Positions 1 to 64,000 of a DNA stretch of 64,000 bases are shown here, in pieces. The position numbers were made by a program, and so were the translations under genes. The notes below the pieces were generated by a model, which saw only the letters and a list, made by a program, of their open reading frames with translations, was not told the origin of the DNA and did not search any database. The DNA is taken from the NCBI RefSeq assembly GCF_036017915.1, contig NZ_CP107929.1:4158001-4222000 (forward strand), written 5' to 3'. The DNA is from Micromonospora sp. NBC_00421 (lineage in GTDB: Bacteria; Actinomycetota; Actinomycetes; Mycobacteriales; Micromonosporaceae). How positions within the stretch are numbered: position 1 is the stretch's first letter; every line of letters begins with the position of its first letter.

Positions 1-206
1 TTGCAGAAGCCGCCGAGCGGGATGGCCTTGACGCCGTACTCCGTCTCGCCCCGGCGGAACGACCAGATGGTCGGCCCGAAGCCGACGAAGTAGCGGGTGA
101 CCTTCATCCCGAACGCCTTGGCGGTCAGCATGTGACCCGCCTCGTGCAGGCTCACCGAGATGAGGATCGCCAGGGCGATCACCAGCACCCCGAGCAGATA
201 GAGCAT
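1..206 (-). CDS. rip1: Site-2 protease (RseP/Rip1 family), N-terminal part only
   Basis: The first 68 residues of an intramembrane zinc metalloprotease that cleaves membrane-embedded anti-sigma factors and other substrates. A hydrophobic first segment (residues 3-20) runs into the zinc-binding HEAGH motif at residues 21-25, followed by the conserved stretch with [13 protein letters not shown]. The ATG (204-206) overlaps the dxr stop codon by one base, so the two genes are translationally coupled. The dxr-rip1 order is standard in actinobacteria. The rest, including PDZ and LDG regions, lies outside the window. Confidence 0.93.
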
Positions 207-1417
207 CAGGCTTCCTTCCCCGACCCCGAGATGATCTCCTGCGCGTGCGCGCGCGCCCACGACTCGGCGGCGAGCACGTCCTCGACGGTACCTGGTGCAC
301 CGAAATCGGGGGCGTCCTCCAACACCCGCTCCAGGGTGTCGACGATGCCGAGGAACGGCAGCCGCCCGGCGACGAACGCCGCCACGCACTCCTCGTTCGC
401 CGCGTTGTAGACCGCCGGCCTGCTGCGGCCCGCCTCGCCGGCCGCCTTGGCCAGCGCCACCGCCGGGAACGCCTCGTCGTCGAGCGGGGCGAACTCCCAG
501 GTGTGGGCGGTGGTCCAGTCGACTGCTGCGGCGGCGTCCGGCACCCGGTCGGGCCAGCCGATGCCGAGCGCGATGGGTAGCCGCATGTCCGGCGGACTCG
601 CCTGGGCCAGGGTGGAGCCGTCGACGAACTCGACCATCGAGTGGATCACCGACTGCGGGTGCACCATCACGGTGATGTCGGCGTAGGGCACGTCGAACAG
701 CTCGTGCGCCTCGATCACCTCCAGCGCCTTGTTGACCATGGTGGCCGAGTTGATCGTGACGACCGGCCCCATGTTCCAGGTCGGATGGGCCAGCGCCTGC
801 TCCGGGGTGACAGCGGTCAGCTCGTCGCGCCGCCGCCCCCGGAACGGCCCGCCGCTGGCCGTGACGACCAGCCGCCGTACCTCGCCGCGCGTCCCGCCGC
901 GCAGGCACTGGGCCAGCGCCGAATGCTCCGAGTCGACAGGCACGATCTGCCCCGGCCGCGTCACCGCGGCCTTCACCAGCGGGCCGCCGGCCACCAGCGA
1001 CTCCTTGTTGGCCAACGCGAGGGTACGACCACAGCGCAGCGCGGCAAGCGTCGGCGCGAGCCCGAGCGACCCGACCACCCCGTTGAGGACCACGTCGCAG
1101 GGCCACTGCGCCAGCTCGGTCATCGCGTCCGGGCCGGCGATGATCTTCGGCAGCTTGAAGTCACCGGTGGCCCAGCCCCGGCGGCTCGCCTCGGCATAGA
1201 AGGCGAGCTGGAGATCCTGCGCGGCGGACGCCTTCGCCACCCCGACCGCGTCCACGCCCAGTTCGAGCGCCTGGGTGGCGAGCAGTTCGACGTTGCCGCC
1301 GCCGGCACCGAGCGCCACCACCCGGAACCGGCCCGGGTTGCGCCTGACGATGTCGATCGCCTGGGTGCCTATCGAACCGGTGGAGCCGAGCAGTACGAGA
1401 TCCCGGGGAGTTGTCAC
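206..1417 (-). CDS. dxr: 1-deoxy-D-xylulose 5-phosphate reductoisomerase
   Basis: Converts DXP to 2-C-methyl-D-erythritol 4-phosphate with NADPH, the first committed step of the MEP isoprenoid pathway, in the cytoplasm. The 403-residue protein has the N-terminal nucleotide-binding loop GSTGSIGTQ (about residues 11-19), ANKESLV, the metal-binding [16 protein letters not shown] and the C-terminal [11 protein letters not shown]. Length is normal for the family. The stop overlaps the start of rip1, giving a dxr-rip1 operon. Upstream lies an intergenic palindrome (1511-1593) that separates it from the DUF397 gene. Confidence 0.98.
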
Positions 1418-1510
1418 GCGGCCATTCTGCCCCGTACGCGCTGTGCGCCGGCTGGGAGCCTCACCCCTCGACGTCGCCCTCCGCGCCCGACGACCCGCCC
1501 CACGCGCTTG

Positions 1511-1593
1511 ATCAACACATCGGGGCCGATACGGGGGTATCCACGTCGACCTTCACCCCCATATCGGCCCCGTTGAGTCGATCATCACGTCGG
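1511..1593. repeat. Palindromic element, family 1, copy A
   Basis: An imperfect inverted repeat. The left arm GGGGCCGATACGGGGGT (1522-1538) pairs with 1555-1571 with one mismatch around a 16-nt loop, and GATC tetranucleotides lie outside both arms. Arm sequence and orientation match copy B at 3811-3890. It lies just beyond the 3' end of the DUF397 gene and upstream of dxr, so it could act as a terminator for the regulator operon. Confidence 0.75.
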
Positions 1594-1693
1594 CGGCAGG
1601 CATGTGGGACGGGCCTGTCGCCCGCCTGTCGCCCGCCTGTCGTCCGGGCGGCGAACGGCAATGAAACGGCGGGCGACTGCGCCGGCAGTACGA

Positions 1694-1903
1694 TCAATTT
1701 CGGGCGGAGTTCAGGTCACCTGAGCGGGTCGCGGCGACGAAGCTGACCCAGGCAGCGGGCGGGAAGGTCAGCGCGGGGCCGCCACGGTCCTTGCTGTCCC
1801 GCACCCCGACCACCTGCGGCAGATTCGTCGCCACCTCCACACAGGTGGAGCCACCGTTGTCGCTGCGGGTCGACTTGCGCCAGACTGCACCGGTCAAGTC
1901 CAT
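1694..1903 (-). CDS. DUF397 family protein
   Basis: A 69-residue protein with the DUF397 hallmarks: an N-terminal WRKSTRSDNGG motif, the C-V-E-V segment, VRDSKD and the terminal FPPAAWVSFVAA. DUF397 proteins are partners of XRE/DUF5753 regulators in actinomycetes (BldB/WhiJ-like systems) and are usually encoded next to them, as here. The start codon lies 10 bases inside the preceding XRE gene, so expression is probably coupled. Its biochemical role is unknown; by family it modulates the regulator. Confidence 0.93.
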   Translation of the reverse strand: MDLTGAVWRKSTRSDNGGSTCVEVATNLPQVVGVRDSKDRGGPALTFPPAAWVSFVAATRSGDLNSARN

Positions 1904-2700
1904 GACTTCGCCAACTCCCGAATGAGATCCCGGGAGGCCCGGCGTGGCAGTGCTTCACCGCGCAGGCTCTCCCATCTGCGCTGAAGGCTATCAACATCGT
2001 CCGGCCGGTCGGTGATGTGCGCCCGCAGGGCGCTGTCCAGGTGCACGACCTCCCCTCCGTCGGGCACGCGGACCAGAATGAACGGACCAGCCAGGCCGGC
2101 GTGCATCCCCGCATCTGCTGGCACCACATGCACGCTGATGTGCGAGTGCTCAGTCAGCCGCAGTAGATGCTCGAACTGCTCGATCATCACCGCCGGTTCG
2201 CCGATTCCCCGGCGCAGCACCGCCTCGTCGATCACTGCCACCACCTCGGGCGGATGCTCCCGGGTCAGCACTGCCTGCCGATCCATTCGGGAGGAGACAC
2301 GCTGCTCGATCTCACTCTCCCGAAGCATTCCGCCGCCGTGCAGCACCGCACGGGCGTACGCCTCGGTCTGTAATAGGCCGGGGATGAGGGACGGTTCGAA
2401 CCAGCGGATCAAGGTGGCCTCCCGCTCCACGCTGATCCATTCGCGTAGCCACGGGGGTGCGGAGTCGGCGCGGACCAGGGCGAGCAGCCGTTCGAAGAGG
2501 CCGCCGGCCGCCAGGGCGGCGTCCGCGCGGGTGATGAAGTCCTGCGACGGCGTCCGGTGGCCGATCTCCACCATGCCCACCAGCGACGACGAGTAGCTGA
2601 TCTGTTGGGCCAGGTCCTCCTGACTCAGCCCGCGCTCCTTTCGCGCCCGGCGCAGCTCCGCCCCGAGAAATTCCAGGGTCGACATCGGTCCACCGGTCAT
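1894..2700 (-). CDS. XRE-family regulator with DUF5753 domain
   Basis: A 268-residue DNA-binding protein. Residues about 10-65 form a Cro/C1 helix-turn-helix (ARKERGLSQEDLAQQ, then IGHRTPS), and the remainder is the DUF5753 domain (WFEPSLIPGLLQTEAYAR, VVAVIDEAVLRR, VHVVPADAG, FILVRVPDGGEVVHLD). The ATG at 2700 is preferred over one 6 codons upstream because GGAGGT precedes it. This class (WhiJ-like) controls development or antibiotic genes together with DUF397 partners. It overlaps the DUF397 gene and diverges from three small genes at 2851-3814. Confidence 0.95.
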   Translation of the reverse strand: MTGGPMSTLEFLGAELRRARKERGLSQEDLAQQISYSSSLVGMVEIGHRTPSQDFITRADAALAAGGLFERLLALVRADSAPPWLREWISVEREATLIRWFEPSLIPGLLQTEAYARAVLHGGGMLRESEIEQRVSSRMDRQAVLTREHPPEVVAVIDEAVLRRGIGEPAVMIEQFEHLLRLTEHSHISVHVVPADAGMHAGLAGPFILVRVPDGGEVVHLDSALRAHITDRPDDVDSLQRRWESLRGEALPRRASRDLIRELAKSWT

Positions 2701-2850
2701 CACACCTCCACCACACATTTGTCACCAACCGCCAGCGCCGGCCACCTGGCCGGACCCGTTCGGCACACCCGACGCTGAGACCCCGCGCCACCTTCCGACA
2801 GTAGTCGCGTCCACAGCAGAGTGTGAACAGGCACAAGGAAGGACGAACCA

Positions 2851-3111
2851 ATGAGGAAGCGGCACACCCCCGTACCGATGTCGCCACGGCATCGGCGGAA
2901 CTGGTCGCGGTGGGGTCGGTACTGCACCTGCGGGCTGCGCTGGCCGTGCCCGGACCGGCTGGCCGGCGTACCCCGGCGGGAACCGCCACCAGCCACGCTG
3001 CCCGCGCCGCGCCACCACCTGTGGAACGGTCCCACCGCCGTGCACTGGGTGAGCGCGACGGGCCTGATCACCCCGGGCCAGGCGTTCCGGGCGAACGGCG
3101 GCCACCGGTGA
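2851..3111 (+). CDS. Small conserved-looking protein of the XRE/DUF397 island
   Basis: An 86-residue basic protein of unknown function containing WSRWGRYCTCGLRWPCPDR (about residues 18-36), a cysteine cluster that could bind metal. A good Shine-Dalgarno sequence (AAGGAAGG) precedes the ATG. It is divergent from the XRE gene and shares the 132-bp intergenic region as promoter. Its stop overlaps the GTG of the next gene (GTGA). I recognise the cysteine/tryptophan pattern as typical of small proteins near XRE/DUF397 pairs in Micromonospora-type genomes, but no function is known. Confidence 0.7.
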   Translation: MRKRHTPVPMSPRHRRNWSRWGRYCTCGLRWPCPDRLAGVPRREPPPATLPAPRHHLWNGPTAVHWVSATGLITPGQAFRANGGHR

Positions 3112-3455
3112 CCCCGCCGGGCGGCGCACCGCCGACGAACCGGCCTGAGGGCACCGCGCCGGTGACCGCTGCGGAAGGTGCGCCACCGCCCGCCGCACCG
3201 GTCGTGTCGGCCGGCACAGTGACGGTGGGCGACCTGGTCACGGTGGGCGAGGCCGACTACTGCTACGGGACCGGCCCGTTGCGCCTGCGGCTCACCGCGC
3301 CGCCGATCGGCCTCGACCGCGTCGGGCTGGAATGGGTCGAGCTGACCGGGGTGCCCCTGCACCCGGACGGCAGCGTGGCGCAGGGTGGACGATCGCGCAC
3401 CGTCCTGGTCCGGGTGGCCGCGCTGCACCGCCGGTTCGCGGGACCGGCCCGATGA
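3108..3455 (+). CDS. Small hypothetical protein, second gene of coupled trio
   Basis: A 115-residue protein with a Pro/Ala-rich N-terminal 35 residues and a compact, probably beta-rich C-terminal region (VTVGDLVTVGEADYCYG to RTVLVRVAALHRR). The GTG start overlaps the upstream stop (GTGA) and its own stop overlaps the next ATG (ATGA), so the three genes form a translationally coupled operon. No catalytic motif was recognised. The function is unknown; linkage to the divergent XRE/DUF397 pair suggests a target or partner of that regulator. Confidence 0.72.
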   Translation: MTPPGGAPPTNRPEGTAPVTAAEGAPPPAAPVVSAGTVTVGDLVTVGEADYCYGTGPLRLRLTAPPIGLDRVGLEWVELTGVPLHPDGSVAQGGRSRTVLVRVAALHRRFAGPAR

Positions 3456-3814
3456 GCGACGACCCGGCGACCGACCGCCGGACAGGCGGCGACCGGGCGA
3501 CGGCGCTCGAACGGTGGCGGCAGGCGGCGGGACGGCGGGACGGTCCCGGGCCGCACGTCGCCGCGCGGCCCACCTGGCGGTGCCGGGTCTGCGCCGCCCC
3601 GTGGCCCTGCCAGCCGGCCAAGCTGAGCCTCCGGCGGGAGTACGCCCAAGACCGGCCGGCGCTGGCCATCTACCTCTGCCTGCTCATGCAGGATGCGATC
3701 ACCGATGCGCTGCGGGTCGGCACCGGCACTGTCGACCCGGCCGCATACTTCACCCGGTTTCTCGCGTGGACCCGCCACGGCTGGCCGCCGCCCCCACCTT
3801 CGGAAACGGGTTGA
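3452..3814 (+). CDS. Small CxxC-containing protein, third gene of coupled trio
   Basis: A 120-residue protein. The core PTWRCRVCAAPWPC (C-x2-C-x4-C) followed by AKLSLRREYAQDRPALAIYL resembles a small actinobacterial family sometimes labelled flavin reductase without evidence; I see no flavin-binding motif. A zinc knuckle or iron-sulfur site is equally possible. The ATG overlaps the preceding stop (ATGA). The stop abuts palindrome copy B, which probably terminates transcription against the convergent pectate lyase gene. Confidence 0.75.
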   Translation: MSDDPATDRRTGGDRATALERWRQAAGRRDGPGPHVAARPTWRCRVCAAPWPCQPAKLSLRREYAQDRPALAIYLCLLMQDAITDALRVGTGTVDPAAYFTRFLAWTRHGWPPPPPSETG

Positions 3815-3890
3815 TCCACACCACGGGGCCGAGGTGGGTGTGTCCCCGCCGACCGGACACCCCTACCTCGGCCCCGCTGAGTTGATCATC
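3811..3890. repeat. Palindromic element, family 1, copy B
   Basis: Inverted repeat with arms of about 21 bp (left core GGGGCCGAGGT, right core ACCTCGGCCCC), two mismatches and a 9-nt loop. GATC lies in both outer flanks. The right flank GAGTTGATCATC nearly repeats that of copy A (GAGTCGATCATC), so A and B are members of one dispersed family in the same orientation. It lies between convergent genes and may serve as a bidirectional terminator. Confidence 0.78.
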
Positions 3891-3917
3891 GCCCCGGGAC
3901 CAGCCCGGGACGACGGG

Positions 3918-5477
3918 TCAGGCGTAGGTCTCGAACTCGGCGACCTTCGGGGTGGCAGCAGAGCTGTTGATCCGGAAGGTGATCTTCTTGAGGGAGGTGC
4001 GGGTGAAGGTGATCACGCCGGCCCGGCTGCCCGACGCAAGCACCGCGCCGGTGTCGCCGTTGAGGACCTGCCAGGAGGTGATGCTGCCGGCCGAGCCGGA
4101 CGCCTCCCGGATGTTGATCGAGGACACGCCGGTGGCGGAGCCCCACTTGATCGAGATGTCACCGGTCGACCCGGCCGGCGACCAGAAGGTGCCCATGTCG
4201 CCGTCGCGGACGTCGCCGTAGCTCGTGCCGCTTGCCTTGCTGGAGCCGTCCGAGCCGGCCCCGATGCTGAGGTTGGTCCCGCCGGGGTTGCCGGTGGGCG
4301 GCGGGGTGGTCGGGGCTGGGGTGGTCGGCGCGGGCGTCGTCGGTCCCGGGGTGGTCGGGGCCGGAGTGGTCGGCGAGCAGCTTCCGTTCGACTCCTTGAG
4401 GCCGGTGTTCGCGCCGGCCGTCTGCCGGACGATGTCCGGCACGCAGCTCGCCCCGTCCAGCCGGTAGGAGTACGGGATGCTGACGCTGGTGTTCGACGGC
4501 ATGCCCGGGCCGGCGGGGTTGGTCTCGCTGCCGGGCGACGACCAGGTCACGTTGTCCAGGATGTTGCCGCTGGCCTGCCAGTAGCCGGCCTCGCTGGTGT
4601 AGAAGGTGCCCAGCACGTCCCGGGAGTTCTTGAAGTAGTTGTTCTCCACCTTGGCGCGCGCGCCGGCCCGGGAGTTGATCCCGGACTCGTTGAGCTGCAC
4701 GTACGAGTTGTTGTAGGCGTGCGCGATCCCGCCCCGCAGCAACGGCGTACGGGAGTCGATGTTCTGGTAGAGGTTGTGGTGGAAGGTGACGAAGCCGTTG
4801 CCCCGGTCGCTCTCGCTGGACCCGATCAGCCCGCCCCGGCCGGAGTTGCGCAGGATGCTGTACGACAGCGTCACGTACTGGACGTCGTCCTTCATGTCGA
4901 ACAGCCCGTCGTAACCCGCCGACTCGCCACCCGACGCCTCCAGCGTGGTGTGGTCGACCCAGACGTTGCGCACGCTGCTCTCCATGCCGATGGCGTCACC
5001 GCCGTTGGAGATGGGCGAGCCCGACTTCTTGACGTTCCGGACGGTCACGTTCTGGATGATGATGTTGCGGGAGTCCCGGATGTGGATGCCGAGCTGGTCG
5101 AAGACCGCGCCGCTGCCCACCCCGACGATGGTGACGTTGCTGATCTCCTTCAGCTCGATCTTGTCGGCGGCGGTGTTGCAGCTGCTGCCGGAGACCTTCG
5201 TGGTGTTCCCGTGGTTGATCGTGCCCTGCACCTCGATGACGATCGGGGTGCTGCTGCTGGCCCGGTTGCACAGGGCGGCGTGGATCGCGGTGCCCGTGCT
5301 GGCCCGTACGGTCTGCCCGCCCGCGCCGCCGGTGGTGCCGCCGTTCTGGGTCGCGTAGCCGCTGGCGCTGCCGGCCGCCGCCGACGCCTGGTGCACCGGC
5401 AGGGCCACACAGATCGCGGCACCGACGGCCGCCGTGGCCAGCCCCGCCTGGACTCGTCGTGCAACTGGTCGTCTCAT
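3918..5477 (-). CDS. Secreted pectate lyase (PL1) with C-terminal carbohydrate-binding-like module
   Basis: Extracellular eliminative cleavage of polygalacturonate. Residues 1-33 form a signal peptide ending ASA. The catalytic parallel beta-helix follows (about 40-365) with the pectate lyase motif WVDHTTLEAS, the FHHNLYQN strand and the SRTPLLRGG segment that carries the catalytic-arginine region. A Pro/Thr linker of PTTPA repeats (about 370-400) leads to a 120-residue beta-sandwich resembling F5/8C or CBM modules. The 519-residue length fits a modular PL1 enzyme. A LacI-type operator lies about 265 bp upstream, suggesting induction by plant cell-wall sugars. Confidence 0.93.
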   Translation of the reverse strand: MRRPVARRVQAGLATAAVGAAICVALPVHQASAAAGSASGYATQNGGTTGGAGGQTVRASTGTAIHAALCNRASSSTPIVIEVQGTINHGNTTKVSGSSCNTAADKIELKEISNVTIVGVGSGAVFDQLGIHIRDSRNIIIQNVTVRNVKKSGSPISNGGDAIGMESSVRNVWVDHTTLEASGGESAGYDGLFDMKDDVQYVTLSYSILRNSGRGGLIGSSESDRGNGFVTFHHNLYQNIDSRTPLLRGGIAHAYNNSYVQLNESGINSRAGARAKVENNYFKNSRDVLGTFYTSEAGYWQASGNILDNVTWSSPGSETNPAGPGMPSNTSVSIPYSYRLDGASCVPDIVRQTAGANTGLKESNGSCSPTTPAPTTPGPTTPAPTTPAPTTPPPTGNPGGTNLSIGAGSDGSSKASGTSYGDVRDGDMGTFWSPAGSTGDISIKWGSATGVSSINIREASGSAGSITSWQVLNGDTGAVLASGSRAGVITFTRTSLKKITFRINSSAATPKVAEFETYA

Positions 5478-5834
5478 CCTCGCGTCACCTTTCTCATTAC
5501 CTGGTGGTGGTGCCGCTGCCGGGGTGGTGTGGTGCCCGGCCGGGCGGCGGTGATGGTGGTGATCCTGCGAACCTCTGCGCGCCGGGGACGGGCCGGGCCT
5601 TCGCGGCCGTCGGGCGGAGTCGCCGGTCGGCCAGGGTGGTTGCGCCGGTGTACCGGATCGACCCGCTCACCGTGCTGCCGCGCACGGCGAACTGGCGCCT
5701 CCGGCGGCAGCAGAACTCGCCGAGGCACCCGCACTGAGCATCTGGAAAGCGCTTTCCACAAGCGAGGATAGGACGACGTCAATCGATACCGCAAGATGTC
5801 GTCCGGATTGCGGGCTAATGACCACCTGAGGGGG
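5478..5834. other. Leader and promoter region of the pectate lyase gene
   Basis: A 357-bp stretch without a convincing gene. It holds a LacI-type palindrome (5743-5758) and, on the minus strand, a possible -35 TTGACG (5777-5782) just upstream of it, implying an mRNA leader of roughly 250 nt before the pectate lyase start. Short GGTGGT/GGTGAT repeats occur around 5505-5570. I could not see a second gene or a riboswitch. Confidence 0.5.
5743..5758. promoter_or_regulatory. LacI-family operator
   Basis: A perfect 16-bp palindrome TGGAAAGCGCTTTCCA with the central CG typical of LacI/GalR operators. On the minus strand a -35-like TTGACG (5777-5782) lies 18 bp before it, so the operator would cover the -10 region and block pectate lyase transcription. 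Similar GGAAAGCGCTTTCC-type sites precede polysaccharide-degradation genes in actinomycetes (family knowledge). The cognate repressor is not in this window. Confidence 0.8.
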
Positions 5835-6401
5835 TTAATGACCACCTGGGGAGTCCGGGAGCGCCCGACGGACGAAGGTCTCCAGCTCCTCGCCGCCGTA
5901 CCAGTCGGTGCGGCGGCCCAGGTGGGTCATGCCGAGCCGGCGGGCCACCGCCATCGACGCCACGTTGCCGGGGGAGACGACCGCGTACACCTGCGGGGTG
6001 CCGGTGGCCAGTTCCCGGTCGACCAGGGCGCGGGCCGCCTCGGTGGCGTACCCGTGACCCCACGAGTCGGGGTGCAGGTGCCAGCCCACCTCGATGTCGT
6101 CGGTGGGCACCTGCTCGTCCCGGCCGGGCAGCGGCTTGAGCAGGATCGTGCCGACCACCAGGCCGGTGTCGCGCACCTGCACCGCCCAGGTGCCGTACCG
6201 GTCGCCGTGGGTGGCGTGCCGGGCCCGCCAGAGCGCCAGCCGGTCGGCCGCCTGCGCGGGATCGGTCAACGGCAGGCCGGGGGCCGCGCCCAGCCAGCGC
6301 ACCACCTCGTTGCGGGAGTAGAGGTCGAAGATCCGGGCCAGGTCGGCCGGCGAGTCGGTCCAGTTCCGCAGGATCAGCCGGGCGGTGGTGAGCACGGTCA
6401 T
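5835..6401 (-). CDS. GNAT N-acetyltransferase (RimJ/RimL-like)
   Basis: A 188-residue acetyl-CoA-dependent acyltransferase. The N-terminal TARLILRNW motif and the acetyl-CoA loop region (GWHLHPDSWGHGYATEAARAL) followed by NVASMAVARRLGM are typical of the RimJ/RimL subgroup, which acetylates protein N-termini or small amines. The ATG at 6401 is chosen because the domain begins there. It is transcribed away from the BrkB gene. The substrate cannot be told. Confidence 0.9.
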   Translation of the reverse strand: MTVLTTARLILRNWTDSPADLARIFDLYSRNEVVRWLGAAPGLPLTDPAQAADRLALWRARHATHGDRYGTWAVQVRDTGLVVGTILLKPLPGRDEQVPTDDIEVGWHLHPDSWGHGYATEAARALVDRELATGTPQVYAVVSPGNVASMAVARRLGMTHLGRRTDWYGGEELETFVRRALPDSPGGH

Positions 6402-6452
6402 GTCGCGGGATCGTAATGCGTGCCCGCCGCCGACAGGGGGAAGAACATCGCG

Positions 6453-7361
6453 ATGGGCGACCCTTGGCAGCGTACGAAGCGGATCATCGGCGCCGCGTTC
6501 CGGCCGGTACGCGGACGGGACCTCTCCCTGCACGCCGCCGCGATCACCTTCTACGGGGCGATCGCCGTGGTGCCGGTGGCCCTGCTGGCGATCTGGCTGA
6601 CCTCGCTGCTGGCCGGCGCGGACCGGGTACGCCGGCTCACCGCGTACGCCGTGGAGACGCTGCCGGACGCGATCGGTGCGCCCGACGCGGTGGACGCGCT
6701 TGTCAATGCCGGGGTGCAGTTGACCCCGCTGCTGGCGCTGGCCTCCCTGCTGCCCGCCTCGCTCTACGGGGAGGGGCTGCGCCGGGCGTTCGTCTCGGTG
6801 GCCGCGTCGCACACCGGTGAGTCGTTCGTCGGCTGGCGGGGGCGGTTGCTACTGCTGCCGCTACTCGCCCCCGCCCCCGCCCTGCTGCTGTCGATCCTCA
6901 TCGCGCTGCCCACCACCACCCGGCTGATCCGGCAGGGCGGCTGGGTCGCCGCGCTCGGCATCGTGCTGTCGTTCCTGGCGGTGTGGCTGGTGCTCACCCC
7001 GGTGCTGATGTGGGTGTTCCGGGTGGTCGGGCCGGCCTCACCGGACTGGTTGTCGACGCTGGCGGTCGGCTCGTTCACCGCCGCCAACCTCTCCGGCTTC
7101 CTGCACGGGTTCGTGCTGTTCTGTTCGCTCCCGCTGGACCTCGGTGTCCCGTTCGGCGGTTTCGACCCGGTCGGGGCCGGTGTCGCGGTGCTGCTCTGGC
7201 TCTACCTGTTCCACGTGATCGTGCTGGCCGGCTACTCCGCCACCCTCGCGTTGTCCCGCTGGCGGGCCCGCCGCGCCGCCGCCTCCGGGTCGGCATCCGG
7301 CTCCGGGGCCGCACCCGCAGCCGACGGCTCCGCCGGGTCGTCGGTCTCGCGCAGGCCGTAG
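6453..7361 (+). CDS. YihY/BrkB family inner-membrane protein
   Basis: An integral membrane protein of about 302 residues with some six hydrophobic segments and the family start signature (LSLHAAAITFYGAIAVVPVA). Members are polytopic proteins of uncertain transport function; older annotations as RNase BN are wrong. An alternative ATG at 6420 would add 11 residues. The last 130 bp (a low-complexity Ala/Ser/Gly tail) overlap the 3' end of the convergent MMPL gene. Confidence 0.88.
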   Translation: MGDPWQRTKRIIGAAFRPVRGRDLSLHAAAITFYGAIAVVPVALLAIWLTSLLAGADRVRRLTAYAVETLPDAIGAPDAVDALVNAGVQLTPLLALASLLPASLYGEGLRRAFVSVAASHTGESFVGWRGRLLLLPLLAPAPALLLSILIALPTTTRLIRQGGWVAALGIVLSFLAVWLVLTPVLMWVFRVVGPASPDWLSTLAVGSFTAANLSGFLHGFVLFCSLPLDLGVPFGGFDPVGAGVAVLLWLYLFHVIVLAGYSATLALSRWRARRAAASGSASGSGAAPAADGSAGSSVSRRP

Positions 7362-9472
7362 CGGGCCCAGAGCCGGGCCAGGGGTGTCGGGGCCCACCAG
7401 TTCCAGCGGCCCAGCAGGCGCATGGTGGCGGGCACGAGCAGGGCCCGGACCAGGGTCGCGTCCACCACGATCGCCACGATCATGCCGATCCCGATCAGCT
7501 TGATGTAGGCCATCCCACCGGTGGTGAAGCCGGCCACCACGATGATCAGCAGCAGCGCGGCGGCGGTGATGATCCGGCCGGTGCGTTGCAGGCCGACGGC
7601 GACCGCTGCGGTGTTGTCGCCGGTGCGGTCCCACTCCTCGCGGACCCGGCTGAGCAGGAACACCTCGTAGTCGGTGGCCAGTCCGAACAGCACCGCGAGC
7701 ATCAGGATGAGGTTGCTCGGCTCGATGAACCCGGTGGAGGTGAAGCCGAGCGGGCCGGCCAGGTGCCCGTCCTGGAAGATCCAGACCACCACGCCGAACG
7801 ACGCGCCGATCGACAGCAGGTTCATCAGCACCGCCTTGACCGGCAGCACCACCGAGCCGAAGGCGAGGAAGAGCAGCAGCAGGGTCGCGCCGGCCATCAG
7901 CAGCGCCATCCAGGGCAGCCGGTGACCGAGGCTGTCCAGCAGGTCGACGTCGGCGGCGGGCCGCCCACCGACGAGCACCTCCGCCCCGGCCGGGCCGGGC
8001 AGGTCGCGCAGCTCCCGCACCAGGTCCCGGGCGTCGTCGCCGGTCGGCTCCCCGGGGTAGCTCACCGACAGCAGGGTGGACTCCCCCTCGGCCGCCGTGA
8101 CCTGGACGCCGGTCACCCCGGGCAGCGCCGCGATCCGGTCGGCGAACGGTCGCGCCGCGTCGGCCGGCGCACCGGAGACCAGCACCTCGATCGGGGCGAT
8201 CGTGCCGCCGGGGAAATCGGCGGAGATCCGCTCGGAGACCACCCGGGGCGCGGCGTCCGCCGGCAGCACCCGCTCGTCGACCCCGCCGAAGGTGATCCGC
8301 GCGAACGGGGTGGCCAGCACGCCGAGCAGCACCGCGACCCCCACCAGGTAGAGCACCGGCCGGCGCATCACGCTGCGCGCGATCCGGGCCCAGGCGCCGC
8401 CGGCCTCACCCGTCGCCCGCCGCGCACCCCGCGACCCCCGCCGCCACGGCAGCGGTACGCGCACCGCGTCCACCCGGTGGCCGAGCACCACCAGCAGGGC
8501 CGGCAGCACGGTGAGCGCGGCCAGCATGGCGATCAGCACGGCGGCCATCCCGCCGAAGCCCATCGAGCGCAGGAACGGCTGCGGGAAGATCAACAGGCTG
8601 GCCATGGCGAGCGCGACGGTGAGCCCGGAGACGAAGACGGTCCGACCGGCGGTGAGCATGGTGCGCCTGATCGCCTCGGCGGTGCTCCGCCCGGCGGCCA
8701 ACTCCTCCCGGAACCGGCTGATGACGAACAGCGCGTAGTCCACCGCCATCCCGAGGCCGATCAGGGTGATCACGTTGATCGCGAAGATCGACACGTCGGT
8801 GACCATGTTGACCAGGCGTACCGCCACGAATGCGCCGAGGATGGCCAGCCCGCCGACGAGCAGCGGGGTGCCGGCGGCGACCAGCCCACCGAAGATCAAC
8901 ACCAGCAGCACCAGCAGCACCGGCATGGACAGCAGCTCGGCCCGGGTGACGTCCTCGGTGCTCTGGCTGGTGGCCTCCGCCTGGAACGCCACCAGCCCGC
9001 CGACCTCGGTCCGCAGACCTGGTGCGTCCAGTGCCGGACGCAGCGCCTCGAACTGCGCCGAACGGGCGTCCTCGTCGGTGCCGGTGAGCTTGACAAGCGC
9101 GTAGGTGGCCCGCCGGTCCTCGGCGACCAGCGCGGGCGCGGGGGCGTCGTACCAGGTGGTCACCTGGGCCACCTCGGCGCGCTGGCGCAGCCCGGCCACG
9201 ATGAAGGTCACCGGGTCGCGGAACTCCGGATCCTCGACTGAGGCGGTGTCGCTGGACCAGAGCACGATCACGTCGGCGCCCTGCCTGCCGAGTTCGGCGG
9301 TGACCCGCTGCACGGTCCGGCTGGACTCGCTCGCCGGGTCGTCGAACCCGCCCCCGGTCAGCTCGCCGAAAACCCCGGTGCCCCAGGTGGCCCCGACGGC
9401 CATCAGCACCCCGGCGGCGGCCAGCACCACCCACCGGGCGCGCACCACCACCCGCCCCCACCAGGCGAACAT
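7232..9472 (-). CDS. MMPL-family RND transporter
   Basis: A 746-residue resistance-nodulation-division exporter of the MMPL type, a class that moves lipids or lipophilic drugs across actinobacterial membranes. Two repeats of large periplasmic loop plus TM bundle are visible; the two TM4-type motifs are GLGMAVDYALFVISR and LFGLATDYEVFLLSR. The start MFAWWGRVVVRARW places TM1 at residues 12-32. The C-terminal tail is acidic, Ala/Pro-rich and overlaps the brkB-like gene by 130 bp. The substrate is unknown. Confidence 0.94.
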   Translation of the reverse strand: MFAWWGRVVVRARWVVLAAAGVLMAVGATWGTGVFGELTGGGFDDPASESSRTVQRVTAELGRQGADVIVLWSSDTASVEDPEFRDPVTFIVAGLRQRAEVAQVTTWYDAPAPALVAEDRRATYALVKLTGTDEDARSAQFEALRPALDAPGLRTEVGGLVAFQAEATSQSTEDVTRAELLSMPVLLVLLVLIFGGLVAAGTPLLVGGLAILGAFVAVRLVNMVTDVSIFAINVITLIGLGMAVDYALFVISRFREELAAGRSTAEAIRRTMLTAGRTVFVSGLTVALAMASLLIFPQPFLRSMGFGGMAAVLIAMLAALTVLPALLVVLGHRVDAVRVPLPWRRGSRGARRATGEAGGAWARIARSVMRRPVLYLVGVAVLLGVLATPFARITFGGVDERVLPADAAPRVVSERISADFPGGTIAPIEVLVSGAPADAARPFADRIAALPGVTGVQVTAAEGESTLLSVSYPGEPTGDDARDLVRELRDLPGPAGAEVLVGGRPAADVDLLDSLGHRLPWMALLMAGATLLLLFLAFGSVVLPVKAVLMNLLSIGASFGVVVWIFQDGHLAGPLGFTSTGFIEPSNLILMLAVLFGLATDYEVFLLSRVREEWDRTGDNTAAVAVGLQRTGRIITAAALLLIIVVAGFTTGGMAYIKLIGIGMIVAIVVDATLVRALLVPATMRLLGRWNWWAPTPLARLWARYGLRETDDPAEPSAAGAAPEPDADPEAAARRARQRDNARVAE

Positions 9473-9685
9473 CGCCTCTCCCCTCGTCGACCCCACCGTC
9501 GCCCGACCCGGGCCACCGTCACCGGACCCGAACCGCCCGGCGACGGCAGTCGCGCCGTGACCGGGATCAACTATCGCAAGTGTCGTTCGCGTTCCGGGGG
9601 CGACCCGGCACCGCTGGGACCGCAACGGCCCGCACCCGATCGAGCCGGCAGACGGACGCGGCGCGCCGCAGTAGGCTGCGCAGGC

Positions 9686-11287
9686 ATGAGCGATGCGAGT
9701 GAGCTGCCGTCCCGCGCCGACGTCGTGATCATCGGATCGGGGCACAACGGGCTGGTCTCCGCCGTCCTGCTGGCCCGTGCCGGGCTGGACGTGCTGGTGC
9801 TGGAGGCGGCAGAGGTGATCGGCGGGGCCACCCGCACCGAGAACCCGTTCCCGAAGGTGCCCGCGCTGCGCCACTCCACCGGGTCGTACCTGCTGGGGTT
9901 GATGCCACCGGAGCTGCTCGCCGCCCTCGACGTGCGCATCCCGGTGCTGCGCCGGGACCCGCACTACTTCCTGCCCACCCCGGGCGGGGCCGGTGCGCCC
10001 TACCTGCTGTTCGGCAGCGACACCGCCGCCACCCGGCGGCAGCTCACCGAGTTCTTCTCCCCCGCCGACGTGGCCGCCGACGACGCGCTCCAGGCCGAGC
10101 TGGCGCAGCTCCGCGCCGACCTGGCCCCGGCCTGGCTGGCGGACCCGCTGCCGGTGGAGCAGACCGCCGAGCGGTACGTCCGTCCCGGACTGCGACAGGT
10201 CTTCGTCGACCTGGTACGCGGCTCCGTCGCCGACTACCTGGCCCGCTTCGACTTCCGCTCCGAGCTGCTGGTGAGCATGTACGCGGTCACCGACGGGCTG
10301 TCCGGCCTCAACGCCGGTCCGGACGACCCCGGGACCGGTCACAACTTCCTGGTGCACAACATGTGCCGGTTGCCCGGTTCCGACGGCACCTGGATGATCG
10401 CCGAGGGCGGCATGGGCACCGTCTCCCGCACCTTCGCCGAGGCCGCCCGGTCGGCCGGGGCGACCATCCTGACCGGTGCCCGGGTCGACGCCGTCACCCT
10501 GGCCGGGGGCGCGGCCTCGGGCGTCCGGCTCGCCGACGGGCGGGAGGTCACCGCCGAGGTGGTGCTCGGCGCGTGTGACCCGTACCGGCTGATGGAGCTG
10601 GTGCCCGACGGCGCGCTGCCGGCGGAGCTGGGCGCGCGGATGGCGGCGGTCCGCCGGCCCGGCACCACCCTCAAGCTGAACCTGGCGCTGACCGGGCTGC
10701 CCCGGTTCTCCTGCCTGCCGGCGGACGCGCCCAGCCCGTTCGGGTCCACCATCCACCTGCTGCCCGGATCCGCGTCGCTGGTCGGGGCGGGAGGCGAGTC
10801 GCCGATGGCGGCGCTACGGGCGATGTGGGCGGACGTCCAGGCCGGTCGGCTGCCCGACGAGCCGACCATCGAGTGGTACCTGCACACCACCGTCGACCCG
10901 TCGCTGTCCGACCCGGCCGGGCACCACTCGTCGGCGCTGTTCGTCCAGTCGGTGCCCTACACGCTGGCCGGCACCGACTGGGACGCGGCGCTGCCCGGCT
11001 ACGTCGCCCGCCTGGTGGAGATCTGCGAACGGTACGCCCCGGGCACCGGTGACCTGATCGCCGACGCGGTGCCGCTGCCGCCGCCCGGCATCGAGGCGCA
11101 CTTCGGCATCACCGGCGGGCACATCCACCACGTCGACAACACCGTCTCGTTCACCGACCGGATGCCGTGCGCCACCGGCATCGACGGGGTCTACGCCGGC
11201 AGCGCCGGCTGCCACCCGGCCGGCAGCGTGATCGGCGCGGCCGGCCACAACGCCGCCCGACGCATCCTCGCCGACCTGGGCCGCTGA
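9686..11287 (+). CDS. FAD-dependent oxidoreductase (phytoene desaturase/PYROXD2-like)
   Basis: A 533-residue amine-oxidase-superfamily flavoprotein. The N-terminal Rossmann loop is VVIIGSGHNGLVSAVLLARAG with ..VLEAAEVIGGATRT, and the C-terminal FAD motif reads GIDGVYAGSAGCHPAGSVIG. The family includes PYROXD2-type proteins and carotenoid desaturases; no other carotenoid genes are nearby, so the PYROXD2-like reading is favoured. The ATG at 9686 follows GGCTGCGCAGG. The 3' end overlaps the convergent TMEM175-like gene by 97 bp. Confidence 0.92.
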   Translation: MSDASELPSRADVVIIGSGHNGLVSAVLLARAGLDVLVLEAAEVIGGATRTENPFPKVPALRHSTGSYLLGLMPPELLAALDVRIPVLRRDPHYFLPTPGGAGAPYLLFGSDTAATRRQLTEFFSPADVAADDALQAELAQLRADLAPAWLADPLPVEQTAERYVRPGLRQVFVDLVRGSVADYLARFDFRSELLVSMYAVTDGLSGLNAGPDDPGTGHNFLVHNMCRLPGSDGTWMIAEGGMGTVSRTFAEAARSAGATILTGARVDAVTLAGGAASGVRLADGREVTAEVVLGACDPYRLMELVPDGALPAELGARMAAVRRPGTTLKLNLALTGLPRFSCLPADAPSPFGSTIHLLPGSASLVGAGGESPMAALRAMWADVQAGRLPDEPTIEWYLHTTVDPSLSDPAGHHSSALFVQSVPYTLAGTDWDAALPGYVARLVEICERYAPGTGDLIADAVPLPPPGIEAHFGITGGHIHHVDNTVSFTDRMPCATGIDGVYAGSAGCHPAGSVIGAAGHNAARRILADLGR

Positions 11288-11913
11288 GCCGCACCACGCT
11301 CGGACCGCGAACACGACCGCCCGGTCGGCGCACCACGGGCCCGGCTCGGCACCGGGGCGGTCAGGCACGGGCCGAGCAGGAAGCGCCGGGCCACGGCGCG
11401 GGCGAGCCGGGGATCCAGCCCGGGGTGCAGCAGGCGTCGGCGGCGGGCCCACCACCAGCTCAGGTTGAAGAAGAGCGCCTCGCCCAACACCGTGCCGACA
11501 TAGAGCGCGGCGGTCAGCCGCTGGTCGGCGGGGGTGCCGCGCAGGTTGTCGGCGAGCAGGCTGGCCGCGAACGGAATGGCCGCGACGAACAGCAACAACA
11601 ACAGATTGAGTACGACGAGCAACTGGTCGACCCGGACGACGTACCGCCACATGTTGTGGTGGGTGAGCCAGACCTGCCCGACGATCGCGAAGGTGATCAC
11701 GTACGCCAGGTAGGCGGGCCACTCGTGGAAGAGCGCGTCCGGTAACTCCTGCCCCTCGGGCCGCTGCGGACTGAGTTGGAGCAGCTCCACCGACATCAGC
11801 GTCAGCACGATCGCGATCACCGCATCGCTGAACGCCTCCACCCGCGAGGCGTCCCGCTCCTTCTCCGTCCACCGCCCGAACTCGTACTGCTCCCCCTCAT
11901 CCACCCGTCCCAC
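11191..11913 (-). CDS. TMEM175-family (DUF1211) membrane protein, potassium-channel-like
   Basis: 240 residues. The diagnostic RxEAFSDAV motif (SRVEAFSDAVIAIVLTLM, about residues 23-40) marks TM1 of the TMEM175 fold, followed by the conserved WLTHHNMWRYV segment and further hydrophobic helices. Bacterial members form potassium-selective channels. The last 45 residues (Arg/Ala/Pro-rich) look like read-through tail and overlap the convergent FAD gene by 97 bp. Start choice is uncertain: GTG at 11913 or 11904. A (CCCACG)12 array begins 6 bp upstream of the start. Confidence 0.88.
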   Translation of the reverse strand: MGRVDEGEQYEFGRWTEKERDASRVEAFSDAVIAIVLTLMSVELLQLSPQRPEGQELPDALFHEWPAYLAYVITFAIVGQVWLTHHNMWRYVVRVDQLLVVLNLLLLLFVAAIPFAASLLADNLRGTPADQRLTAALYVGTVLGEALFFNLSWWWARRRRLLHPGLDPRLARAVARRFLLGPCLTAPVPSRARGAPTGRSCSRSERGAAQRPRSARMRRAALWPAAPITLPAGWQPALPA

Positions 11914-11918
11914 CCCAC

Positions 11919-11990
11919 CCCCACGCCCACGCCCACGCCCACGCCCACGCCCACGCCCACGCCCACGCCCACGCCCACGCCCACGCCCAC
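11919..11990. repeat. (CCCACG)n hexanucleotide microsatellite
   Basis: About 12 essentially perfect copies of CCCACG (72 bp) immediately upstream of the TMEM175-like start and directly abutting palindrome copy C. On the strand encoding the TMEM175 mRNA it reads GTGGGC repeats, so the leader would be G-rich and able to form G-quadruplexes. Copy-number change would alter promoter spacing or leader length. Confidence 0.95.
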
Positions 11991-12065
11991 GGCGATCATG
12001 GAGTGGTGGTGCCCGGAGTGCACCGGTTCAGGGCCTTTGCGGCCCAGCACAACTCCATGATCGCC
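11991..12065. repeat. Palindromic element, family 2, copy C
   Basis: An inverted repeat whose outer arms are GGCGATCATGGAGT (11991-12004) and its exact complement (12052-12065), extended by about 4 further near-matching bases. The interior holds a smaller hairpin GGGCC/GGCCC (12031-12045). The left arm is identical over 20 bp to that of copy D at 41905. It is located downstream of the Rieske-fusion gene. Confidence 0.85.
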
Positions 12066-12115
12066 GGAAACAGGGGTCGGGCGGGGTGGAACGGGTCAGG
12101 GGGTGGGGGGAACGG

Positions 12116-13672
12116 TCAGGGGGTGGGGGTCTCGGTGCGGGCGGCGCGGATCTTGTGACCCACGCTGGTCAGGCAGCGGCCGGAGGGTAGGTCGAACTTC
12201 CAGCCGTGCAGTTGGCAGGTGAGCTGGTCGCCGTCGACGATGCCGAACCGGGTCAGGTCCGCCTTGAGGTGCGGGCAGCGGCGCTGCACCACCCAGTCGC
12301 CCAGGGTGACGTCCTCGGCGTCGACGGCCCGCTCGTGCTCGTCGTACCAGCCTTCGGCGTACTGCAGGCGCTCGGTGGACAGGCACTTGAAGAAGGCGTA
12401 CACGAACTCGTTGTACTGGCCGATCCGGGCCGCCGAGAAGCGGCAGGACAGGAAGAGCGAGTTGACCCAGTCGACCTCGTCGATGTGCAACAGGTGCTCG
12501 ATCAGCGCCCGCTCGGTACGGAACCGGTACCGGACCTTCTCGTCGGCGTACGGCCGGACCTGCTTGCCCGGGAAGTCCACCACGATCGACTCGACGCTCT
12601 GGCCGTCGTAGCCCACCAGGTCGAAGCGGACCGGCCCCCCGACCCCCTTGGCCAGGTAGATCGACTCGTCGAGCAACGGCTCGATCCGGCTCTTCATGCC
12701 GGCCAGCACGTCGATCTCGGGGTGCCGCCAGGACGCCTTCTCCGCCTCGATCACCCCGCGCTTACGCTCCCGCATCTCCTCCAGGTGCGCCGTCTTGTTC
12801 GCGAAGAACTCCTCGACCGGCTGCGGGTGGGTGGTGGTCGCGCCGGAGGTGGTCACCTCGGCGACGCTGCCCGGCAGCAGCACGATGCCGTTGGTGCCGC
12901 CGACCTTCGCGTACTCGGACAGGAACACCGACTGGTCGGGGAAGATGTTGCCCTCGTCGCCGTGGATGTCGTTGAACTGCCACAGCGCGTCGTCGAGGAA
13001 GCACGGCGGGCCGGCGATCGGAAAGACGTGGTCGGCCTTCAGGTCGTCGATGTAGCGCCAGGTCCGGTCGAACTGCCGCTCCCGCTTCTGCTTGCCGAAC
13101 GCGGTCTTGGCCGACTGTGGCAGCTCGTAGACCATCGGGTACCAGATCGCGCCGGAGAACTGGAGCAGGTGCGCGTGCACGTGGCCCAGCTCGGCGAAGA
13201 CGGTCAGGTCGGTGGGGCGGGCGTCGTTCTGGTTGAGCAGCCGGACCCCGTCGTACTCCACCCAGAGCGACGAGTCGCCGATCGGGCCGTCGGTCGGGCT
13301 GGTCAGCGCCTGGATCATGATCTTCAGGCCGCCGTCCAGCTCCACCACCTGCTCGTTGGGCGCCCGAAGGAACTTCGTGAAGCCCAGCGCCCGCAGCTCG
13401 TCCTCCATCTCGGAGGTGGGGAACTCGGGCAGCAGGACGGTGGCGTCCTTCGAGACGAAGTCGCGCAGGTGCTTGGCGTCGAAGTGGTCCCGGTGCAGGT
13501 GCGACACGTACAGGTAGTCGACCCGGCCCAGGGCCTCCCAGTCGAGCAGGGAGTTGTCCGGGAACGGGAACCAGGAGGCGAAGTAGGCCGGATTGACCCA
13601 CGGGTCGCACAGGATGCTGCCCGCAGCCGTGTCGATCCGCATGCTGGCATGCCCCGTACCGGTCACTCGCAC
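12116..13672 (-). CDS. Metallo-beta-lactamase-fold hydrolase fused to a C-terminal Rieske domain
   Basis: A 518-residue cytoplasmic protein. The N-terminal half (about 1-250) is an UlaG-like MBL domain with HLHRDHFDAKHL as the metal motif. The C-terminal 60 residues are a Rieske [2Fe-2S] domain (CPHLKAD ... CQLHGWKFDL), giving the C-x-H and C-x2-H ligand pairs. The same two domains occur in CMP-Neu5Ac hydroxylase, but there Rieske is N-terminal. The GTG at 13672 is chosen because AGGGGG lies 6 nt upstream and the domain starts there. The substrate is unknown. Confidence 0.9.
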   Translation of the reverse strand: MRVTGTGHASMRIDTAAGSILCDPWVNPAYFASWFPFPDNSLLDWEALGRVDYLYVSHLHRDHFDAKHLRDFVSKDATVLLPEFPTSEMEDELRALGFTKFLRAPNEQVVELDGGLKIMIQALTSPTDGPIGDSSLWVEYDGVRLLNQNDARPTDLTVFAELGHVHAHLLQFSGAIWYPMVYELPQSAKTAFGKQKRERQFDRTWRYIDDLKADHVFPIAGPPCFLDDALWQFNDIHGDEGNIFPDQSVFLSEYAKVGGTNGIVLLPGSVAEVTTSGATTTHPQPVEEFFANKTAHLEEMRERKRGVIEAEKASWRHPEIDVLAGMKSRIEPLLDESIYLAKGVGGPVRFDLVGYDGQSVESIVVDFPGKQVRPYADEKVRYRFRTERALIEHLLHIDEVDWVNSLFLSCRFSAARIGQYNEFVYAFFKCLSTERLQYAEGWYDEHERAVDAEDVTLGDWVVQRRCPHLKADLTRFGIVDGDQLTCQLHGWKFDLPSGRCLTSVGHKIRAARTETPTP

Positions 13673-14102
13673 CGCAGTCCCCCTCAAACAGACAATCAAG
13701 GTGTACGTCCGAACGCTACCGGAGGCAGTGTGGTCGACGGTCCGCGACGCCGGTAGAGCCGATCCGCCCCGCCGGAAACGGGTCCTACGGCCCGGGTCCC
13801 CGGACGGCTTCCCGGCGGGTCCTCCCGGCTCCTGCCGGGGCTGCCGCCCCGGCCGCCGATCCTGGCCGGCGCGGGTGCTGTCGGTCGACAGCCGCACCGC
13901 ACTCCACACTCCACGCGAGCCGCACCGCACTCCAAGCGAGCCGCACCGCACCCCAAGCGAGCCGCACCGCGCCCTACGCGAGCCGCACCGCACTCCATGC
14001 GCTCCCCGGTCCGTCGCGCCCCAGCAGGGCGGACCCCGCACCGGGCCCGGGGCAGGGCGTGCCAGACTAACCGGAGATCCGATCGCGAGGGAAGGACCGA
14101 CA
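13673..14102. other. Intergenic region with a 21-bp tandem array
   Basis: A 430-bp stretch between divergent genes. No convincing gene is seen. It contains the promoters of the flanking genes and a tandem array at 13915-13998. The DUF2631 gene begins at 14103 with AAGGA just upstream of its start. Confidence 0.6.
13915..13998. repeat. 21-bp tandem repeat array
   Basis: Four head-to-tail copies of GCGAGCCGCACCGCACTCCA plus one base (units at 13915, 13936, 13957 and 13978), differing at a few positions, with a degenerate fifth copy at about 13889. The 21-bp period equals about two helical turns. It is non-coding as far as I can tell and sits between the divergent Rieske-fusion and DUF2631 genes. 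Confidence 0.9.
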
Positions 14103-14324
14103 GTGGCAGGAAGCGAGCCGGTAACCGCGCCAGATCAGCACAGGCCCGGGCACCGCAAGGCCGGGCGGATCGGCGCGGTGCTCTCCGCGTTGGCGCTGTT
14201 GGCGATGCTGTGCGGCAACCACGAGGGCAAGGTCGAGGACATCTGGCTGGTCGGCCTGGCCGTGGCGTTGCTGGCGATCGTCGTCGGCGACGCCGTGCTG
14301 CGCCGCAGCGGGCTGCGCTCCTGA
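14103..14324 (+). CDS. DUF2631 small membrane protein
   Basis: A 73-residue protein with two predicted transmembrane helices (about residues 24-40 and 50-67) separated by GNHEGKVEDIW, the pattern of the actinobacterial DUF2631 family, normally found near dxr/cdsA. GTG start with AAGGA 8 nt upstream. The function is unknown. A strong hairpin terminator follows at 14346-14375. Confidence 0.85.
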   Translation: MAGSEPVTAPDQHRPGHRKAGRIGAVLSALALLAMLCGNHEGKVEDIWLVGLAVALLAIVVGDAVLRRSGLRS

Positions 14325-14345
14325 CGCACCGCCCCCCAGACGCGC

Positions 14346-14375
14346 GAGGGCCCGCCCCGGTCGGGGCGGGCCCTC
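14346..14375. terminator. Bidirectional hairpin terminator
   Basis: A perfect 14-bp inverted repeat (left GAGGGCCCGCCCCG) with a 2-nt centre, between the convergent 3' ends of the DUF2631 and DivIVA-like genes. No U-tract follows, as is usual for high-GC actinobacterial terminators. Confidence 0.88.
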
Positions 14376-14390
14376 GTCATGTCCGGGGGA

Positions 14391-15605
14391 TCAACGACCG
14401 AAGAGGATGTCCTGGACGTCCTTGAGCGCGGCGTCGACCTCGGCCTCGAAATAGCCGCCGGGCACCAGCCCGAACCGCAGCGTGTCCAGTTCCTTCGGGT
14501 TCACCGGCATCTGGTTGCGGCCCTGCATCCCACCGAGCAGGCTCTCGAAGAACCGGTCCACCTGGTCGGGGTCGTACCCGCTGCCGAAGCGGCGCACCTG
14601 GAAGCTGCGCCGGATCTGGTCGACCCGGTACAGCTCGCTCCCGGGCGGACCGGCCATCGGCGGACCCACCATCGGCGGACCACCCACCGGCGGGCCCATC
14701 GGCGGCGGACCACCGATCGGCTGGCCCATCGGCTGCTGTGGCATGGGCGGCGGACCGGCCGGGCCACGACCACGCAGGTCCCGCGGGTCGCGCTCGGGCA
14801 TCCGGTCCCGCTCGGGCATCCGGTCGCGGTCCGGCATCCGGTCCCGCGGGTCCCGCTCGGGCATCCGGTCACGCTCCAGCATCCGGTCGCGCTCGGGCAT
14901 CCGGATCTCGGCGGTCATGTCGGTACGACCGTGCCGGCCCGCCTCGAACCCGTCGAAGCGCTGCTCGTCCGGAGGGCCGTAGCCGCTACCCGGGCCTGCC
15001 GGCAGGCCACGCGGCGGTGGGCCACCGTGCCCCATCGGCCCGCCCGGACCGGGACCCATCGGCCCGCCCGGACCGGGACCCATCGGCGCAACGGGACCGG
15101 GTCCCATCGGCCCGCCGGGGCCCGGCCCCAACTGCCCACGCGGTGCGTCGTACCCGCCACGCGGTGCGTCGTACCCGCCGGCGAAGGCGCCCGTCGGCTC
15201 GTCGTAGCGGTTGCCGTAGCGGTCCGGCGGGCCGGGCTGGGCCGGCATGGCCCGGGGCGGCATCGCCTGTGGTGCCGGTGGCAGACCGCGGTGTTCGTCG
15301 CGCATGGGAGGGGCGAGCCGGTCCGCGCCGCGCGGGTCGGCACCCCGACCGCTCGGCACGGCGCGCTCCTCCAGCTCGGCCAGCTGCCGCTCGACCCGGT
15401 CCAGGTGCAGGTCGACCTGCCACTCGTCGTAACCGTTGAAGCGGACCCGGAAGACCACGTCGTGGACCTCCTGGGAGGCCACGGGAGCACCGACCGGCTG
15501 ACCGGCGAGGGTCGCCTCCACCCGGTCCAGGAAGGCATCGACCTCGTCGACCTTGTAGCCCCGGCGGAGCGCCTTACGCCGGAAACGCTGACCCTGACTC
15601 GCCAC
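14391..15605 (-). CDS. DivIVA-domain protein with two DivIVA-like ends and low-complexity middle
   Basis: 404 residues. The N-terminus (FRRKALRRGYKVDEVDAFLDRV) and the C-terminus (SFQVRRFGSGYDPDQVDRFFESLL, shown in part) each carry a DivIVA-type motif. The roughly 250 residues between contain GPGGPMGPG repeats and MPERDRM-type charged repeats. DivIVA-fold proteins bind curved membranes and recruit polar growth factors; whether this one does so is inference. The GTG at 15605 has AGGAGA 5 nt upstream. It lies immediately downstream of rlmN (22-bp gap), so probably in the same transcript. Confidence 0.85.
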   Translation of the reverse strand: MASQGQRFRRKALRRGYKVDEVDAFLDRVEATLAGQPVGAPVASQEVHDVVFRVRFNGYDEWQVDLHLDRVERQLAELEERAVPSGRGADPRGADRLAPPMRDEHRGLPPAPQAMPPRAMPAQPGPPDRYGNRYDEPTGAFAGGYDAPRGGYDAPRGQLGPGPGGPMGPGPVAPMGPGPGGPMGPGPGGPMGHGGPPPRGLPAGPGSGYGPPDEQRFDGFEAGRHGRTDMTAEIRMPERDRMLERDRMPERDPRDRMPDRDRMPERDRMPERDPRDLRGRGPAGPPPMPQQPMGQPIGGPPPMGPPVGGPPMVGPPMAGPPGSELYRVDQIRRSFQVRRFGSGYDPDQVDRFFESLLGGMQGRNQMPVNPKELDTLRFGLVPGGYFEAEVDAALKDVQDILFGR

Positions 15606-15627
15606 TATGTCTCCTGGTCTCGTACCG

Positions 15628-16779
15628 CTACGCCCGGTCGCGCCCGCGCGGCGCTTCGATGTCACTGTCCACCGCGGCAGCCAACTGCCCGCACGCACCG
15701 TCGATCTCGCGTCCCCGGGTGTCACGCACCGTGGTGGAGACGCCGGACTCCCGCAACCGTCTGACGAACTCCCGCTCCACCGGCTTGGCACTGGCGTCCC
15801 AACGGCTGCCCGGCGTCGGATTGAGCGGGATGAGGTTGACGTGCGTCGACCTACCGGCCAACAGGCGTCCGAGCAGGTCGGCCCGCCAGGGCTGATCGTT
15901 CACGTCCTTGATCATCGCGTACTCGATCGACACCCGGCGCCCCGTCGTCGCCGCGTAGTCCCACGCTGCGCCCAGCACCTCGGCTACCTTCCAGCGCTGG
16001 TTGACCGGCACGAGTTCGTCGCGCAGCTCATCATCGGGCGCGTGCAGCGACAACGCAAGGGTCACCGCGAGGTCTTCGCTGGCCAGCCGGCGGATGGCCG
16101 GCACCAGGCCGACCGTGGAGACGGTGATGTGACGCTGCGACAGGCCCAGTCCCTCCGGGGCCGGAGCGACCAGCCGGCGGATCGCCGTGACGACCCGGGA
16201 GTAGTTGGCCAGCGGCTCACCCATGCCCATGAACACGACGTGGGACAGGCGCGGTGGCGACCCGGCCACCGCCCCCGAGGCGGCGACCCCGGCGAGGTAG
16301 ACCGCCTGGTCGACGATCTCGGCGGCGGAGAGGTTACGGGTCAGCCCGGCCTGACCGGTGGCGCAGAACGGGCAGGCCATGCCGCAACCCGCCTGGCTGG
16401 AGATGCAGACGGTGACCCGGTCCGGGTAGCCCATCAACACGCTCTCCACGAGCGAACCGTCGTGCAGCCGCCACAGCGCCTTGCGGGTGGCGCCGTCGTC
16501 GCAGGCCAGCTCGCGCACCGGAGTGAGCAACCGGGGCAGCAGCGCTCCGGCCAGCCGCTCCCGGGTGGCCGCCGGCAGATCGGTCATCTCGGCCGGATCC
16601 CGAACCAGCCGACCGAAGTAGTGGTGGGACACCTGCTTGGCCCGGAAGGCCGGCTCGCCCAACTCGGTGACGAGCGCCTGCCGACCCGGCAGATCCAGGT
16701 CGGCGAGGTGCCGGGGCGGCATCGCCGGGCGGCGACCGGGGGCGTCAGGGTCAACGGGGATAACAGGCAGGCTCGTCAT
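15628..16779 (-). CDS. rlmN: 23S rRNA (adenine2503-C2)/tRNA methyltransferase RlmN
   Basis: A radical-SAM enzyme that methylates C2 of A2503 in 23S rRNA and A37 of some tRNAs. The [14 protein letters not shown] segment gives the CxxxCxxC cluster ligands; [11 protein letters not shown] and the C-terminal GINVTVR-like [14 protein letters not shown] segment with its catalytic region are present. 383 residues, normal length. The N-terminus ([18 protein letters not shown]) is a short actinobacterial extension. It lies downstream of cdsA. Confidence 0.97.
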
Positions 16780-16883
16780 GGCTGGTCCAGTCTGTCACGC
16801 CGTTCGCCGAACCTGCCCGTCCGGAGGTGCCGATTCGGCCCCCACCAGGGGGACCACCCGGGCGACGCGGCGTGATTCATCCC

Positions 16884-18197
16884 TCAGCCCACCACCGGTA
16901 CGAGGACCGCCAACAACAGATAGGCGGTGGGTACGGCGAACAGGATCGAGTCCAGCCGGTCCATCAGACCACCGTGTCCCGGCAGCAGGTTGCTCATGTC
17001 CTTCACGCCGAGATCCCGTTTGATCATGGACTCGGCGAGGTCGCCCAGGACCGCCGTGCCGGAGATCGCCACCCCGAACAGCGCCCCCCACCAGGGGGCC
17101 ACGTCGAAGAGCAGCCAGATCAGCAGGGCGCTGCCGAGGGCTGCGGCGGTGACCGAACCGGCGAATCCCTCCCAGGACTTCTTCGGGCTGATCCGGGGTG
17201 CCATCGGGTGCTTGCCGAAGGACACCCCCGCGGCGTACCCACCGGTGTCGGAGAGCACCACGCCGACCACGGTGACCAGCACCCGCAGGTGGCCGTCGCC
17301 CGGGGCCGCCGCGAGCATCGCCGCGAAACCACCCAGGAACGGCACGTAGACCGCGATCAGGGTGGCCGCGGTGAGATCCCGCTGGAAGCCGGCCGGGCCG
17401 TCACCCAACCGCCAGACCATCGTGCCCAGCACGGTGACCAGCAGACCCAGGCTGAGCGCGTCCGGCCCGGCGAACCAGGCCAGACCGATGGTCAGCACGC
17501 CACCGGCGAGCAGCGGCACCAGCGGCGGGTGGGCGCCACTGCGCCGGACCGCGCGGGTCATCTCCCAGATGCCCACCCCGATCGCACCGGCCAGCACGGC
17601 CAGGAACCCGGGGAGGAAGAAGAAGAGCGGCACCAGCACCAGCGCGCCGAGGCCCAGGCCGACGCCGACGGCAGCCGGCAGGTTACGGCCGGCCCGACCG
17701 GTCGCCGACAGCTGGGTGGCCGGCCGGTCGGCGCTGGCCCGCCGCCGCCCGCGGAACCGTCGGCCGGTCGGTGGTGCCATCTCCAGGTCGACGTCGGTCG
17801 ACGGGAGTGGCGACCGCGCCCCGCCGTCGTCGGGTACCGGGGTGAGCGGTGAGGTCGGCGGACCGTCGTCCCGCACCGGTGTCAGCTGGGCGGTCGGAGC
17901 GTCGTCCTCCCGCACCGGGGCCGGCTGCGCGGTCGGGTCGTCGTCACCTGAGGGCGGCCGGACCAGCCCGGCCACCGGACGGACACCGAACCGGCCGTCG
18001 TACGGCCCGGGGTCCGGCTCGTCGTGTCCGCGTCCCGACGGCCGGGGTGGGGCCTGCGGCCCGGCGGACAGGTCGGGGCCGGACTGCCGGGGCGACCACG
18101 GTTCGACCTCCCGTTCCGGCCAGGGCAGGGTCGGGGGACGTTCGGACCGGTCCCAGCCGCGAGGCTCGGCGCTGCCGTAGGGGTCGAGGTGGGACAT
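16884..18197 (-). CDS. cdsA: Phosphatidate cytidylyltransferase
   Basis: Makes CDP-diacylglycerol from phosphatidate and CTP at the membrane. The C-terminal about 270 residues are a polytopic CdsA domain with SPKKSWEGFAGS and the signature ending (SMIKRDLGVKDMSNLLPGHG, then GLMDRLDS). The first about 160 residues are a hydrophilic Pro/Asp-rich extension with repeated PVREDDAPTAQLTPV-type units, an actinobacterial peculiarity. ATG at 18197; total 437 residues. It lies downstream of frr, separated by 392 bp. Confidence 0.96.
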   Translation of the reverse strand: MSHLDPYGSAEPRGWDRSERPPTLPWPEREVEPWSPRQSGPDLSAGPQAPPRPSGRGHDEPDPGPYDGRFGVRPVAGLVRPPSGDDDPTAQPAPVREDDAPTAQLTPVRDDGPPTSPLTPVPDDGGARSPLPSTDVDLEMAPPTGRRFRGRRRASADRPATQLSATGRAGRNLPAAVGVGLGLGALVLVPLFFFLPGFLAVLAGAIGVGIWEMTRAVRRSGAHPPLVPLLAGGVLTIGLAWFAGPDALSLGLLVTVLGTMVWRLGDGPAGFQRDLTAATLIAVYVPFLGGFAAMLAAAPGDGHLRVLVTVVGVVLSDTGGYAAGVSFGKHPMAPRISPKKSWEGFAGSVTAAALGSALLIWLLFDVAPWWGALFGVAISGTAVLGDLAESMIKRDLGVKDMSNLLPGHGGLMDRLDSILFAVPTAYLLLAVLVPVVG

Positions 18198-18589
18198 CAC
18201 GCACCGGACGAGGGTACGAGTGCCACCACATGACGCAAGACCACAACCATCCCCTACCCGCGTGACTGCTCCGGTATCCGCGTGACTACTGCGGTTGACC
18301 GACCCGACGGCCGGCCGATCCCCGCCGTTCACCGCACGGTGGCCGGGAATCGTGCCGAGCCTACTGCACCGGCTGGCCGGGCACGGCGGACGTCAGCGCG
18401 GCGAGCCAGCCCGGTCCGGTGCAGCCCGGTGCCTGACCTGGTCCGGCCCGCCCGACCGGTGCTGGCCGGCCCGACCCGGTGCTGGCCGGTCCTGCGCTCG
18501 TTCTGCCATCTGCCCGGCCACCGGCCGGCGACGGCATCGGCGCGACACCGCCGCAGGACGGTGGTACGCCGATGCCGTGACAGCCGGGG
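18198..18589. other. Intergenic region between frr and cdsA
   Basis: 392 bp with no convincing gene. Short direct repeats of CCGGTGCTGGCCGG occur at about 18459-18491. It presumably holds the cdsA promoter and the frr terminator; I see no clear -10/-35 pair or riboswitch. Confidence 0.45.
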
Positions 18590-19147
18590 TCAGACTTCGA
18601 GCAGCTCCGACTCCTTGTGCTTGAGCAGCTCGTCGACGGTGGCCACGTAACGCTGGGTCAGGTCGTCGAGCTCCTTCTCGGCGCGGCGGCCGTCGTCCTC
18701 GCCGACCTCGCCGTCCTTGACCAGGCGGTCCAGCTCTTCCTTGCCCTTGCGGCGGACGTTGCGGACCGCCACCTTGGCCTCCTCGCCCTTGTGCCGAGCC
18801 ACCTTGATCATCTCGCGGCGGCGTTCCTCGGTCATCTGCGGCAGCAGGATGCGGAGCTGGTTGCCCTCGTTGTTCGGGTTCACCCCGAGGTCGGAATCGC
18901 GGATCGCCTTCTCCATGGCGTTGATCTGCGAGTTGTCGTACGGCTTGATGATGACCATGCGCGGCTCGGGCACCCCGATGGAGGCCATCTGGGGCAGCGG
19001 CGTGGGCGTGCCGTAGTAGTCGATGATGACCTTGGAGAACATGGCGGCGTTGGCGCGACCGGTACGGATGGCGCCGAACTCCTCCTTGGCGTGCTCGACC
19101 GCACGCTCCATCTTCTCCTCGGCCTCGAGGAGGGTGTCGTCGATCAC
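18590..19147 (-). CDS. frr: Ribosome recycling factor
   Basis: 185 residues. Splits post-termination ribosomes with EF-G. Typical features are the N-terminal helix ([20 protein letters not shown]), [10 protein letters not shown], the hinge [15 protein letters not shown] and the C-terminal helix [21 protein letters not shown]. The GTG start at 19147 has GAGGAG just upstream, and upstream in-frame sequence is not RRF-like. It follows pyrH by 86 bp, the standard pyrH-frr order. Confidence 0.98.
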
Positions 19148-19233
19148 CGGTCTCCTCGCCTCCTTCTGTGTTCGTCGTGGGCTGAAGCTGCTGCTCTGGT
19201 ACGCGAGGACCGCGGTGGTGGCCAGCGGGACCG

Positions 19234-20001
19234 TCAGGCGGTGATCAGCGTACCGATCTTGTCGCCGCCGACGGCCCGGATGATCGTGTCCTCGCCCTGG
19301 GCGCCGAAGACCAGCATCGGCAACCCGTTCTCCATGCACAGGCTGAACGCCGCGGCATCGGCCACCCGCAGGTTGCGTTGCAACACCTCGGAGAAGGTGA
19401 TCGAGTCGAACTTGCTGGCGTCCGGGTCGATCCGCGGGTCGGCGGTGTAGACGCCGTCCACGCCGTTCTTGCTCATCAGCACCACGTCGGCACGGATCTC
19501 CAGCGCCCGCTGGGCGGCCACCGTGTCGGTGGAGAAGTACGGCATCCCGGCGCCGGCTCCGAAGATCACCACGCGCCCCTTCTCCAGGTGCCGGATCGCC
19601 CGCAGTGGAATGTACGGCTCGGCGACCTGGGCCATCGTGATCGCGCTCTGCACGCGCGTCTCGATGCCCTCCTTCTCCAGGAAGTCCTGCAGCGCCAGGC
19701 AGTTCATCACGGTGCCCAGCATGCCCATGTAGTCGGCACGGGCCCGGTCCATACCGCGCTTCTGCAACTCCGCGCCGCGGAAGAAGTTGCCGCCGCCGAC
19801 CACCACGGAGACCTGCACACCGCGACGTACCACGGTGGCGATCTGCCGGGCGATGGCCTGCACGACGTCGGGGTCGACGCCGATCGCCCCGCCACCGAAG
19901 ACCTCACCGGAGAGCTTCAGCACCACCCGGCGGGCGCGGCCGGGCGGCGGCGCCGTCGGGTCGTCCGCCTCCAGGCTCCGGTCGTTCACAACCTGTGTCA
20001 T
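19234..20001 (-). CDS. pyrH: UMP kinase
   Basis: Phosphorylates UMP to UDP. The hexameric bacterial PyrH family is indicated by [39 protein letters not shown] and the C-terminal allosteric region. 255 residues from the ATG at 20001; GGGAGGGG lies upstream. Some actinobacterial orthologues are annotated from an upstream ATG that adds 8 residues. A strong hairpin (20074-20121) separates it from tsf. Confidence 0.97.
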
Positions 20002-20073
20002 CCGCCCCGCCCCTCCCGCGTGCACGTCGACCGCGCCGCGTCACCGCGTACCTGCCCGTTGCCGACCCTATGT

Positions 20074-20121
20074 GACGAGGAGGCCGCGGTGCCTGTCGCG
20101 TACACCTGCGGCCTCCTCGTC
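20074..20121 (-). terminator. Hairpin between tsf and pyrH
   Basis: A perfect 14-bp stem (GACGAGGAGGCCGC, 20074-20087, with its complement at 20108-20121) around a 20-nt loop, in the tsf-pyrH gap. It probably terminates or attenuates the rpsB-tsf transcript, which would let pyrH-frr be expressed at a different level. Confidence 0.7.
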
Positions 20122-20170
20122 GACGTTGCGTGCCCGCCCGGACGCGACCCGCGTCGCGGACGGTGGCGGC

Positions 20171-20998
20171 TCAGGCCTGGCCGACCTCGAACCGGACGAA
20201 GCGGGTCACCTCGATGCCGGCCTCGGCCAGCACCTGCTTGACGGTCTTCTTGTTGTCGGAGACCGACGCCTGCTCGATCAGGACGTAGTCCTTGAAGAAG
20301 GCGTTCACCCGGCCCTCGACGATCTTCGGCAGGGCCGCCTCGGGCTTGTTCTCCTCGCGGGCGGTCTGCTCGGCGATGCGCCGCTCGGACTCGACGACCT
20401 CGGCCGGCACCTCGTCACGGGTGACGTACTTCGGCCGCATCGCGGCGATCTGCATGGCGGTGCCCCGGGCGTCGGCGTCACCGGCCTCGTCGGTCTTGCC
20501 GCTGTACTCCACCAGCACGCCGACGGCAGGCGGCAGGTCCTGGCTCTTGCGGTGCAGGTAGACCGCGACCGTGCCGTCGAGCTTGGCGAAGCGGTTGAGC
20601 ACCAGCTTCTCGCCGATCTTGGCGGACTGCTCCTGGATCACGTCGGCGACGGTCTTACCGTCCAGCTCGGTGGCGAGCAGTTCCTCGGCGGTGCCGACGT
20701 CGCTGCGCTCGCCGTGCTCGACCAGCTGCTGGGCCAGGGCGACGAACGCGTCGGTCTTGGCCACGAAGTCGGTCTCGCAGTTGAGCTCCAGCAGCGCCTT
20801 GCCGGAGTGCGCGACGAGGCCGTTGGCGGCGGTCCGGCCGGCCCGCTTGCCGACGTCCTTGGCGCCCTTGACGCGCAGGATCTCGACGGCCTTGTCGAAG
20901 TCGCCCTCCGCCTCGGTGAGCGCCTTCTTGCAGTCCATCATGCCGGCGCCGGTGAGGTCGCGGAGCTTCTTGACGTCCGCGGCGGTGAAGTTGGACAT
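20171..20998 (-). CDS. tsf: Elongation factor Ts
   Basis: 275 residues. Guanine-nucleotide exchange factor for EF-Tu. The UBA-like N-terminus ([18 protein letters not shown]) and the core motif [13 protein letters not shown] are clear. It lies downstream of rpsB with a 134-bp gap that holds another GC-rich hairpin (21049-21066), possibly adjusting the S2:EF-Ts ratio. Confidence 0.98.
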
Positions 20999-21048
20999 GG
21001 CTCTCTCTTCGGTGTTGAGACTGCGGTGGGTGGTCTGAGGTGCCGGTT

Positions 21049-21066
21049 ACCCGGCCGGGGCCGGGT
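21049..21066 (-). terminator. Small hairpin between rpsB and tsf
   Basis: Inverted repeat ACCCGGCC / GGCCGGGT with a 2-nt centre in the rpsB-tsf gap. A similar intercistronic attenuator is known in other bacteria at this position. It may be a weak terminator; functional assignment is inference. Confidence 0.4.
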
Positions 21067-21132
21067 GTTCCCGGCAGGGACCGCCGCACCCCGCCGCCCG
21101 AACGGACGGGCGACGGGGACGCGGCGGTGCGG

Positions 21133-22059
21133 TCACTCGGCGGCGGCGGTGGCCGGCTGCTCGACCGGCTTCTGCTCGGCGACGGGCTGCTGCTCGGCGG
21201 CCGGCTGCTCGGCGGGAGCCTGCTCGGCGACGGGCTGCTCGGCCGGCTTCTGCTCGGCGGCGGGCTGCTCGGCCTTCTTCGGCTCCAGCAGCTCGCGCTC
21301 CCACTCGGTCAGCGGCTCGTCGCTGCCGACCTGGCCCTCCGGCTTCTCGTCGCCACCACGGCGACGGCCGGAACGGGCGATCAGACCATCGGCGACGGCG
21401 GCGGCCACCACCCGGGTCAGCAGCTCGGCGGAGCGGATCGCGTCGTCGTTGCCCGGGATCGGGAAGTCGACCTCGTCCGGGTCACAGTTGGTGTCCAGCA
21501 CCGCGATCACCGGGATGCCCAGCTTGCGGGCCTCGTCGACGGCGATGTGCTCCTTCTTGGTGTCGACGATCCAGACCGCGGCCGGGAGCTTCTGCATGTC
21601 CCGCAGACCACCGAGGGTCTTGGTGAGCTTGGTCTTCTCACGGAACAGCTGAAGGGTCTCCTTCTTGGTGTAACCGGCGGCGGTGCCGGTCAGGTCGCCC
21701 AGCGCCTCCAGCTCCTTCATCCGCTGGAGCCGCTTGTACACCGTCTGGAAGTTGGTGAGCATGCCACCGAGCCAGCGGTGGTTGACGTACGGCTGACCGA
21801 CCCGGGTGGCCTGCTCGGAGATGGCCTCCTGGGCCTGCTTCTTGGTGCCGACGAACAGGATGCTGCCACCCTCGGCCACCGTGCTGCGCACGAAGTCGTA
21901 CGCCTTCTCGATGTAGTCGAGGGTCTGGCGCAGGTCGATGATGTAGATGCCGTTGCGCTCGGTCATGATGAAGCGCTTCATCTTCGGGTTCCAGCGCCGG
22001 GTCTGGTGCCCGAAGTGGACACCGCTCTCCAGCAGCTGACGCATGGTCACGACGGCCAT
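21133..22059 (-). CDS. rpsB: 30S ribosomal protein S2
   Basis: 308 residues. The conserved core (residues 1-about 240) contains [38 protein letters not shown] and [13 protein letters not shown]. The last about 60 residues are an acidic, repetitive tail of PAEQ/PVAEQ units, an actinobacterial extension not seen in E. coli S2. First gene of the rpsB-tsf pair. Its 5' leader contains three stem-loops (22092-22228). Confidence 0.98.
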
Positions 22060-22382
22060 GGTGGGGTACTCCTCAAGATCCCTGGTTTGTCACGCCCGGC
22101 CGGTGGCCGGGCGTCCTGGCGCCTGATCGCCGGCCATGGTGGGCCCGAAGGAGATCGGGACCAGGGAGGCCGTCGCTCCACGACGAAACGTGGAGAGGGC
22201 ACGCGAGGTCGACCGCACGAGGCGGTCGCCAAGAGGCCAGTGTACGCCTCCACCCCGCCACCCGACCTCTGGGTACACACCCGCGTCCTCCCACCCTGCA
22301 AGAAGGTAGGGGCCCCGGGGCGGGGCGCCTGGCCAGCGGAGTGGCGGGTGGAGCGGGGCACCGGGTGGAGCGGGGTGCCGGG
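22060..22382 (-). promoter_or_regulatory. rpsB leader with three stem-loops
   Basis: A 323-bp gap upstream of rpsB. Three inverted repeats are evident: 22092-22114 (10-bp perfect stem ACGCCCGGCC, 3-nt loop), 22176-22195 (CTCCACG/CGTGGAG, 6-nt loop) and 22210-22228 (CGACCGC/GCGGTCG, 5-nt loop). A -10-like TACACT (minus strand, about 22243-22248) lies upstream of all three. A leader of about 180 nt would fit S2 autoregulation, known for rpsB in other bacteria; the nearest hairpin might instead terminate the upstream gene. Confidence 0.5.
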
Positions 22383-23558
22383 TCAGCGGGCGGCGAGGGC
22401 GGCGGCGACGAAGAGGACCAGCCCGACGGTGAGGTAGGCGGTCGGCGGGCGCAGCCAGCCCCGGCCGCTGTCGGCCATCGCCAGGCCACCGGTCCGCAGC
22501 CCGTACAGGCCGCCGGCGAAGATCGGCAAGCCGACCACCAGGAAGGTGCCCACGACGACGTGTGACGCCGGGACCGGGTCACCGGTGAGGCCGTGTAGCA
22601 GCACCCGCAGCGCCGGGACCTCGAAGACCAGGACCAACAACCCCAGCAGCACCGCCAGCGCCGGCCGTCGGGTGCTGTAGACGCCGTCGGAGGCCGGCCC
22701 ACCCGTCCGGTACGCCCCGTCGGCCGGGCCGTCCGGGCGGGGCGTCACCGGGGTCATCGGGCCGGTCGGCACCTCCAACGGGGAGGGCTCCGCCGGGCGG
22801 TGGGGCTCGATGATCGGGTAGCCGCCCAACGCCGCCGGCCGTGCCGGATCGACACGTTCGGATCCACCCGTCGACGGGCCGACACCGCTGACGCCCAACA
22901 TGCCGGAGTCGGCGGCGAACCGGCCGGTGCCGCTGTCGCTCCCGGCGAGGCGACCGGTCCCGGGACTGCTCAACCGGCCCGTCCCGGTATCACCGACACC
23001 CCGGCCCGCCCCGGTGTCGGTCAACCGGCCCGTCCCGGTATCACCGACACCCCGGCCCGCCCCGGTGTCGGTCAACCGGCCCGCCCCGGTGTCACCGACA
23101 CCCCGGCCCGTGAGGCCGCCGAGCAGGCCCACACCGCTGTCGCCGACACCCCGGCCGGCGACGCCGCCGAGCGGACCCACGCCGCTGTTCCCGAGCGGGC
23201 CGACGTCGCTGGTTCCGGCCTCCCGGGCGGCGCGGCGGCCGACCCGGTCGGTGGGTAGCTCACCGGAGACGTCCGGGTCGTCCCGGCGGGACCGGGTCGG
23301 CCGGTATCCGACGCTGTCGCCCCCGCCGTCACCCAACGGATCGGCTGCGTCGAAGCGTCCCGAGTCGTAGCGGCCCGCCTCCGCGTACCGGCCCTCCTCT
23401 GCAGCCCGCTGGTCGGGGGTACGCGACTCGTCGTCGCGCCGGCGCACCCCGCTCGCCGTCCGCCAGTCCGAGTCGTCGTACCCGGGTTCCCGACCGGCCG
23501 GGTACCAGCGTGACTCCTGATCTTCGGGGTAGCTCCGTCGTGCGTCCACGTCCGGCAC
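22383..23558 (-). CDS. Hypothetical repetitive protein with C-terminal membrane segments
   Basis: 391 residues. The N-terminal about 280 residues are hydrophilic, Asp/Arg/Gly-rich and disordered, with a 17-residue repeat ([17 protein letters not shown]) that appears twice perfectly and then as degenerate copies. Three hydrophobic segments follow ([58 protein letters not shown]). The function is not recognised. It sits upstream of rpsB on the same strand but is separated by a structured leader. GTG start. Confidence 0.7.
22975..23110. repeat. 51-bp in-frame tandem repeat
   Basis: Roughly 2.7 copies of a 51-bp unit encoding the 17-residue repeat of the hypothetical membrane protein. The two full copies are almost identical in DNA, suggesting recent expansion. 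Confidence 0.85.
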
Positions 23559-23830
23559 CGTATGCGACCGCCTCGCCGGGCGCCATTCACAGGTCGGACC
23601 GGCCGGACTGGCCGTCAGGGCACCCGGCGCGGGCCACCTCGACGGACAGGGCCGGCGTGGGTGACCTCAGCGGGCAGGCCGGTGCGGTCGGCCACCAGGG
23701 CGGGAGTTCACCCGGACGCCCATACCACGCCAGGACCTTGATCGTCCGGCCGTCCACAGGGCGCCACGTCGTCCACAGGCACGGAAACGGGTGTCGCACC
23801 GGTCCCCGCCCCACCCGCAGCCTGACGGGC
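23559..23830. promoter_or_regulatory. Divergent promoter region with DnaA-box-like pair
   Basis: Between the divergent membrane-protein gene and yraN. Two GTCCACAGG 9-mers (23752-23760 and 23771-23779) lie 19 bp apart, resembling the actinobacterial DnaA box TTGTCCACA in its last seven bases. No gene was recognised. Confidence 0.4.
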
Positions 23831-24190
23831 ATGACGAAGCGGAACCAGGCGGTTGGCGCGTACGGCGAACAGTGCGCCGTACGGCACCTGATCGGGGCCG
23901 GGCTGCGCCCGGTGGCCCGCAACTGGCGCTGCCGGGAGGGCGAGATCGACGTCATCGCCTGGGACGGCCAGGTCCTCGCCTTCTGCGAGGTGAAGACCCG
24001 GCGGGGCGACGCCTACGGCAGCCCCGCCGAGGCGATCGTCCCGGCCAAGGCCCGACGGTTGCGCGGCCTCGCCGCCAGGTGGTTGGCCGAGACCGGGACC
24101 ACCGCCGACGAGGTGCGCTTCGACGTCCTGTCGGTCCGACTGCCGATGGCCGGCGCGGCCCGGGTCGAGCATGTCAAGGGAGCCTTCTGA
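23831..24190 (+). CDS. YraN/UPF0102 endonuclease-like protein
   Basis: 119 residues. The YraN family has a PD-(D/E)xK nuclease fold; GEIDVIAWDG and FCEVKTRRGDAYGSP supply the D and E-x-K residues. ATG at 23831, upstream of the first domain residue. It is the first gene of a yraN-yifB-dprA operon; a 26-codon reading frame is interposed between yraN and yifB. Confidence 0.95.
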   Translation: MTKRNQAVGAYGEQCAVRHLIGAGLRPVARNWRCREGEIDVIAWDGQVLAFCEVKTRRGDAYGSPAEAIVPAKARRLRGLAARWLAETGTTADEVRFDVLSVRLPMAGAARVEHVKGAF

Positions 24191-24270
24191 TGACCGACGG
24201 CCGCACCGCCGCCGACCCCACGACCGGCAGTCTCACGACCGGTGACCGCACGAGAGGCGCCTCGCGGTGA
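24190..24270 (+). CDS. Possible 26-residue ORF between yraN and yifB
   Basis: An ATG overlapping the yraN stop (TGATG) opens a 26-codon frame that ends by overlapping the yifB GTG (GTGA). The sequence is Thr/Gly/Asp-rich with two related TTGSLTTGDRT units. There is no recognised function. It could be a real micro-protein, a coupling leader, or simply how yifB translation is linked to yraN; the alternative is a chance frame in an 81-bp spacer. Confidence 0.35.
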   Translation: MTDGRTAADPTTGSLTTGDRTRGASR

Positions 24271-25787
24271 GCTACGCCAAGGTGCTCTCGGTCGGACTGG
24301 TCGGGGTCACCGGCCATCTGGTCGAGGTCGAGGCGGACCTCTCCCCCGGGCTGCCGGCGGTGGTCATCTCGGGTCTGCCGGACACCGCCCTGCACGAGGC
24401 ACGGGACCGGGTCCGCGCGGCAGTGGTCAACTCGGGCCAGCGCTGGCCCAACCGTCGGATCACCCTCAACCTGCTCCCCGCCACGCTCCCCAAGTACGGC
24501 TCGGCGTTCGACCTGGCCATCGCGGTCGCGCTGCTCGGTGCCGCCGGTGAGCTGCCGCTGCTGCCGATGGAGGGGGTGGCGGTCCTCGGCGAGTTGGGCC
24601 TCGACGGCACGGTCCGGCCGGTCCGCGGGGTGCTGCCGATGGTCACCGCCGCCGTGCGGGCCGGCCTGGACCGGGTGGTCGTTCCGGTGGGGAACGCGGC
24701 CGAGGCGGCGGTGATCCCCGGGGTACGGGTTCGCGCCGTGGACACCCTGCACCGGCTCGTCGCCTTCGTCCGGGACGGCACCGCCCTGTTGGAGCCGCCG
24801 CCCGCCGCCCCCGCCGAGACGCCGTCCGGGCCGGATCTGGCCGACGTCGCCGGGCAGGGACTGGGCCGGCGGGCGTTGGAGGTGGCGGCGGCCGGCGGGC
24901 ACCATCTCTCCCTGTTGGGGCCGCCCGGTGCCGGCAAGACGATGCTCGCCGAGCGGTTGCCGTCGATCCTGCCGTCGCTCGACGACGACGACGCGCTGGA
25001 GGTCACCGCGCTGCACTCGATCGCCGGCACGCTACCGCCGGACGGGCGACTGCTGCGCCGGCCGCCGTTCCAGGCCCCGCACCACTCGGCCACCGTGCCG
25101 TCGCTGGTAGGTGGTGGTTCGGGGCTGGCCCGGCCCGGCGCGGTGTCGCTGGCCCATCGGGGGGTGTTGTTTCTCGATGAAGCCGCCGAGTTCAGCAAGG
25201 GTGCCCTGGAGGCGTTGCGCCAACCGTTGGAGAGTGGGCACGTCCACCTGACCCGGGCCAGAGGGCGCACCCGGTACCCGGCTCGGGTGCAGTTGGTCCT
25301 GGCCGCCAATCCCTGCCCCTGCGCGAAGCCCGGCGGCGACGCCCTGTGCGAGTGCAGCCCGCTGGTACGGCGGCGGTACCTCGGCCGGCTCTCCGGTCCC
25401 CTGCTCGACCGGATCGACATCCAGGTCAGGGTGCTGCCGGTGGGGGCGGCCGAGCTGATGGGCACCGACCTCGACGGCGAACCGTCGGCGGCGGTCGCCG
25501 CCCGGGTGGCGGTGGCGCGTGGGGCTGCCGCCGAACGTTGGGCGCCGGCCGGGCACCGGCTCAACGCGGAGGTGCCCGGCCCACTGCTGCGCCGGCCACC
25601 GTGGCGGCTCGCCGGCCGGGCCACCGCCGAACTGCGGGGCCGGCTCGACCGGGGCTCGCTGTCTGCCCGGGGCTTCGACCGCATCATCCGGCTCGCCTGG
25701 ACGATCGCCGATCTTGACAGCCGGACACGGCCCGATCTTGAGGATGTCCGGGAGGCCACCGGACTCCGGACGGGGGAGGAAGTGTGA
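24267..25787 (+). CDS. YifB/ComM-family magnesium-chelatase-like AAA ATPase
   Basis: 506 residues. An N-terminal Lon-protease-like fold (about 1-170, with LPAVVISGLPDTA) precedes an AAA core with Walker A GPPGAGKTMLAERLP, Walker B VLFLDEAAEF and the cysteine-bearing VLAANPCPCAK. Members (ComM in Haemophilus) act as helicases in transformation branch migration. The GTG start overlaps a short upstream frame; the gene ends overlapping dprA by 4 bp. Normal family length. Confidence 0.96.
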   Translation: MSYAKVLSVGLVGVTGHLVEVEADLSPGLPAVVISGLPDTALHEARDRVRAAVVNSGQRWPNRRITLNLLPATLPKYGSAFDLAIAVALLGAAGELPLLPMEGVAVLGELGLDGTVRPVRGVLPMVTAAVRAGLDRVVVPVGNAAEAAVIPGVRVRAVDTLHRLVAFVRDGTALLEPPPAAPAETPSGPDLADVAGQGLGRRALEVAAAGGHHLSLLGPPGAGKTMLAERLPSILPSLDDDDALEVTALHSIAGTLPPDGRLLRRPPFQAPHHSATVPSLVGGGSGLARPGAVSLAHRGVLFLDEAAEFSKGALEALRQPLESGHVHLTRARGRTRYPARVQLVLAANPCPCAKPGGDALCECSPLVRRRYLGRLSGPLLDRIDIQVRVLPVGAAELMGTDLDGEPSAAVAARVAVARGAAAERWAPAGHRLNAEVPGPLLRRPPWRLAGRATAELRGRLDRGSLSARGFDRIIRLAWTIADLDSRTRPDLEDVREATGLRTGEEV

Positions 25788-26962
25788 ACAGCACCGATGA
25801 CCTGCACGCCCGGGTGGCGCTCACCTGGCTGGCCGAGCCGGGCACCCGGCTGGTGCACCGGCTGGTGGGCCGGCTCGGTCCAGTCGCCACGCTGGACCTG
25901 CTGCTCGACGGCGGCGCACCCGACGAGACGTTGCGGGCGGCGGTGGCGGCCCGGCTGCACGCGGGGGATCCCCGGGCGGTGGCCGCCGAGGCGGTGGCGC
26001 TCACCGACCGGCTCGGCGCTCGGATCATCGCGCCGCCGGACGACGAGTGGCCCGCCCCGCTGGGCGACCTGGAACGGCTGGTGCTGCCCGGGGCGAGCCG
26101 GAAGGTCGACCGGGAGACCGCCCCACCACTGTGCATCTGGGTACGCGGCGGGTGGCCGCTGGCCGAGGTGCTGGACCGCTCGGTCGCGGTGGTCGGCGCA
26201 CGGGCCGCCACCGGGTACGGCGTACACGTCGCCACCGAGCTCGGGTACGGCCTGGCCGACCGGGAGTGGACGGTGGTCTCCGGCGGCGCGTTCGGCATCG
26301 ACGCCGCCGCCCACCGGGGCGCGTTGAACGCCGGTGGGGTGACGGTGGCGGTGCTGGCCGGTGGGGTGGACCGCCCCTACCCGATGGGCAACTCCGCGCT
26401 GTTCGACCGGATCGCCGAGACCGGGTTGCTGATCAGCGAGTGGTTGCCGGGAGCGGAGCCGTTGCGTCCCCGCTTCCTGATCCGTAACCGGGTGATCGCC
26501 GCCGGCACCCGGGGCAGCGTGCTGGTGGAGGCGGCGGCACGCAGCGGCGCGGCCCAGACCATGCACCGCGCGATCGCCCTGCGACGACCGGCGATGGTGG
26601 TGCCCGGCCCGGTCACCTCGGCGCTGTCCGTCGGCGCGCACGAACTGCTGCGGGACTACGCGCACACCCGACTCGTCACCGGGCTCGCGCACGTGCTGGA
26701 GGAGGTGGGTCGGATCGGGGCGGACCTGGCACCACCGGCCAGGGGCGCGGAACGCCCGACGGACGTCCTCGACGACGAGGCGGCCATGCTGCGCGAGTCG
26801 ATGCCCCGACGCGGCACGATCGGCGCGGACGCGCTCGCCGCCCGGGCCGGCGTGCCGGTCCGGACGGCGTTGCGCAAGCTCGCCCTGCTGGAGGAGCTGG
26901 GCCTGGTGACCCGCCGCGACGACGGTTACGCCCTCACCCGACCGCAATCGTCCAGGGGTTGA
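25784..26962 (+). CDS. dprA: DNA processing protein DprA
   Basis: 392 residues. DprA loads RecA onto single-stranded DNA in transformation. Rossmann-like core with VVGARAATGYG, SGGAFGIDAAAHRGAL, LAGGVDRPYP and RNRVIAAGTRGSVLVEAA, and a C-terminal winged-helix domain (about 325-385). A GTG start overlaps the yifB stop (GTGA). Residues 1-110 form the SAM-like N-terminal region. Confidence 0.97.
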   Translation: MNSTDDLHARVALTWLAEPGTRLVHRLVGRLGPVATLDLLLDGGAPDETLRAAVAARLHAGDPRAVAAEAVALTDRLGARIIAPPDDEWPAPLGDLERLVLPGASRKVDRETAPPLCIWVRGGWPLAEVLDRSVAVVGARAATGYGVHVATELGYGLADREWTVVSGGAFGIDAAAHRGALNAGGVTVAVLAGGVDRPYPMGNSALFDRIAETGLLISEWLPGAEPLRPRFLIRNRVIAAGTRGSVLVEAAARSGAAQTMHRAIALRRPAMVVPGPVTSALSVGAHELLRDYAHTRLVTGLAHVLEEVGRIGADLAPPARGAERPTDVLDDEAAMLRESMPRRGTIGADALAARAGVPVRTALRKLALLEELGLVTRRDDGYALTRPQSSRG

Positions 26963-27126
26963 GGATGCCTCGGTGAGCAGTTCGACCCCACCGGTCGTTC
27001 AACAGCTTGACGAGCAGCGGATTCACCGCTATTCATCGGCCGCGGGTGAGGCCTCTCGTCCACAACGGAAGGGCTAGGTCGGTGCAGGCCGTCGGTCGCG
27101 CTGGCCCCGTGGTCGACACGGGTGCG

Positions 27127-28470
27127 ATGATCGCTACCGTGTCGATTCCCCGTCGTTCCGTGCTCGGTCTCGGGTTCGCCGCCGCCCTCGGGTTGGCCGG
27201 CTGCGCCAAGAACCCGCCCACCGGGCCGGCCGGCTCCTGGGCCACCGCCGTGCCGGGTGACGGTACGCAGGGCGGCCAGGGTGCTGCGGCGGCCAACCGT
27301 GCGGGAGCCGCAGCCCGGGGCACCGCCCCGGTCCCGGCCAGCAAGCCGCGTACCCTCACCGTGGCGCTCCAGCGTTACCTCCAGCCCACCACCGAGAACC
27401 CGAAGCATCCGACGTACGCCGGGGCGGTGGTGCTGGCGGTGACCGACGGTGAGCCGACCGACCACCTGGCGGTCGGTGAGGCGCTGCGCTACGACGCCGG
27501 GCCGGTGCTGCTGCCCGCGGCGAAACGGGTCGCCATGCGCCCCGACTCGATCTTCGACCTGGCCTCGCTCACCAAGGTCTACACCGCGATCCTCACCCTG
27601 CAACAGGTCGACGCCGGCCGGATCGACCTGGACGCGCCGGTGGTGCGCTACCTGCCCGAGTTCACCGGCACCGGCAAGTCCACCGTCACCGTGGCGATGC
27701 TGCTGGCCCACACCAGCGGCCTGCCGGTCGGTGCGAAGGTCACCGGTTACGCGACGATGGCCGAGCGGTGGCGCGCGGTGCTGACCACGCCGCTGGTCAG
27801 CGGTGCCATTCCGGGCACCGTGTTCCGTTATTCCAGCGTCGGCCTGATGGTGGCCGGGAAGATCGTCGAGAAGGTCACCGGGCTCAGCCTCGACCGGGCC
27901 CTGAAGACCCACCTGACCACCCCGTTGGGGCTGCGCCACACCGGGTTCAACCCCAACACCTGGCTCGGCACGGCCGACCGGGCCAACCGGCTGGTCGCCA
28001 CCGACGCCCGCTCCTCCCGGGGGCTGCTGCGGGGCGTGGTGCACGACGACGTCGCCAACCACCTCGGCGGCATCGCCGGCCACGCCGGCATCTTCGCCCC
28101 CGCCGAGGAGGTCGCGGTCATCGGGCAGCTGCTGCTCGACGGCGGCAGCTACGGCGGGAAGCGGATCCTCGCCGAGGGCACCGTCGCCCGGATGCTGCGC
28201 AACGCCAACACCGGGCTGCCCGCCGTCGACCCGGACCGGCCGAACCGCACCTCCGACCACGGCCTCGGCGTGGTGCTCAACCAGCCCTGGTTCATGGGCA
28301 AGCTCGCCCGCACCACCACCTTCGGGCACACCGGGTTCACCGGCACCTCGTTCCTGGTCCAGCCCGACCGACGCCGGGTGCTGGTGCTGCTCACCAACCG
28401 CGCCCACCCGAACTGGAGCTGGGCCGACCCGGACCCGGCCCGGGTCGCCGTGGCCGACACGTTCGCCTGA
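27127..28470 (+). CDS. Lipoprotein serine hydrolase (class C beta-lactamase fold)
   Basis: 447 residues, exported. The lipobox LAGC at about residues 21-24 follows a hydrophobic stretch, so it is probably a lipoprotein, with a Gly/Ala-rich linker after it. The catalytic core holds SLTK (SxxK, in DLASLTKVYTA), YSS (YxN equivalent) and HTG (in FGHTGFTGTSFL). It belongs to the beta-lactamase/EstB/PBP4* family; esterase or carboxypeptidase activity is likely. The ATG at 27127 is chosen for the signal peptide. Confidence 0.92.
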   Translation: MIATVSIPRRSVLGLGFAAALGLAGCAKNPPTGPAGSWATAVPGDGTQGGQGAAAANRAGAAARGTAPVPASKPRTLTVALQRYLQPTTENPKHPTYAGAVVLAVTDGEPTDHLAVGEALRYDAGPVLLPAAKRVAMRPDSIFDLASLTKVYTAILTLQQVDAGRIDLDAPVVRYLPEFTGTGKSTVTVAMLLAHTSGLPVGAKVTGYATMAERWRAVLTTPLVSGAIPGTVFRYSSVGLMVAGKIVEKVTGLSLDRALKTHLTTPLGLRHTGFNPNTWLGTADRANRLVATDARSSRGLLRGVVHDDVANHLGGIAGHAGIFAPAEEVAVIGQLLLDGGSYGGKRILAEGTVARMLRNANTGLPAVDPDRPNRTSDHGLGVVLNQPWFMGKLARTTTFGHTGFTGTSFLVQPDRRRVLVLLTNRAHPNWSWADPDPARVAVADTFA

Positions 28471-28594
28471 GCCGTCGCCCTGCCCGCCGGCGTCCGTAAG
28501 CTGTGCGGGTGGCCCCGGACGACCGCTCGCTCCCCCGTCGGTCACCGCCGACGTGCGGGCGTCGCCACCTGTCGACCACTGCGGAGGCGGCTCG

Positions 28595-29593
28595 ATGAGT
28601 CGACGCGGTGCGGGCACCCGGGTCACCCACCAGGCGCTTCCCCCGGCGATGCGGGACGCGGTGGACGAGTTCGCCGCCCACCTCGCCCAGGTGCGCAACC
28701 GGTCCGCGCACACCGTCCGGGCGTACGTGGCCGACCTGGTCTCGCTGCTCGACCATGCCGTCCGGATGGGCTGTGCCGAGCCCGCCGACCTGGAGCTGGG
28801 CGTGCTGCGTAGCTGGCTGGCGAAGCAGCGGACGACAGGCGCGGCGCACAGCTCGTCGGCCCGGCGGGCCGCCGCGGCGCGTACCTTCAGCGGTTGGGCG
28901 CACCGGTCCGGCCTGCTGGCCACGGATGTAGCCGCCCCGCTGGCCACCCCGAAGGCCCGTCGGGAGCTGCCGGTCGTGCTCCGCGCCGACCAGGCCGCCA
29001 CCCTCGTCGAGGCCCCGGGCGACGGCGGGTCTTCCGGACCGGGCGGTGCCGGTGGCCCCGGGTCGCCGGGGACGGCCACGGCGGCCGATCCGGTCCTGTT
29101 GCGCGACCGGGCGTTGCTCGAACTGCTCTACGCGACCGGCGCGCGGATCAGCGAGGTGTGCGGGTTGGACGCCACTGACGTCGACCACGAACGCCTGGTG
29201 GTCCGGGTCCTCGGCAAGGGCAACCGGGAGCGGACGGTCCCGTACGGGCTGCCGGCCCAGCGGGCGATCGACAGGTGGTTGGCGGTCGGCCGGCCCGAAC
29301 TGGCCGGCCCGACCTCCGACCGGGCGCTGTTCCTCGGCACCCGGGGCGGGCGGCTCCATCCCACGACGGCCCGCCGGATCGTCGCCGGTTACGCCCGGGC
29401 CACCGGGCTGCCGCCGACCAGCCCGCACGGGCTGCGCCACTCGGCGGCCACCCACCTGCTGGACGGCGGCGCGGACCTGCGGGCGGTGCAGGAGCTGCTG
29501 GGGCACTCCTCCCTGGCGAGCACCCAGATCTACACCCACGTGTCGGTGGAGCGGTTGCGCGCCGCCTACCGCCAGGCCCACCCCCGGGCCTGA
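28595..29593 (+). CDS. xerC: Site-specific tyrosine recombinase XerC-like
   Basis: 332 residues. The catalytic residues are visible: Arg in ATGARISEVCGL, Lys in VLGKGNRERTVP, HGLRHSAATHLL (HxxR), the GHSSLASTQIYTHV segment with His and nucleophilic Tyr. An unusual Gly/Pro-rich linker of about 25 residues (GGSSGPGGAGGPGSPG) separates the core-binding domain from the catalytic domain, making it longer than most XerC (about 300). The position downstream of dprA is standard in actinobacteria. GGAGG lies 6 nt before the ATG. Confidence 0.95.
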   Translation: MSRRGAGTRVTHQALPPAMRDAVDEFAAHLAQVRNRSAHTVRAYVADLVSLLDHAVRMGCAEPADLELGVLRSWLAKQRTTGAAHSSSARRAAAARTFSGWAHRSGLLATDVAAPLATPKARRELPVVLRADQAATLVEAPGDGGSSGPGGAGGPGSPGTATAADPVLLRDRALLELLYATGARISEVCGLDATDVDHERLVVRVLGKGNRERTVPYGLPAQRAIDRWLAVGRPELAGPTSDRALFLGTRGGRLHPTTARRIVAGYARATGLPPTSPHGLRHSAATHLLDGGADLRAVQELLGHSSLASTQIYTHVSVERLRAAYRQAHPRA

Positions 29594-29694
29594 CCACGTC
29601 GGGCCTGACCCACCCCGGGCCTGACCCACGCCGGGCCAGGCGCACGCCGGGCCAGGCGCACGCCGGGCCAGGCGCACGCCGGGCCAGGCGCGTC
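29594..29694. repeat. 16-bp tandem array at the 3' end of xerC
   Basis: Four copies of CCGGGCCAGGCGCACG (starting 29631, 29647, 29663 and 29679) preceded by three degenerate 15-16 bp units containing GGGCCTGACC that begin in the last codons of xerC. Its copies are near-perfect, suggesting recent slippage expansion. No gene overlaps the array after the xerC stop. Confidence 0.92.
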
Positions 29695-29764
29695 ACGCAG
29701 ACGGGTCGCAGTGACCGGCGACGATCGGTCCGCCGGTCACCGGGGTGCCGGCTACGATCATCGG

Positions 29765-30946
29765 ATGAGCGTCCCGCCGCCGCCCGAGCCGATTCCCGGG
29801 GCCCGACTGCTCTTCACCCTCGACCCCTCGGTCAGTTATCTCAACCACGGCGCGTTCGGCGCGGTGCCGATCGGGGTGCAGCGGACCCAGCAGCGGCTGC
29901 GCGACGAGATGGAAGCCAACCCACAGCGCTTCTTCGGCCAGGCGCTTGTCGACCGGCTGGCCCACACCCGGCGGCACCTGGCCACCTTCCTCGGCGCCGA
30001 TCCGGAGGGCACCGCCCTGGTCGGCAACACCACCACGGGGGTGGCCGTGGTGCTCCAGTCGCTCGGCCTGCGCCCCGACGACGAGGTGCTCGGCACCGAC
30101 CACGGGTACGGCGCGGTGAACTACTCAGTCGCCCGGGAGTGCCGGCGTACCGGTGCCACCACCCGGAGCCTGCATCTGCCCCGGTCGGCCACCGACGGGC
30201 AACTCGTGGAGATCGTCCGGGCCGGGCTGCGGCCGGGGCGGACCCGGTTGCTGGTGGTCGACCAGCTCACCTCGGCCACGGCCCGGGTGCTGCCGGTCGC
30301 CGCGCTGGTGGCCGTGGCCCGGGAACACGGCATTCCCGTGCTGGTGGACGCCGCGCACGTGCCGGGGATGCTGCCGGTCCAGGTGGACGCGATCGGGGCA
30401 GACTTCTGGGTGGGCAACCTGCACAAGTGGGGGTACGCCCCGCGCGGCACCGCGGTCCTGGTGGTCGCCCCGTCGTGGCGGGAGCGGATCGAGCCGTTGG
30501 TGGTCTCCTGGCAGCAGCCGAGCGGCTTCCCGGGAAACGTCGAATGGCAGGCCACCCTCGACTACACCGGCTGGCTGAGCGCCCCGGCCGGCCTCTACAC
30601 GCTGCGTAGCCTCGGGGTGGACCGGGTCCGCGCGCACAACGCCGCACTGGCCGCGTACGGGCAGCGGGTGGTCGGGGACGCGCTCGGGGTGCCGCCGGCC
30701 GACCTGCCCGACCCGGGCGGGCCGGGGGTGGCGATGCGGGTCGTGCCGTTACCACCGGGCATCGCCGGCACCCTGGAGGAGGCGGGGGCGTTACGGACCC
30801 GGATCGCCGAGCGGCTCGCCACCGAGGTGTCGGTGATGGCCTGGCACGGTCAGGGCTGGCTCCGGCTCTGCGGCCAGGTCTACAACGCCCCCGACGAGTA
30901 CGAGCGGTTGGCGGCCCGGCTGCCGGCGTTGCTGGCCAAGGGCTGA
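29765..30946 (+). CDS. PLP-dependent class V aminotransferase (isopenicillin N epimerase-like)
   Basis: 393 residues. Typical fold type I signatures are NTTTGVAVV (cofactor phosphate-binding region), VLVDAAHVPGM with the Asp that pairs with the PLP ring, and the Schiff-base lysine in GNLHKWGYAPRG. The class includes CefD-like epimerases, cysteine desulfurases and kynureninases; the NLHKW type points to the CefD branch. ATG at 29765. The last 156 bp overlap the M23 gene on the opposite strand. Confidence 0.92.
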   Translation: MSVPPPPEPIPGARLLFTLDPSVSYLNHGAFGAVPIGVQRTQQRLRDEMEANPQRFFGQALVDRLAHTRRHLATFLGADPEGTALVGNTTTGVAVVLQSLGLRPDDEVLGTDHGYGAVNYSVARECRRTGATTRSLHLPRSATDGQLVEIVRAGLRPGRTRLLVVDQLTSATARVLPVAALVAVAREHGIPVLVDAAHVPGMLPVQVDAIGADFWVGNLHKWGYAPRGTAVLVVAPSWRERIEPLVVSWQQPSGFPGNVEWQATLDYTGWLSAPAGLYTLRSLGVDRVRAHNAALAAYGQRVVGDALGVPPADLPDPGGPGVAMRVVPLPPGIAGTLEEAGALRTRIAERLATEVSVMAWHGQGWLRLCGQVYNAPDEYERLAARLPALLAKG

Positions 30947-31756
30947 CTGGCCGGGAGGCTGGCCGGTCGGGGGTCGACTGGTCGGGGCTGCTCGGATGCC
31001 GGGGCGCTGACCACAGCGGCAGGGTGCCCACCCCTCCCGCCGGGCAACCCCGTCCGGCCCCTCGCCCCACCGCCGACCGGTGTCGGAGTCGTCGCCCCGG
31101 GTCAGTCGACGCCCGGAGGCGGCGTCGCCGTCCCGGGGCCGCCGACCGTCGACGTCGCCGGCCCGGCCCGAACCGTCGTCCTGGGAGAAGCCCACGTCGA
31201 CGCGTGCGGCCACCGGCAGCAGGCGGACCGGGCCGAGCCCCAACAGGGCCAGCGGGTCGAGGTATTCCGGGCCCCGCCGCGCCCCCCAGTGCAGGCAGCT
31301 CCCGGTCGGGGCGGCGGCCCTCGCCGTGGGGCAACCCGGATGCCCGGCCAGCAACACGCCCAGCGGCGCGCCGGCCGCCACGACGTCACCGGGGTGGACC
31401 TCGGGGTGGACCGGCTCGTAGGTGGTCCGCAGACCCCCGGGGTGGCCGACGGTGACCACCGGCCGGCCGGCCACCATGTCCGCGAAGAGCACCGTGCCTG
31501 CCCCGGCAGCCCGGACGGTGGCGCCGGGCGCGGCGGCGAGGTCCACGCCCCGGTGGCCGGGAAGCCACGGCAGCGGGGGCGGGTCGAACCGGCGTACCGG
31601 CCGGGGTGGGCCGTCGAGGGGCCACCGGAACACCGGTGCCGGCTCGACCCGGGTCGGGACGGAGGGTGGCGGGGTGGCCCGCCCGGGGAGCCAGTGGGCG
31701 CCGATGACGAGCACGGCGACCCCGAGGGCCACCGTCTGCCGCAGTCCTGTGAGCAT
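30791..31756 (-). CDS. M23 family metallopeptidase with long C-terminal tail
   Basis: 321 residues. Residues about 1-20 are a hydrophobic signal/anchor (LRQTVALGVAVLVIGAHW). The LytM/M23 core (about 60-175) contains HRGVDLAAAPGATVRA (HxxxD) and the distal SCLHWGARRG (HxH-type zinc ligand region). It probably cleaves peptidoglycan cross-links. The C-terminal about 130 residues are disordered and Arg/Gly/Pro-rich, with no domain, and overlap the aminotransferase gene by 156 bp. An alternative start lies at 31792. Confidence 0.85.
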   Translation of the reverse strand: MLTGLRQTVALGVAVLVIGAHWLPGRATPPPSVPTRVEPAPVFRWPLDGPPRPVRRFDPPPLPWLPGHRGVDLAAAPGATVRAAGAGTVLFADMVAGRPVVTVGHPGGLRTTYEPVHPEVHPGDVVAAGAPLGVLLAGHPGCPTARAAAPTGSCLHWGARRGPEYLDPLALLGLGPVRLLPVAARVDVGFSQDDGSGRAGDVDGRRPRDGDAASGRRLTRGDDSDTGRRWGEGPDGVARREGWAPCRCGQRPGIRAAPTSRPPTGQPPGQSALGQQRRQPGRQPLVLVGGVVDLAAEPEPALTVPGHHRHLGGEPLGDPGP

Positions 31757-31807
31757 CACCGCAGCATGTCCGGATCGGCCGACCGGTGCCACGGACCGGT
31801 TGTCCGC

Positions 31808-31835
31808 TGTGGACGAAGGGACCGGCTGTGGACAA
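31808..31835. promoter_or_regulatory. Pair of DnaA-box-like 9-mers
   Basis: TGTGGACGA (31808-31816) and TGTGGACAA (31827-31835) are 19 bp apart. The second is an exact complement of the actinobacterial DnaA box TTGTCCACA. They lie in the divergent promoter region of the M23 and molybdopterin-oxidoreductase genes. A functional role is not shown. Confidence 0.45.
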
Positions 31836-31936
31836 GGCCCGCCCGGCCCGTCGATCTGCTATGACACACCGGGCGGCGGGGGTCCGCCGGTCTAGGCTGG
31901 CGGCATCACAGGCGGGTGCCGACCGGGAGGCCACCG

Positions 31937-33043
31937 ATGACCACCATGGACGAGGTGAGCCGGCCGTCGCGGGTCGCCGGGGCGACCGAGGCGATCAGCC
32001 CGGAGGAGCTCCAGCTCGCCGCCCGCAACCACGGCATCCCGCTCGAAGCGCTGCGCTACGACGTCACCCCGGCCGGGCTGCACTACCTGCTCATCCACTA
32101 CGACATCCCCGATCTCGACCCGGTGACCCACCCGCTGACCGTGGACGGCGCGGTACGTCGGCCGCTCCGGCTCGGGCCGGCCGAGTTGCGCGAGCGCCCC
32201 CGGGTGACCCGCCGGGTCACCCTGGAGTGCGCCGGCAACGGCCGAGCGCTGCTGCACCCCCGCCCGGTCAGCCAGCCGTGGCTGGTGGAGGCCGTGGGCA
32301 ACGCCGAGTGGACCGGCACCCCGTTGGCGCCGTTGCTGCGTGAGGCCGGGCTCGCCCCCGAGGCGGTGGACGTGGTGTTCACCGGCGCCGACCACGGCGT
32401 GGAGCGCGGGGTCGAACAGGACTACCAGCGGGCCCTGCCGGTCGCCGACGCGCTCCGCGAGGAGGTGCTACTGGCGTACGAGATGAACGGCGCTCCCCTG
32501 CTGCCCCAGCACGGCGCACCGCTGCGGCTGATCGTCCCCGGCTGGTACGGCATGGCGCACGTCAAGTGGTTGCGCTCGATCACGGTGCTGACCGGGGAGT
32601 TCGACGGTTACCAGAACGCGGTGGCCTACCGGCTGCGACGCGATGCCGACGACCCGGGGGTGCCGGTGACCCGGATCGAACCCCGGGCGCTGGTCCGGCC
32701 ACCGGGTTTCCCGGACTTCATGTCCCGCAGCAGGGTGCTGCGTCCCGCGCCGTGCACCGTGGACGGACGGGCCTGGTCGGGTCACGGCCCGGTGGTGGCG
32801 GTGGAGGTGACCACCGACGGCGGGGTGAGCTGGACGCCGGCCACCCTGGACCCACCGAGCGGCGGCGAATGGTCCTGGCGACGCTGGCGGTACGAGTGGA
32901 CGCCGCAGCCCGGCCGCTACTCGCTCGGGGCGCGGGCGACCGACGCGTCGGGGCGTACCCAGCCGGTGGAGCAGGAGTGGAACCGGGGTGGTTTCGCCAA
33001 CAACCTCGTCCAGCGGTTGGACGTGCTCGTCGTCGCGGAGTGA
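31937..33043 (+). CDS. Sulfite-oxidase-family molybdopterin oxidoreductase
   Basis: 368 residues, no signal peptide seen. The central domain carries the molybdenum-ligand cysteine in TLECAGNGR, with the conserved APLRLIVPGWYGMAHVKWL segment. The C-terminal about 120 residues form the Mo-co dimerisation (Ig-like) domain (VAVEVTTDGGVSW). Members oxidise sulfite or related substrates. The ATG at 31937 has GGGAGG upstream. It is divergent from the M23 peptidase; the substrate cannot be told. Confidence 0.93.
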   Translation: MTTMDEVSRPSRVAGATEAISPEELQLAARNHGIPLEALRYDVTPAGLHYLLIHYDIPDLDPVTHPLTVDGAVRRPLRLGPAELRERPRVTRRVTLECAGNGRALLHPRPVSQPWLVEAVGNAEWTGTPLAPLLREAGLAPEAVDVVFTGADHGVERGVEQDYQRALPVADALREEVLLAYEMNGAPLLPQHGAPLRLIVPGWYGMAHVKWLRSITVLTGEFDGYQNAVAYRLRRDADDPGVPVTRIEPRALVRPPGFPDFMSRSRVLRPAPCTVDGRAWSGHGPVVAVEVTTDGGVSWTPATLDPPSGGEWSWRRWRYEWTPQPGRYSLGARATDASGRTQPVEQEWNRGGFANNLVQRLDVLVVAE

Positions 33044-33103
33044 GGCCGGCGGGGCGAGCCCCGGCCCGGCGTCGGCGGGTGGGATGCCGACGCGGGGCGG
33101 GGA

Positions 33104-33427
33104 TCAGCTACCGAAGCCCGAGTCGGCGGGCAGCGAGATGTCGGGCTTCTCCAACTCCTCGACGTTGACGTCCTTGAACGTCATCACCCGGACGTTCTTG
33201 ACGAAGCGGGCGGGGCGGTACATGTCCCAGACCCAGGCGTCGTGCATCTCGACCTCGAAGTAGACCTCGCCGTCGGAGTTGCGCACGTGCAGGTCCACCT
33301 GGTTGGCAAGGTAGAAGCGGCGTTCCGTCTCCACCACGTAGGAGAACTGACGGACAATGTCGCGGTACTCCCGGTAGAGCTGCAGCTCCATCTCGGTCTC
33401 GTACTTCTCGAGATCTTCCGCGCTCAT
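33104..33427 (-). CDS. DUF2469 family protein
   Basis: 107 residues, acidic and highly conserved in actinobacteria. Recognisable core: EYRDIVRQFSYVVETERRFYLANQ, the DGEVYFEVEMHDAWVWDM region and the PARFVKNVRV segment. The function is unknown; it is invariably next to rnhB. Its ATG overlaps the rnhB stop (ATGA), so the two are translationally coupled. Confidence 0.95.
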   Translation of the reverse strand: MSAEDLEKYETEMELQLYREYRDIVRQFSYVVETERRFYLANQVDLHVRNSDGEVYFEVEMHDAWVWDMYRPARFVKNVRVMTFKDVNVEELEKPDISLPADSGFGS

Positions 33428-34236
33428 CGCACTCCGCCTTCCATGACCACATCTTCCCCCACCGGTGCCGGAGGCCGAGGCTGCTCGCCCAACGCCACGC
33501 CGACGGTACCCCCTGACGAGCCCGAGCGCTCCATCGGCTCGGGAGCAGCTGCGTCGAACGGCCGGCGGGCCCGGGGCGGGGCGCCCTCCCGGCCGGAGAC
33601 GGCAGCCACATTGACGTACGAGAACCGGTGCTCCACGCAGGGCCCGCGCTCGCGCAGCGCCTCGGTGTGCTCGGCCGTGGCGTACCCCTTGTGCTCGGCG
33701 AAGCCGTAGCCCGGATGGCGTCCGTCCAGCTCCACCATGAGCCGGTCCCGGGTGACCTTGGCCAGTACGCTGGCCGCCGCCACGCAGGCCGCCACCCGGT
33801 CGCCCTTCCAGACCGCCAGCCCCGGCACGTCCAACCCGTCCACCCCGAAGCCGTCGGTGAGGACGTAGTCCGGCCGGGTGGTCAGCAAGGCCAGGGCCCG
33901 GCGCATCGCGGCCAGGTTGCACACGTGCAGCCCCCGGGCGTCGACCTCCTCGGCCGGGATGACCACCACCGAGTACGCCAGGGCGCGGGTGACCACCTCG
34001 GCGTACACCCGCTCCCGGCTCGCCGGGGTGAGCAGCTTGGAATCGGCAAGTCCCTCTACCTCACCGCGCCGCCCCTCGGGGAGCACCGCCGCGGCGGCCA
34101 CCAGCGGGCCGGCGCAGGCCCCCCGGCCGGCCTCGTCCGCCCCGGCGACGTGCCGGAAGCCGCGGCGTTGCAGGGCCCGCTCCAGCGCGTAGAGCCCACC
34201 GTCGCGGCGGACCACCGTGCGCGGCGGGGTCAGCAC
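33424..34236 (-). CDS. rnhB: Ribonuclease HII
   Basis: 270 residues. Removes single ribonucleotides and RNA primers from DNA. The GADEAGRGACAGPLVAAA motif contains the catalytic Asp and Glu; YVLTDGFGVD and the ASVLAKVTRDRLM segment supply the remaining core. A basic, Pro-rich C-terminal tail of about 50 residues follows. The GTG start at 34236 overlaps the nudix stop by 7 nt. It is followed by DUF2469. Confidence 0.97.
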   Translation of the reverse strand: MLTPPRTVVRRDGGLYALERALQRRGFRHVAGADEAGRGACAGPLVAAAAVLPEGRRGEVEGLADSKLLTPASRERVYAEVVTRALAYSVVVIPAEEVDARGLHVCNLAAMRRALALLTTRPDYVLTDGFGVDGLDVPGLAVWKGDRVAACVAAASVLAKVTRDRLMVELDGRHPGYGFAEHKGYATAEHTEALRERGPCVEHRFSYVNVAAVSGREGAPPRARRPFDAAAPEPMERSGSSGGTVGVALGEQPRPPAPVGEDVVMEGGVR

Positions 34237-34721
34237 GACGCCCCCGGAACCGGGACCGTGGCGGCGTCGCCGTCCAGCACCCGCGCCAGCAGGGCCGACA
34301 GGTCGGCCGGGTAGCACCGCTCGGCGGTGTCGGCCAGCTCGGCCGCCGACCACCAGCGGTGCCCGGTGACGCTGGCCCGCTCGATCTCGTCGAAACCGGC
34401 CGTGTCCACCTCCCAGGCGGGCACCCGGACCACGAAGAACTCCTGTTCCTGGCGGTACCACACGCCGTCGAAGGGAAACTCGATCGTCTCGTACCGGACC
34501 GTCGCGCCCAGCTCGGCCGGGGTCAGCCGCAGCCCGGTCTCCTCGGCCAACTCGCGGGCCGCACCGGCCGCCGCGGACTCCCCCGGGGCGAGCCCACCGC
34601 CGGGGGTGAACCAGTACCGGTGACCCGGACGGGCCGGATCGGTGCCGGCGAAGAGGAGCACCCGGCCGGACGCGTCGACGAGCAGCACGCGTGCCGCGCG
34701 CCGGGGGTGGAAGACGGTCAC
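34230..34721 (-). CDS. NUDIX hydrolase
   Basis: 163 residues. The Nudix box GGGLAPGESAAAGAARELAEETGL matches GX5EX7REUXEEXGU. It hydrolyses a nucleoside diphosphate linked to another moiety; the substrate is unknown. The N-terminus MTVFHPRRAARVLLVD is typical of the family. It lies between lepB and rnhB and is probably in the same operon. Confidence 0.94.
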   Translation of the reverse strand: MTVFHPRRAARVLLVDASGRVLLFAGTDPARPGHRYWFTPGGGLAPGESAAAGAARELAEETGLRLTPAELGATVRYETIEFPFDGVWYRQEQEFFVVRVPAWEVDTAGFDEIERASVTGHRWWSAAELADTAERCYPADLSALLARVLDGDAATVPVPGASC

Positions 34722-34779
34722 CGTATTAGCCTGCCAGACGACACCTGCTGTCGGCCACGCCCCGGCGGGCCGAACCGGT

Positions 34780-35415
34780 TCAGGGGTTGGGAATCCCGTC
34801 GAACGACTTGGGCACGGTCAGCCAGGTGGCCCGGTCGAACGGCCAGAAGACGGTGAAGGCCCGGCCCACCACCTCGCCCTCGGGGATGGTGGCGCTGTCG
34901 ATGTTGCGACCTGACTGCTGCCAGTGCTCCAGGGAGTCGCCGGAGGCCGAACGGTGGTCACCCATCACCCAGAGCCGCCCCGGCGGGACGGTGATGTCGA
35001 ACTCCTGGTCGGCGGGCTTGTCCTGCTGCCCGTTGGCGGAGTAGACGTACGGCTCGTCGAGGGACCTGCCGTTGATCGTCAGCCGCTCCTGCGCGTCGCA
35101 GCAGACCACGTGGTCGCCGCCGACCCCGATCACCCGCTTGATGAAGTCCTCACCGTCGGGGTTGCCGCTCCACTCGGTCGGGGCCTTGAACACCACCACC
35201 TCGCCACGGTGCGGTGAGCGGAAGTCGTAGACCAGTTTGTTGACCAGCACCCGATCGTCGATCTTGAGGGTGTTCTCCATGGACGGGGACGGGATGAAGA
35301 AGGTCTGCAGCACGAATGCGCGGACCAGCACCGCCACCAGGATCGCGACGCCCAGGAGGATGGGCAGCTCCTTCCAGAAGGAGCTACGCGGCTTTTCGGT
35401 CTGCTCGTCAATCAC
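34780..35415 (-). CDS. lepB: Type I signal peptidase
   Basis: 211 residues. Cleaves signal peptides from secreted proteins. One N-terminal membrane helix (about 18-38) is followed by FFIPSPSMENTL, containing the catalytic Ser, and by the catalytic Lys region DFIKRVIGVGGD, then MGDHRSASGDS. Its start overlaps the stop of the upstream lepB paralogue (ATGA), so two signal peptidases are co-translated. Confidence 0.96.
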   Translation of the reverse strand: MIDEQTEKPRSSFWKELPILLGVAILVAVLVRAFVLQTFFIPSPSMENTLKIDDRVLVNKLVYDFRSPHRGEVVVFKAPTEWSGNPDGEDFIKRVIGVGGDHVVCCDAQERLTINGRSLDEPYVYSANGQQDKPADQEFDITVPPGRLWVMGDHRSASGDSLEHWQQSGRNIDSATIPEGEVVGRAFTVFWPFDRATWLTVPKSFDGIPNP

Positions 35416-36395
35416 GGGTGGAGCCTACGTCGCCGGAGCCGAACGGGCCGCCCGGAACGCCGGAGGTGGTCCGGGCACCGGGAATGCCAGGGCCGGTCCC
35501 GGCACAGACGCGGTGGCCCGCCGGAGCCTCCGGGACCGCGCGGCCACACCTGCCGCCCGGACCGGGCGACGGCGGAGAGCAGGGCGACGACCGGGAGGAG
35601 CAGGGCCACGTCACCGGACGGGGTGGGCCGCACCGGCGCCGGAGCGGGCGCAGCGGCGGAGCCGGCCAGCCGTTCGAAGGTGGCCGGCACCGGCAACGAC
35701 GTCCACCGGGACGACGGCCACACCACCATGAACGCCCGGCCCACCACGTTGTCGATCGGCACCGGGCCCTGGCAGCGGGCATCCTGGGAGACCAACCGGT
35801 GGTCACCCATCACGAAGATCTGACCGGGGGGTACGACCACCTCGTCGAACCGGCGGGACCGGCACTCCTTCGGGTTCGGCGGCACGTCCAGGGGCGAGTC
35901 GCGCACCACGTAGGGCTCGTCCAACGGGATGCCGTTGACCAGCACCCGACCCTGGTCGTCGCAGCACTTGACCCGGTCGCCGGGCACCCCGATCACCCGC
36001 TTGATGAAGTCCTTCTCACCGGGACGGCTCACGCCGATCAGGTCGCCGAGGGTACGCCCGATCTTGCCGGCGGCGCCGGTCGGTGGCGCGGGGCTCTCCT
36101 GGGCGACCCACTTGTCGGTGCCCCGGAAGACCACCACCTCGCCGCGCAGCGGGTCGCGGACGTCGTAGACGACCTTGTTGACCAGGACCCGGTCGCCGAT
36201 GAGGAGGGTGTCCTCCATCGAACTGGACGGGATGAAGAAGGCCTGGAGCAGGAAGGTGCGGATCAGCACCGCGAGACAGAAGGCCACGATCAACAGGAGC
36301 GGCAACTCCTGCCAGAGGGGCATCTGCCGACGGGTGGGCCGGGCCCGCCGACGCCACGGGTCGGCTGTCTCGTTCGAGTCAAGCACCTGCACCAC
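35412..36395 (-). CDS. Type I signal peptidase, longer paralogue
   Basis: 327 residues. Catalytic Ser in FFIPSSSMEDTL and Lys in DFIKRVIGVPGD, with MGDHRLVSQDAR. Compared with the neighbouring lepB it has an insertion of about 20 residues (AAGKIGRTLGDLIGVSRPG), a C-terminal hydrophobic segment (VALLLPVVALLSAVA) and a very basic tail (about 290-327). The tail may be a second membrane anchor. GTG start, tandem with lepB. Confidence 0.93.
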   Translation of the reverse strand: MVQVLDSNETADPWRRRARPTRRQMPLWQELPLLLIVAFCLAVLIRTFLLQAFFIPSSSMEDTLLIGDRVLVNKVVYDVRDPLRGEVVVFRGTDKWVAQESPAPPTGAAGKIGRTLGDLIGVSRPGEKDFIKRVIGVPGDRVKCCDDQGRVLVNGIPLDEPYVVRDSPLDVPPNPKECRSRRFDEVVVPPGQIFVMGDHRLVSQDARCQGPVPIDNVVGRAFMVVWPSSRWTSLPVPATFERLAGSAAAPAPAPVRPTPSGDVALLLPVVALLSAVARSGRQVWPRGPGGSGGPPRLCRDRPWHSRCPDHLRRSGRPVRLRRRRLHP

Positions 36396-36588
36396 GCCAC
36401 TCCCCGGTCCGCAGAAACGACACTACCGCCCGGGAGCCTCGTCGAGGCCCCACGGGCGGCAGTGGACGATCGGAGCACCGCAACCTGGGTCGCGGTGCCA
36501 CCTGCCGGTCTGCGCCCGTACCGATCAGCGTAATGCGCTCTGGTCGATACGACATCCGCGCAGCTCAGGCGGCGTGGCGATCGGGAAG

Positions 36589-36945
36589 TCAGCTGGGCTG
36601 CTTCTCCCGCTTCTCCTTGATCTTGGCCTTCTTGCCGCGCAGCTCGCGCAGGTAGTAGAGCTTGGCCCGGCGCACGTCGCCACGGGTCACGATCTCGATC
36701 CGGTCGATGCCGGGGCCGTTGATCGGGTACGTCCGCTCCACACCCACCCCGAAGCTGACCTTGCGGACCGAGAAGGTCTCGCGCAGACCGTCACCCTGGC
36801 GGCGGATGACGACGCCCTGGAAGATCTGGACCCGGGACCGGTTGCCCTCGACGACCCGCGCGTGCACCTTGACGGTGTCACCGGCACGGAAGTCGGGGAG
36901 GTCGGTGCGCTTCGACTGGGCGTCAAGGGCGTCCAGGATGTTCAT
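36589..36945 (-). CDS. rplS: 50S ribosomal protein L19
   Basis: 118 residues. Structural protein at the 30S-50S interface. Signature: [28 protein letters not shown] and [22 protein letters not shown] segments, with the basic C-terminus. ATG at 36945. It lies downstream of trmD with a 144-bp gap containing two hairpins (36970-36990 and 37019-37035). Confidence 0.98.
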
Positions 36946-36969
36946 CGCTGCGTCCTCGTGATGCTCACG

Positions 36970-37035
36970 GCGCACCGTCAGTCGGTGCGCGGATGGGTGA
37001 TTCTGATCCCCGGACGGTGGTCGGCCGGGCCGACC
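36970..37035 (-). promoter_or_regulatory. Two hairpins in the rplS leader
   Basis: GGTCGGC-cgg-GCCGACC (37019-37035) and GCGCACCG-tcagt-CGGTGCGC (36970-36990), in the 144 bp between trmD and rplS. The second ends 25 nt before the L19 start. They may be an attenuator or a leader bound by L19; inference only. Confidence 0.4.
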
Positions 37036-37089
37036 CCGGTCGGGAATCCTCGCAGCCACCCACGGGCGCGGGCGGATGCGGCAACCCCC

Positions 37090-37878
37090 CTACTTTGCCA
37101 CATCCTCCGCGGGCAGCGGAAACCCACCCCGCTCCAAGGCGACGACGTCCCGTTTGTCCAGGACCTCCGGGGGCAGCGCGGCGATCATGTCGGGCCGCCG
37201 GGCGGCCGTCCGGGTCAGCGCCTCGTCGCGCCGCCAGCGGGCGATCCGCCCGTGGTCGCCCGAGCGGAGCACCTCGGGCACCTCGTGCCCCCGCCAACTC
37301 GCCGGCTTGGTGTACATCGGGGCTTCCAGCAGGCCGTGGGCGTGCGACTCGTCGTCAAGCGAACCGGCGTTGCCGAGCACCCCCGGCAGCAGCCGGGTGA
37401 CCGCCTCCAGGACCACCAACACCGCGACCTCGCCGCCGAAGAGCACGTAGTCGCCGAGTGAGACCTCGGTGACCCGCAGCCGGGTCGCGGCGTGGTCCAG
37501 CACCCGCTGGTCGATGCCCTCGTACCGGCCGCAGGCGAAGAGCAGGTGCGACTCGGCGGCCAACTCGTGCGCCATCGCCTGGGTGAACGGCTCGCCCGCC
37601 GGGGAGGGCACCAGCAGCCGGGGCAGGGTCAGACCGTCCGGGGCCAGCTCGTCGGGGGCCAGCGCGTCCAGCGCCGCACCCCACGGCTCCGGCCGCATCA
37701 CCATGCCCGGCCCGCCGCCGTACGGCGTGTCGTCGACCGTGCGGTGCACGTCGTGGGTCCAGCTTCGCAGGTCGTGTACGGCCAGCCGGAGCAGACCCTG
37801 CTCACGGGCCCGCCCGATCAGGGACAGGTCCAGCGGGGCGAAGTACTCCGGGAAGATCGACACGATGTCGACGCGCAT
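37090..37878 (-). CDS. trmD: tRNA (guanine37-N1)-methyltransferase
   Basis: 262 residues. Makes m1G37 to prevent frameshifting. SPOUT trefoil-knot motifs are evident: [41 protein letters not shown] and the knot [21 protein letters not shown] region. It lies 16 bp downstream of rimM. Length is at the upper end of the usual 240-260. Confidence 0.98.
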
Positions 37879-37894
37879 GTGGGTGGCTTCCGGT

Positions 37895-38491
37895 CTAGAG
37901 GTCGAGCAGACCGGCCGGCGGGTCGACGACGACGCGTCCGCCGGCGAGATCGACCTCCGGGACGATCGCCTTGACGAACGGGATCAGCGCGGTACGCCCC
38001 TGCGGGCGACGCAGGACGAGCAGATCGGAGGCGGGCGCGTGGTCGATCTTGGCCACCTCGCCGAGGTGTTCCCCGGCCGGGGTCACCACGGCCAGACCGA
38101 CCAGCTGGTGGTCGTGGAACTCCTCAGGGTCCTCCGGTGGGGCGACGGAGGCGCTGTCCACCCCGAGCAGGGTGCCGCGCAGCGCCTCGGCGGTCTCCCG
38201 GTCGAGCACCCCGTCGAAGGCCACCAGCATCCGCCCCTGGTGCCAGCGGGCCGCCTCGATGGTCAGCTCGCCGGGAACCTCGTACACCGCCCCCGGCTCG
38301 GCGGTCGGGGCCGACTCGGTGGCCGACCCCCCGGCAGCGCGGGGCGGCGCGGCACGGGGCGTCGCCCCCGGCTCGGTGCACAGCACCGCGCCGGGGGCGA
38401 ACCGCGCTTCGGGCTCGTCGGTCCGCACCTCCACGGTGACCTCACCGCGGATGCCGTGCGGCTTGCCGATCCTGCCGACGATGAGCAGCAT
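37895..38491 (-). CDS. rimM: Ribosome maturation factor RimM
   Basis: 198 residues. Assists 30S head assembly by binding S19. The N-terminal [17 protein letters not shown] and the C-terminal PRC-barrel ([17 protein letters not shown]) are clear. A Pro/Ala-rich insertion of about 30 residues (about 45-75) separates the two halves of the N-terminal domain and is not typical. ATG overlaps the khpA stop (TGATG). Confidence 0.96.
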
Positions 38492-38724
38492 CAGTACGAG
38501 TCGACGATGTCGACGCGTACCCCGCGTCCACCGATGGAGCCGATCACCTGACGCAGTGCCTTGGCGGTCCGGCCGGACCGCCCGATCACCGTGCCGAGAT
38601 CCTCCGGGTGCACGCGGACTTCCAGCCGCTTGCCCCGACGGGAGTCGACCATCCGGACGCGCACGTCGTCCGGGTGGTCGACGATTCCCTTGACCAGGTG
38701 CTCCAGGGCGGGACGCAGCGGCAT
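38491..38724 (-). CDS. khpA: KH-domain RNA-binding protein KhpA
   Basis: 77 residues. A single KH domain with VIGRSGRTAKALRQVIG (GxxG loop). It is encoded between rpsP and rimM, the standard place, and overlaps rimM by one base. KhpA dimerises with KhpB and modulates sRNA and cell-size functions in other Gram-positives. The start MPLRPALEHL at 38724 is chosen to match the family; a GTG at 38739 inside rpsP would add five residues. Confidence 0.95.
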   Translation of the reverse strand: MPLRPALEHLVKGIVDHPDDVRVRMVDSRRGKRLEVRVHPEDLGTVIGRSGRTAKALRQVIGSIGGRGVRVDIVDSY

Positions 38725-38725
38725 G

Positions 38726-39229
38726 TCAGGCCTGCTCACCGGCGTCGGCAGCAGCGGCCGGGGCCTCGGCCGGAGCCTCGGTCTTCTCGGCCGGGGTCTC
38801 CGGGGCCTCGGTCTTCGGGGCCTCCGCCTTCGGGGCCTCGGTCTTGGCGGCCTTCCGGGCCGGCTTGGCCGGGGTCTCCGGAGCCAGGCCGGCAGCGGCC
38901 TTCGCCTCGGCCTCGTACGCCGCCTTGCGGTCGGCCCGCTCGGCGGCGACCTTCAGCGGCGGCGGGGCCGGCAGGCCCTTGTACTTCTGCCAGTCACCGG
39001 TCAGCTCCAGCAGACGCTGGACGGCCTCGCTCGGCTGCGCGCCGACCGAGAGCCAGTACTGGACCCGCTCCGACTTGACCTCGATGATCGAAGGATCTTC
39101 CTTCGGCTGGTACACGCCCACGAACTCGATCGCGCGCCCGTCACGCTTGGTGCGCGAGTCGGCGATGACGATGCGGTACTGCGGGTTGCGGATCTTGCCC
39201 ATCCGCAGGAGCCGGATCTTTACGGCCAC
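38726..39229 (-). CDS. rpsP: 30S ribosomal protein S16
   Basis: 167 residues. The 85-residue S16 core ([18 protein letters not shown] and [11 protein letters not shown]) is followed by an 80-residue Ala/Glu/Pro/Lys-rich tail of [16 protein letters not shown] repeats, an actinobacterial extension. First gene of the rpsP-khpA-rimM-trmD run. The leader lies in 39230-39470. Confidence 0.98.
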
Positions 39230-39470
39230 AGTTGTTTCGCTCCTGTTGCGATTTCACCGACCCGGCTACGGGCGGTGCACGGGTGAGCGTCGACCGGCAC
39301 AGTGGGGTTGGGCCGGAGACTGCTCGGGTGGACTGACGACGCGCCCGGGTTAGAGGGCGCCGAACGCGCGTCGGATACCAGCGACCTATTGTGCCAGACA
39401 GCTCGCCGGACGCTCACATCGACCCCGGCCGGCGCCCACCCGACCGGGATTCATGTGAGCAGCGACACAC

Positions 39471-40130
39471 TCACCGCGCCGGCGGTCGGTCCCAGCCGGG
39501 TGGCAGGCCCTCCGGGGGCGTCCAGTCGGCCGGCGGAGTGAAGTCACACCAGGTGCCGTCGAACGGGAACTCCCCCGACTCGACGAGGGCGATCACCCGC
39601 TCCCCCTCGGCCCGGACCGCCTTCTCGTCGGTCACCCAGTAGTGGCCGGGGAAGGCGAGCCGCTCGGTGAACTCGTCCTCGTCCTTCCACCGCCAACCGA
39701 GGTCGGGGCGGACCACCACGTCCAGGTCCTGGTCGACAACGTCCACCCCGGCCACCGGCCCGTCGTCCCACCGGACACCGGGCTCCTCCAGGTTGACGTA
39801 CCACTCGGCGAAGCGCTCCTGCGCGTCGCGGAAGAACCAGACCGAGTGGGCCGCCCCGGCGGGCAGGAACTCCAGCAGGGGAGGACCGTCCCACCGGCCC
39901 TGGGCCAGCCGGTAGGACGAGGTGATCCACTCGGTGAAGGGCATCGCCCGCATGCCCAGCCCCGCCTCGGAGACCTCGTGCGCCACCGGCGAGTCCCGGG
40001 CCACCCAGAGCAGCAGGCCCCGGTCGTCGTCGAGGACCACCCGGGCCGGTCGGACCCAGCCGATCCGGCCGTGCCGCACGTTCCGGTGCATGATCAGCCG
40101 ACCTGGCTCGAAACGCACCCACACCTCCAC
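39471..40130 (-). CDS. DUF402 family protein
   Basis: 219 residues. The DUF402 domain has the conserved FRDAQERFAEWYVNLEEP and a following Asp-rich strand (DQDLDVVVRPD), a fold with nucleoside-di/triphosphatase activity in characterised members. The C-terminal helical part (KDEDEFTERLAF...) extends the domain. It is separated from rpsP by 241 bp and upstream neighbour proS by 89 bp. The substrate is unknown. Confidence 0.9.
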   Translation of the reverse strand: MEVWVRFEPGRLIMHRNVRHGRIGWVRPARVVLDDDRGLLLWVARDSPVAHEVSEAGLGMRAMPFTEWITSSYRLAQGRWDGPPLLEFLPAGAAHSVWFFRDAQERFAEWYVNLEEPGVRWDDGPVAGVDVVDQDLDVVVRPDLGWRWKDEDEFTERLAFPGHYWVTDEKAVRAEGERVIALVESGEFPFDGTWCDFTPPADWTPPEGLPPGWDRPPAR

Positions 40131-40219
40131 AGGTCAGAGCGGGCCTCCCGCCCACCACCGACTGGCCGCGACCGGTGCGCGGCGGGCGGAGGGCGGTCCG
40201 ACGGGTGTGCCGACGTCGC

Positions 40220-41626
40220 TCAGTAGGCGCGGGCCAGGATGGCGACGAGGTCCGGCTCGTCCTCGCTGTCCGGGACGGAACCGTCGGCGCGCAGCAGGCA
40301 GCGGACGGTGACGCCCTGGCCGTTGGCCTCGGCCTCGCCCGGGACACCGACGGCCGACCACGGCACCATGGCCCAGCCGGTGGCGGCCGCCTCGATCGCC
40401 TCGGCGAGGGTCGACACCTCGACGGTCCGGGAACGTCGGTGGGCGAGCGCCTGGTCGTGCAGCGCCCGCTGGTCGGCCTCCAGGGCGGCCAGGACCGCGC
40501 CGACCACGTCCGCGACCGGGGTGGGCGCCTTCGAGCCGTCCGTACGCCGGACCACCACCGCGTTGCCGGCGGCCAGGTCACGGGGGCCGACCTCGACGCG
40601 TACCGGATAGCCGCGCAGCTCGGCGTCGACGGCCCGGCGGCCGAACGCGGTGTCGGTGCGGTCGTCGAGCGCCACCCGGACGCCGGCGTCGCGCAGCGCG
40701 TCGCGCAGCGTGGCCGCCGCCTCGCCCACGCCGTCGCCCGCCTTGACGATCATGACGTACGCCTGGATCGGGGCCAGCCTCGGCGGCACCCGCAGACCGT
40801 TGTCGTCGCCGTGCGCCATGATCAGGCCGCCGAGCATCCGGGTCGAGGTGCCCCAGGAGGTCGTCCAGGCGTGCTCCCGGCCACCCTCGGCCGAGGAGTA
40901 GCTGATGTCGAACGCCTTGGCGAAGTTCTGCCCCAGCTCGTGACTGGTGCCCAGCTGGAGCGCCTTGCCGTCACCCATCATGCCTTCGCAGGTGTAGGTG
41001 GCGGTCGCCCCGGCGAAGCGCTCCCGGGCGGTCTTCAGCCCGACCACCACCGGGATGCCCAGAACGTTGACCATCAGATCCTCGTACGCCTCGTGCAGGA
41101 TCCTGCGGGCGTAGGCCCGCGCGTCCTCCCGGGTGGCGTGGGCGGTGTGCCCCTCCTGCCAGAGGAACTCGCTGGTCCGCAGGAAGATCCGCGGGCGCAG
41201 CTCCCAACGGACCACGTTCGCCCACTGGTTGAGCAGCAGCGGCAGGTCGCGGTACGAGTCGATCCACTTGGCCATGAACTCGCCGATCACCGTCTCGCTG
41301 GTGGGGCGCACCACCACCGGCTCGGCGAGCTGCTTGCCACCACCGTGGGTGACCACCGCCAGCTCCGGCGAGAAGCCCTCGACGTGCTCGGCCTCGCGCT
41401 TGAGGTAGCTCTCCGGGATGAACAGCGGAAAGTACGCGTTCTCCGCGCCGGCCGCCTTGATCCGGGCGTCCATCTCGGCCTGCATCCGCTCCCAGATGGC
41501 ATAGCCGGCCGGACGGATGACCATGGTCCCCCGGACCGGGCCGTTGTCGGCCAGCTTCGCCTTGGCGATCAGGTCCTGGTACCAGCGGGGAAAGTCCTCC
41601 GCACGGGGAGTGAGCACACGAGCCAT
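40220..41626 (-). CDS. proS: Prolyl-tRNA synthetase (eukaryote-like, short type)
   Basis: 468 residues, lacking the INS editing domain of the long bacterial form. Class II motifs: PTSETVIGEFMAKW, FLRTSEFLWQEGHTAHAT and the motif 3 region GGLIMAHGDDNGLRVPP. Residues 350-468 include the anticodon-binding domain. The 640-bp upstream region is unusually structured (see 41749-42266). Confidence 0.97.
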   Translation of the reverse strand: MARVLTPRAEDFPRWYQDLIAKAKLADNGPVRGTMVIRPAGYAIWERMQAEMDARIKAAGAENAYFPLFIPESYLKREAEHVEGFSPELAVVTHGGGKQLAEPVVVRPTSETVIGEFMAKWIDSYRDLPLLLNQWANVVRWELRPRIFLRTSEFLWQEGHTAHATREDARAYARRILHEAYEDLMVNVLGIPVVVGLKTARERFAGATATYTCEGMMGDGKALQLGTSHELGQNFAKAFDISYSSAEGGREHAWTTSWGTSTRMLGGLIMAHGDDNGLRVPPRLAPIQAYVMIVKAGDGVGEAAATLRDALRDAGVRVALDDRTDTAFGRRAVDAELRGYPVRVEVGPRDLAAGNAVVVRRTDGSKAPTPVADVVGAVLAALEADQRALHDQALAHRRSRTVEVSTLAEAIEAAATGWAMVPWSAVGVPGEAEANGQGVTVRCLLRADGSVPDSEDEPDLVAILARAY

Positions 41627-41748
41627 GACCGCAGATCCTATGCGCCCCGCCCGGGGACGACGCGCTCGGGCGCGACATCACCCACATCCCACCCACCGAA
41701 CCGCCCCGCTCCCCCGCCCCTGACGCTCCCCCGCCCCACACCCCACGA

Positions 41749-42055
41749 CAAGATCGTGCTACTTCCGGGATGTAGTGGCATCCCCGAGCCGCGAGGCCAC
41801 TACATCCCGGAAACATCCCGGACAACGCCGTTGCGTTAACGCCGTGGGCGGCTGGTCAACCCGGGACAGGAAGTGCCAGATCGGGGAGCGGGGTGGGCCC
41901 GCTTGGCGATCATGGAGTGGTGGTGCCGACTTTGGGGGTTTTACAGGCGTTCTGTCACCCACCACAACTCCATGATCGGCGAGGCAGCGCTGGTTGACGA
42001 ACAGCCGTTCCACCTAACGCAACGGTGTTGACATCCCGGATCGAGCACGATCTTG
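41749..42055. repeat. Nested inverted-repeat region
   Basis: The outer pair CAAGATCGTGCT (41749-41760) matches 42044-42055 inverted, 12 of 12. Another pair, CCGTTGCGTTA (41828-41838), matches 42015-42025 inverted. Between them a perfect 17-bp hairpin (TTCCGGGATGTAGTGGC, 41763-41779; complement 41796-41812) and direct ACATCCCGGA decamers (41802, 41813, 42031) occur. It resembles a composite non-autonomous element; no transposase is visible. Confidence 0.8.
41905..41981. repeat. Palindromic element, family 2, copy D
   Basis: The left arm GGCGATCATGGAGTGGTGG (from 41905) matches copy C at 11991 over 20 bp, and the right arm (about 41960-41980) is its near-complement with one G/T difference, around a loop of about 35 nt that differs from copy C. 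It lies inside the larger inverted-repeat region. Confidence 0.85.
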
Positions 42056-42147
42056 CCCGCGGGCAGCAGGCGGCGGGCAGGGGACGGCGGGCGGCGGGGG
42101 TGACGGGCGGGAACCGCAGGTGGACGGTGGGACCGCGGCGTGGGGAG

Positions 42148-42266
42148 CGGCAGGTGGGAGTGGGGCGGGGTGGGAGTGGGGTGGGGGTGGGGTGGGAGTG
42201 GGGTGGGAGTGGGGTGGGAGTGGGGTGGGGGTGGGGGCGGGGGTGGGAGTGGGGTGGGGGTGGGGG
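42148..42266. repeat. G-rich 11-bp repeat array
   Basis: Imperfect tandem copies of AGTGGGGTGGG and related GGGTGGG units over about 119 bp, ending at the amidohydrolase stop. The plus strand has dozens of G3-G5 runs separated by 1-2 bases, so it should form G-quadruplexes; the amidohydrolase transcript end would be C-rich. Confidence 0.9.
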
Positions 42267-43346
42267 TCAGCGGACCACCCGGCCGCGCAGGATGATGCGG
42301 GAGGGGTTGCGCACCACGCTCAGGTCGCGGCGCGGGTCCTCCGGGTAGACGACCAGGTCGGCCAGCCCACCCTCGACAAGGCCGGGGAAGCCGAGCCATT
42401 CCCGGGCCCGCCAGGAGGCGGCGGCGAGGACGTCCACCGCCGACATGCCGGCCTGCTCGTGCAGCAGCAGCATCTCCTCGGCGGCCAGTCCGTGGTCGAT
42501 GCCGCCGCCCGCATCGGTGCCCACGTAGATCGGCACCCCGGCCTCGTGGGCGGCGCGGACCACGGCAGGGAAGCCGTCCCGCAGGGCGAGCATGTGGTCG
42601 GCGTACCCGGGGAACCGGGGGCGGGCCCGGTCGGCGATGCCGCCGAAGGTCCGAATGTTGATCATCGTGGGGACCAGCGCGGTGCCCTGCCGGGCCATCA
42701 GGTCGATCAGGTCGAGGCTCAGTCCGGTGCCGTGCTCCACCGAGTCCACCCCGGCCCGCACCATGATCTCCACCGCCGACTCGCTGAAGGTGTGCACCGC
42801 GGCGCGTACCCCGGCGGCGTGTGCGGCGGCCACCGCGGCGGTCATCGTGTCGGCGTCCCAGGCCGGCGCGAGGTCGCCGACGCCGCGGTCGATCCAGTCG
42901 CCGACCAGTTTGACCCAGCCGTTCCCGGCGGCGGCCTGCGCGGCCACGGTCGCGGCCACCTCCGCCGCGTCGACCTCCAGACCGATGTCGCGCAGGTAGC
43001 GCTTCGGCGGGGCCACGTGCCGGCCGGCGCGGGCCAGTCGCGGCAGCTCCGGTTCGTCGTCGAGTTCGGGGTACGGGTACGGCGAGCCCGCGTCCCGCAG
43101 CGCGAGCACCCCGGCGTCCCGGTCGGTACGGGCCGATTTCCGGGCCTGGTCGAGGGAGGTGATCGGGGTGCCGCCCCGGGCGATGCCGAGGTGGCAGTGG
43201 GCGTCGACCAGACCGGGCAGCACGAATCCACGGTCGACGACCGTCTCCGCCCCGGGCACCGGGTCGAAGGTGACCCGGTCGGCGTCGAGCCAGATGTCGC
43301 GTACCTCGTCTTCGGGCAGGAGCACACCGCGCACATGCAGAGCCAT
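42267..43346 (-). CDS. Amidohydrolase superfamily protein
   Basis: 359 residues. TIM-barrel metal ligands are visible: VDAHCHLG (HxH), the lysine in WVKLVGD, His in VHTFSES, His in VEHGTG and the catalytic Asp in GTDAGGG. The domain order and the LRDAGSP segment suit imidazolonepropionase/cytosine-deaminase-like enzymes; the substrate is unknown. ATG at 43346 is used because AGGA lies 8 nt upstream. A G-rich array abuts the stop. Confidence 0.92.
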   Translation of the reverse strand: MALHVRGVLLPEDEVRDIWLDADRVTFDPVPGAETVVDRGFVLPGLVDAHCHLGIARGGTPITSLDQARKSARTDRDAGVLALRDAGSPYPYPELDDEPELPRLARAGRHVAPPKRYLRDIGLEVDAAEVAATVAAQAAAGNGWVKLVGDWIDRGVGDLAPAWDADTMTAAVAAAHAAGVRAAVHTFSESAVEIMVRAGVDSVEHGTGLSLDLIDLMARQGTALVPTMINIRTFGGIADRARPRFPGYADHMLALRDGFPAVVRAAHEAGVPIYVGTDAGGGIDHGLAAEEMLLLHEQAGMSAVDVLAAASWRAREWLGFPGLVEGGLADLVVYPEDPRRDLSVVRNPSRIILRGRVVR

Positions 43347-43364
43347 GCGCACAGTCCTACCCGA

Positions 43365-43943
43365 TCACTGCCCGTCGGGGGCGAGCAGGTCGTTCTTCCG
43401 GGCGGTCAACGCCGGCAGGTCGACGGAGACCTTCCACGGCTGCTCGGTGACGAAGAGGTCATCGGTGTGGGTGACCTGCTCGTACTCGCGGTTGGCACCG
43501 AGCGTGTACTCGGTGAGCGTGAGCCGGTCCTGGAGCGGGTCGAGCACCCAGTAGGACCGGACACCGGCGTGCGCGCAGACCTTCGCCTTGTCGTACATGT
43601 CGCGGAAGGTGGAGGTGGGCGAGACCACCTCCACGGCGAGCAGTGCGTCCTCGACCGGGACCGGCGATCGGCCGGCGTGCTTGCGACGAATGACGACCAC
43701 GTCGGGACGCGGCTCGTTGCGGCGGTCCACCCGCATCGACAGGTCGAAGCTCACCAGCTACTCCGGCGGGCAGTTGACTCGAAGCGCAAGCAGCAGCTCG
43801 ACACACAGCTCTTGGTGCATGGCAGTCGGCGACGGCACGATCAACCTTCCGTTGATCAGTTCGTACGGAAGGTCCTGCGGCAGGTCGCCGAGGTCGTCGA
43901 CCGTCCACTCGTGCCGTTCGGGCAGGATCGGGGCCGCGGTCAT
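43365..43943 (-). pseudogene. Uma2-family endonuclease-like gene broken by an in-frame amber codon
   Basis: A single reading frame encodes a 192-codon Uma2/DUF820 protein (PD-(D/E)xK fold): YELINGRLIVPSP, then RPDVVVIRRKHAG and LLAVEVVSPTSTFRDMYDKAK, with conserved D, E and K. A TAG at 43758-43760 interrupts it after NCPPE. Two codons later a GTG (43752-43754) could restart translation. So it is either a recent pseudogene, a two-piece gene by reinitiation, or a sequencing error. Most Uma2 proteins are about 190 residues. Confidence 0.75.
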
Positions 43944-44012
43944 GACATCTCCTTCCAGGGGGCGGCAACCACCCTAGGCTCCGGAATCGTCACCCACCGC
44001 CACCGACACGCG

Positions 44013-45569
44013 TCAGCGGGGACGGTTGTCGCCCTTGCCGAGCTTGTTGAAGTCGATCTTCGGCAGCTTGAAGCCCGGCGGCAGGCCCTGACCCCCGGCC
44101 AGGTCTCCCGGGTCCATCCCCGGGGGAAGCTGCGGCATGCCACCGGGGAACCCGCCCGGCAGCCCGGCCCCCGCACCACCGCGTGGCCGGTTGCCACCCT
44201 TGGTGCCCTTGCGCTTGTTCTTGGGCGACTTGGTGGCCTTGCGGCGACCCCCGCCGGGCAGGCCCATCATGCCGCCCATCTGCTTCATCATCTTCTGTGC
44301 GTCGGCGAAGCGGTTGAGCAGCTGGTTGACGTCCATCACGGTGACCCCGGAGCCACCGGCGATGCGGGCCCGCCGGGATCCGTTGATGATCTTCGGGTTG
44401 GTCCGCTCGGCCGGGGTCATCGACCTGATGATCGCGGTGACCCGGTCGAAGTGCTTGTCGTCCAGCTCGGCGAGCTGGTCCTTCATCTGCCCCATCCCGG
44501 GCATCATGGCCAGCACGTTGGCGATCGGGCCCATCCGCCGCACCGCGATGAGCTGGTCGAGGAAGTCCTCCAGGGTGAACTGCTCACCGCCCATCAGCTT
44601 GGCGGTCATCTTCTCCTTCTGATCGGAGTCGAAGGCCTGCTCGGCCTGCTCGATCAGAGTGAGGACGTCGCCCATGCCGAGGATCCGGCTGGCCATCCGG
44701 TCGGGGTGGAAGACGTCGAAGTCCTCCAGTTTCTCGCCGGTGGAGGCGAAGAGGATCGGCTGGCCGGTGACCTCCCGCACCGACAGTGCGGCGCCACCCC
44801 GGGCGTCACCGTCGAGCTTGGACAGCACCACACCGGTGATGCCGACGCCGTCGCGGAACGCCTCGGCGGTACGGACCGCGTCCTGACCCACCATCGCGTC
44901 GATGACGAAGATGACCTCGTCGGGGTCGACCGCGTCGCGGATGTCGGCGGCCTGCTGCATCATCTCGGCGTCGATGCCGAGCCGGCCGGCGGTGTCGACG
45001 ATGACGATGTCCCGGGCGGCCCGCTTCGCGTGCTCGATCGAGGCGCGGGCGACCTGCACCGGGTCGCCGGTGCCGTTGCCGGGCTCCGGGGCGTACACCT
45101 CGACGCCGGCACGGCCACCGAGCACCTGGAGCTGCCCGACGGCGTTGGGGCGCTGCAGGTCGGCGGCGACCAGCAGCGGCTGGTGCCCCTGGGCCTTGAG
45201 CCAGCGGGCCAGCTTGCCGGCCAGGGTGGTCTTGCCCGAACCCTGGAGACCGGCCAGCATGATCACCGTCGGTGGCTGCTTGGCGAACTGGAGCCGTCGC
45301 CCCTCGCCGCCGAGCACGTTGATCAGCTCGTCGTTGACGATCTTGACGATCTGCTGGGCCGGGTTGAGCGCCTGGGAGACCTCCGCGCTGCGGGCCCGCT
45401 CCTTGACGTTCGCGATGAATCCCTTGACCACCGGCAGCGCGACGTCCGCCTCCAGCAGCGCGAGGCGGATCTCGCGCGCGGTGGCGTCGATGTCGGCGTC
45501 GGTGAGCCGGCCCTTGCCGCGGAGCTTGGTGAAGATTCCGGACAGGCGGTCACTCAAGGTGTCAAACAC
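44013..45569 (-). CDS. ffh: Signal recognition particle protein Ffh
   Basis: 518 residues. The N domain (1-85), G domain with GLQGSGKTTLAGKLA, VDTAGRLG and VLSKLDGDARGG, and a methionine-rich M domain (KMMKQMGGMMGLPG) that binds 4.5S RNA. A Gly/Pro-rich actinobacterial C-terminal tail follows. The GTG at 45569 is chosen because the family begins there (FDTLSDRL); 12 extra upstream codons exist. Its partner ftsY is at 51102. Confidence 0.97.
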   Translation of the reverse strand: MFDTLSDRLSGIFTKLRGKGRLTDADIDATAREIRLALLEADVALPVVKGFIANVKERARSAEVSQALNPAQQIVKIVNDELINVLGGEGRRLQFAKQPPTVIMLAGLQGSGKTTLAGKLARWLKAQGHQPLLVAADLQRPNAVGQLQVLGGRAGVEVYAPEPGNGTGDPVQVARASIEHAKRAARDIVIVDTAGRLGIDAEMMQQAADIRDAVDPDEVIFVIDAMVGQDAVRTAEAFRDGVGITGVVLSKLDGDARGGAALSVREVTGQPILFASTGEKLEDFDVFHPDRMASRILGMGDVLTLIEQAEQAFDSDQKEKMTAKLMGGEQFTLEDFLDQLIAVRRMGPIANVLAMMPGMGQMKDQLAELDDKHFDRVTAIIRSMTPAERTNPKIINGSRRARIAGGSGVTVMDVNQLLNRFADAQKMMKQMGGMMGLPGGGRRKATKSPKNKRKGTKGGNRPRGGAGAGLPGGFPGGMPQLPPGMDPGDLAGGQGLPPGFKLPKIDFNKLGKGDNRPR

Positions 45570-45791
45570 GCGAACATCCCGTTTGTCGTTTTCCGGCGGG
45601 CACAACGCGGCCGGGCAGAAGTCCAGCCACCGCTAGGGTAGCCCGCCACCCGCCACCGCGCTCCGGCCCCGCCCAGCCACCGCGCTCCGGCCCGCCCAGC
45701 CACCGCCCGGACCGCCCTGATCCGTCGACGTCATCAGCTCCACAGCATCCCCACCCATCCACCCGCACCGCCGGCCGCCCCGTCCGCGCAC
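45570..45791. other. ffh-glnD intergenic region
   Basis: 222 bp with a short direct repeat of about 23 bp (CCACCGCGCTCCGGCCC..., 45656 and 45679) plus a partial third copy. No gene was seen. Presumably it holds the ffh promoter. Confidence 0.4.
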
Positions 45792-48116
45792 TCACACGGC
45801 GGCCAGCACCGCCGCTTCCAACCGGGCCCGCTCGGCGTCGTCGGGCCAGCCGCCCACCAGGTAGAAGGCGTCCACCACGTCGCCACCGAGGGTGGAGATC
45901 CGGGCCGCCCGGACCTGCGCCCCGGCCTCGTCCAACGCGCAGGTCACCCGGTAGAGCAGGCCGGCGGCGTCGGCGGCGCGCAACTCCAGCAGCACCGCGT
46001 CGGTGGCCGCCTCCCGGTGCCACACCACCCGGGGAGCGGCCCCCTCGGCCCGCGCGGCGAGGGCCCTCCCCCGCAGCCGCTGGGTCACCGAGACGTCACC
46101 GTTGACCGCGCGCCGCAGGTCGGTGCTGAGCGCGATCGGGTCCGGGGCCAGCCCGTAGCGGGGCTGCACCCGGCACTCCACCAGGGCCCGGCCGTCGACG
46201 GTGGAGGCGTCGGCCGCGAGCACCTCAAGCCGGTGCAGGGCCAGGCAACCGGCCACCGTGGCGAGCAGCCCACGCCGGTCGGCGGCGGCCACCGCCACCA
46301 CCTCCTCGGTCAGGTGTACGGCCGGTAGCGGCCCGGCCACCAGCGCCGGATCCGGAGCCGGTGGCGCGGGCAGCGCGCCGGTGTCCAGTGCGGTGCGTAC
46401 CCGGGAGACCAGTTCGGCGACGAGCCGACCCTTCCAGTCCGACCAGGCCGCCGGGCCGGTGGCGGCGGCGTCGGCCCGGACCAGGGCGTGCAGCAGGTCC
46501 AACGTGGTGGTGTCACCGACCCGCTCGGCCACCCCGGCGATCGTCTTCGGGTCGGACAGGTCGCGCCGGGTGGCCACGTCGGGCAGGAGCAGGTGCAGCC
46601 GCACCAGCGTGCCGATCAGCCCCGCCTCCTCGGCGGGCAGGCCGATCCGGGTCGCCACCGCCTCGGCCAGCGGCGCACCGACGGTCGAGTGGTCGCCGCC
46701 CAGCCCCTTGCCGATGTCGTGCAGGAACGCGCCGATCAGCAGCAGGTCCGGGCGCTCGACGTCGCGGGTGTGCCGGCTCGCCTCGTGGGCCGTCTGCACG
46801 AGGTGCCGGTCGAGGGTGAACCGGTGCACCGGGTTGTGCTGGGGCAGGCTGCGCAGCCGGGTCCACTCGGGCAGCCAACCGTCGATCAGGCCGTACCTGT
46901 CGCAGGTCTCCCAGGCGGGCACCAGGCCGGGGCCGGCACCGAGCAGGGTGACGAACGCGGCCCGGGCGGCCGGTGGCCAGGGCGCGGGCAGCGGCGGGCA
47001 GTACGCGGCCAGCCACTCGCAGGTGGCGCGGGCGATCGGCAGCCGGGTGCTGGCCGCCGCGGCGGCGATCCGCAGCGACAGGCTCGGGTCGGGGCGGGCC
47101 CCGATGGCGGTCCGGGCGAGCACCAGTTCCCCGTCGTGTTCGACCACGTCCCGGGCCACCGGCCGGCGCAGCGGCCGGCCGTCGGCACCCCGGCGGCGGC
47201 CGGAGCGGAGGCGGTCGGCGGCCCGCCAGGCGTCGTCGAGGGCGTGGCTGACGGTGCGTGCGTCACCGGCCACCCGACGCAGCAGGGCGTCGCCGTCGCC
47301 GGACTCCGCCCGTGCCCCGGCGTCGGTGGCCTCGGACGCCGGCTGGCGCAGGCCGAGCAGCGCGGCGACCCCGGCGCGTTCCTGGGCGACCAGCCGGTCG
47401 ACCCGGCGGCCCACCTGCTGGTGCAGGGCGTCGCGGGTGTCCAGCAGCCGCAGGTGGGCGGCGCGGACGGCGGGACGCAGCGCGTCGGTGATCCCGGCGG
47501 TGGCGATGGCCCGCAGGATGCCCACGTCACGCAGCCCGCCAGCGGCCTCCTTGAGGTCGCCTTCGAGCAGGAAGGCCAGCTCGCCGTGGGTACGCCAGCG
47601 CACCTCGGTGATCTCCCGCAGGGCGGGCAGCTGACGGACGGCGGTCCGCCGCCAGTGGTCGGTGGCGGTGCGGACGAGGGTGTCGGCGAGGCTGGGGTCG
47701 CCGGCGACGAACCGGGCGTCGAGCAGGGCGAGGGCGACCTTGACGTCGTCCTGGGCCACCGACAACGCCTCGGCGAGGGTACGCACGGAGTGGTCCAGGC
47801 GGACCCCGGCGTCCCAGATCGGATACCACAGCGAGGCGGCCAACTCGTCCACCCCGGCCACCCCGGCGTGCAGCAGCACGAGGTCGAGGTCGCCGTACGG
47901 GGCGCACTGCCGACGGCCGAGGCCACCGACGGCGACCAGCGCGATGCCCTCCCGCCCCGGCAGCAACCCCCGCAGCCACGTGTCGAACGCCCCCGCCCGG
48001 GTCACCCGGGCCGGTTCCCCGATCCCCCCGGGCACCCGGACGACCCCGTCGACCAAGAGGTTTGCGTCCCCGTCGCCGGTGTCGCCCGACGCATTCCTCT
48101 TGATCGACGAGGTCAT
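45792..48116 (-). CDS. glnD: Bifunctional PII uridylyl/adenylyl-transferase GlnD
   Basis: 774 residues. Order: nucleotidyltransferase domain (about 45-180, GGLGRRQCAPYGDLDLVLLH), helical region, HD domain (about 460-560, FLHDIGKGLGGDHS) and two C-terminal ACT domains that bind glutamine. In actinobacteria it modifies and demodifies GlnK. The ATG at 48116 is 13 nt after the glnK stop. Third gene of an amtB-glnK-glnD operon. Confidence 0.96.
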   Translation of the reverse strand: MTSSIKRNASGDTGDGDANLLVDGVVRVPGGIGEPARVTRAGAFDTWLRGLLPGREGIALVAVGGLGRRQCAPYGDLDLVLLHAGVAGVDELAASLWYPIWDAGVRLDHSVRTLAEALSVAQDDVKVALALLDARFVAGDPSLADTLVRTATDHWRRTAVRQLPALREITEVRWRTHGELAFLLEGDLKEAAGGLRDVGILRAIATAGITDALRPAVRAAHLRLLDTRDALHQQVGRRVDRLVAQERAGVAALLGLRQPASEATDAGARAESGDGDALLRRVAGDARTVSHALDDAWRAADRLRSGRRRGADGRPLRRPVARDVVEHDGELVLARTAIGARPDPSLSLRIAAAAASTRLPIARATCEWLAAYCPPLPAPWPPAARAAFVTLLGAGPGLVPAWETCDRYGLIDGWLPEWTRLRSLPQHNPVHRFTLDRHLVQTAHEASRHTRDVERPDLLLIGAFLHDIGKGLGGDHSTVGAPLAEAVATRIGLPAEEAGLIGTLVRLHLLLPDVATRRDLSDPKTIAGVAERVGDTTTLDLLHALVRADAAATGPAAWSDWKGRLVAELVSRVRTALDTGALPAPPAPDPALVAGPLPAVHLTEEVVAVAAADRRGLLATVAGCLALHRLEVLAADASTVDGRALVECRVQPRYGLAPDPIALSTDLRRAVNGDVSVTQRLRGRALAARAEGAAPRVVWHREAATDAVLLELRAADAAGLLYRVTCALDEAGAQVRAARISTLGGDVVDAFYLVGGWPDDAERARLEAAVLAAV

Positions 48117-48129
48117 CTGGTGGGTCCTC

Positions 48130-48492
<363 letters not shown>

Positions 48493-49905
48493 TTAACCGG
48501 CGACCTTCTCGTCCACCGGCGCGGTGGCCGGCTCGGGGGCCTCCGGGGAGGCCGACTTCGCGCCGCCCGGGGTGATCCCGGCCATCGCGAACGCCCCACC
48601 ACCGGCACCGCCGGTGCTCGGGGAGAGGTCGTAACCGCTCTCCGCGTGCTCGCTGATGTCGATGCCCTCGACCTCGTCGTCGGCCTTGACCCGGAAACCG
48701 AGGGTCTTGTCGATGACGAAGGCGAGCACCCAGGCGACACCGAACGACCAGACGGTCACGATCAGGCCGGCGAGGGCCTGGCGGCCGAACTGGGTCACGC
48801 CGCCGCCGTAGAACAGGCCGTCGGAGGCGCCGACCACGTCGCTGATCGCGGCGTTGACCGAGTTGGTGGCGAACAGGCCGAGCCAGAGCGACCCGATCCA
48901 ACCGCCGACGAAGTGCACGCCGACCACGTCGAGCGAGTCGTCGTAGCCGAGCTTGTACTTCAGGCTGATGGCCAGCGCGCAGACCACACCGGCGACGATG
49001 CCGAGCAGGACTGCCGCCCAGGGGGCGATGAAGCCACAGGCCGGGGTGATGGCGACCAGACCCGCGACGGCACCGGACGAGGCACCGACCATGGTCGGCT
49101 TCTTGTCCTTGATCCACTCCACCGCGATCCAGCCGAGCACCGCCGCGGCGGTGGCGAGCTGGGTGTTGATGAAGGCCAACCCGGCGACCGAGTCGACGGT
49201 CAGCTCCGACCCGGCGTTGAAGCCGAACCAGCCGAACCAGAGCAGACCGGCACCGAGCGCGACAAGCGGGATGTTGTGCGGCTTCATACCCTCACGGGGC
49301 CAGCCCAGCCGCTTGCCGAGCACCAGGGCGACGGCGAGGGCCGCCGCACCGGCGTTGATGTGCACCGCGGTGCCACCGGCGAAGTCCAACGCGTGGATCT
49401 TGGCGCCGATGATGCCGCCGCCCCACACCCAGTGGGCGACCGGGAAGTAGACCAGGGTGGCCCAGCCGAAGGCGAACAGCAGCCAGCCGCCGAACTTGGC
49501 CCGGTCGGAGATCGCCCCGCTGATCAGCGCGACGGTGATCACCGCGAAGACCATCTGGAACGCCATGAACACGTACAGCGGTACGCCGATGCCGCTGGGG
49601 TTCTCCGCCGTGGCACCCCACAGGTCGGTCTCGGCGAGGAAGGTCTTGGTGCCGAGGTACGCACCGGGGTCGCCCCAGAAACCGTTGACGTCGGTCCCGA
49701 AGGCAATGCTGAAACCGTAGAACCACCACAGAACAGAGATGAGCCCGATGGCGGAGAAGCTCATCATCATCATGTTGAGCACGCCCTTGGCCCGGTTGAG
49801 GCCGCCGTAGAACAGCGCCAGTCCCGGGGTCATGAGCAGCACGAGAGCGGTCGAAACCAGCAGCCAAACGGTGTTGCCGCCGTCGATCGTCGGTGCTTCA
49901 GGCAC
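48493..49905 (-). CDS. amtB: Ammonium transporter
   Basis: 470 residues with 11 predicted membrane helices, starting in the periplasm. Family motifs: MTPGLALFYGGLNRAKGVLN, WVWGGGIIGAKIHALDFAGGTAVHI (in parts) and GYDDSLDVVGVHFVGGW, including the twin-His pore. The C-terminal about 60 residues are cytoplasmic. It is preceded by a GlnR-like operator array (49996-50055). Confidence 0.97.
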   Translation of the reverse strand: MPEAPTIDGGNTVWLLVSTALVLLMTPGLALFYGGLNRAKGVLNMMMMSFSAIGLISVLWWFYGFSIAFGTDVNGFWGDPGAYLGTKTFLAETDLWGATAENPSGIGVPLYVFMAFQMVFAVITVALISGAISDRAKFGGWLLFAFGWATLVYFPVAHWVWGGGIIGAKIHALDFAGGTAVHINAGAAALAVALVLGKRLGWPREGMKPHNIPLVALGAGLLWFGWFGFNAGSELTVDSVAGLAFINTQLATAAAVLGWIAVEWIKDKKPTMVGASSGAVAGLVAITPACGFIAPWAAVLLGIVAGVVCALAISLKYKLGYDDSLDVVGVHFVGGWIGSLWLGLFATNSVNAAISDVVGASDGLFYGGGVTQFGRQALAGLIVTVWSFGVAWVLAFVIDKTLGFRVKADDEVEGIDISEHAESGYDLSPSTGGAGGGAFAMAGITPGGAKSASPEAPEPATAPVDEKVAG

Positions 49906-49995
49906 GCTGGCCTCCTAAAGGTGAAGTTCCCTCCTTCGCGGCTTCCGGGGCAGCGTCGCCCGTACGCCGGTTGGCCGAGAGCTTGGTGGGCCGCT

Positions 49996-50055
49996 GTTTC
50001 CTGCACCGACCCCCCTCGATTTCCGACACGTGACGGGTTGTTTCCGGCGTGTGAA
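49996..50055 (-). promoter_or_regulatory. GlnR-like operator array upstream of amtB
   Basis: Reading the minus strand: TTCAC-N6-GAAAC, N5, GTCAC-N6-GAAAT, N7, GGTCG-N6-GAAAC, i.e. three tandem a/b half-box pairs matching the GlnR consensus gTnAc-N6-GaAAc (Streptomyces knowledge). It lies 90-150 bp before the amtB start, where activation by GlnR under nitrogen limitation is expected. The third pair is weaker and the intervals vary by 1 nt. Confidence 0.65.
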
Positions 50056-50082
50056 GAACCTCGATCATGAGAATCGGAAAAC

Positions 50083-50120
50083 GAAAGAGTGGCCGTTCGG
50101 TACCGAACGGCCACTCTTTC
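50083..50120 (-). terminator. Perfect 38-bp palindrome, probable terminator
   Basis: A 19-bp perfect stem (left half starts GAAAGAGTGGCC, centre GGTACC) with no mismatches, followed on the minus strand by GTTTTCC. It ends the transcript of the phosphotransferase-like gene (50231-51094) just upstream of the GlnR box. The absence of a loop also makes it a cruciform candidate. Confidence 0.7.
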
Positions 50121-50230
50121 CCCGATGGCGACTGCTCGGAGGGGTGCTCCGGGTGGTCGGCGCGCGGGGCTACCGGGCCCGGCTCGCGCGGGGTGTGCAG
50201 GGCTCCTCGCGCGCAGGAGGGGGGTTGAGC

Positions 50231-51094
50231 TCAGCGCAGGGCGTGTTCCAGGGCGTGCCGCTCGTAGTCGAGCAGCCGCAGATCGCGCATCGGGCGACGG
50301 AGGTGACCCTTGTGCACGATCCGGACGAACGCCGGCTCGCCCGCGGCGGCCATCCGGCGGATGCCCTCCACGTGGTCGACGACCCGCTTGCGGATGGTCC
50401 GGATCAGCCGGTGCCGGTCCCGGGGGATCAACCCGTACGCGTCGGCGAAGAGCCGCAGCCGGCGCGGCCGGTCCGGGTTCTTCCAGCCGAGCGTGATCGA
50501 GTCCCGGTCGGCGAAGATCGGCACCCAGGTCCAGGCCGCGTACGCCACGTCGTAGATCCGGGCGCCGGGCGAGGCGAGGTCGAAGTCGATCAGGCCGAGG
50601 GTGCCGTCAGGCCGCCAGATCACGTTGTGCGGGGCGGCGTCGTGGTGGCAGATCACCTCGGTGTCCGGCGGCGGCGGCCCGAACGAGCGCCACACCGCGC
50701 CGGGCGGCGGGGCGAACCCGTACTGGGCGTCGTGGAACATCCGCAGCATGGTGGCCACCGTCACCAGCGCCTCGTCGGTGACCCAGTGCGGGGCCAGCGG
50801 ATATTCCCCGCACTCCCCTTCGAGGTAGGACAGGACCTCCCGGTTGCGCTCGTCCATGCCCAGCGCCCGGGGTGCGCCGGTGAACCCGACGTACTCCAGG
50901 TGGCGCAGCAGGGCGTGTACCGAGGGCGTCCACGGGCCGGCGTTACGCCGGACGGTGTCGCCGACCCGGACCACTGTGCTCACGTTCCCGCCGTGCAGCG
51001 GGATCTCCTGCGAGGTCACGTACGGTCTCCCCAGGCCCGGTGCCGCATGGCGGGGGTCACGCCACCCGGCGTACGCGCGATCGTCGTTGCTCAC
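50231..51094 (-). CDS. Phosphotransferase (aminoglycoside-kinase-like fold)
   Basis: 287 residues. APH/choline-kinase motifs: VICHHDAAPHNVIW (catalytic-loop HxDxxxxN) and LIDFDLASPG (DFD). The family phosphorylates aminoglycosides, choline or homoserine-type substrates; resistance is not implied. It begins 7 nt downstream of ftsY on the same strand (GTG start), so it is likely in the ftsY operon. Confidence 0.88.
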   Translation of the reverse strand: MSNDDRAYAGWRDPRHAAPGLGRPYVTSQEIPLHGGNVSTVVRVGDTVRRNAGPWTPSVHALLRHLEYVGFTGAPRALGMDERNREVLSYLEGECGEYPLAPHWVTDEALVTVATMLRMFHDAQYGFAPPPGAVWRSFGPPPPDTEVICHHDAAPHNVIWRPDGTLGLIDFDLASPGARIYDVAYAAWTWVPIFADRDSITLGWKNPDRPRRLRLFADAYGLIPRDRHRLIRTIRKRVVDHVEGIRRMAAAGEPAFVRIVHKGHLRRPMRDLRLLDYERHALEHALR

Positions 51095-51101
51095 CGCGAG
51101 G

Positions 51102-52283
51102 TTACGCGTCCCGGGAGAGCGGCTCGGTGCCGAGCAGCGCGTCGACGAACTGCGCCGGGTCGAACGGGGCCAGGTCGTCCGCGCCCTCGCCGAGGCCGAC
51201 CAGCTTGACCGGGATACCGAGCTTGCGCTGTACGGCGATCACGATGCCGCCCTTGGCCGTCCCGTCGAGTTTGGTCAGCACCACGCCCGTCACGTTGACC
51301 ACCTCGGTGAAGACCCGGGCCTGTTCCAGCCCGTTCTGCCCGGTGGTGGCGTCCAGGATCAGCAGGGTCTCGTCGATCGGGCCGTGCTTCTCCACCACCC
51401 GCTTGACCTTGCCCAGCTCGTCCATCAGGCCGATCTTGTTCTGCAGGCGGCCGGCGGTGTCGATGAGCACGGTGTCGGTGCCGGCGTCGATGCCCCGGCG
51501 GACCGCGTCGAAGGCCACGCTGGCCGGGTCGGCGCCCTCCGCGCCCCGGACCGTCTCGGCGCCCACCCGGCCGCCCCAGGTCTCCAGCTGGTCGGCGGCG
51601 GCGGCCCGGAAGGTGTCGGCCGCGCCGAGGGTGACCGAGCGCCCGTCGGCGACCAGCACCCGGGCGATCTTGCCGCAGGTGGTGGTCTTGCCGGCCCCGT
51701 TGACCCCGACCACCAGCAGTACCGCCGGCAGGCCGTCGCGGCCGGTGGTGCGCAGCGACCGGTCCAGGCCCGGATCGAGGGCGTTGACCAGCTCGGCGGC
51801 GAGCAGATCGCGCAGCTCACCGGCGGAGCGGGTGCCGAGCACCCGGGTCCGCTCGCGGAGCCGGTCGACGATGTCCCGGGTGGCGTCGATGCCGACGTCG
51901 GCGGTGATCAGGCTGTCCTCGATCTCCTCCCAGGCGTCCTCGTCCAGGTGGTCCCGGGCGAGCAGGCCGAGCAGGCCCTTGCCGAAGGCGTTCTGCGAGC
52001 GGGCCAGCCGGGACCGCAGCCGGACCAGCCGGCCGGCGGTCGGCTCGGGGACCTCCAGCGGCGGGGCCTCGACCATCGGCGGCTCGACCAGGACACCGGT
52101 GGACAGGTCGGACTCCGCCGCCTCGACGGGCGGCCCGGCCAGCTCCTCCTCGGCCCGGGTGTCGACCTCGGTCTGCGGCAGCGGGGGTTCGGCCCGCCGG
52201 CGCAGCCGGGGCACCACCAGGCCGAGGCCGCCGAGGATCAGCACACCGAGCAGGGCCAGTGCGACGAGGAGGTAGTCCGTCAT
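51102..52283 (-). CDS. ftsY: Signal recognition particle receptor FtsY
   Basis: 393 residues. An N-terminal membrane helix (about 1-20), an acidic/Pro-rich linker (to about 95), then the NG domain with GVNGAGKTTTCGKIA, LIDTAGRLQNK and LTKLDGTAKGG. It receives SRP-ribosome complexes at the membrane with Ffh. Confidence 0.97.
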   Translation of the reverse strand: MTDYLLVALALLGVLILGGLGLVVPRLRRRAEPPLPQTEVDTRAEEELAGPPVEAAESDLSTGVLVEPPMVEAPPLEVPEPTAGRLVRLRSRLARSQNAFGKGLLGLLARDHLDEDAWEEIEDSLITADVGIDATRDIVDRLRERTRVLGTRSAGELRDLLAAELVNALDPGLDRSLRTTGRDGLPAVLLVVGVNGAGKTTTCGKIARVLVADGRSVTLGAADTFRAAAADQLETWGGRVGAETVRGAEGADPASVAFDAVRRGIDAGTDTVLIDTAGRLQNKIGLMDELGKVKRVVEKHGPIDETLLILDATTGQNGLEQARVFTEVVNVTGVVLTKLDGTAKGGIVIAVQRKLGIPVKLVGLGEGADDLAPFDPAQFVDALLGTEPLSRDA

Positions 52284-52430
52284 GCCGAAATCCTGTCAGA
52301 TGCCGGCGACGGCGTCCCACTCACCGCCTCCGGACCCGAGCGAGCTGCGGGTACGCTCGCCGCTGCCGGGGGTGACCCACCCGCCCACGGGTAGAAAAGA
52401 TGAATCGTCTTCTCCTCGGAGGTGCCACCC

Positions 52431-54143
52431 ATGCCCGAGCCGCGTCTGCTCATCGGCCCGTTGCTGCGCCGGGTCGTCGGCACCCGGGCAACGGTGTGGG
52501 TGGAGACGAGCGGGCCCGCGGTGGTCACCGTCCGCACGGCCGACGGCGCCTCCGGCTCCGCGCCGACCTTCTCCGCGTACGAGCACCACTACGCGTTGGT
52601 GGTGGTGGAGGGGCTCACCCCGGACCATGCCACCAGCTACGAGGTGCTTGTCGACGACGAGCTGGTCTGGCCGGTGGCCCGGGACGGCTTCCCGCCCAGC
52701 GTGATCCGGACCAGGGCGGCCGACGACCGGGACCAGCCGGTCAGCCTGATCTTCGGGTCGTGCCGGGAGACCACCCAGCACAACACCGCCCGCCGGCTGC
52801 CCCCGGACGCGCTGGACGCGTACGCCCGGCGGCTGATGGCCGCGCCCGACCCGGACGACCTGCCCGACCTGCTGGTGCTCCTCGGTGACCAGGTCTACGC
52901 CGACGTCACGTCGCCCACGGTCAAGCGCCTGCTCAAGCGGCGTCGGCGGCGGCCGCAGGACGCCCCGGCCGACCAGGTGGTGAGCTTCGACGAGTACACC
53001 AAGCTCTATCTGGAGTCGTGGCGCGACCCGGAGATCCGCTGGCTGCTCTCCACCGTGCCGAACGTGATGATCTTCGACGACCACGAGGTGATCGACGACT
53101 GGAACACCTCCCGGTCGTGGCGGGCCGACATGCGCGCTCAGGCCTGGTGGGCCGAGCGGATCCGCAGCGGCCTCGCCTCCTACTGGGTCTACCAGCACCT
53201 GGGCAACCTGGCCCCGGACGAGATCGCCGCCGACCCGATCTACGCCAAGGTGGTCGCCGCCGGGGACGCCACCGACGTGCTGCGGGAGTTCGGTGAGCGG
53301 GTCGACAGGGAGGCCGACGAGGCGCACGACACCGAGCGCTGGCGGGCCGTGCAGTACCAGTGGAGCTACGCGCTGGACCTGGGCCGGACCCGGCTGGTCA
53401 TGCTGGACAACAGGTGCAGCCGGGTACTCGAACCGGGCAGCCGGGCGATGCTGCCCGCCGGCGAGTGGTCCTGGTTCCTCGACCGGGCCCACGGCGTCTA
53501 CGACCACCTGGTGATCGGGGCGTCGCTGCCCTGGCTGCTGCCGCCTGGCATCCACCACGTGGAGGCGTGGAACGAGAAGCTGGCCGACTCCGGCCGACCG
53601 TGGGTGGCCGGGCTCGCCGAGAAGCTGCGCCGCGCCCTCGACCTGGAGCACTGGGCCGCGTTCCGCCGCTCGTTCGACGCCCTCGGCGCGCTCTTCGCCC
53701 GGTTGGGCAGCGGCGGACCGAGCACCCCCGGGGACCGGGTCGGCGCCGGGCCCGCCTACCCGGCGCCGGCGTCGATCAGCGTGCTCTCCGGCGACGTGCA
53801 CCACTCGTACGTGGCCCGGGCCCGGTTCGACGACCCGGCGGTACGTACCCCGGTGCACCAGCTCACCTGCTCGCCGATCCACAACCAGGTGCCGGCGGCG
53901 ATGCGTCCGCTGATGAAGCTGGGCTGGAGTTCCGGGCCGGCGGCGGCCACCCGGGCGCTGGCCCGGTCCGCCGGGGTACGCCGTCCGACGGTGCGTTGGA
54001 AGAAGCTGGCCGGCCCGTACTTCGGCAACGCGGTGAGCACGCTGCGTCACACCGGGCGGGACGCCGAGGTGCTGATCGAGGGCACCACAAGCGACGGGCA
54101 CCTGCGGGAAGTTGCCAGACAGCAACTTTCCTCGGCGAAGTGA
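52431..54143 (+). CDS. Alkaline phosphatase D-like metallophosphoesterase
   Basis: 570 residues. A PhoD-type N-terminal beta domain followed by a metallophosphatase core with VLLGDQVYAD, MIFDDHEVIDDWN and the late LSGDVHHSYV. No signal peptide or Tat motif is visible, so it is probably cytoplasmic, unlike typical PhoD. The ATG at 52431 has GGAGG 8 nt upstream. The substrate is unknown. Confidence 0.9.
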   Translation: MPEPRLLIGPLLRRVVGTRATVWVETSGPAVVTVRTADGASGSAPTFSAYEHHYALVVVEGLTPDHATSYEVLVDDELVWPVARDGFPPSVIRTRAADDRDQPVSLIFGSCRETTQHNTARRLPPDALDAYARRLMAAPDPDDLPDLLVLLGDQVYADVTSPTVKRLLKRRRRRPQDAPADQVVSFDEYTKLYLESWRDPEIRWLLSTVPNVMIFDDHEVIDDWNTSRSWRADMRAQAWWAERIRSGLASYWVYQHLGNLAPDEIAADPIYAKVVAAGDATDVLREFGERVDREADEAHDTERWRAVQYQWSYALDLGRTRLVMLDNRCSRVLEPGSRAMLPAGEWSWFLDRAHGVYDHLVIGASLPWLLPPGIHHVEAWNEKLADSGRPWVAGLAEKLRRALDLEHWAAFRRSFDALGALFARLGSGGPSTPGDRVGAGPAYPAPASISVLSGDVHHSYVARARFDDPAVRTPVHQLTCSPIHNQVPAAMRPLMKLGWSSGPAAATRALARSAGVRRPTVRWKKLAGPYFGNAVSTLRHTGRDAEVLIEGTTSDGHLREVARQQLSSAK

Positions 54144-54167
54144 CGAACGGCACGTAACCTTTGCCCC

Positions 54168-54605
54168 GTGGACGATCATCTGCCGGAGACGCTGCGCGTG
54201 CTGGAGCACGAACTGGCGGCGCTGCTCCGCCGGGGCCGGGCGCTGTCCTGGGAGATCGCCGGGGAGGTGCACCCCAACCTGGAGCCGAACGCCTACGGCC
54301 TGCTGCTCTGGCTGCGCCGGTCCGGTTCCACCCGGCTCACCGACCTGGCCGTGCTGCTGGGCATCGGCAAGGGCACGTTGAGCCGGCAGATCCAGGGGCT
54401 GGAGGTGTTGGGCCTGGTGCGCCGCGATCCGGACCCGGCCGACCGGCGGGCGGCGCAGCTGCGGCTGACCGAGGAGGGCACCCGGCGGTTCGACGCGGCC
54501 CGGGCGGCCCGGATGGACCAGATCAACAGGTCCATGGAGAAGTGGCCCAAGCGGGACGTCGAGGAGTTCGCGCGCCTCATGCACCGGTTCAACGAGACCT
54601 TCTGA
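54168..54605 (+). CDS. MarR-family transcriptional regulator
   Basis: 145 residues. The winged helix-turn-helix is visible (LTDLAVLLGIGKGTLSRQIQGLEVLGL, in part, and DPADRRAAQLRLTEEG for the wing). MarR proteins repress efflux pumps until a ligand binds. The next gene is an MFS pump whose promoter contains two MarR-type palindromes (54654-54696), so it most likely controls it. Confidence 0.93.
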   Translation: MDDHLPETLRVLEHELAALLRRGRALSWEIAGEVHPNLEPNAYGLLLWLRRSGSTRLTDLAVLLGIGKGTLSRQIQGLEVLGLVRRDPDPADRRAAQLRLTEEGTRRFDAARAARMDQINRSMEKWPKRDVEEFARLMHRFNETF

Positions 54606-54653
54606 CCCGCCGCGCCCGCTTCCCCGGGCGGAATAGAGTCTCGTCACGTCCGG

Positions 54654-54696
54654 TTGTTGCTTGAGGCAACAAAAGCTTACGGTTGCCCGAGGCACC
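54654..54696 (+). promoter_or_regulatory. MFS promoter with two MarR-like operators
   Basis: Site 1: TTGTTGC-ttgag-GCAACAA (54654-54672), a perfect 7-bp inverted repeat. Site 2: GGTTGC-ccga-GGCACC (54681-54696), the same core with one arm less conserved. A -35-like TTGTTG (54654-54659) and -10-like TACGGT (54678-54683), 18-bp spacer, overlap them, so binding would block transcription. A start site would be near 54690. Confidence 0.75.
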
Positions 54697-54721
54697 CTTT
54701 TCACCACCGGAGGCAGCAACG

Positions 54722-56341
54722 ATGACCCAGGCGACAGCGCCCACCAGGGCGACCGGCGTCGAGATGACCCACCGGCAGATCCTGGAGGCCCTCTCCGGAC
54801 TGCTGCTTGGCATGTTCGTCGCGATCCTCTCCTCCACGGTCGTCTCCAACGCGCTGCCGCGGATCATCACCGAGCTCAAGGGCGGGCAGTCCGCCTACAC
54901 CTGGGTGGTCACCTCGACCCTGCTGGCGACGACCGCCACCACCCCGATCTGGGGCAAGCTCGCCGACCTGACCAGCAAGAAGATCCTGGTCCAGCTCTCC
55001 CTCACCATCTTCGTGCTGGGCTCCGTGCTGGCCGGCCTGTCCCAGTCCACCGAGCAGCTCATCGCCTGCCGGGTGCTCCAGGGCGTCGGCGCCGGCGGCC
55101 TCACCGCCCTGGCCCAGGTGATCATGGCAACGATGATCGCGCCCCGCGAGCGCGGCCGGTACAGCGGCTACCTCGGCGCGGTGATGGCCCTCGGCACCAT
55201 CGGCGGCCCGCTGATCGGCGGCGTCATCGTGGACACCTCCTGGTTGGGCTGGCGCTGGTGCTTCTACGTCGGCGTGCCGTTCGCCATCGCCGCCCTGGTG
55301 GTGCTCCAGAAGACCCTGCACCTGCCGGTGGTCAAGCGCCAGGTGAAGATCGACTGGTGGGGCGCAACCCTGATCACCGCCGCCGTGTCGCTGCTGCTGA
55401 TCTGGGTCACCCTGGCCGGCGACAAGTACGACTGGCTCTCCTGGCAGAGCGCCGTCATGGTGACCGGTGCGGTCGCCCTCGGTGTGCTCGCCGTCCGGGT
55501 GGAGAACCGGGCCAGCGAGCCGATGATCCCGCCCCGGCTGTTCCGCAACCGGACCATCACCCTCGCCGTCGTCGCCAGCATCGCCGTCGGCGTGGGAATG
55601 TTCGGCGCCTCGGTCTTCCTCAGCCAGTACTTCCAGATCAGCCGGGGCGCGACCCCCACCATGTCCGGCCTGATGACCATGCCGATGATCCTCGGGCTGC
55701 TGGTCTCCTCCACCGTGGTCGGCCGGATCATCACCAACACCGGCCGCTGGAAGCGTTACCTGGTGGCCGGGTCGGCGCTGCTCACCGCCGGCTTCGCGCT
55801 GATGGGCACGATCCGCTACGACACCCCGTACTGGCACCTCGCCATCTACATGGCGCTGATCGGCCTGGGCCTCGGCATGACCATGCAGAACCTCGTCCTC
55901 GCCGTGCAGAACACCGTCGGCACGCACGAACTCGGCGCGGCCAGCTCGGTGGTGGCGTTCTTCCGCAGCCTCGGCGGCGCGGTCGGCGTGTCCGTGCTCG
56001 GCGCGGTGCTCGGCCACCGGGTCAAGGACTACATCGCCGACGGCCTGGCCGCGCTTGGCATTCCGAGCACCGGCTCGGGCAGCGGCGGTGTGCTGCCGGA
56101 CGTGCACAGTCTGCCCGGTCCGATCCGCACCGTGGTGGAGAGCGCCTACGGCCACGGCGCGGGTGACATCTTCCTGGCCGCCGCCCCGTTCGGGCTGATC
56201 GCCCTGATCGCGGTGATCTTCATCAAGGAGATCCCGCTGCGCCAGCACACCGGCGACGCCCTGACCGACACCGTCGACCAGGAGTCCACCGTCGTCGCGG
56301 GCGGCGGCGCGGCGGTGGTGCGCACCGGGACCCGGGACTGA
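54722..56341 (+). CDS. MFS transporter, DHA2 family (multidrug-type)
   Basis: 539 residues, 14 predicted helices. DHA2/EmrB-QacA signatures: the GRLADLTSKK-type loop (WGKLADLTSKK, motif A) and ALGTIGGPLIGG (motif C). It exports drugs or small metabolites by proton antiport. The ATG at 54722 has GGAGG upstream. It is adjacent to its probable MarR regulator and is followed by USP four bases later. Confidence 0.94.
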   Translation: MTQATAPTRATGVEMTHRQILEALSGLLLGMFVAILSSTVVSNALPRIITELKGGQSAYTWVVTSTLLATTATTPIWGKLADLTSKKILVQLSLTIFVLGSVLAGLSQSTEQLIACRVLQGVGAGGLTALAQVIMATMIAPRERGRYSGYLGAVMALGTIGGPLIGGVIVDTSWLGWRWCFYVGVPFAIAALVVLQKTLHLPVVKRQVKIDWWGATLITAAVSLLLIWVTLAGDKYDWLSWQSAVMVTGAVALGVLAVRVENRASEPMIPPRLFRNRTITLAVVASIAVGVGMFGASVFLSQYFQISRGATPTMSGLMTMPMILGLLVSSTVVGRIITNTGRWKRYLVAGSALLTAGFALMGTIRYDTPYWHLAIYMALIGLGLGMTMQNLVLAVQNTVGTHELGAASSVVAFFRSLGGAVGVSVLGAVLGHRVKDYIADGLAALGIPSTGSGSGGVLPDVHSLPGPIRTVVESAYGHGAGDIFLAAAPFGLIALIAVIFIKEIPLRQHTGDALTDTVDQESTVVAGGGAAVVRTGTRD

Positions 56342-56344
56342 CCG

Positions 56345-56836
56345 GTGAGCACCCCCGTCGAGCGCGAGCAGTACGGCCCGCAGGCCCGCCCGCTGGAGTT
56401 CGAGCGGGGCACCGACGGGCCCCGGGTCGTGCTGGTCGGCGTCGACGGCAGCCGGACCTCGCTGCGGGCCGCGTCGTACGCGGCGGGGCTGGCCCGCCGG
56501 CAGGGCGCCGGGCTGGTGGTGGTCTTCGTCAGCGCCCCGGTCGCCTACACCGCGCTGATGTCCGGGGTGGTGGCCGGTGCGGTCCAGCAGACCCACGACG
56601 AACTCACTTCCGAGCTGCGGCAGGAGTGCCGCCGGGGCGCGGAGGAACTCGGGCTGCCGGTGACGTTCCTGTGCCGGCGCGGCGACGCGTACGCCGAACT
56701 CCGCGCGGCGGCCGACGAGTCCCGGGCGGACCTGGTGGTGGTCGGCTCCTCCGCGCAGGCCGGGCACCGGCTGGTCGGTTCGGTCGCCACCCGACTGGTC
56801 CGCGCCGGCCGCTGGCCGGTCCTCGTGGTCCCCTGA
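56345..56836 (+). CDS. Universal stress protein (UspA)
   Basis: 163 residues, single UspA domain with VLVGVDGSRTSLRAASYA and the ATP-binding end GSSAQAGHRLVGSVATRLVR (G-2x-G-9x-G(S/T) type). It begins 4 nt after the MFS gene with a GTG, so it is probably cotranscribed. The role is stress-linked nucleotide binding, not resolved. Confidence 0.93.
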   Translation: MSTPVEREQYGPQARPLEFERGTDGPRVVLVGVDGSRTSLRAASYAAGLARRQGAGLVVVFVSAPVAYTALMSGVVAGAVQQTHDELTSELRQECRRGAEELGLPVTFLCRRGDAYAELRAAADESRADLVVVGSSAQAGHRLVGSVATRLVRAGRWPVLVVP

Positions 56837-56905
56837 CCGCGGGCATGCGGTGCGGCGGCGAATACCTGTCGCGGAATGTCGGACCGGCGGGCGAGGATGC
56901 CCGGC

Positions 56906-57427
56906 ATGACCTGGCGAGCACCGGAGATCACCCGGACCCCTGAACTCCCCGTCGGCGACGAGCGGGCCATGCTGGAGAGCTGGCTCGACTACCCCCGGCA
57001 GACCCTGCTGCTCAAGTGCGCCGGGCTGACCGCCGCGCAGTTGCGCACCCCGAGCGTGGAGCCGTCGGCGCTGACCCTGCTCGGCCTGGTCCGGCACCTG
57101 GGCGAGGTGGAGTCCTGGTGGTTCCGGGAGAACTTCGCCGGGCAGCAGGTCGACTACCCGTACGGTTCCGTGGACGACCCGCGCGCCGACCTCGACGTCA
57201 GCCACGCCGACGCCGAGGCCGACTTCGCCGCCTACCACGAGCAGGTCGCCCTGGCCCGGGCTGCCACCGTCGGCCGCTCGCTCGACGAGACGTTCACCGA
57301 GGTCCATGCCAAGAAGCGGACCTTCAGCCTGCGCTGGGTCTACCTCCACCTGATCGAGGAGTACGCCCGGCACAACGGTCACGCCGACCTGCTCCGGGAA
57401 CGCCTCGACGGCGTCACCGGCGAGTGA
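56906..57427 (+). CDS. DinB/DUF664 family protein (mycothiol-transferase-like)
   Basis: 173 residues. The four-helix DinB fold is suggested by three metal-ligand His: LVRHLGEVESWW, and EEYARHNGHADLLRE. The DUF664 subgroup includes mycothiol- and bacillithiol-dependent S-transferases, which fits an actinomycete. The start MTWRAP (56906) is preferred; MPGMTW at 56897 is possible. Confidence 0.9.
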   Translation: MTWRAPEITRTPELPVGDERAMLESWLDYPRQTLLLKCAGLTAAQLRTPSVEPSALTLLGLVRHLGEVESWWFRENFAGQQVDYPYGSVDDPRADLDVSHADAEADFAAYHEQVALARAATVGRSLDETFTEVHAKKRTFSLRWVYLHLIEEYARHNGHADLLRERLDGVTGE

Positions 57428-57517
57428 CCCCGGTGCGGGCGTCCGCAGGGACCGGCCCACCGGTCGCCGACCCGCCCGGCGGGCACCGCCACCCCGGCCG
57501 GCCCACCGGGCGCCGGG

Positions 57518-58135
57518 TCAGTAGGCCAGCGCCGCCCGCAGGTAGCGCAGCCCCTCCGGCCCGCTCCACCGGTACGCCGACAGCCCCGCCGCCCGGGCAC
57601 CCCGGATCGCCCAGTCCTCGTCGTCGACGAAGAGCACCCGGGCCGGTGGGGTCACCAACGCCGCGCAGGCCGCCTGGAAATACTCCTTGGCCGGCTTGTG
57701 CACCCCGACGACCGAGGAGTTGACCACCACGTCCAGCTCGCCGACCAGGCCCAGCTCGGCGAGGTCGGTGTCGAGCAGGTCGGTGGCGTTGGTGCCGAGC
57801 CCGACCCGGATCCCGGCGGCCCGCGCCTCGCGGACGAAGGCCAGCACGTCGGCGTCGACCTCGCCCCGGTAGCGCTGCCACTGCTCCACCGCCGCCCGCG
57901 CCCGGTCCGGGCCGACCGACTCGGTCAGCGCGTCGGCCACGCTCGACACCCAGTCGGCGTGGCTGACCTGGCCGGTCAGCACCGGTTGGAGCCGCCCCCA
58001 GTGCATGGCGATCTCGCCGAGCACCCCGGCGGAGAGGCCGTACTCCCGCTCGATGCCGGCGGCCACCGCCGGGTCCCAGTGCCGCAGCACGCCGTCGAAG
58101 TCGAGCAGGAGTGCCGTCGGCCGTTCCCGTGCCAC
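57518..58135 (-). CDS. HAD-superfamily hydrolase
   Basis: 205 residues. HAD motifs: LLDFDGVLRHWD (I, DxD), NATDLLDTDL (II, with Asn in place of Ser/Thr preceded by GTNAT), the lysine in GVHKPAKEYF (III) and FVDDEDWAI (IV). It acts on phosphoesters; the substrate is unknown. The GTG start overlaps the last base of the smc stop (TAGTG), so it is coupled to smc. Confidence 0.92.
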   Translation of the reverse strand: MARERPTALLLDFDGVLRHWDPAVAAGIEREYGLSAGVLGEIAMHWGRLQPVLTGQVSHADWVSSVADALTESVGPDRARAAVEQWQRYRGEVDADVLAFVREARAAGIRVGLGTNATDLLDTDLAELGLVGELDVVVNSSVVGVHKPAKEYFQAACAALVTPPARVLFVDDEDWAIRGARAAGLSAYRWSGPEGLRYLRAALAY

Positions 58136-61100
58136 TACTGATTCTCCTCAGTTCGGTCGGACCGTTCGTCGTCGGTCCGGTTGAGCCGTTGGCTGATCAC
58201 CTGGGTGACGCCGTTGCGCATGGTGACGCCGTAGAGCGCGTCGGCGATCTCCATGGTCCGTTTCTGGTGGGTGATGACGATCAGCTGGCTCTTCTCCCGC
58301 AGCTGGGCCAGCAGGGTGATCAACCGACCCAGGTTCACGTCGTCGAGGGCCGCCTCCACCTCGTCCATGATGTAGAACGGGCTGGGCCGGGCCCGGAAGA
58401 TCGCCACCAGCATCGCCACCGCGGTCAGCGACCGCTCGCCACCGGAGAGCAGCGACAGCCGTTTGATCTTCTTGCCGGGCGGCCGGGCCTCCACCTCCAC
58501 GCCGGTGGTGAGCAGGTCGTCGGGTTCGGTGAGGATCAACCTGCCCTCGCCGCCGGGGAAGAGCACGGTGAAGACCTGCTCGAACTCGCGGGCGGTGTCC
58601 TCGAACGCGCTGGCGAAGACCTCCAGGATCCGCTCGTCGACGTCCTTGACCACGGTGAGCAGGTCACGCCGGGTGGCCTTGAGGTCCTCCAACTGCTCCG
58701 AGAGGAACTTGAAGCGCTCCTCCAGGGCGGCGAACTCCTCCAGCGCGAGCGGGTTGACCTTGCCGAGCAGGGCCAGCTCCCGTTCCGCCTTGGCGGCCCG
58801 TTTCTCCTGCACCGGCCGCTCGTAGCGGACCGGCTCGGGCACCGGCAGGCCGTCGCGTTCGGCCGCCGCGACGTCCACCGGGGTCGGCGGGACGGGCTGC
58901 GCCGGGCCGTACTCGGCGACCAGGGTCTCCACGTCCAGGCCGAAGTCCTCGGCGGCCTTGGCCTCCAACTGTTCGATGCGCAGCCGTTGCTCGGCGCGGG
59001 CCACCTCGTCCCGGTGCACCTGGCTGGTCAACCGCTCCAGCTCCGCGCCGAGCCGCTTCGCCGCGCCGCGTACCTCCTGGAGTTCGGCCTCCCGGGCGGC
59101 GCGTTCGCGGGCGATCGCGTCGCGGTGTTCCTCGGCACGCGCGATGGAGGTGCCGAGCCGGGTCAGCGCCTCGCGGGCGCCGCCGACCACGGCGCGGGCG
59201 ATCGCCGCGCCCCGGGTCCGCGCCGCCCGCCGGGCCGCCGCCCGCTCCCGGGCCGCCCGCTCGGCGGTGGCCTGCCGGGCCAGCGAGTCGGCCCGGCCGG
59301 CGATCGAGGCGACCCGCTCCTCCGCGGTACGCACCGCGAGCCGGACCTCCATCTCGTTCTGCCGGGCCCGGGGCACCATCGCGGCGAGCTGGTCCCGTTC
59401 CTCGGTGGAGGGTTCCGCGTCGATCGGGGTGTCCTCGGCGAGCCGCAGCCGTTGCGCCAGCTCGGCGAGGGCTGCCAGGTCCCGTTCCCGGGCCGCCTCG
59501 GCGCGGGAACGGCTCTCGCCGAGCCGCTCGGTCTCCGCCTTCGCCGACCGGGCCGCCGCGCCCAGCTCGGCCAGCCGCCGGGCGGCGGCGTTGCGGTGGC
59601 TCTCCGCCTCCCGTTTCGCGGCGGCGGCGTGCTGCACCGCCTCCTTCGCGGCGGCCACCTCGGCACGCGCGTCGACGAGCTGCTCACGCAGCTCGGCACC
59701 GGTCTGCTCGGCGGTGAGCCGGTTGGTCCGGGCCTCCTCCACGGCGGCCTGCACCTCGATGAAGCTGGCCGCCTTGGCCGACCCGCCGGCCGCCGCGTAC
59801 GCCCCGACCACGTCGCCGTCCGGGGTGACCGCGCGCAGCTCCGGGTTGCCGGCGACCAGCTCGGCGGCGGCGGTGAGGTCGTCGACGAGCGCCACGTCGC
59901 GTAGTGCCCGGTGCACCGCGGGACGCAGCTCCGGGGCGCACTCCACCAGGTCGGGCGCCCACCGGGCGGTCTGCGGCAGCCGGGGGCGCAGCGCGTCGGC
60001 GGGACCGGTCATGCCGGGGCCGGCGGGACTGCCGACCAGCAGGCCGGCCCGGCCGGCGTCGGAGATCTTCAGCAGCCGCATCGCCTCGACGGCCTCGTCT
60101 ACCCCGCTGACCGCGACCGCGTCGGCGAGCCCGCCGAGCGCGGCGGCGAGCGCCGCCTCGTGGCCGGCGGCGACGGTGAGCAGCCCGGCCAGGCTGCCGA
60201 GCAGGCCGGGCACCTCGTCGGCGCGGGCCAGCAGCGCCCCGGCACCGTCCTTGCGGCGCAGGCCCAGGGCGAGCGCCTCCTCGCGGGCCTTCCAGGTCGC
60301 GGCGTCCTTCTCGGCGGCCCGCTCGGTGTCGGTCAGCGCCCGGACGGTGGCCTGCGCGCGCTCGTGGACGGCCACCGCCTCGGCGTGCCGGTCGTCGAGT
60401 TCGGCGTTGTCCCGGTCGGCCTCGGTGGACTGCTCGGCGACCGTGTCCAGCTCGGCCTGGGCCTGGTCGGCGCGGGCCAGGGCGTCGGCGTGCGCGGCGG
60501 CGAGCCGGTCGATCTCCTCACCGGCGCTTGTGGTGCGGGCCTGCGCCGAGTTCACCTGACCGGTCAGCCGGGCCAGCCCCTCGCGCCGGTCGGCGATCGC
60601 CTTGGCTGCGGCGACCAGTTCCCGTTCGGCGGCGGCGAGCTGGCGTTCCAGCTCCTGCCGGTGCTCGACCGCCTCGGCGAGCCGGATCTGGTCGTCGGTG
60701 AGCGCCGCGCGCAGCTCCTCCTCCTGCTCGCGGACCCGTAGCGACTCGGCGTCCAACTGGTCGGGGTCACGGCCGGGGCGCTCGTCGTCGCCGGTGGCGC
60801 TGAGGTGGCGCAGCCGTTCCCGGGCCAGCTGCTCCACCGAGCGGAACCGTTCGGAGAGCGCGGAGAGCTTGTACCAGGTGTCCTGGGCGGCGGCGAGCAG
60901 CGGCGCGTCCTCGGCGAGCGCCGCCTCCAGCTCGCCGAGGCGGCCCTGGACCTCGGCGTACTCGCCCTCGATCTGCTCGCGTCGCTCCCGCAGCGCCGTC
61001 TCGTCGGCGATCTCCTTGTCCAGGGTGGCCCGCAGGGTGTGCAGGTCGTCGGCGAGCAGCCGGAGCCGGGCGTCGCGCAGGTTGGCCTGGATGGCGGCGG

Positions 61101-61743
61101 CCCGGCGGGCCACCTCGGCCTGCCGGCCCAGCGGCTTGAGCTGGCGGCGCAGCTCGGCGGTGAGGTCGGTCAACCGGTTGAGGTTGACCTGCATCGCATC
61201 GAGCTTCCGCAGCGCCTTCTCCTTGCGCTTGCGGTGCTTGAGGACGCCGGCCGCCTCCTCGATGAACGAGCGGCGGTCCTCCGGCTTGGCGTGCAGCATG
61301 CCGTCGAGCCGACCCTGACCGACGATGATGTGCATCTCCCGGCCGATGCCGGAGTCGCTGAGCAGCTCCTGGATGTCGAGCAGCCGGCAGGAGTCGCCGT
61401 TGATCTCGTACTCGCTCTCGCCGGAGCGGAACATCCGGCGGGTGATGGAGACCTCGGTGTACTCGATCGGCAGCGCGCCGTCGGTGTTGTCGATGGTGAG
61501 GGTGACCTCGGCCCGACCCAGCGGCGCCCGCCCTGCGGTGCCGGCGAAGATGACGTCCTCCATCTTGCCGCCCCGCAGCGCCTTGGCGCCCTGCTCGCCC
61601 AGCACCCAGGCGATGGCGTCGACGACGTTGGACTTGCCGGAGCCGTTCGGGCCGACCACGCAGGTGATCCCCGGCTCCAGCTTCAACGTCGTGGCGGAGG
61701 CGAAGGACTTGAACCCCTTCACCGTCAGGCTCTTGAGATGCAC
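58135..61743 (-). CDS. smc: Chromosome segregation protein SMC
   Basis: 1202 residues. Head domain halves: N-terminal VVGPNGSGKSNVVDAIAWVLGEQ (Walker A) and C-terminal LSLLSGGERSLTAVAM (signature) with FYIMDEVEAALDD (Walker B). Two long coiled coils flank a central hinge of about residues 500-640 with GLLGSLAGLLTV. It forms the condensin complex with ScpAB. The GTG at 61743 (VHLKSLTVKGFKSF) is the family start. The coding strand has an HAD gene coupled downstream. Confidence 0.98.
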   Translation of the reverse strand: MHLKSLTVKGFKSFASATTLKLEPGITCVVGPNGSGKSNVVDAIAWVLGEQGAKALRGGKMEDVIFAGTAGRAPLGRAEVTLTIDNTDGALPIEYTEVSITRRMFRSGESEYEINGDSCRLLDIQELLSDSGIGREMHIIVGQGRLDGMLHAKPEDRRSFIEEAAGVLKHRKRKEKALRKLDAMQVNLNRLTDLTAELRRQLKPLGRQAEVARRAAAIQANLRDARLRLLADDLHTLRATLDKEIADETALRERREQIEGEYAEVQGRLGELEAALAEDAPLLAAAQDTWYKLSALSERFRSVEQLARERLRHLSATGDDERPGRDPDQLDAESLRVREQEEELRAALTDDQIRLAEAVEHRQELERQLAAAERELVAAAKAIADRREGLARLTGQVNSAQARTTSAGEEIDRLAAAHADALARADQAQAELDTVAEQSTEADRDNAELDDRHAEAVAVHERAQATVRALTDTERAAEKDAATWKAREEALALGLRRKDGAGALLARADEVPGLLGSLAGLLTVAAGHEAALAAALGGLADAVAVSGVDEAVEAMRLLKISDAGRAGLLVGSPAGPGMTGPADALRPRLPQTARWAPDLVECAPELRPAVHRALRDVALVDDLTAAAELVAGNPELRAVTPDGDVVGAYAAAGGSAKAASFIEVQAAVEEARTNRLTAEQTGAELREQLVDARAEVAAAKEAVQHAAAAKREAESHRNAAARRLAELGAAARSAKAETERLGESRSRAEAARERDLAALAELAQRLRLAEDTPIDAEPSTEERDQLAAMVPRARQNEMEVRLAVRTAEERVASIAGRADSLARQATAERAARERAAARRAARTRGAAIARAVVGGAREALTRLGTSIARAEEHRDAIARERAAREAELQEVRGAAKRLGAELERLTSQVHRDEVARAEQRLRIEQLEAKAAEDFGLDVETLVAEYGPAQPVPPTPVDVAAAERDGLPVPEPVRYERPVQEKRAAKAERELALLGKVNPLALEEFAALEERFKFLSEQLEDLKATRRDLLTVVKDVDERILEVFASAFEDTAREFEQVFTVLFPGGEGRLILTEPDDLLTTGVEVEARPPGKKIKRLSLLSGGERSLTAVAMLVAIFRARPSPFYIMDEVEAALDDVNLGRLITLLAQLREKSQLIVITHQKRTMEIADALYGVTMRNGVTQVISQRLNRTDDERSDRTEENQ

Positions 61744-62066
61744 CTTCTCGATCCTCGTCCGGTGACCACCGCAGGCGTCGCGGGCTGCGCGGACCTGGTG
61801 AACCCGCAGACTAACCCGTCGGTACGTGGTGGCCGGCACGCGACCCGCCCCGGCTCCGCGGTGCCCGCGCGTCCCCGCCCGCGCCGGTGGGGCCGGCCGG
61901 TGCGCCCCGTCCGTCGGGAAATGATCAGGTGCGCCGTGCCACATCGGGCGCCAAGATCGCGAATTGGCGATCGGGAATTATGTCGGAGACAGCACTGCGC
62001 GCCGGCACAGAAGTGACGGCGCGCTTTTTCGCGGTGGTGCTGTTCAGTTTTCTGCGGATCCGAAGA
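61744..62066. other. Intergenic region upstream of smc
   Basis: 323 bp with no recognised gene. A short inverted repeat, GATCGC-gaattg-GCGATC (61955-61972), and an AT-richer stretch (61960-62060) occur. Presumably it contains the smc promoter and the terminator of the 62067 gene. Confidence 0.45.
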
Positions 62067-62261
62067 TCAGGTGAGCGCCGGCTCGGCCAGCCGGAGGAGG
62101 TCGTCCACCTCCGCCGCAGCCGCCGCGAGCCGATCGTTGTCGGCGCGCAGGCGCGTGATCTCGAACTCCAGGGCCTGCACCCTGGAACGCAGTCGGGTGA
62201 CCTCGTCGAGCAGACGCCGGTCGGGCGCTGCACCTACGTGGCCGTAGAGGGCCTTCGCCAT
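62067..62261 (-). CDS. Small coiled-coil protein, conserved-looking
   Basis: 64 residues. MAKALYGHVGAAPDRRLL, then a heptad-like segment (LRSRVQALEFEITRLRADNDRLAAA) ending in EPALT. I recall very similar small proteins in many actinomycetes but no function. AAGGAGT lies 6 nt before the ATG. A promoter-like TTGACG / TATATA pair lies 115-145 bp upstream (62377-62408). Confidence 0.8.
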   Translation of the reverse strand: MAKALYGHVGAAPDRRLLDEVTRLRSRVQALEFEITRLRADNDRLAAAAAEVDDLLRLAEPALT

Positions 62262-62636
62262 GCTGACTCCTTGATATGCGCTGCCGGAAAAGCCGGCCAA
62301 CGCGCGCCCATTTCGTGTTCGCGACTACTACCAGGCCACTGAGATCCGGGCGTGGCTGGGCGCGACTGGCGACACCTATATATTGAGCGATAACCCGCCG
62401 TTCGTCAAGTTCTCGCAGGCCGTAGATCATCTCCACGCCTACCCTGACCACTTACACCGGGGGCCGCAAGGCTCGGACACTCTCTGTCCGGACTTCTTGA
62501 CTCTACGCCTTCGGAAACGGGTACGGTGACCCTGGACGCCTGTCCCGCCTTAACTCTTCCTTAGCCACGTTGCCGCTGTTGTCGTCGCCGCCGTAGCGTC
62601 ACCCCGGCCCGCAACCGACCCGTGGAGGCGACAGGC
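62262..62636. other. Divergent promoter region
   Basis: 375 bp between the coiled-coil gene and the CAP-domain gene. Minus strand: TTGACG (62403-62408) with AATATA/TATATA about 18-20 nt downstream (62377-62384), a plausible sigma70-type promoter. Plus strand: TTGACT (62497-62502) and TACGGT (62522-62527) with a 19-nt spacer. No gene was seen. Confidence 0.5.
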
Positions 62637-64000
62637 GTGTACGGCTGGACCGATCCGAACGACCCGGACGCCGCATACCGACGGCCGCAGCCGTCGGCGG
62701 ACGACCCGGCCTGGCTGACCGACCGCCCCGAGCCCCGCTCGGCGTACCTCTTCGGTGACGGGCCGGTGCAGGACGGGCCGGTGCAGCCGGACTCCGGTGC
62801 GGTCGACGCCTCCGCCCGGCACTTCGAGGACACGCCGGACCGTTGGGTCGACCCTTCCGGTCCGACCCCCTCCGCGTCGCCCGGGGAGCCCTGGGCCGGT
62901 GTCCCGCGCGGCCAGCACCCGACGGAACCGACCGGGCAGTGGCGCCACGAGCAGGCTGGCCAGTGGTCGGCCGGGCCGACCGACCAGTGGCGGGACGAGC
63001 CGACCGGGCAGTGGACCGGTGGGCAGACCGGATCATGGCAGGGCGAACAGGCCGGGCAGTGGCAGGACGAACAGGCCGGGTCGTGGCAGGGCGAACAGAC
63101 CGGGTCGTGGCAGGGCGAACAGGCCGGGCCGCAGGCGTACCGGGCCGCCGCCGTGCCGGTGCCCGCCGACCTCGACCGGGACGCCACCGCGCTCACCCCG
63201 GCGGTCGTGCCGGTCGGCGGGCGTCCGGTGGCGACCGACCGCACCCGGTCGCGCCGCCGGTCGAAGCGCCCGTTGCTCATCGGTGGGGCCGCCGCCGCGG
63301 CTACCCTGGTGGTGAGCCTGGGTATCGGCGCCCTGCTGCTGCCCGACGACGACGGGCCCGCCGACCGGGCCGCCCTCGACGAGCCGGTGGCCACCGCGCC
63401 GGTCATCCCGGACGCCGCGCCGAGCGCCACCACCGCCGCCCCGGCCTCCCCCAGCGCGTCACCGAGCCCGTCGACGGTGTCCCCGAGCCCGTCGCCGAGC
63501 CGGACCGCCACGCCGACCCCCACCCCGAGCCGGACCCAGGCGGCCTCCCGGCAGACCACCAGGGGTGGCGCCATCCCCACCGCGGCGACCACCACCCGGG
63601 CCGCGGTGAGCGGCGGCGGTGGCAGCCAGACCCAGCAGGTCGTCGACCTGGTCAACGCCGAGCGGGCCAAGGCCGGCTGCGCCGCCGTCACGGTGGACGA
63701 CAAGCTGACCCTCGCCGCCCAACGGCACAGCCAGGACCAGGCCGACCACGAGAGCATGACGCACACCGGCAGCGACGGCAGCAACGCCGGCCAGCGGCTG
63801 GACCGGGCCGGCTACACCTGGCGCACCTACGGCGAGAACGTCGCCTGGAACCAGCAGACCCCGGCCGCGGTGATGGCCGCCTGGATGAACAGCTCCGGGC
63901 ACCGGGCCAACATCCTCAACTGCGCGTTCACCGAGATCGGCGTCGGCGTGGCCAGCAGCAACGGGCCGTACTGGACGCAGGACTTCGCCGCCCCGCGCTG
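62637..64000 (+). CDS. CAP-domain (SCP/PR1) membrane-anchored protein, 3' end cut by window
   Basis: At least 454 residues. N-terminal about 210 residues are hydrophilic, with four 8-residue repeats of AGSWQGEQ type (24-bp DNA units at 63027-63122) after degenerate WQ/WR copies. A membrane helix follows (LLIGGAAAAATLVVSLGIG), then a Ser/Pro/Thr linker and a CAP domain (VVDLVNAERAKAGC, AQRHSQDQA, YGENVAWN, GHRANILNC). The CAP core ends near the window edge (PYWTQDFAAPR), so only the last few codons are missing. The GTG has GGAGG upstream. The function of bacterial CAP domains is unclear. Confidence 0.88.
   Translation, partial: MYGWTDPNDPDAAYRRPQPSADDPAWLTDRPEPRSAYLFGDGPVQDGPVQPDSGAVDASARHFEDTPDRWVDPSGPTPSASPGEPWAGVPRGQHPTEPTGQWRHEQAGQWSAGPTDQWRDEPTGQWTGGQTGSWQGEQAGQWQDEQAGSWQGEQTGSWQGEQAGPQAYRAAAVPVPADLDRDATALTPAVVPVGGRPVATDRTRSRRRSKRPLLIGGAAAAATLVVSLGIGALLLPDDDGPADRAALDEPVATAPVIPDAAPSATTAAPASPSASPSPSTVSPSPSPSRTATPTPTPSRTQAASRQTTRGGAIPTAATTTRAAVSGGGGSQTQQVVDLVNAERAKAGCAAVTVDDKLTLAAQRHSQDQADHESMTHTGSDGSNAGQRLDRAGYTWRTYGENVAWNQQTPAAVMAAWMNSSGHRANILNCAFTEIGVGVASSNGPYWTQDFAAPR
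63027..63122. repeat. 24-bp in-frame tandem repeats
   Basis: Four units, each encoding (A/T)G(S/Q)WQ(G/D)EQ, at 63027, 63051, 63075 and 63099, differing by a few bases. They are in the predicted cytoplasmic part of the CAP protein and are candidates for length polymorphism. Confidence 0.88.

Follow-up and report, generated by a model that had tools for sequence, protein, structure and literature searches.

A 208-bp IS4-type MITE in one arm of a dispersed palindrome upstream of proS in Micromonospora

A dense nest of inverted repeats lies upstream of the prolyl-tRNA synthetase gene proS in Micromonospora sp. NBC_00421, and the locus raises the question of what built it. An earlier, sequence-only reading considered a composite, non-autonomous mobile element that had trapped a palindrome (copy D), a structured RNA leader of proS, or both. 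The repeats that it listed are all present in the 64,000-nucleotide stretch of DNA analysed here, which we refer to as the window. Positions 41749-41760 and 42044-42055 form an outer inverted pair (12/12 matched), and positions 41828-41838 and 42015-42025 form an inner pair (11/11) that is part of a 16-bp pair (41823-41838 and 42015-42030, 94%). A perfect 17-bp hairpin is formed by 41763-41779 and 41796-41812, the decamer ACATCCCGGA occurs three times (starts at 41802, 41813 and 42031), and palindrome D (41907-41978) is matched at 12/12 positions in its outer arms and at 88% over 24-nt arms.

The statement that structure is denser here than in the other gaps was also confirmed. Perfect inverted repeats of at least 11 bp, with a span of at most about 320 bp, numbered 5 in the 307-bp bin; no other bin of the window had more than 2, and the best bin across 20 first-order Markov shuffles of the window contained 3. 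Taken alone, positions 41749-42055 contained 4 perfect inverted repeats, against a shuffle mean of 0.01 and a maximum of 1 (500 shuffles). Folding in both directions gave a strong structure on each strand, with z-scores of -7.9 (plus) and -8.0 (minus), and 0 of 100 shuffles was as low on either strand. The absence of protein coding likewise held, as the open reading frames that overlap the region are mechanical, only short ones fall in the MITE described below, and no convincing gene is present. A search of Rfam over the window returned no family at the gathering score.

The region is two nested repeats, a 78-bp palindrome, designated P1, and a 208-bp MITE inserted in its right arm (Table 1). 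The outer inverted pair and the 17-bp hairpin are parts of P1 and not the ends of an element, the inner 11/11 pair belongs to the ends of the 208-bp block, and the target duplication accounts for two of the three decamers. The mobile part of the composite nest envisaged earlier was thus recovered as the MITE, whereas the supposed outer ends are a split target palindrome. At this locus P1 has arms CAAGATCGTGCT.../...AGCACGATCTTG and a core GTAGTGGC...GCCACTAC, and it sits between the stop of an amidohydrolase-like gene and proS. The block, which contains a decayed half of hairpin E together with hairpin D, starts 196 bp upstream of the proS start codon. These results very probably reflect the entry of a non-autonomous IS4-type MITE into the right arm of a pre-existing P1, with duplication of 10 bp, at a nearly fixed position in P1 and with a helper acting in trans.

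Table 1 Features of the nested repeat region and its neighbouring genes (window coordinates).
Feature	Position	Strand	Basis
P1, split by the MITE: left arm, loop and the greater part of the right arm (CAAGATCGTGCT...GGCCACTACATCCCGGA)	41749..41812	.	Intact 78-nt counterpart in G011 (L204); covariance model R1
First ACATCCCGGA decamer, extra copy	41802..41811	+	G011 empty site: 1 decamer on the arm vs 3 here
Left 10-bp target-site duplication ACATCCCGGA	41813..41822	+	
IS4-type MITE, 208 bp	41823..42030	+	27 full or nearly full copies in this genome; G011 empty site
Left terminal inverted repeat CAACGCCGTTGCGTTA (family consensus CAACACCGTTGCGTTA)	41823..41838	+	
Left subterminal box GTCAACC	41855..41861	+	At 33-39 counted from the end; 21/24 IS4-type ends compared carry GTCAA there
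Remnant right half of hairpin E	41862..41888	+	E complete in related MITEs from other species
Hairpin D (palindrome copy D), internal to the MITE	41907..41978	.	
Right subterminal box, GTCAACC on the minus strand	41992..41998	-	
Right terminal inverted repeat TAACGCAACGGTGTTG	42015..42030	+	
Right 10-bp target-site duplication ACATCCCGGA	42031..42040	+	
Outer end of P1 right arm (TCGAGCACGATCTTG)	42041..42055	.	Intact G011 counterpart
proS (prolyl-tRNA synthetase)	40220..41626	-	Gene name from the earlier reading
Amidohydrolase-like upstream neighbour, same strand as proS	42267..43352	-	Name by inspection

Positions 41749-42060 were used as a query against the genome, a single contig of 7,231,838 bp. 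The 208-bp block was found in 27 full or nearly full copies and one fragment (L028) among the 40 scored of 108 first-look candidates, and the copies diverge from their consensus by 0.5-4.3%. Fuzzy matching located the ends in 26 of the 27; the other (L027), which carries a 44-column insertion, required a wider search. The 10-bp flanking duplication is exact in 16 copies (14 as printed, L005 with the boundary moved by one base, and L027), matches at 9/10 in five, 8/10 in two and 7/10 in two, and is poor in L008 and L026. In L008 the MITE lies between two P1 copies and the flank pair does not match, a probable result of recombination or duplication. Every match in the genome to the 16-bp end with at most one mismatch belongs to a MITE copy, and no other correctly oriented pair of ends within 5 kb was found in this genome at up to 3 mismatches (list read by eye). 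The block is therefore assigned as a MITE from its short length, its 16-bp terminal inverted repeats, the lack of a transposase gene, its multiple copies, its target-site duplications and its empty sites. Additional full copies flanked by a target duplication had been named in advance as support for a mobile element, and the non-autonomous element then proposed is borne out by these copies, their duplications and the empty site.

The proS locus of a relative, G011 (L204), has the same flank and an intact P1; it lacks the MITE, and the arm in question carries just one decamer. The flanks of 12 of the remaining 26 copies were also placed in G011 and the gaps examined; the MITE was present in 0 of the 12, so that with proS all 13 loci lack it. 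The tested copies were therefore gained in the lineage of NBC_00421 or lost in that of G011. At 9 of the 12 loci the NBC_00421 copy lies in P1, and a fuzzy pattern found P1 in G011 at three of these (L005, L012 and L015); at L003 the pattern hit a palindrome of another kind in G011. Including proS, G011 keeps P1 alone at 4 of the 10 loci whose NBC_00421 copy is in P1, which indicates that the P1 sites themselves turn over too. The G011 orthologues of P1 at L005, L012 and L015 (L251, L253 and L254) differ in both stem and loop, with flank pieces 86-97% identical. This divergence between similar flanks hints at fast evolution with correction between the arms, or at replacement. Compared to G011, the proS copy carries an extra 11 bp (AACATCCCGGA), which may have arisen by tandem duplication or be a footprint left by an earlier visit or excision; the extra decamer at 41802 is unexplained by a single insertion.

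P1 is the preferred target of the MITE. Inside P1 lie 24 of the 27 copies (22 placed by a covariance model, and the degenerate L010 and L026 by eye), and only L016, L017 and L021 lie outside it. The position is nearly fixed, the usual insertion point being nnnnnnnTGT^AGTGGC or, in the opposite arm, the mirror image of this. Both arms are used and the duplicated decamers vary among sites, and these are therefore separate insertions. The covariance model, R1, was built from one natural P1 site and from 16 of the 24 occupied sites, rejoined without the MITE; in some of these the duplication is imperfect. It gave 54 genome hits at E <= 0.01 among the scored matches (150 of 2801 candidates), a few of them partial; 23 of these hits adjoin a MITE (22 different ones in all), and the other 31 do not. 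At 78 bp each, the P1 sites found amount to about 4.2 kb, or 0.06% of the chromosome, and random insertion would therefore be expected to place about 0.02 of the 27 copies there.

P1 could in principle be a passive safe site, with broad insertion and survival under selection of intergenic insertions only. Gene context was assigned by a rough gene call at 43 loci, comprising the 27 MITE loci and 16 further best-scoring P1 loci, one of which (L245) is the window's own copy again. The genes are convergent at 21 loci, co-directional at 15 and divergent at 2, and 5 loci were without assignment. The frequent position of P1 between convergent genes favours the safe site. Against it, all but three of the copies lie in P1, for which the sites found add up to about 4 kb in 7.23 Mb, and the point of insertion within P1 is nearly fixed. 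We consider this explanation very improbable.

Pairing in P1 was assessed in an alignment of 17 sequences, in which both sides changed in 13 of 31 pairs, a number equalled by 12 of 500 shuffles. The covariation score exceeded those of all 500 shuffles and all six slid versions, in an alignment drawn from palindromes, which favours pairing. G-U accounts for 11 of about 454 paired cells, a share that fits a DNA palindrome better than an RNA. This bears on the proposal that proS has a structured RNA leader or riboswitch-like element here. The strong predicted fold on both strands and the location upstream of proS are in keeping with a leader. However, the P1 core occurs in only 2 of 24 proS upstream regions of the genus and the MITE in 1 of 24, and none of the 22 genus genomes other than NBC_00421 and G011 has either one there (upstream lengths of 1500 nt in 20, 243 nt in L216 and 32 nt in L217). 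In addition, the MITE is present at 26 other places, P1 is commoner between convergent genes than elsewhere, Rfam gave no match, and the G-U share is that which a DNA palindrome would give. Covariation in proS-adjacent copies had been suggested as a sign of an RNA role, but the covariation observed belongs to dispersed palindromes at many different genes. A proS leader is thus very improbable. In three of the proS upstream gaps (L218, L220 and L221) an unrelated palindrome with TTGATCAA at its tips was observed, which, with D and E, suggests a superfamily of GATC-tipped palindromes.

That P1 and the MITE are one composite element multiplying as a unit would agree with the 24 copies within P1, but it is already disfavoured by the empty sites and is highly unlikely, given that 31 of the 54 P1 hits have no adjacent MITE, that P1 is found in genus genomes with no MITE match (among 8 scored candidates per genome), that the MITE occupies either arm with differing decamers, that G011 holds P1 alone at 4 of 10 orthologous loci, and that three copies are outside P1.

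P1 itself is not confined to this genome: with E <= 1e-4 as the threshold, 17 genus genomes out of 25 had matches. It was also considered as a RAYT/REP element and rejected, since the Y1 (RAYT-type) transposase profile PF01797 had 0 matches in the NBC_00421 genome, with 5 of 14 control genomes positive. Two hybrid palindromes, L247 (G000:C1:6397650-6398120, in the NBC_00421 genome) and L244, combine a P1-like core (GTAGTGGCATCC, GTGGTGGCATCC) with D-like outer ends (CATGATC).

Other genus genomes contain related MITEs with the same ends; by their identical flanks, G102 corresponds to M. arborensis NRRL 8041, G023 to M. chokoriensis NRRL B-24750 and G028 to Micromonospora sp. H61. Ten related MITEs with a readable end and flank were read by eye (L062, L080, L090, L091, L093, L095, L097, L098, L100 and L101), and 7 of the 10 lie in P1, the others (L080, L097 and L100) being outside it. 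Hairpins E and D are both present in L101 and L097, L090 has E without D, L095 has E with D mostly missing, and the NBC_00421 and G011 copies have D with half of E. The simplest reading of these arrangements would be a MITE ancestor with two hairpins that then underwent different deletions, according to which D was not trapped by this copy. The suggested capture of copy D is also contradicted by its presence in the consensus of the 27 copies and in related MITEs, and the variants that lack D look like deletions. D also occurs solo, for example at window positions 11993-12063, outside any MITE and just downstream of a CCCACG tandem repeat, and the D part was the sole MITE hit in G001, G039, G048, G066, G078 and G093.

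A scan for CCTAACGCAACGGYGTTG, run over a single genome of each species, yielded 20 stretches. One of these (L168, from a Dactylosporangium MAG) is a 1518-bp IS whose two 16-bp ends do not differ from the consensus of the MITE; it is flanked by the 10-bp duplication GCTATGCATG. Its transposase is interrupted by an in-frame stop within the YREK motif. The first protein piece matched Nterm_IS4 (2e-20) and DDE_Tnp_1 (3e-9) and scored 113 bits against the NCBIfam model transpos_IS4_1, just below the cut-off of 115; the second piece had no matches. A MITE by definition lacks the transposase that bears this motif, but among elements with like ends the exact YREK pattern was present in L168, with the stop inside the motif, and in 7 of the 8 loci checked in the genus. 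Relatives of the L168 transposase were found in 29 of 151 genomes searched and were absent from NBC_00421, G011 and G023.

Among 30 loci with related transposases, IS4-like ends and an exact 10-bp duplication were found in 13 and a 9/10 duplication in one (L176), and in the rest the ends were poor or none. Nine loci of about 1.5 kb (L171, L172, L174, L175, L176, L181, L182, L185 and L199) have the left end CAACGCCGTTCAGTTAGG and duplications with CTAG. In the IS4 elements of nearest type in the genus, 3 of 16 end positions differ from the MITE, and these elements duplicate CTAG decamers and not P1. The sequence GTCAA is at positions 33-37 in the MITE ends and in 21 of 24 IS ends compared (12 elements). 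Over 23 subterminal positions the mean match between MITE and IS ends was 11.3, compared to 6.9 in shuffles (99.9th percentile 13); L189 stayed at the shuffle level, and L199 has the same ends as L171. The MITE thus has the ends and the approximately 10-bp duplication of the IS4 family, with one end position (4) that differs from the published row.

No helper transposase was found in the genome of NBC_00421, where none of the 16 candidates scored, out of 19 at first look, was a match at E <= 1e-10; its MITE copies therefore look orphaned. A strict pattern of end plus subterminal box was found in 3 of 354 genomes of the family, all of this genus, and revealed no helper; no helper of the P1-targeting family was found in Micromonospora. 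Two other candidates were rejected. The duplication length suggested the ISAs1 family, but the best of 30 fetched ISAs1 loci had 5 mismatches in 19 against the MITE ends; ISAs1 transposase matches were present in 31 of 61 genus genomes and none in NBC_00421. A 1.35-kb IS-like stretch common to L081 and L085 was actually a common recA/recX neighbourhood (names by inspection).

We suggest that an IS4-family transposase with CAACACCGTTGCGTTA ends, presumably since lost from the genome, would act on the MITE in trans by cut-and-paste. It would recognise the 16-bp ends and the GTCAA subterminal boxes and would itself select the nearly fixed position in either arm of P1, which in nnnnnnnTGT^AGTGGC typically follows TGT. 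Either the junction sequence (TGT^AGTGGC) or the shape of the palindrome arm may be the cue for the enzyme, as both coincide in P1. A more speculative version, which we regard as possible but unlikely, is that target choice depends on shape, the transposase recognising an extruded hairpin or a stem position beside the GTAG core rather than the duplicated sequence. P1 would then provide intergenic landing pads, and hairpin-rich MITEs would nest in hairpins. If so, a palindrome family with fast turnover and co-evolving arms would steer transposition across the genus.

Elements of the IS4 subgroup of the IS4 family have ends of the form -AATR--------WTW---- and duplications of 10-13 bp (De Palmenaer et al.; PMC2266710). 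The MITE resembles them in its ends (CAAC(A/G)CC...TTA, with TTA at positions 14-16), its 10-bp duplications and its putative partner transposases with Nterm_IS4 and YREK, and differs in lacking a transposase gene and in having C, not T, at end position 4. Insertion of ISs at a fixed point of extragenic (REP) palindromes is established, including by ISRm22, which its authors assigned to IS4 (PMC1525189). Both ISRm22 and the MITE use a fixed point in a repeated extragenic palindrome, yet ISRm22 is an autonomous IS of Sinorhizobium that inserts at the palindrome axis with 6-bp duplications, whereas here a MITE of Micromonospora inserts in the stem with 10-bp duplications. Bacterial MITEs with an IS parent are likewise established, as with MITEAba12 (PMC6382973), which is also tied to an IS by its ends and duplication length. 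In contrast to the present MITE, MITEAba12 is 111-114 bp long with 9-bp duplications, has a proposed IS parent in the same genome, and has target sites that are reported to show no identifiable sequence trend. The GTAG REPs associated with RAYTs (PMC3733652) resemble P1, which is likewise an extragenic, dispersed palindrome and carries GTAG in both arms, but P1 is long and symmetrical with a variable stem, and no Y1 transposase was found in the NBC_00421 genome. Among open-licence papers, where absence is weak evidence, we found no published IS4-type MITE homing to palindrome arms in several species of actinobacteria.

These findings represent familiar transposon biology with unusually tidy evidence, and they add a MITE to the known palindrome-homing elements. 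A puzzling nest of inverted repeats is explained as an insertion with a visible empty site, and signals resembling structured RNA at such places in Micromonospora may be transposon nests. P1, with about 24 of its sites in a single genome occupied and 31 free, offers a natural system for studying how an IS4-type transposase picks a palindrome arm. A further repeat was observed in the gap between the MITE and the upstream gene (window positions 42130-42266), which contains a G-rich tandem repeat (GGGGTGGGAGT and variants) that is a possible G-quadruplex former.
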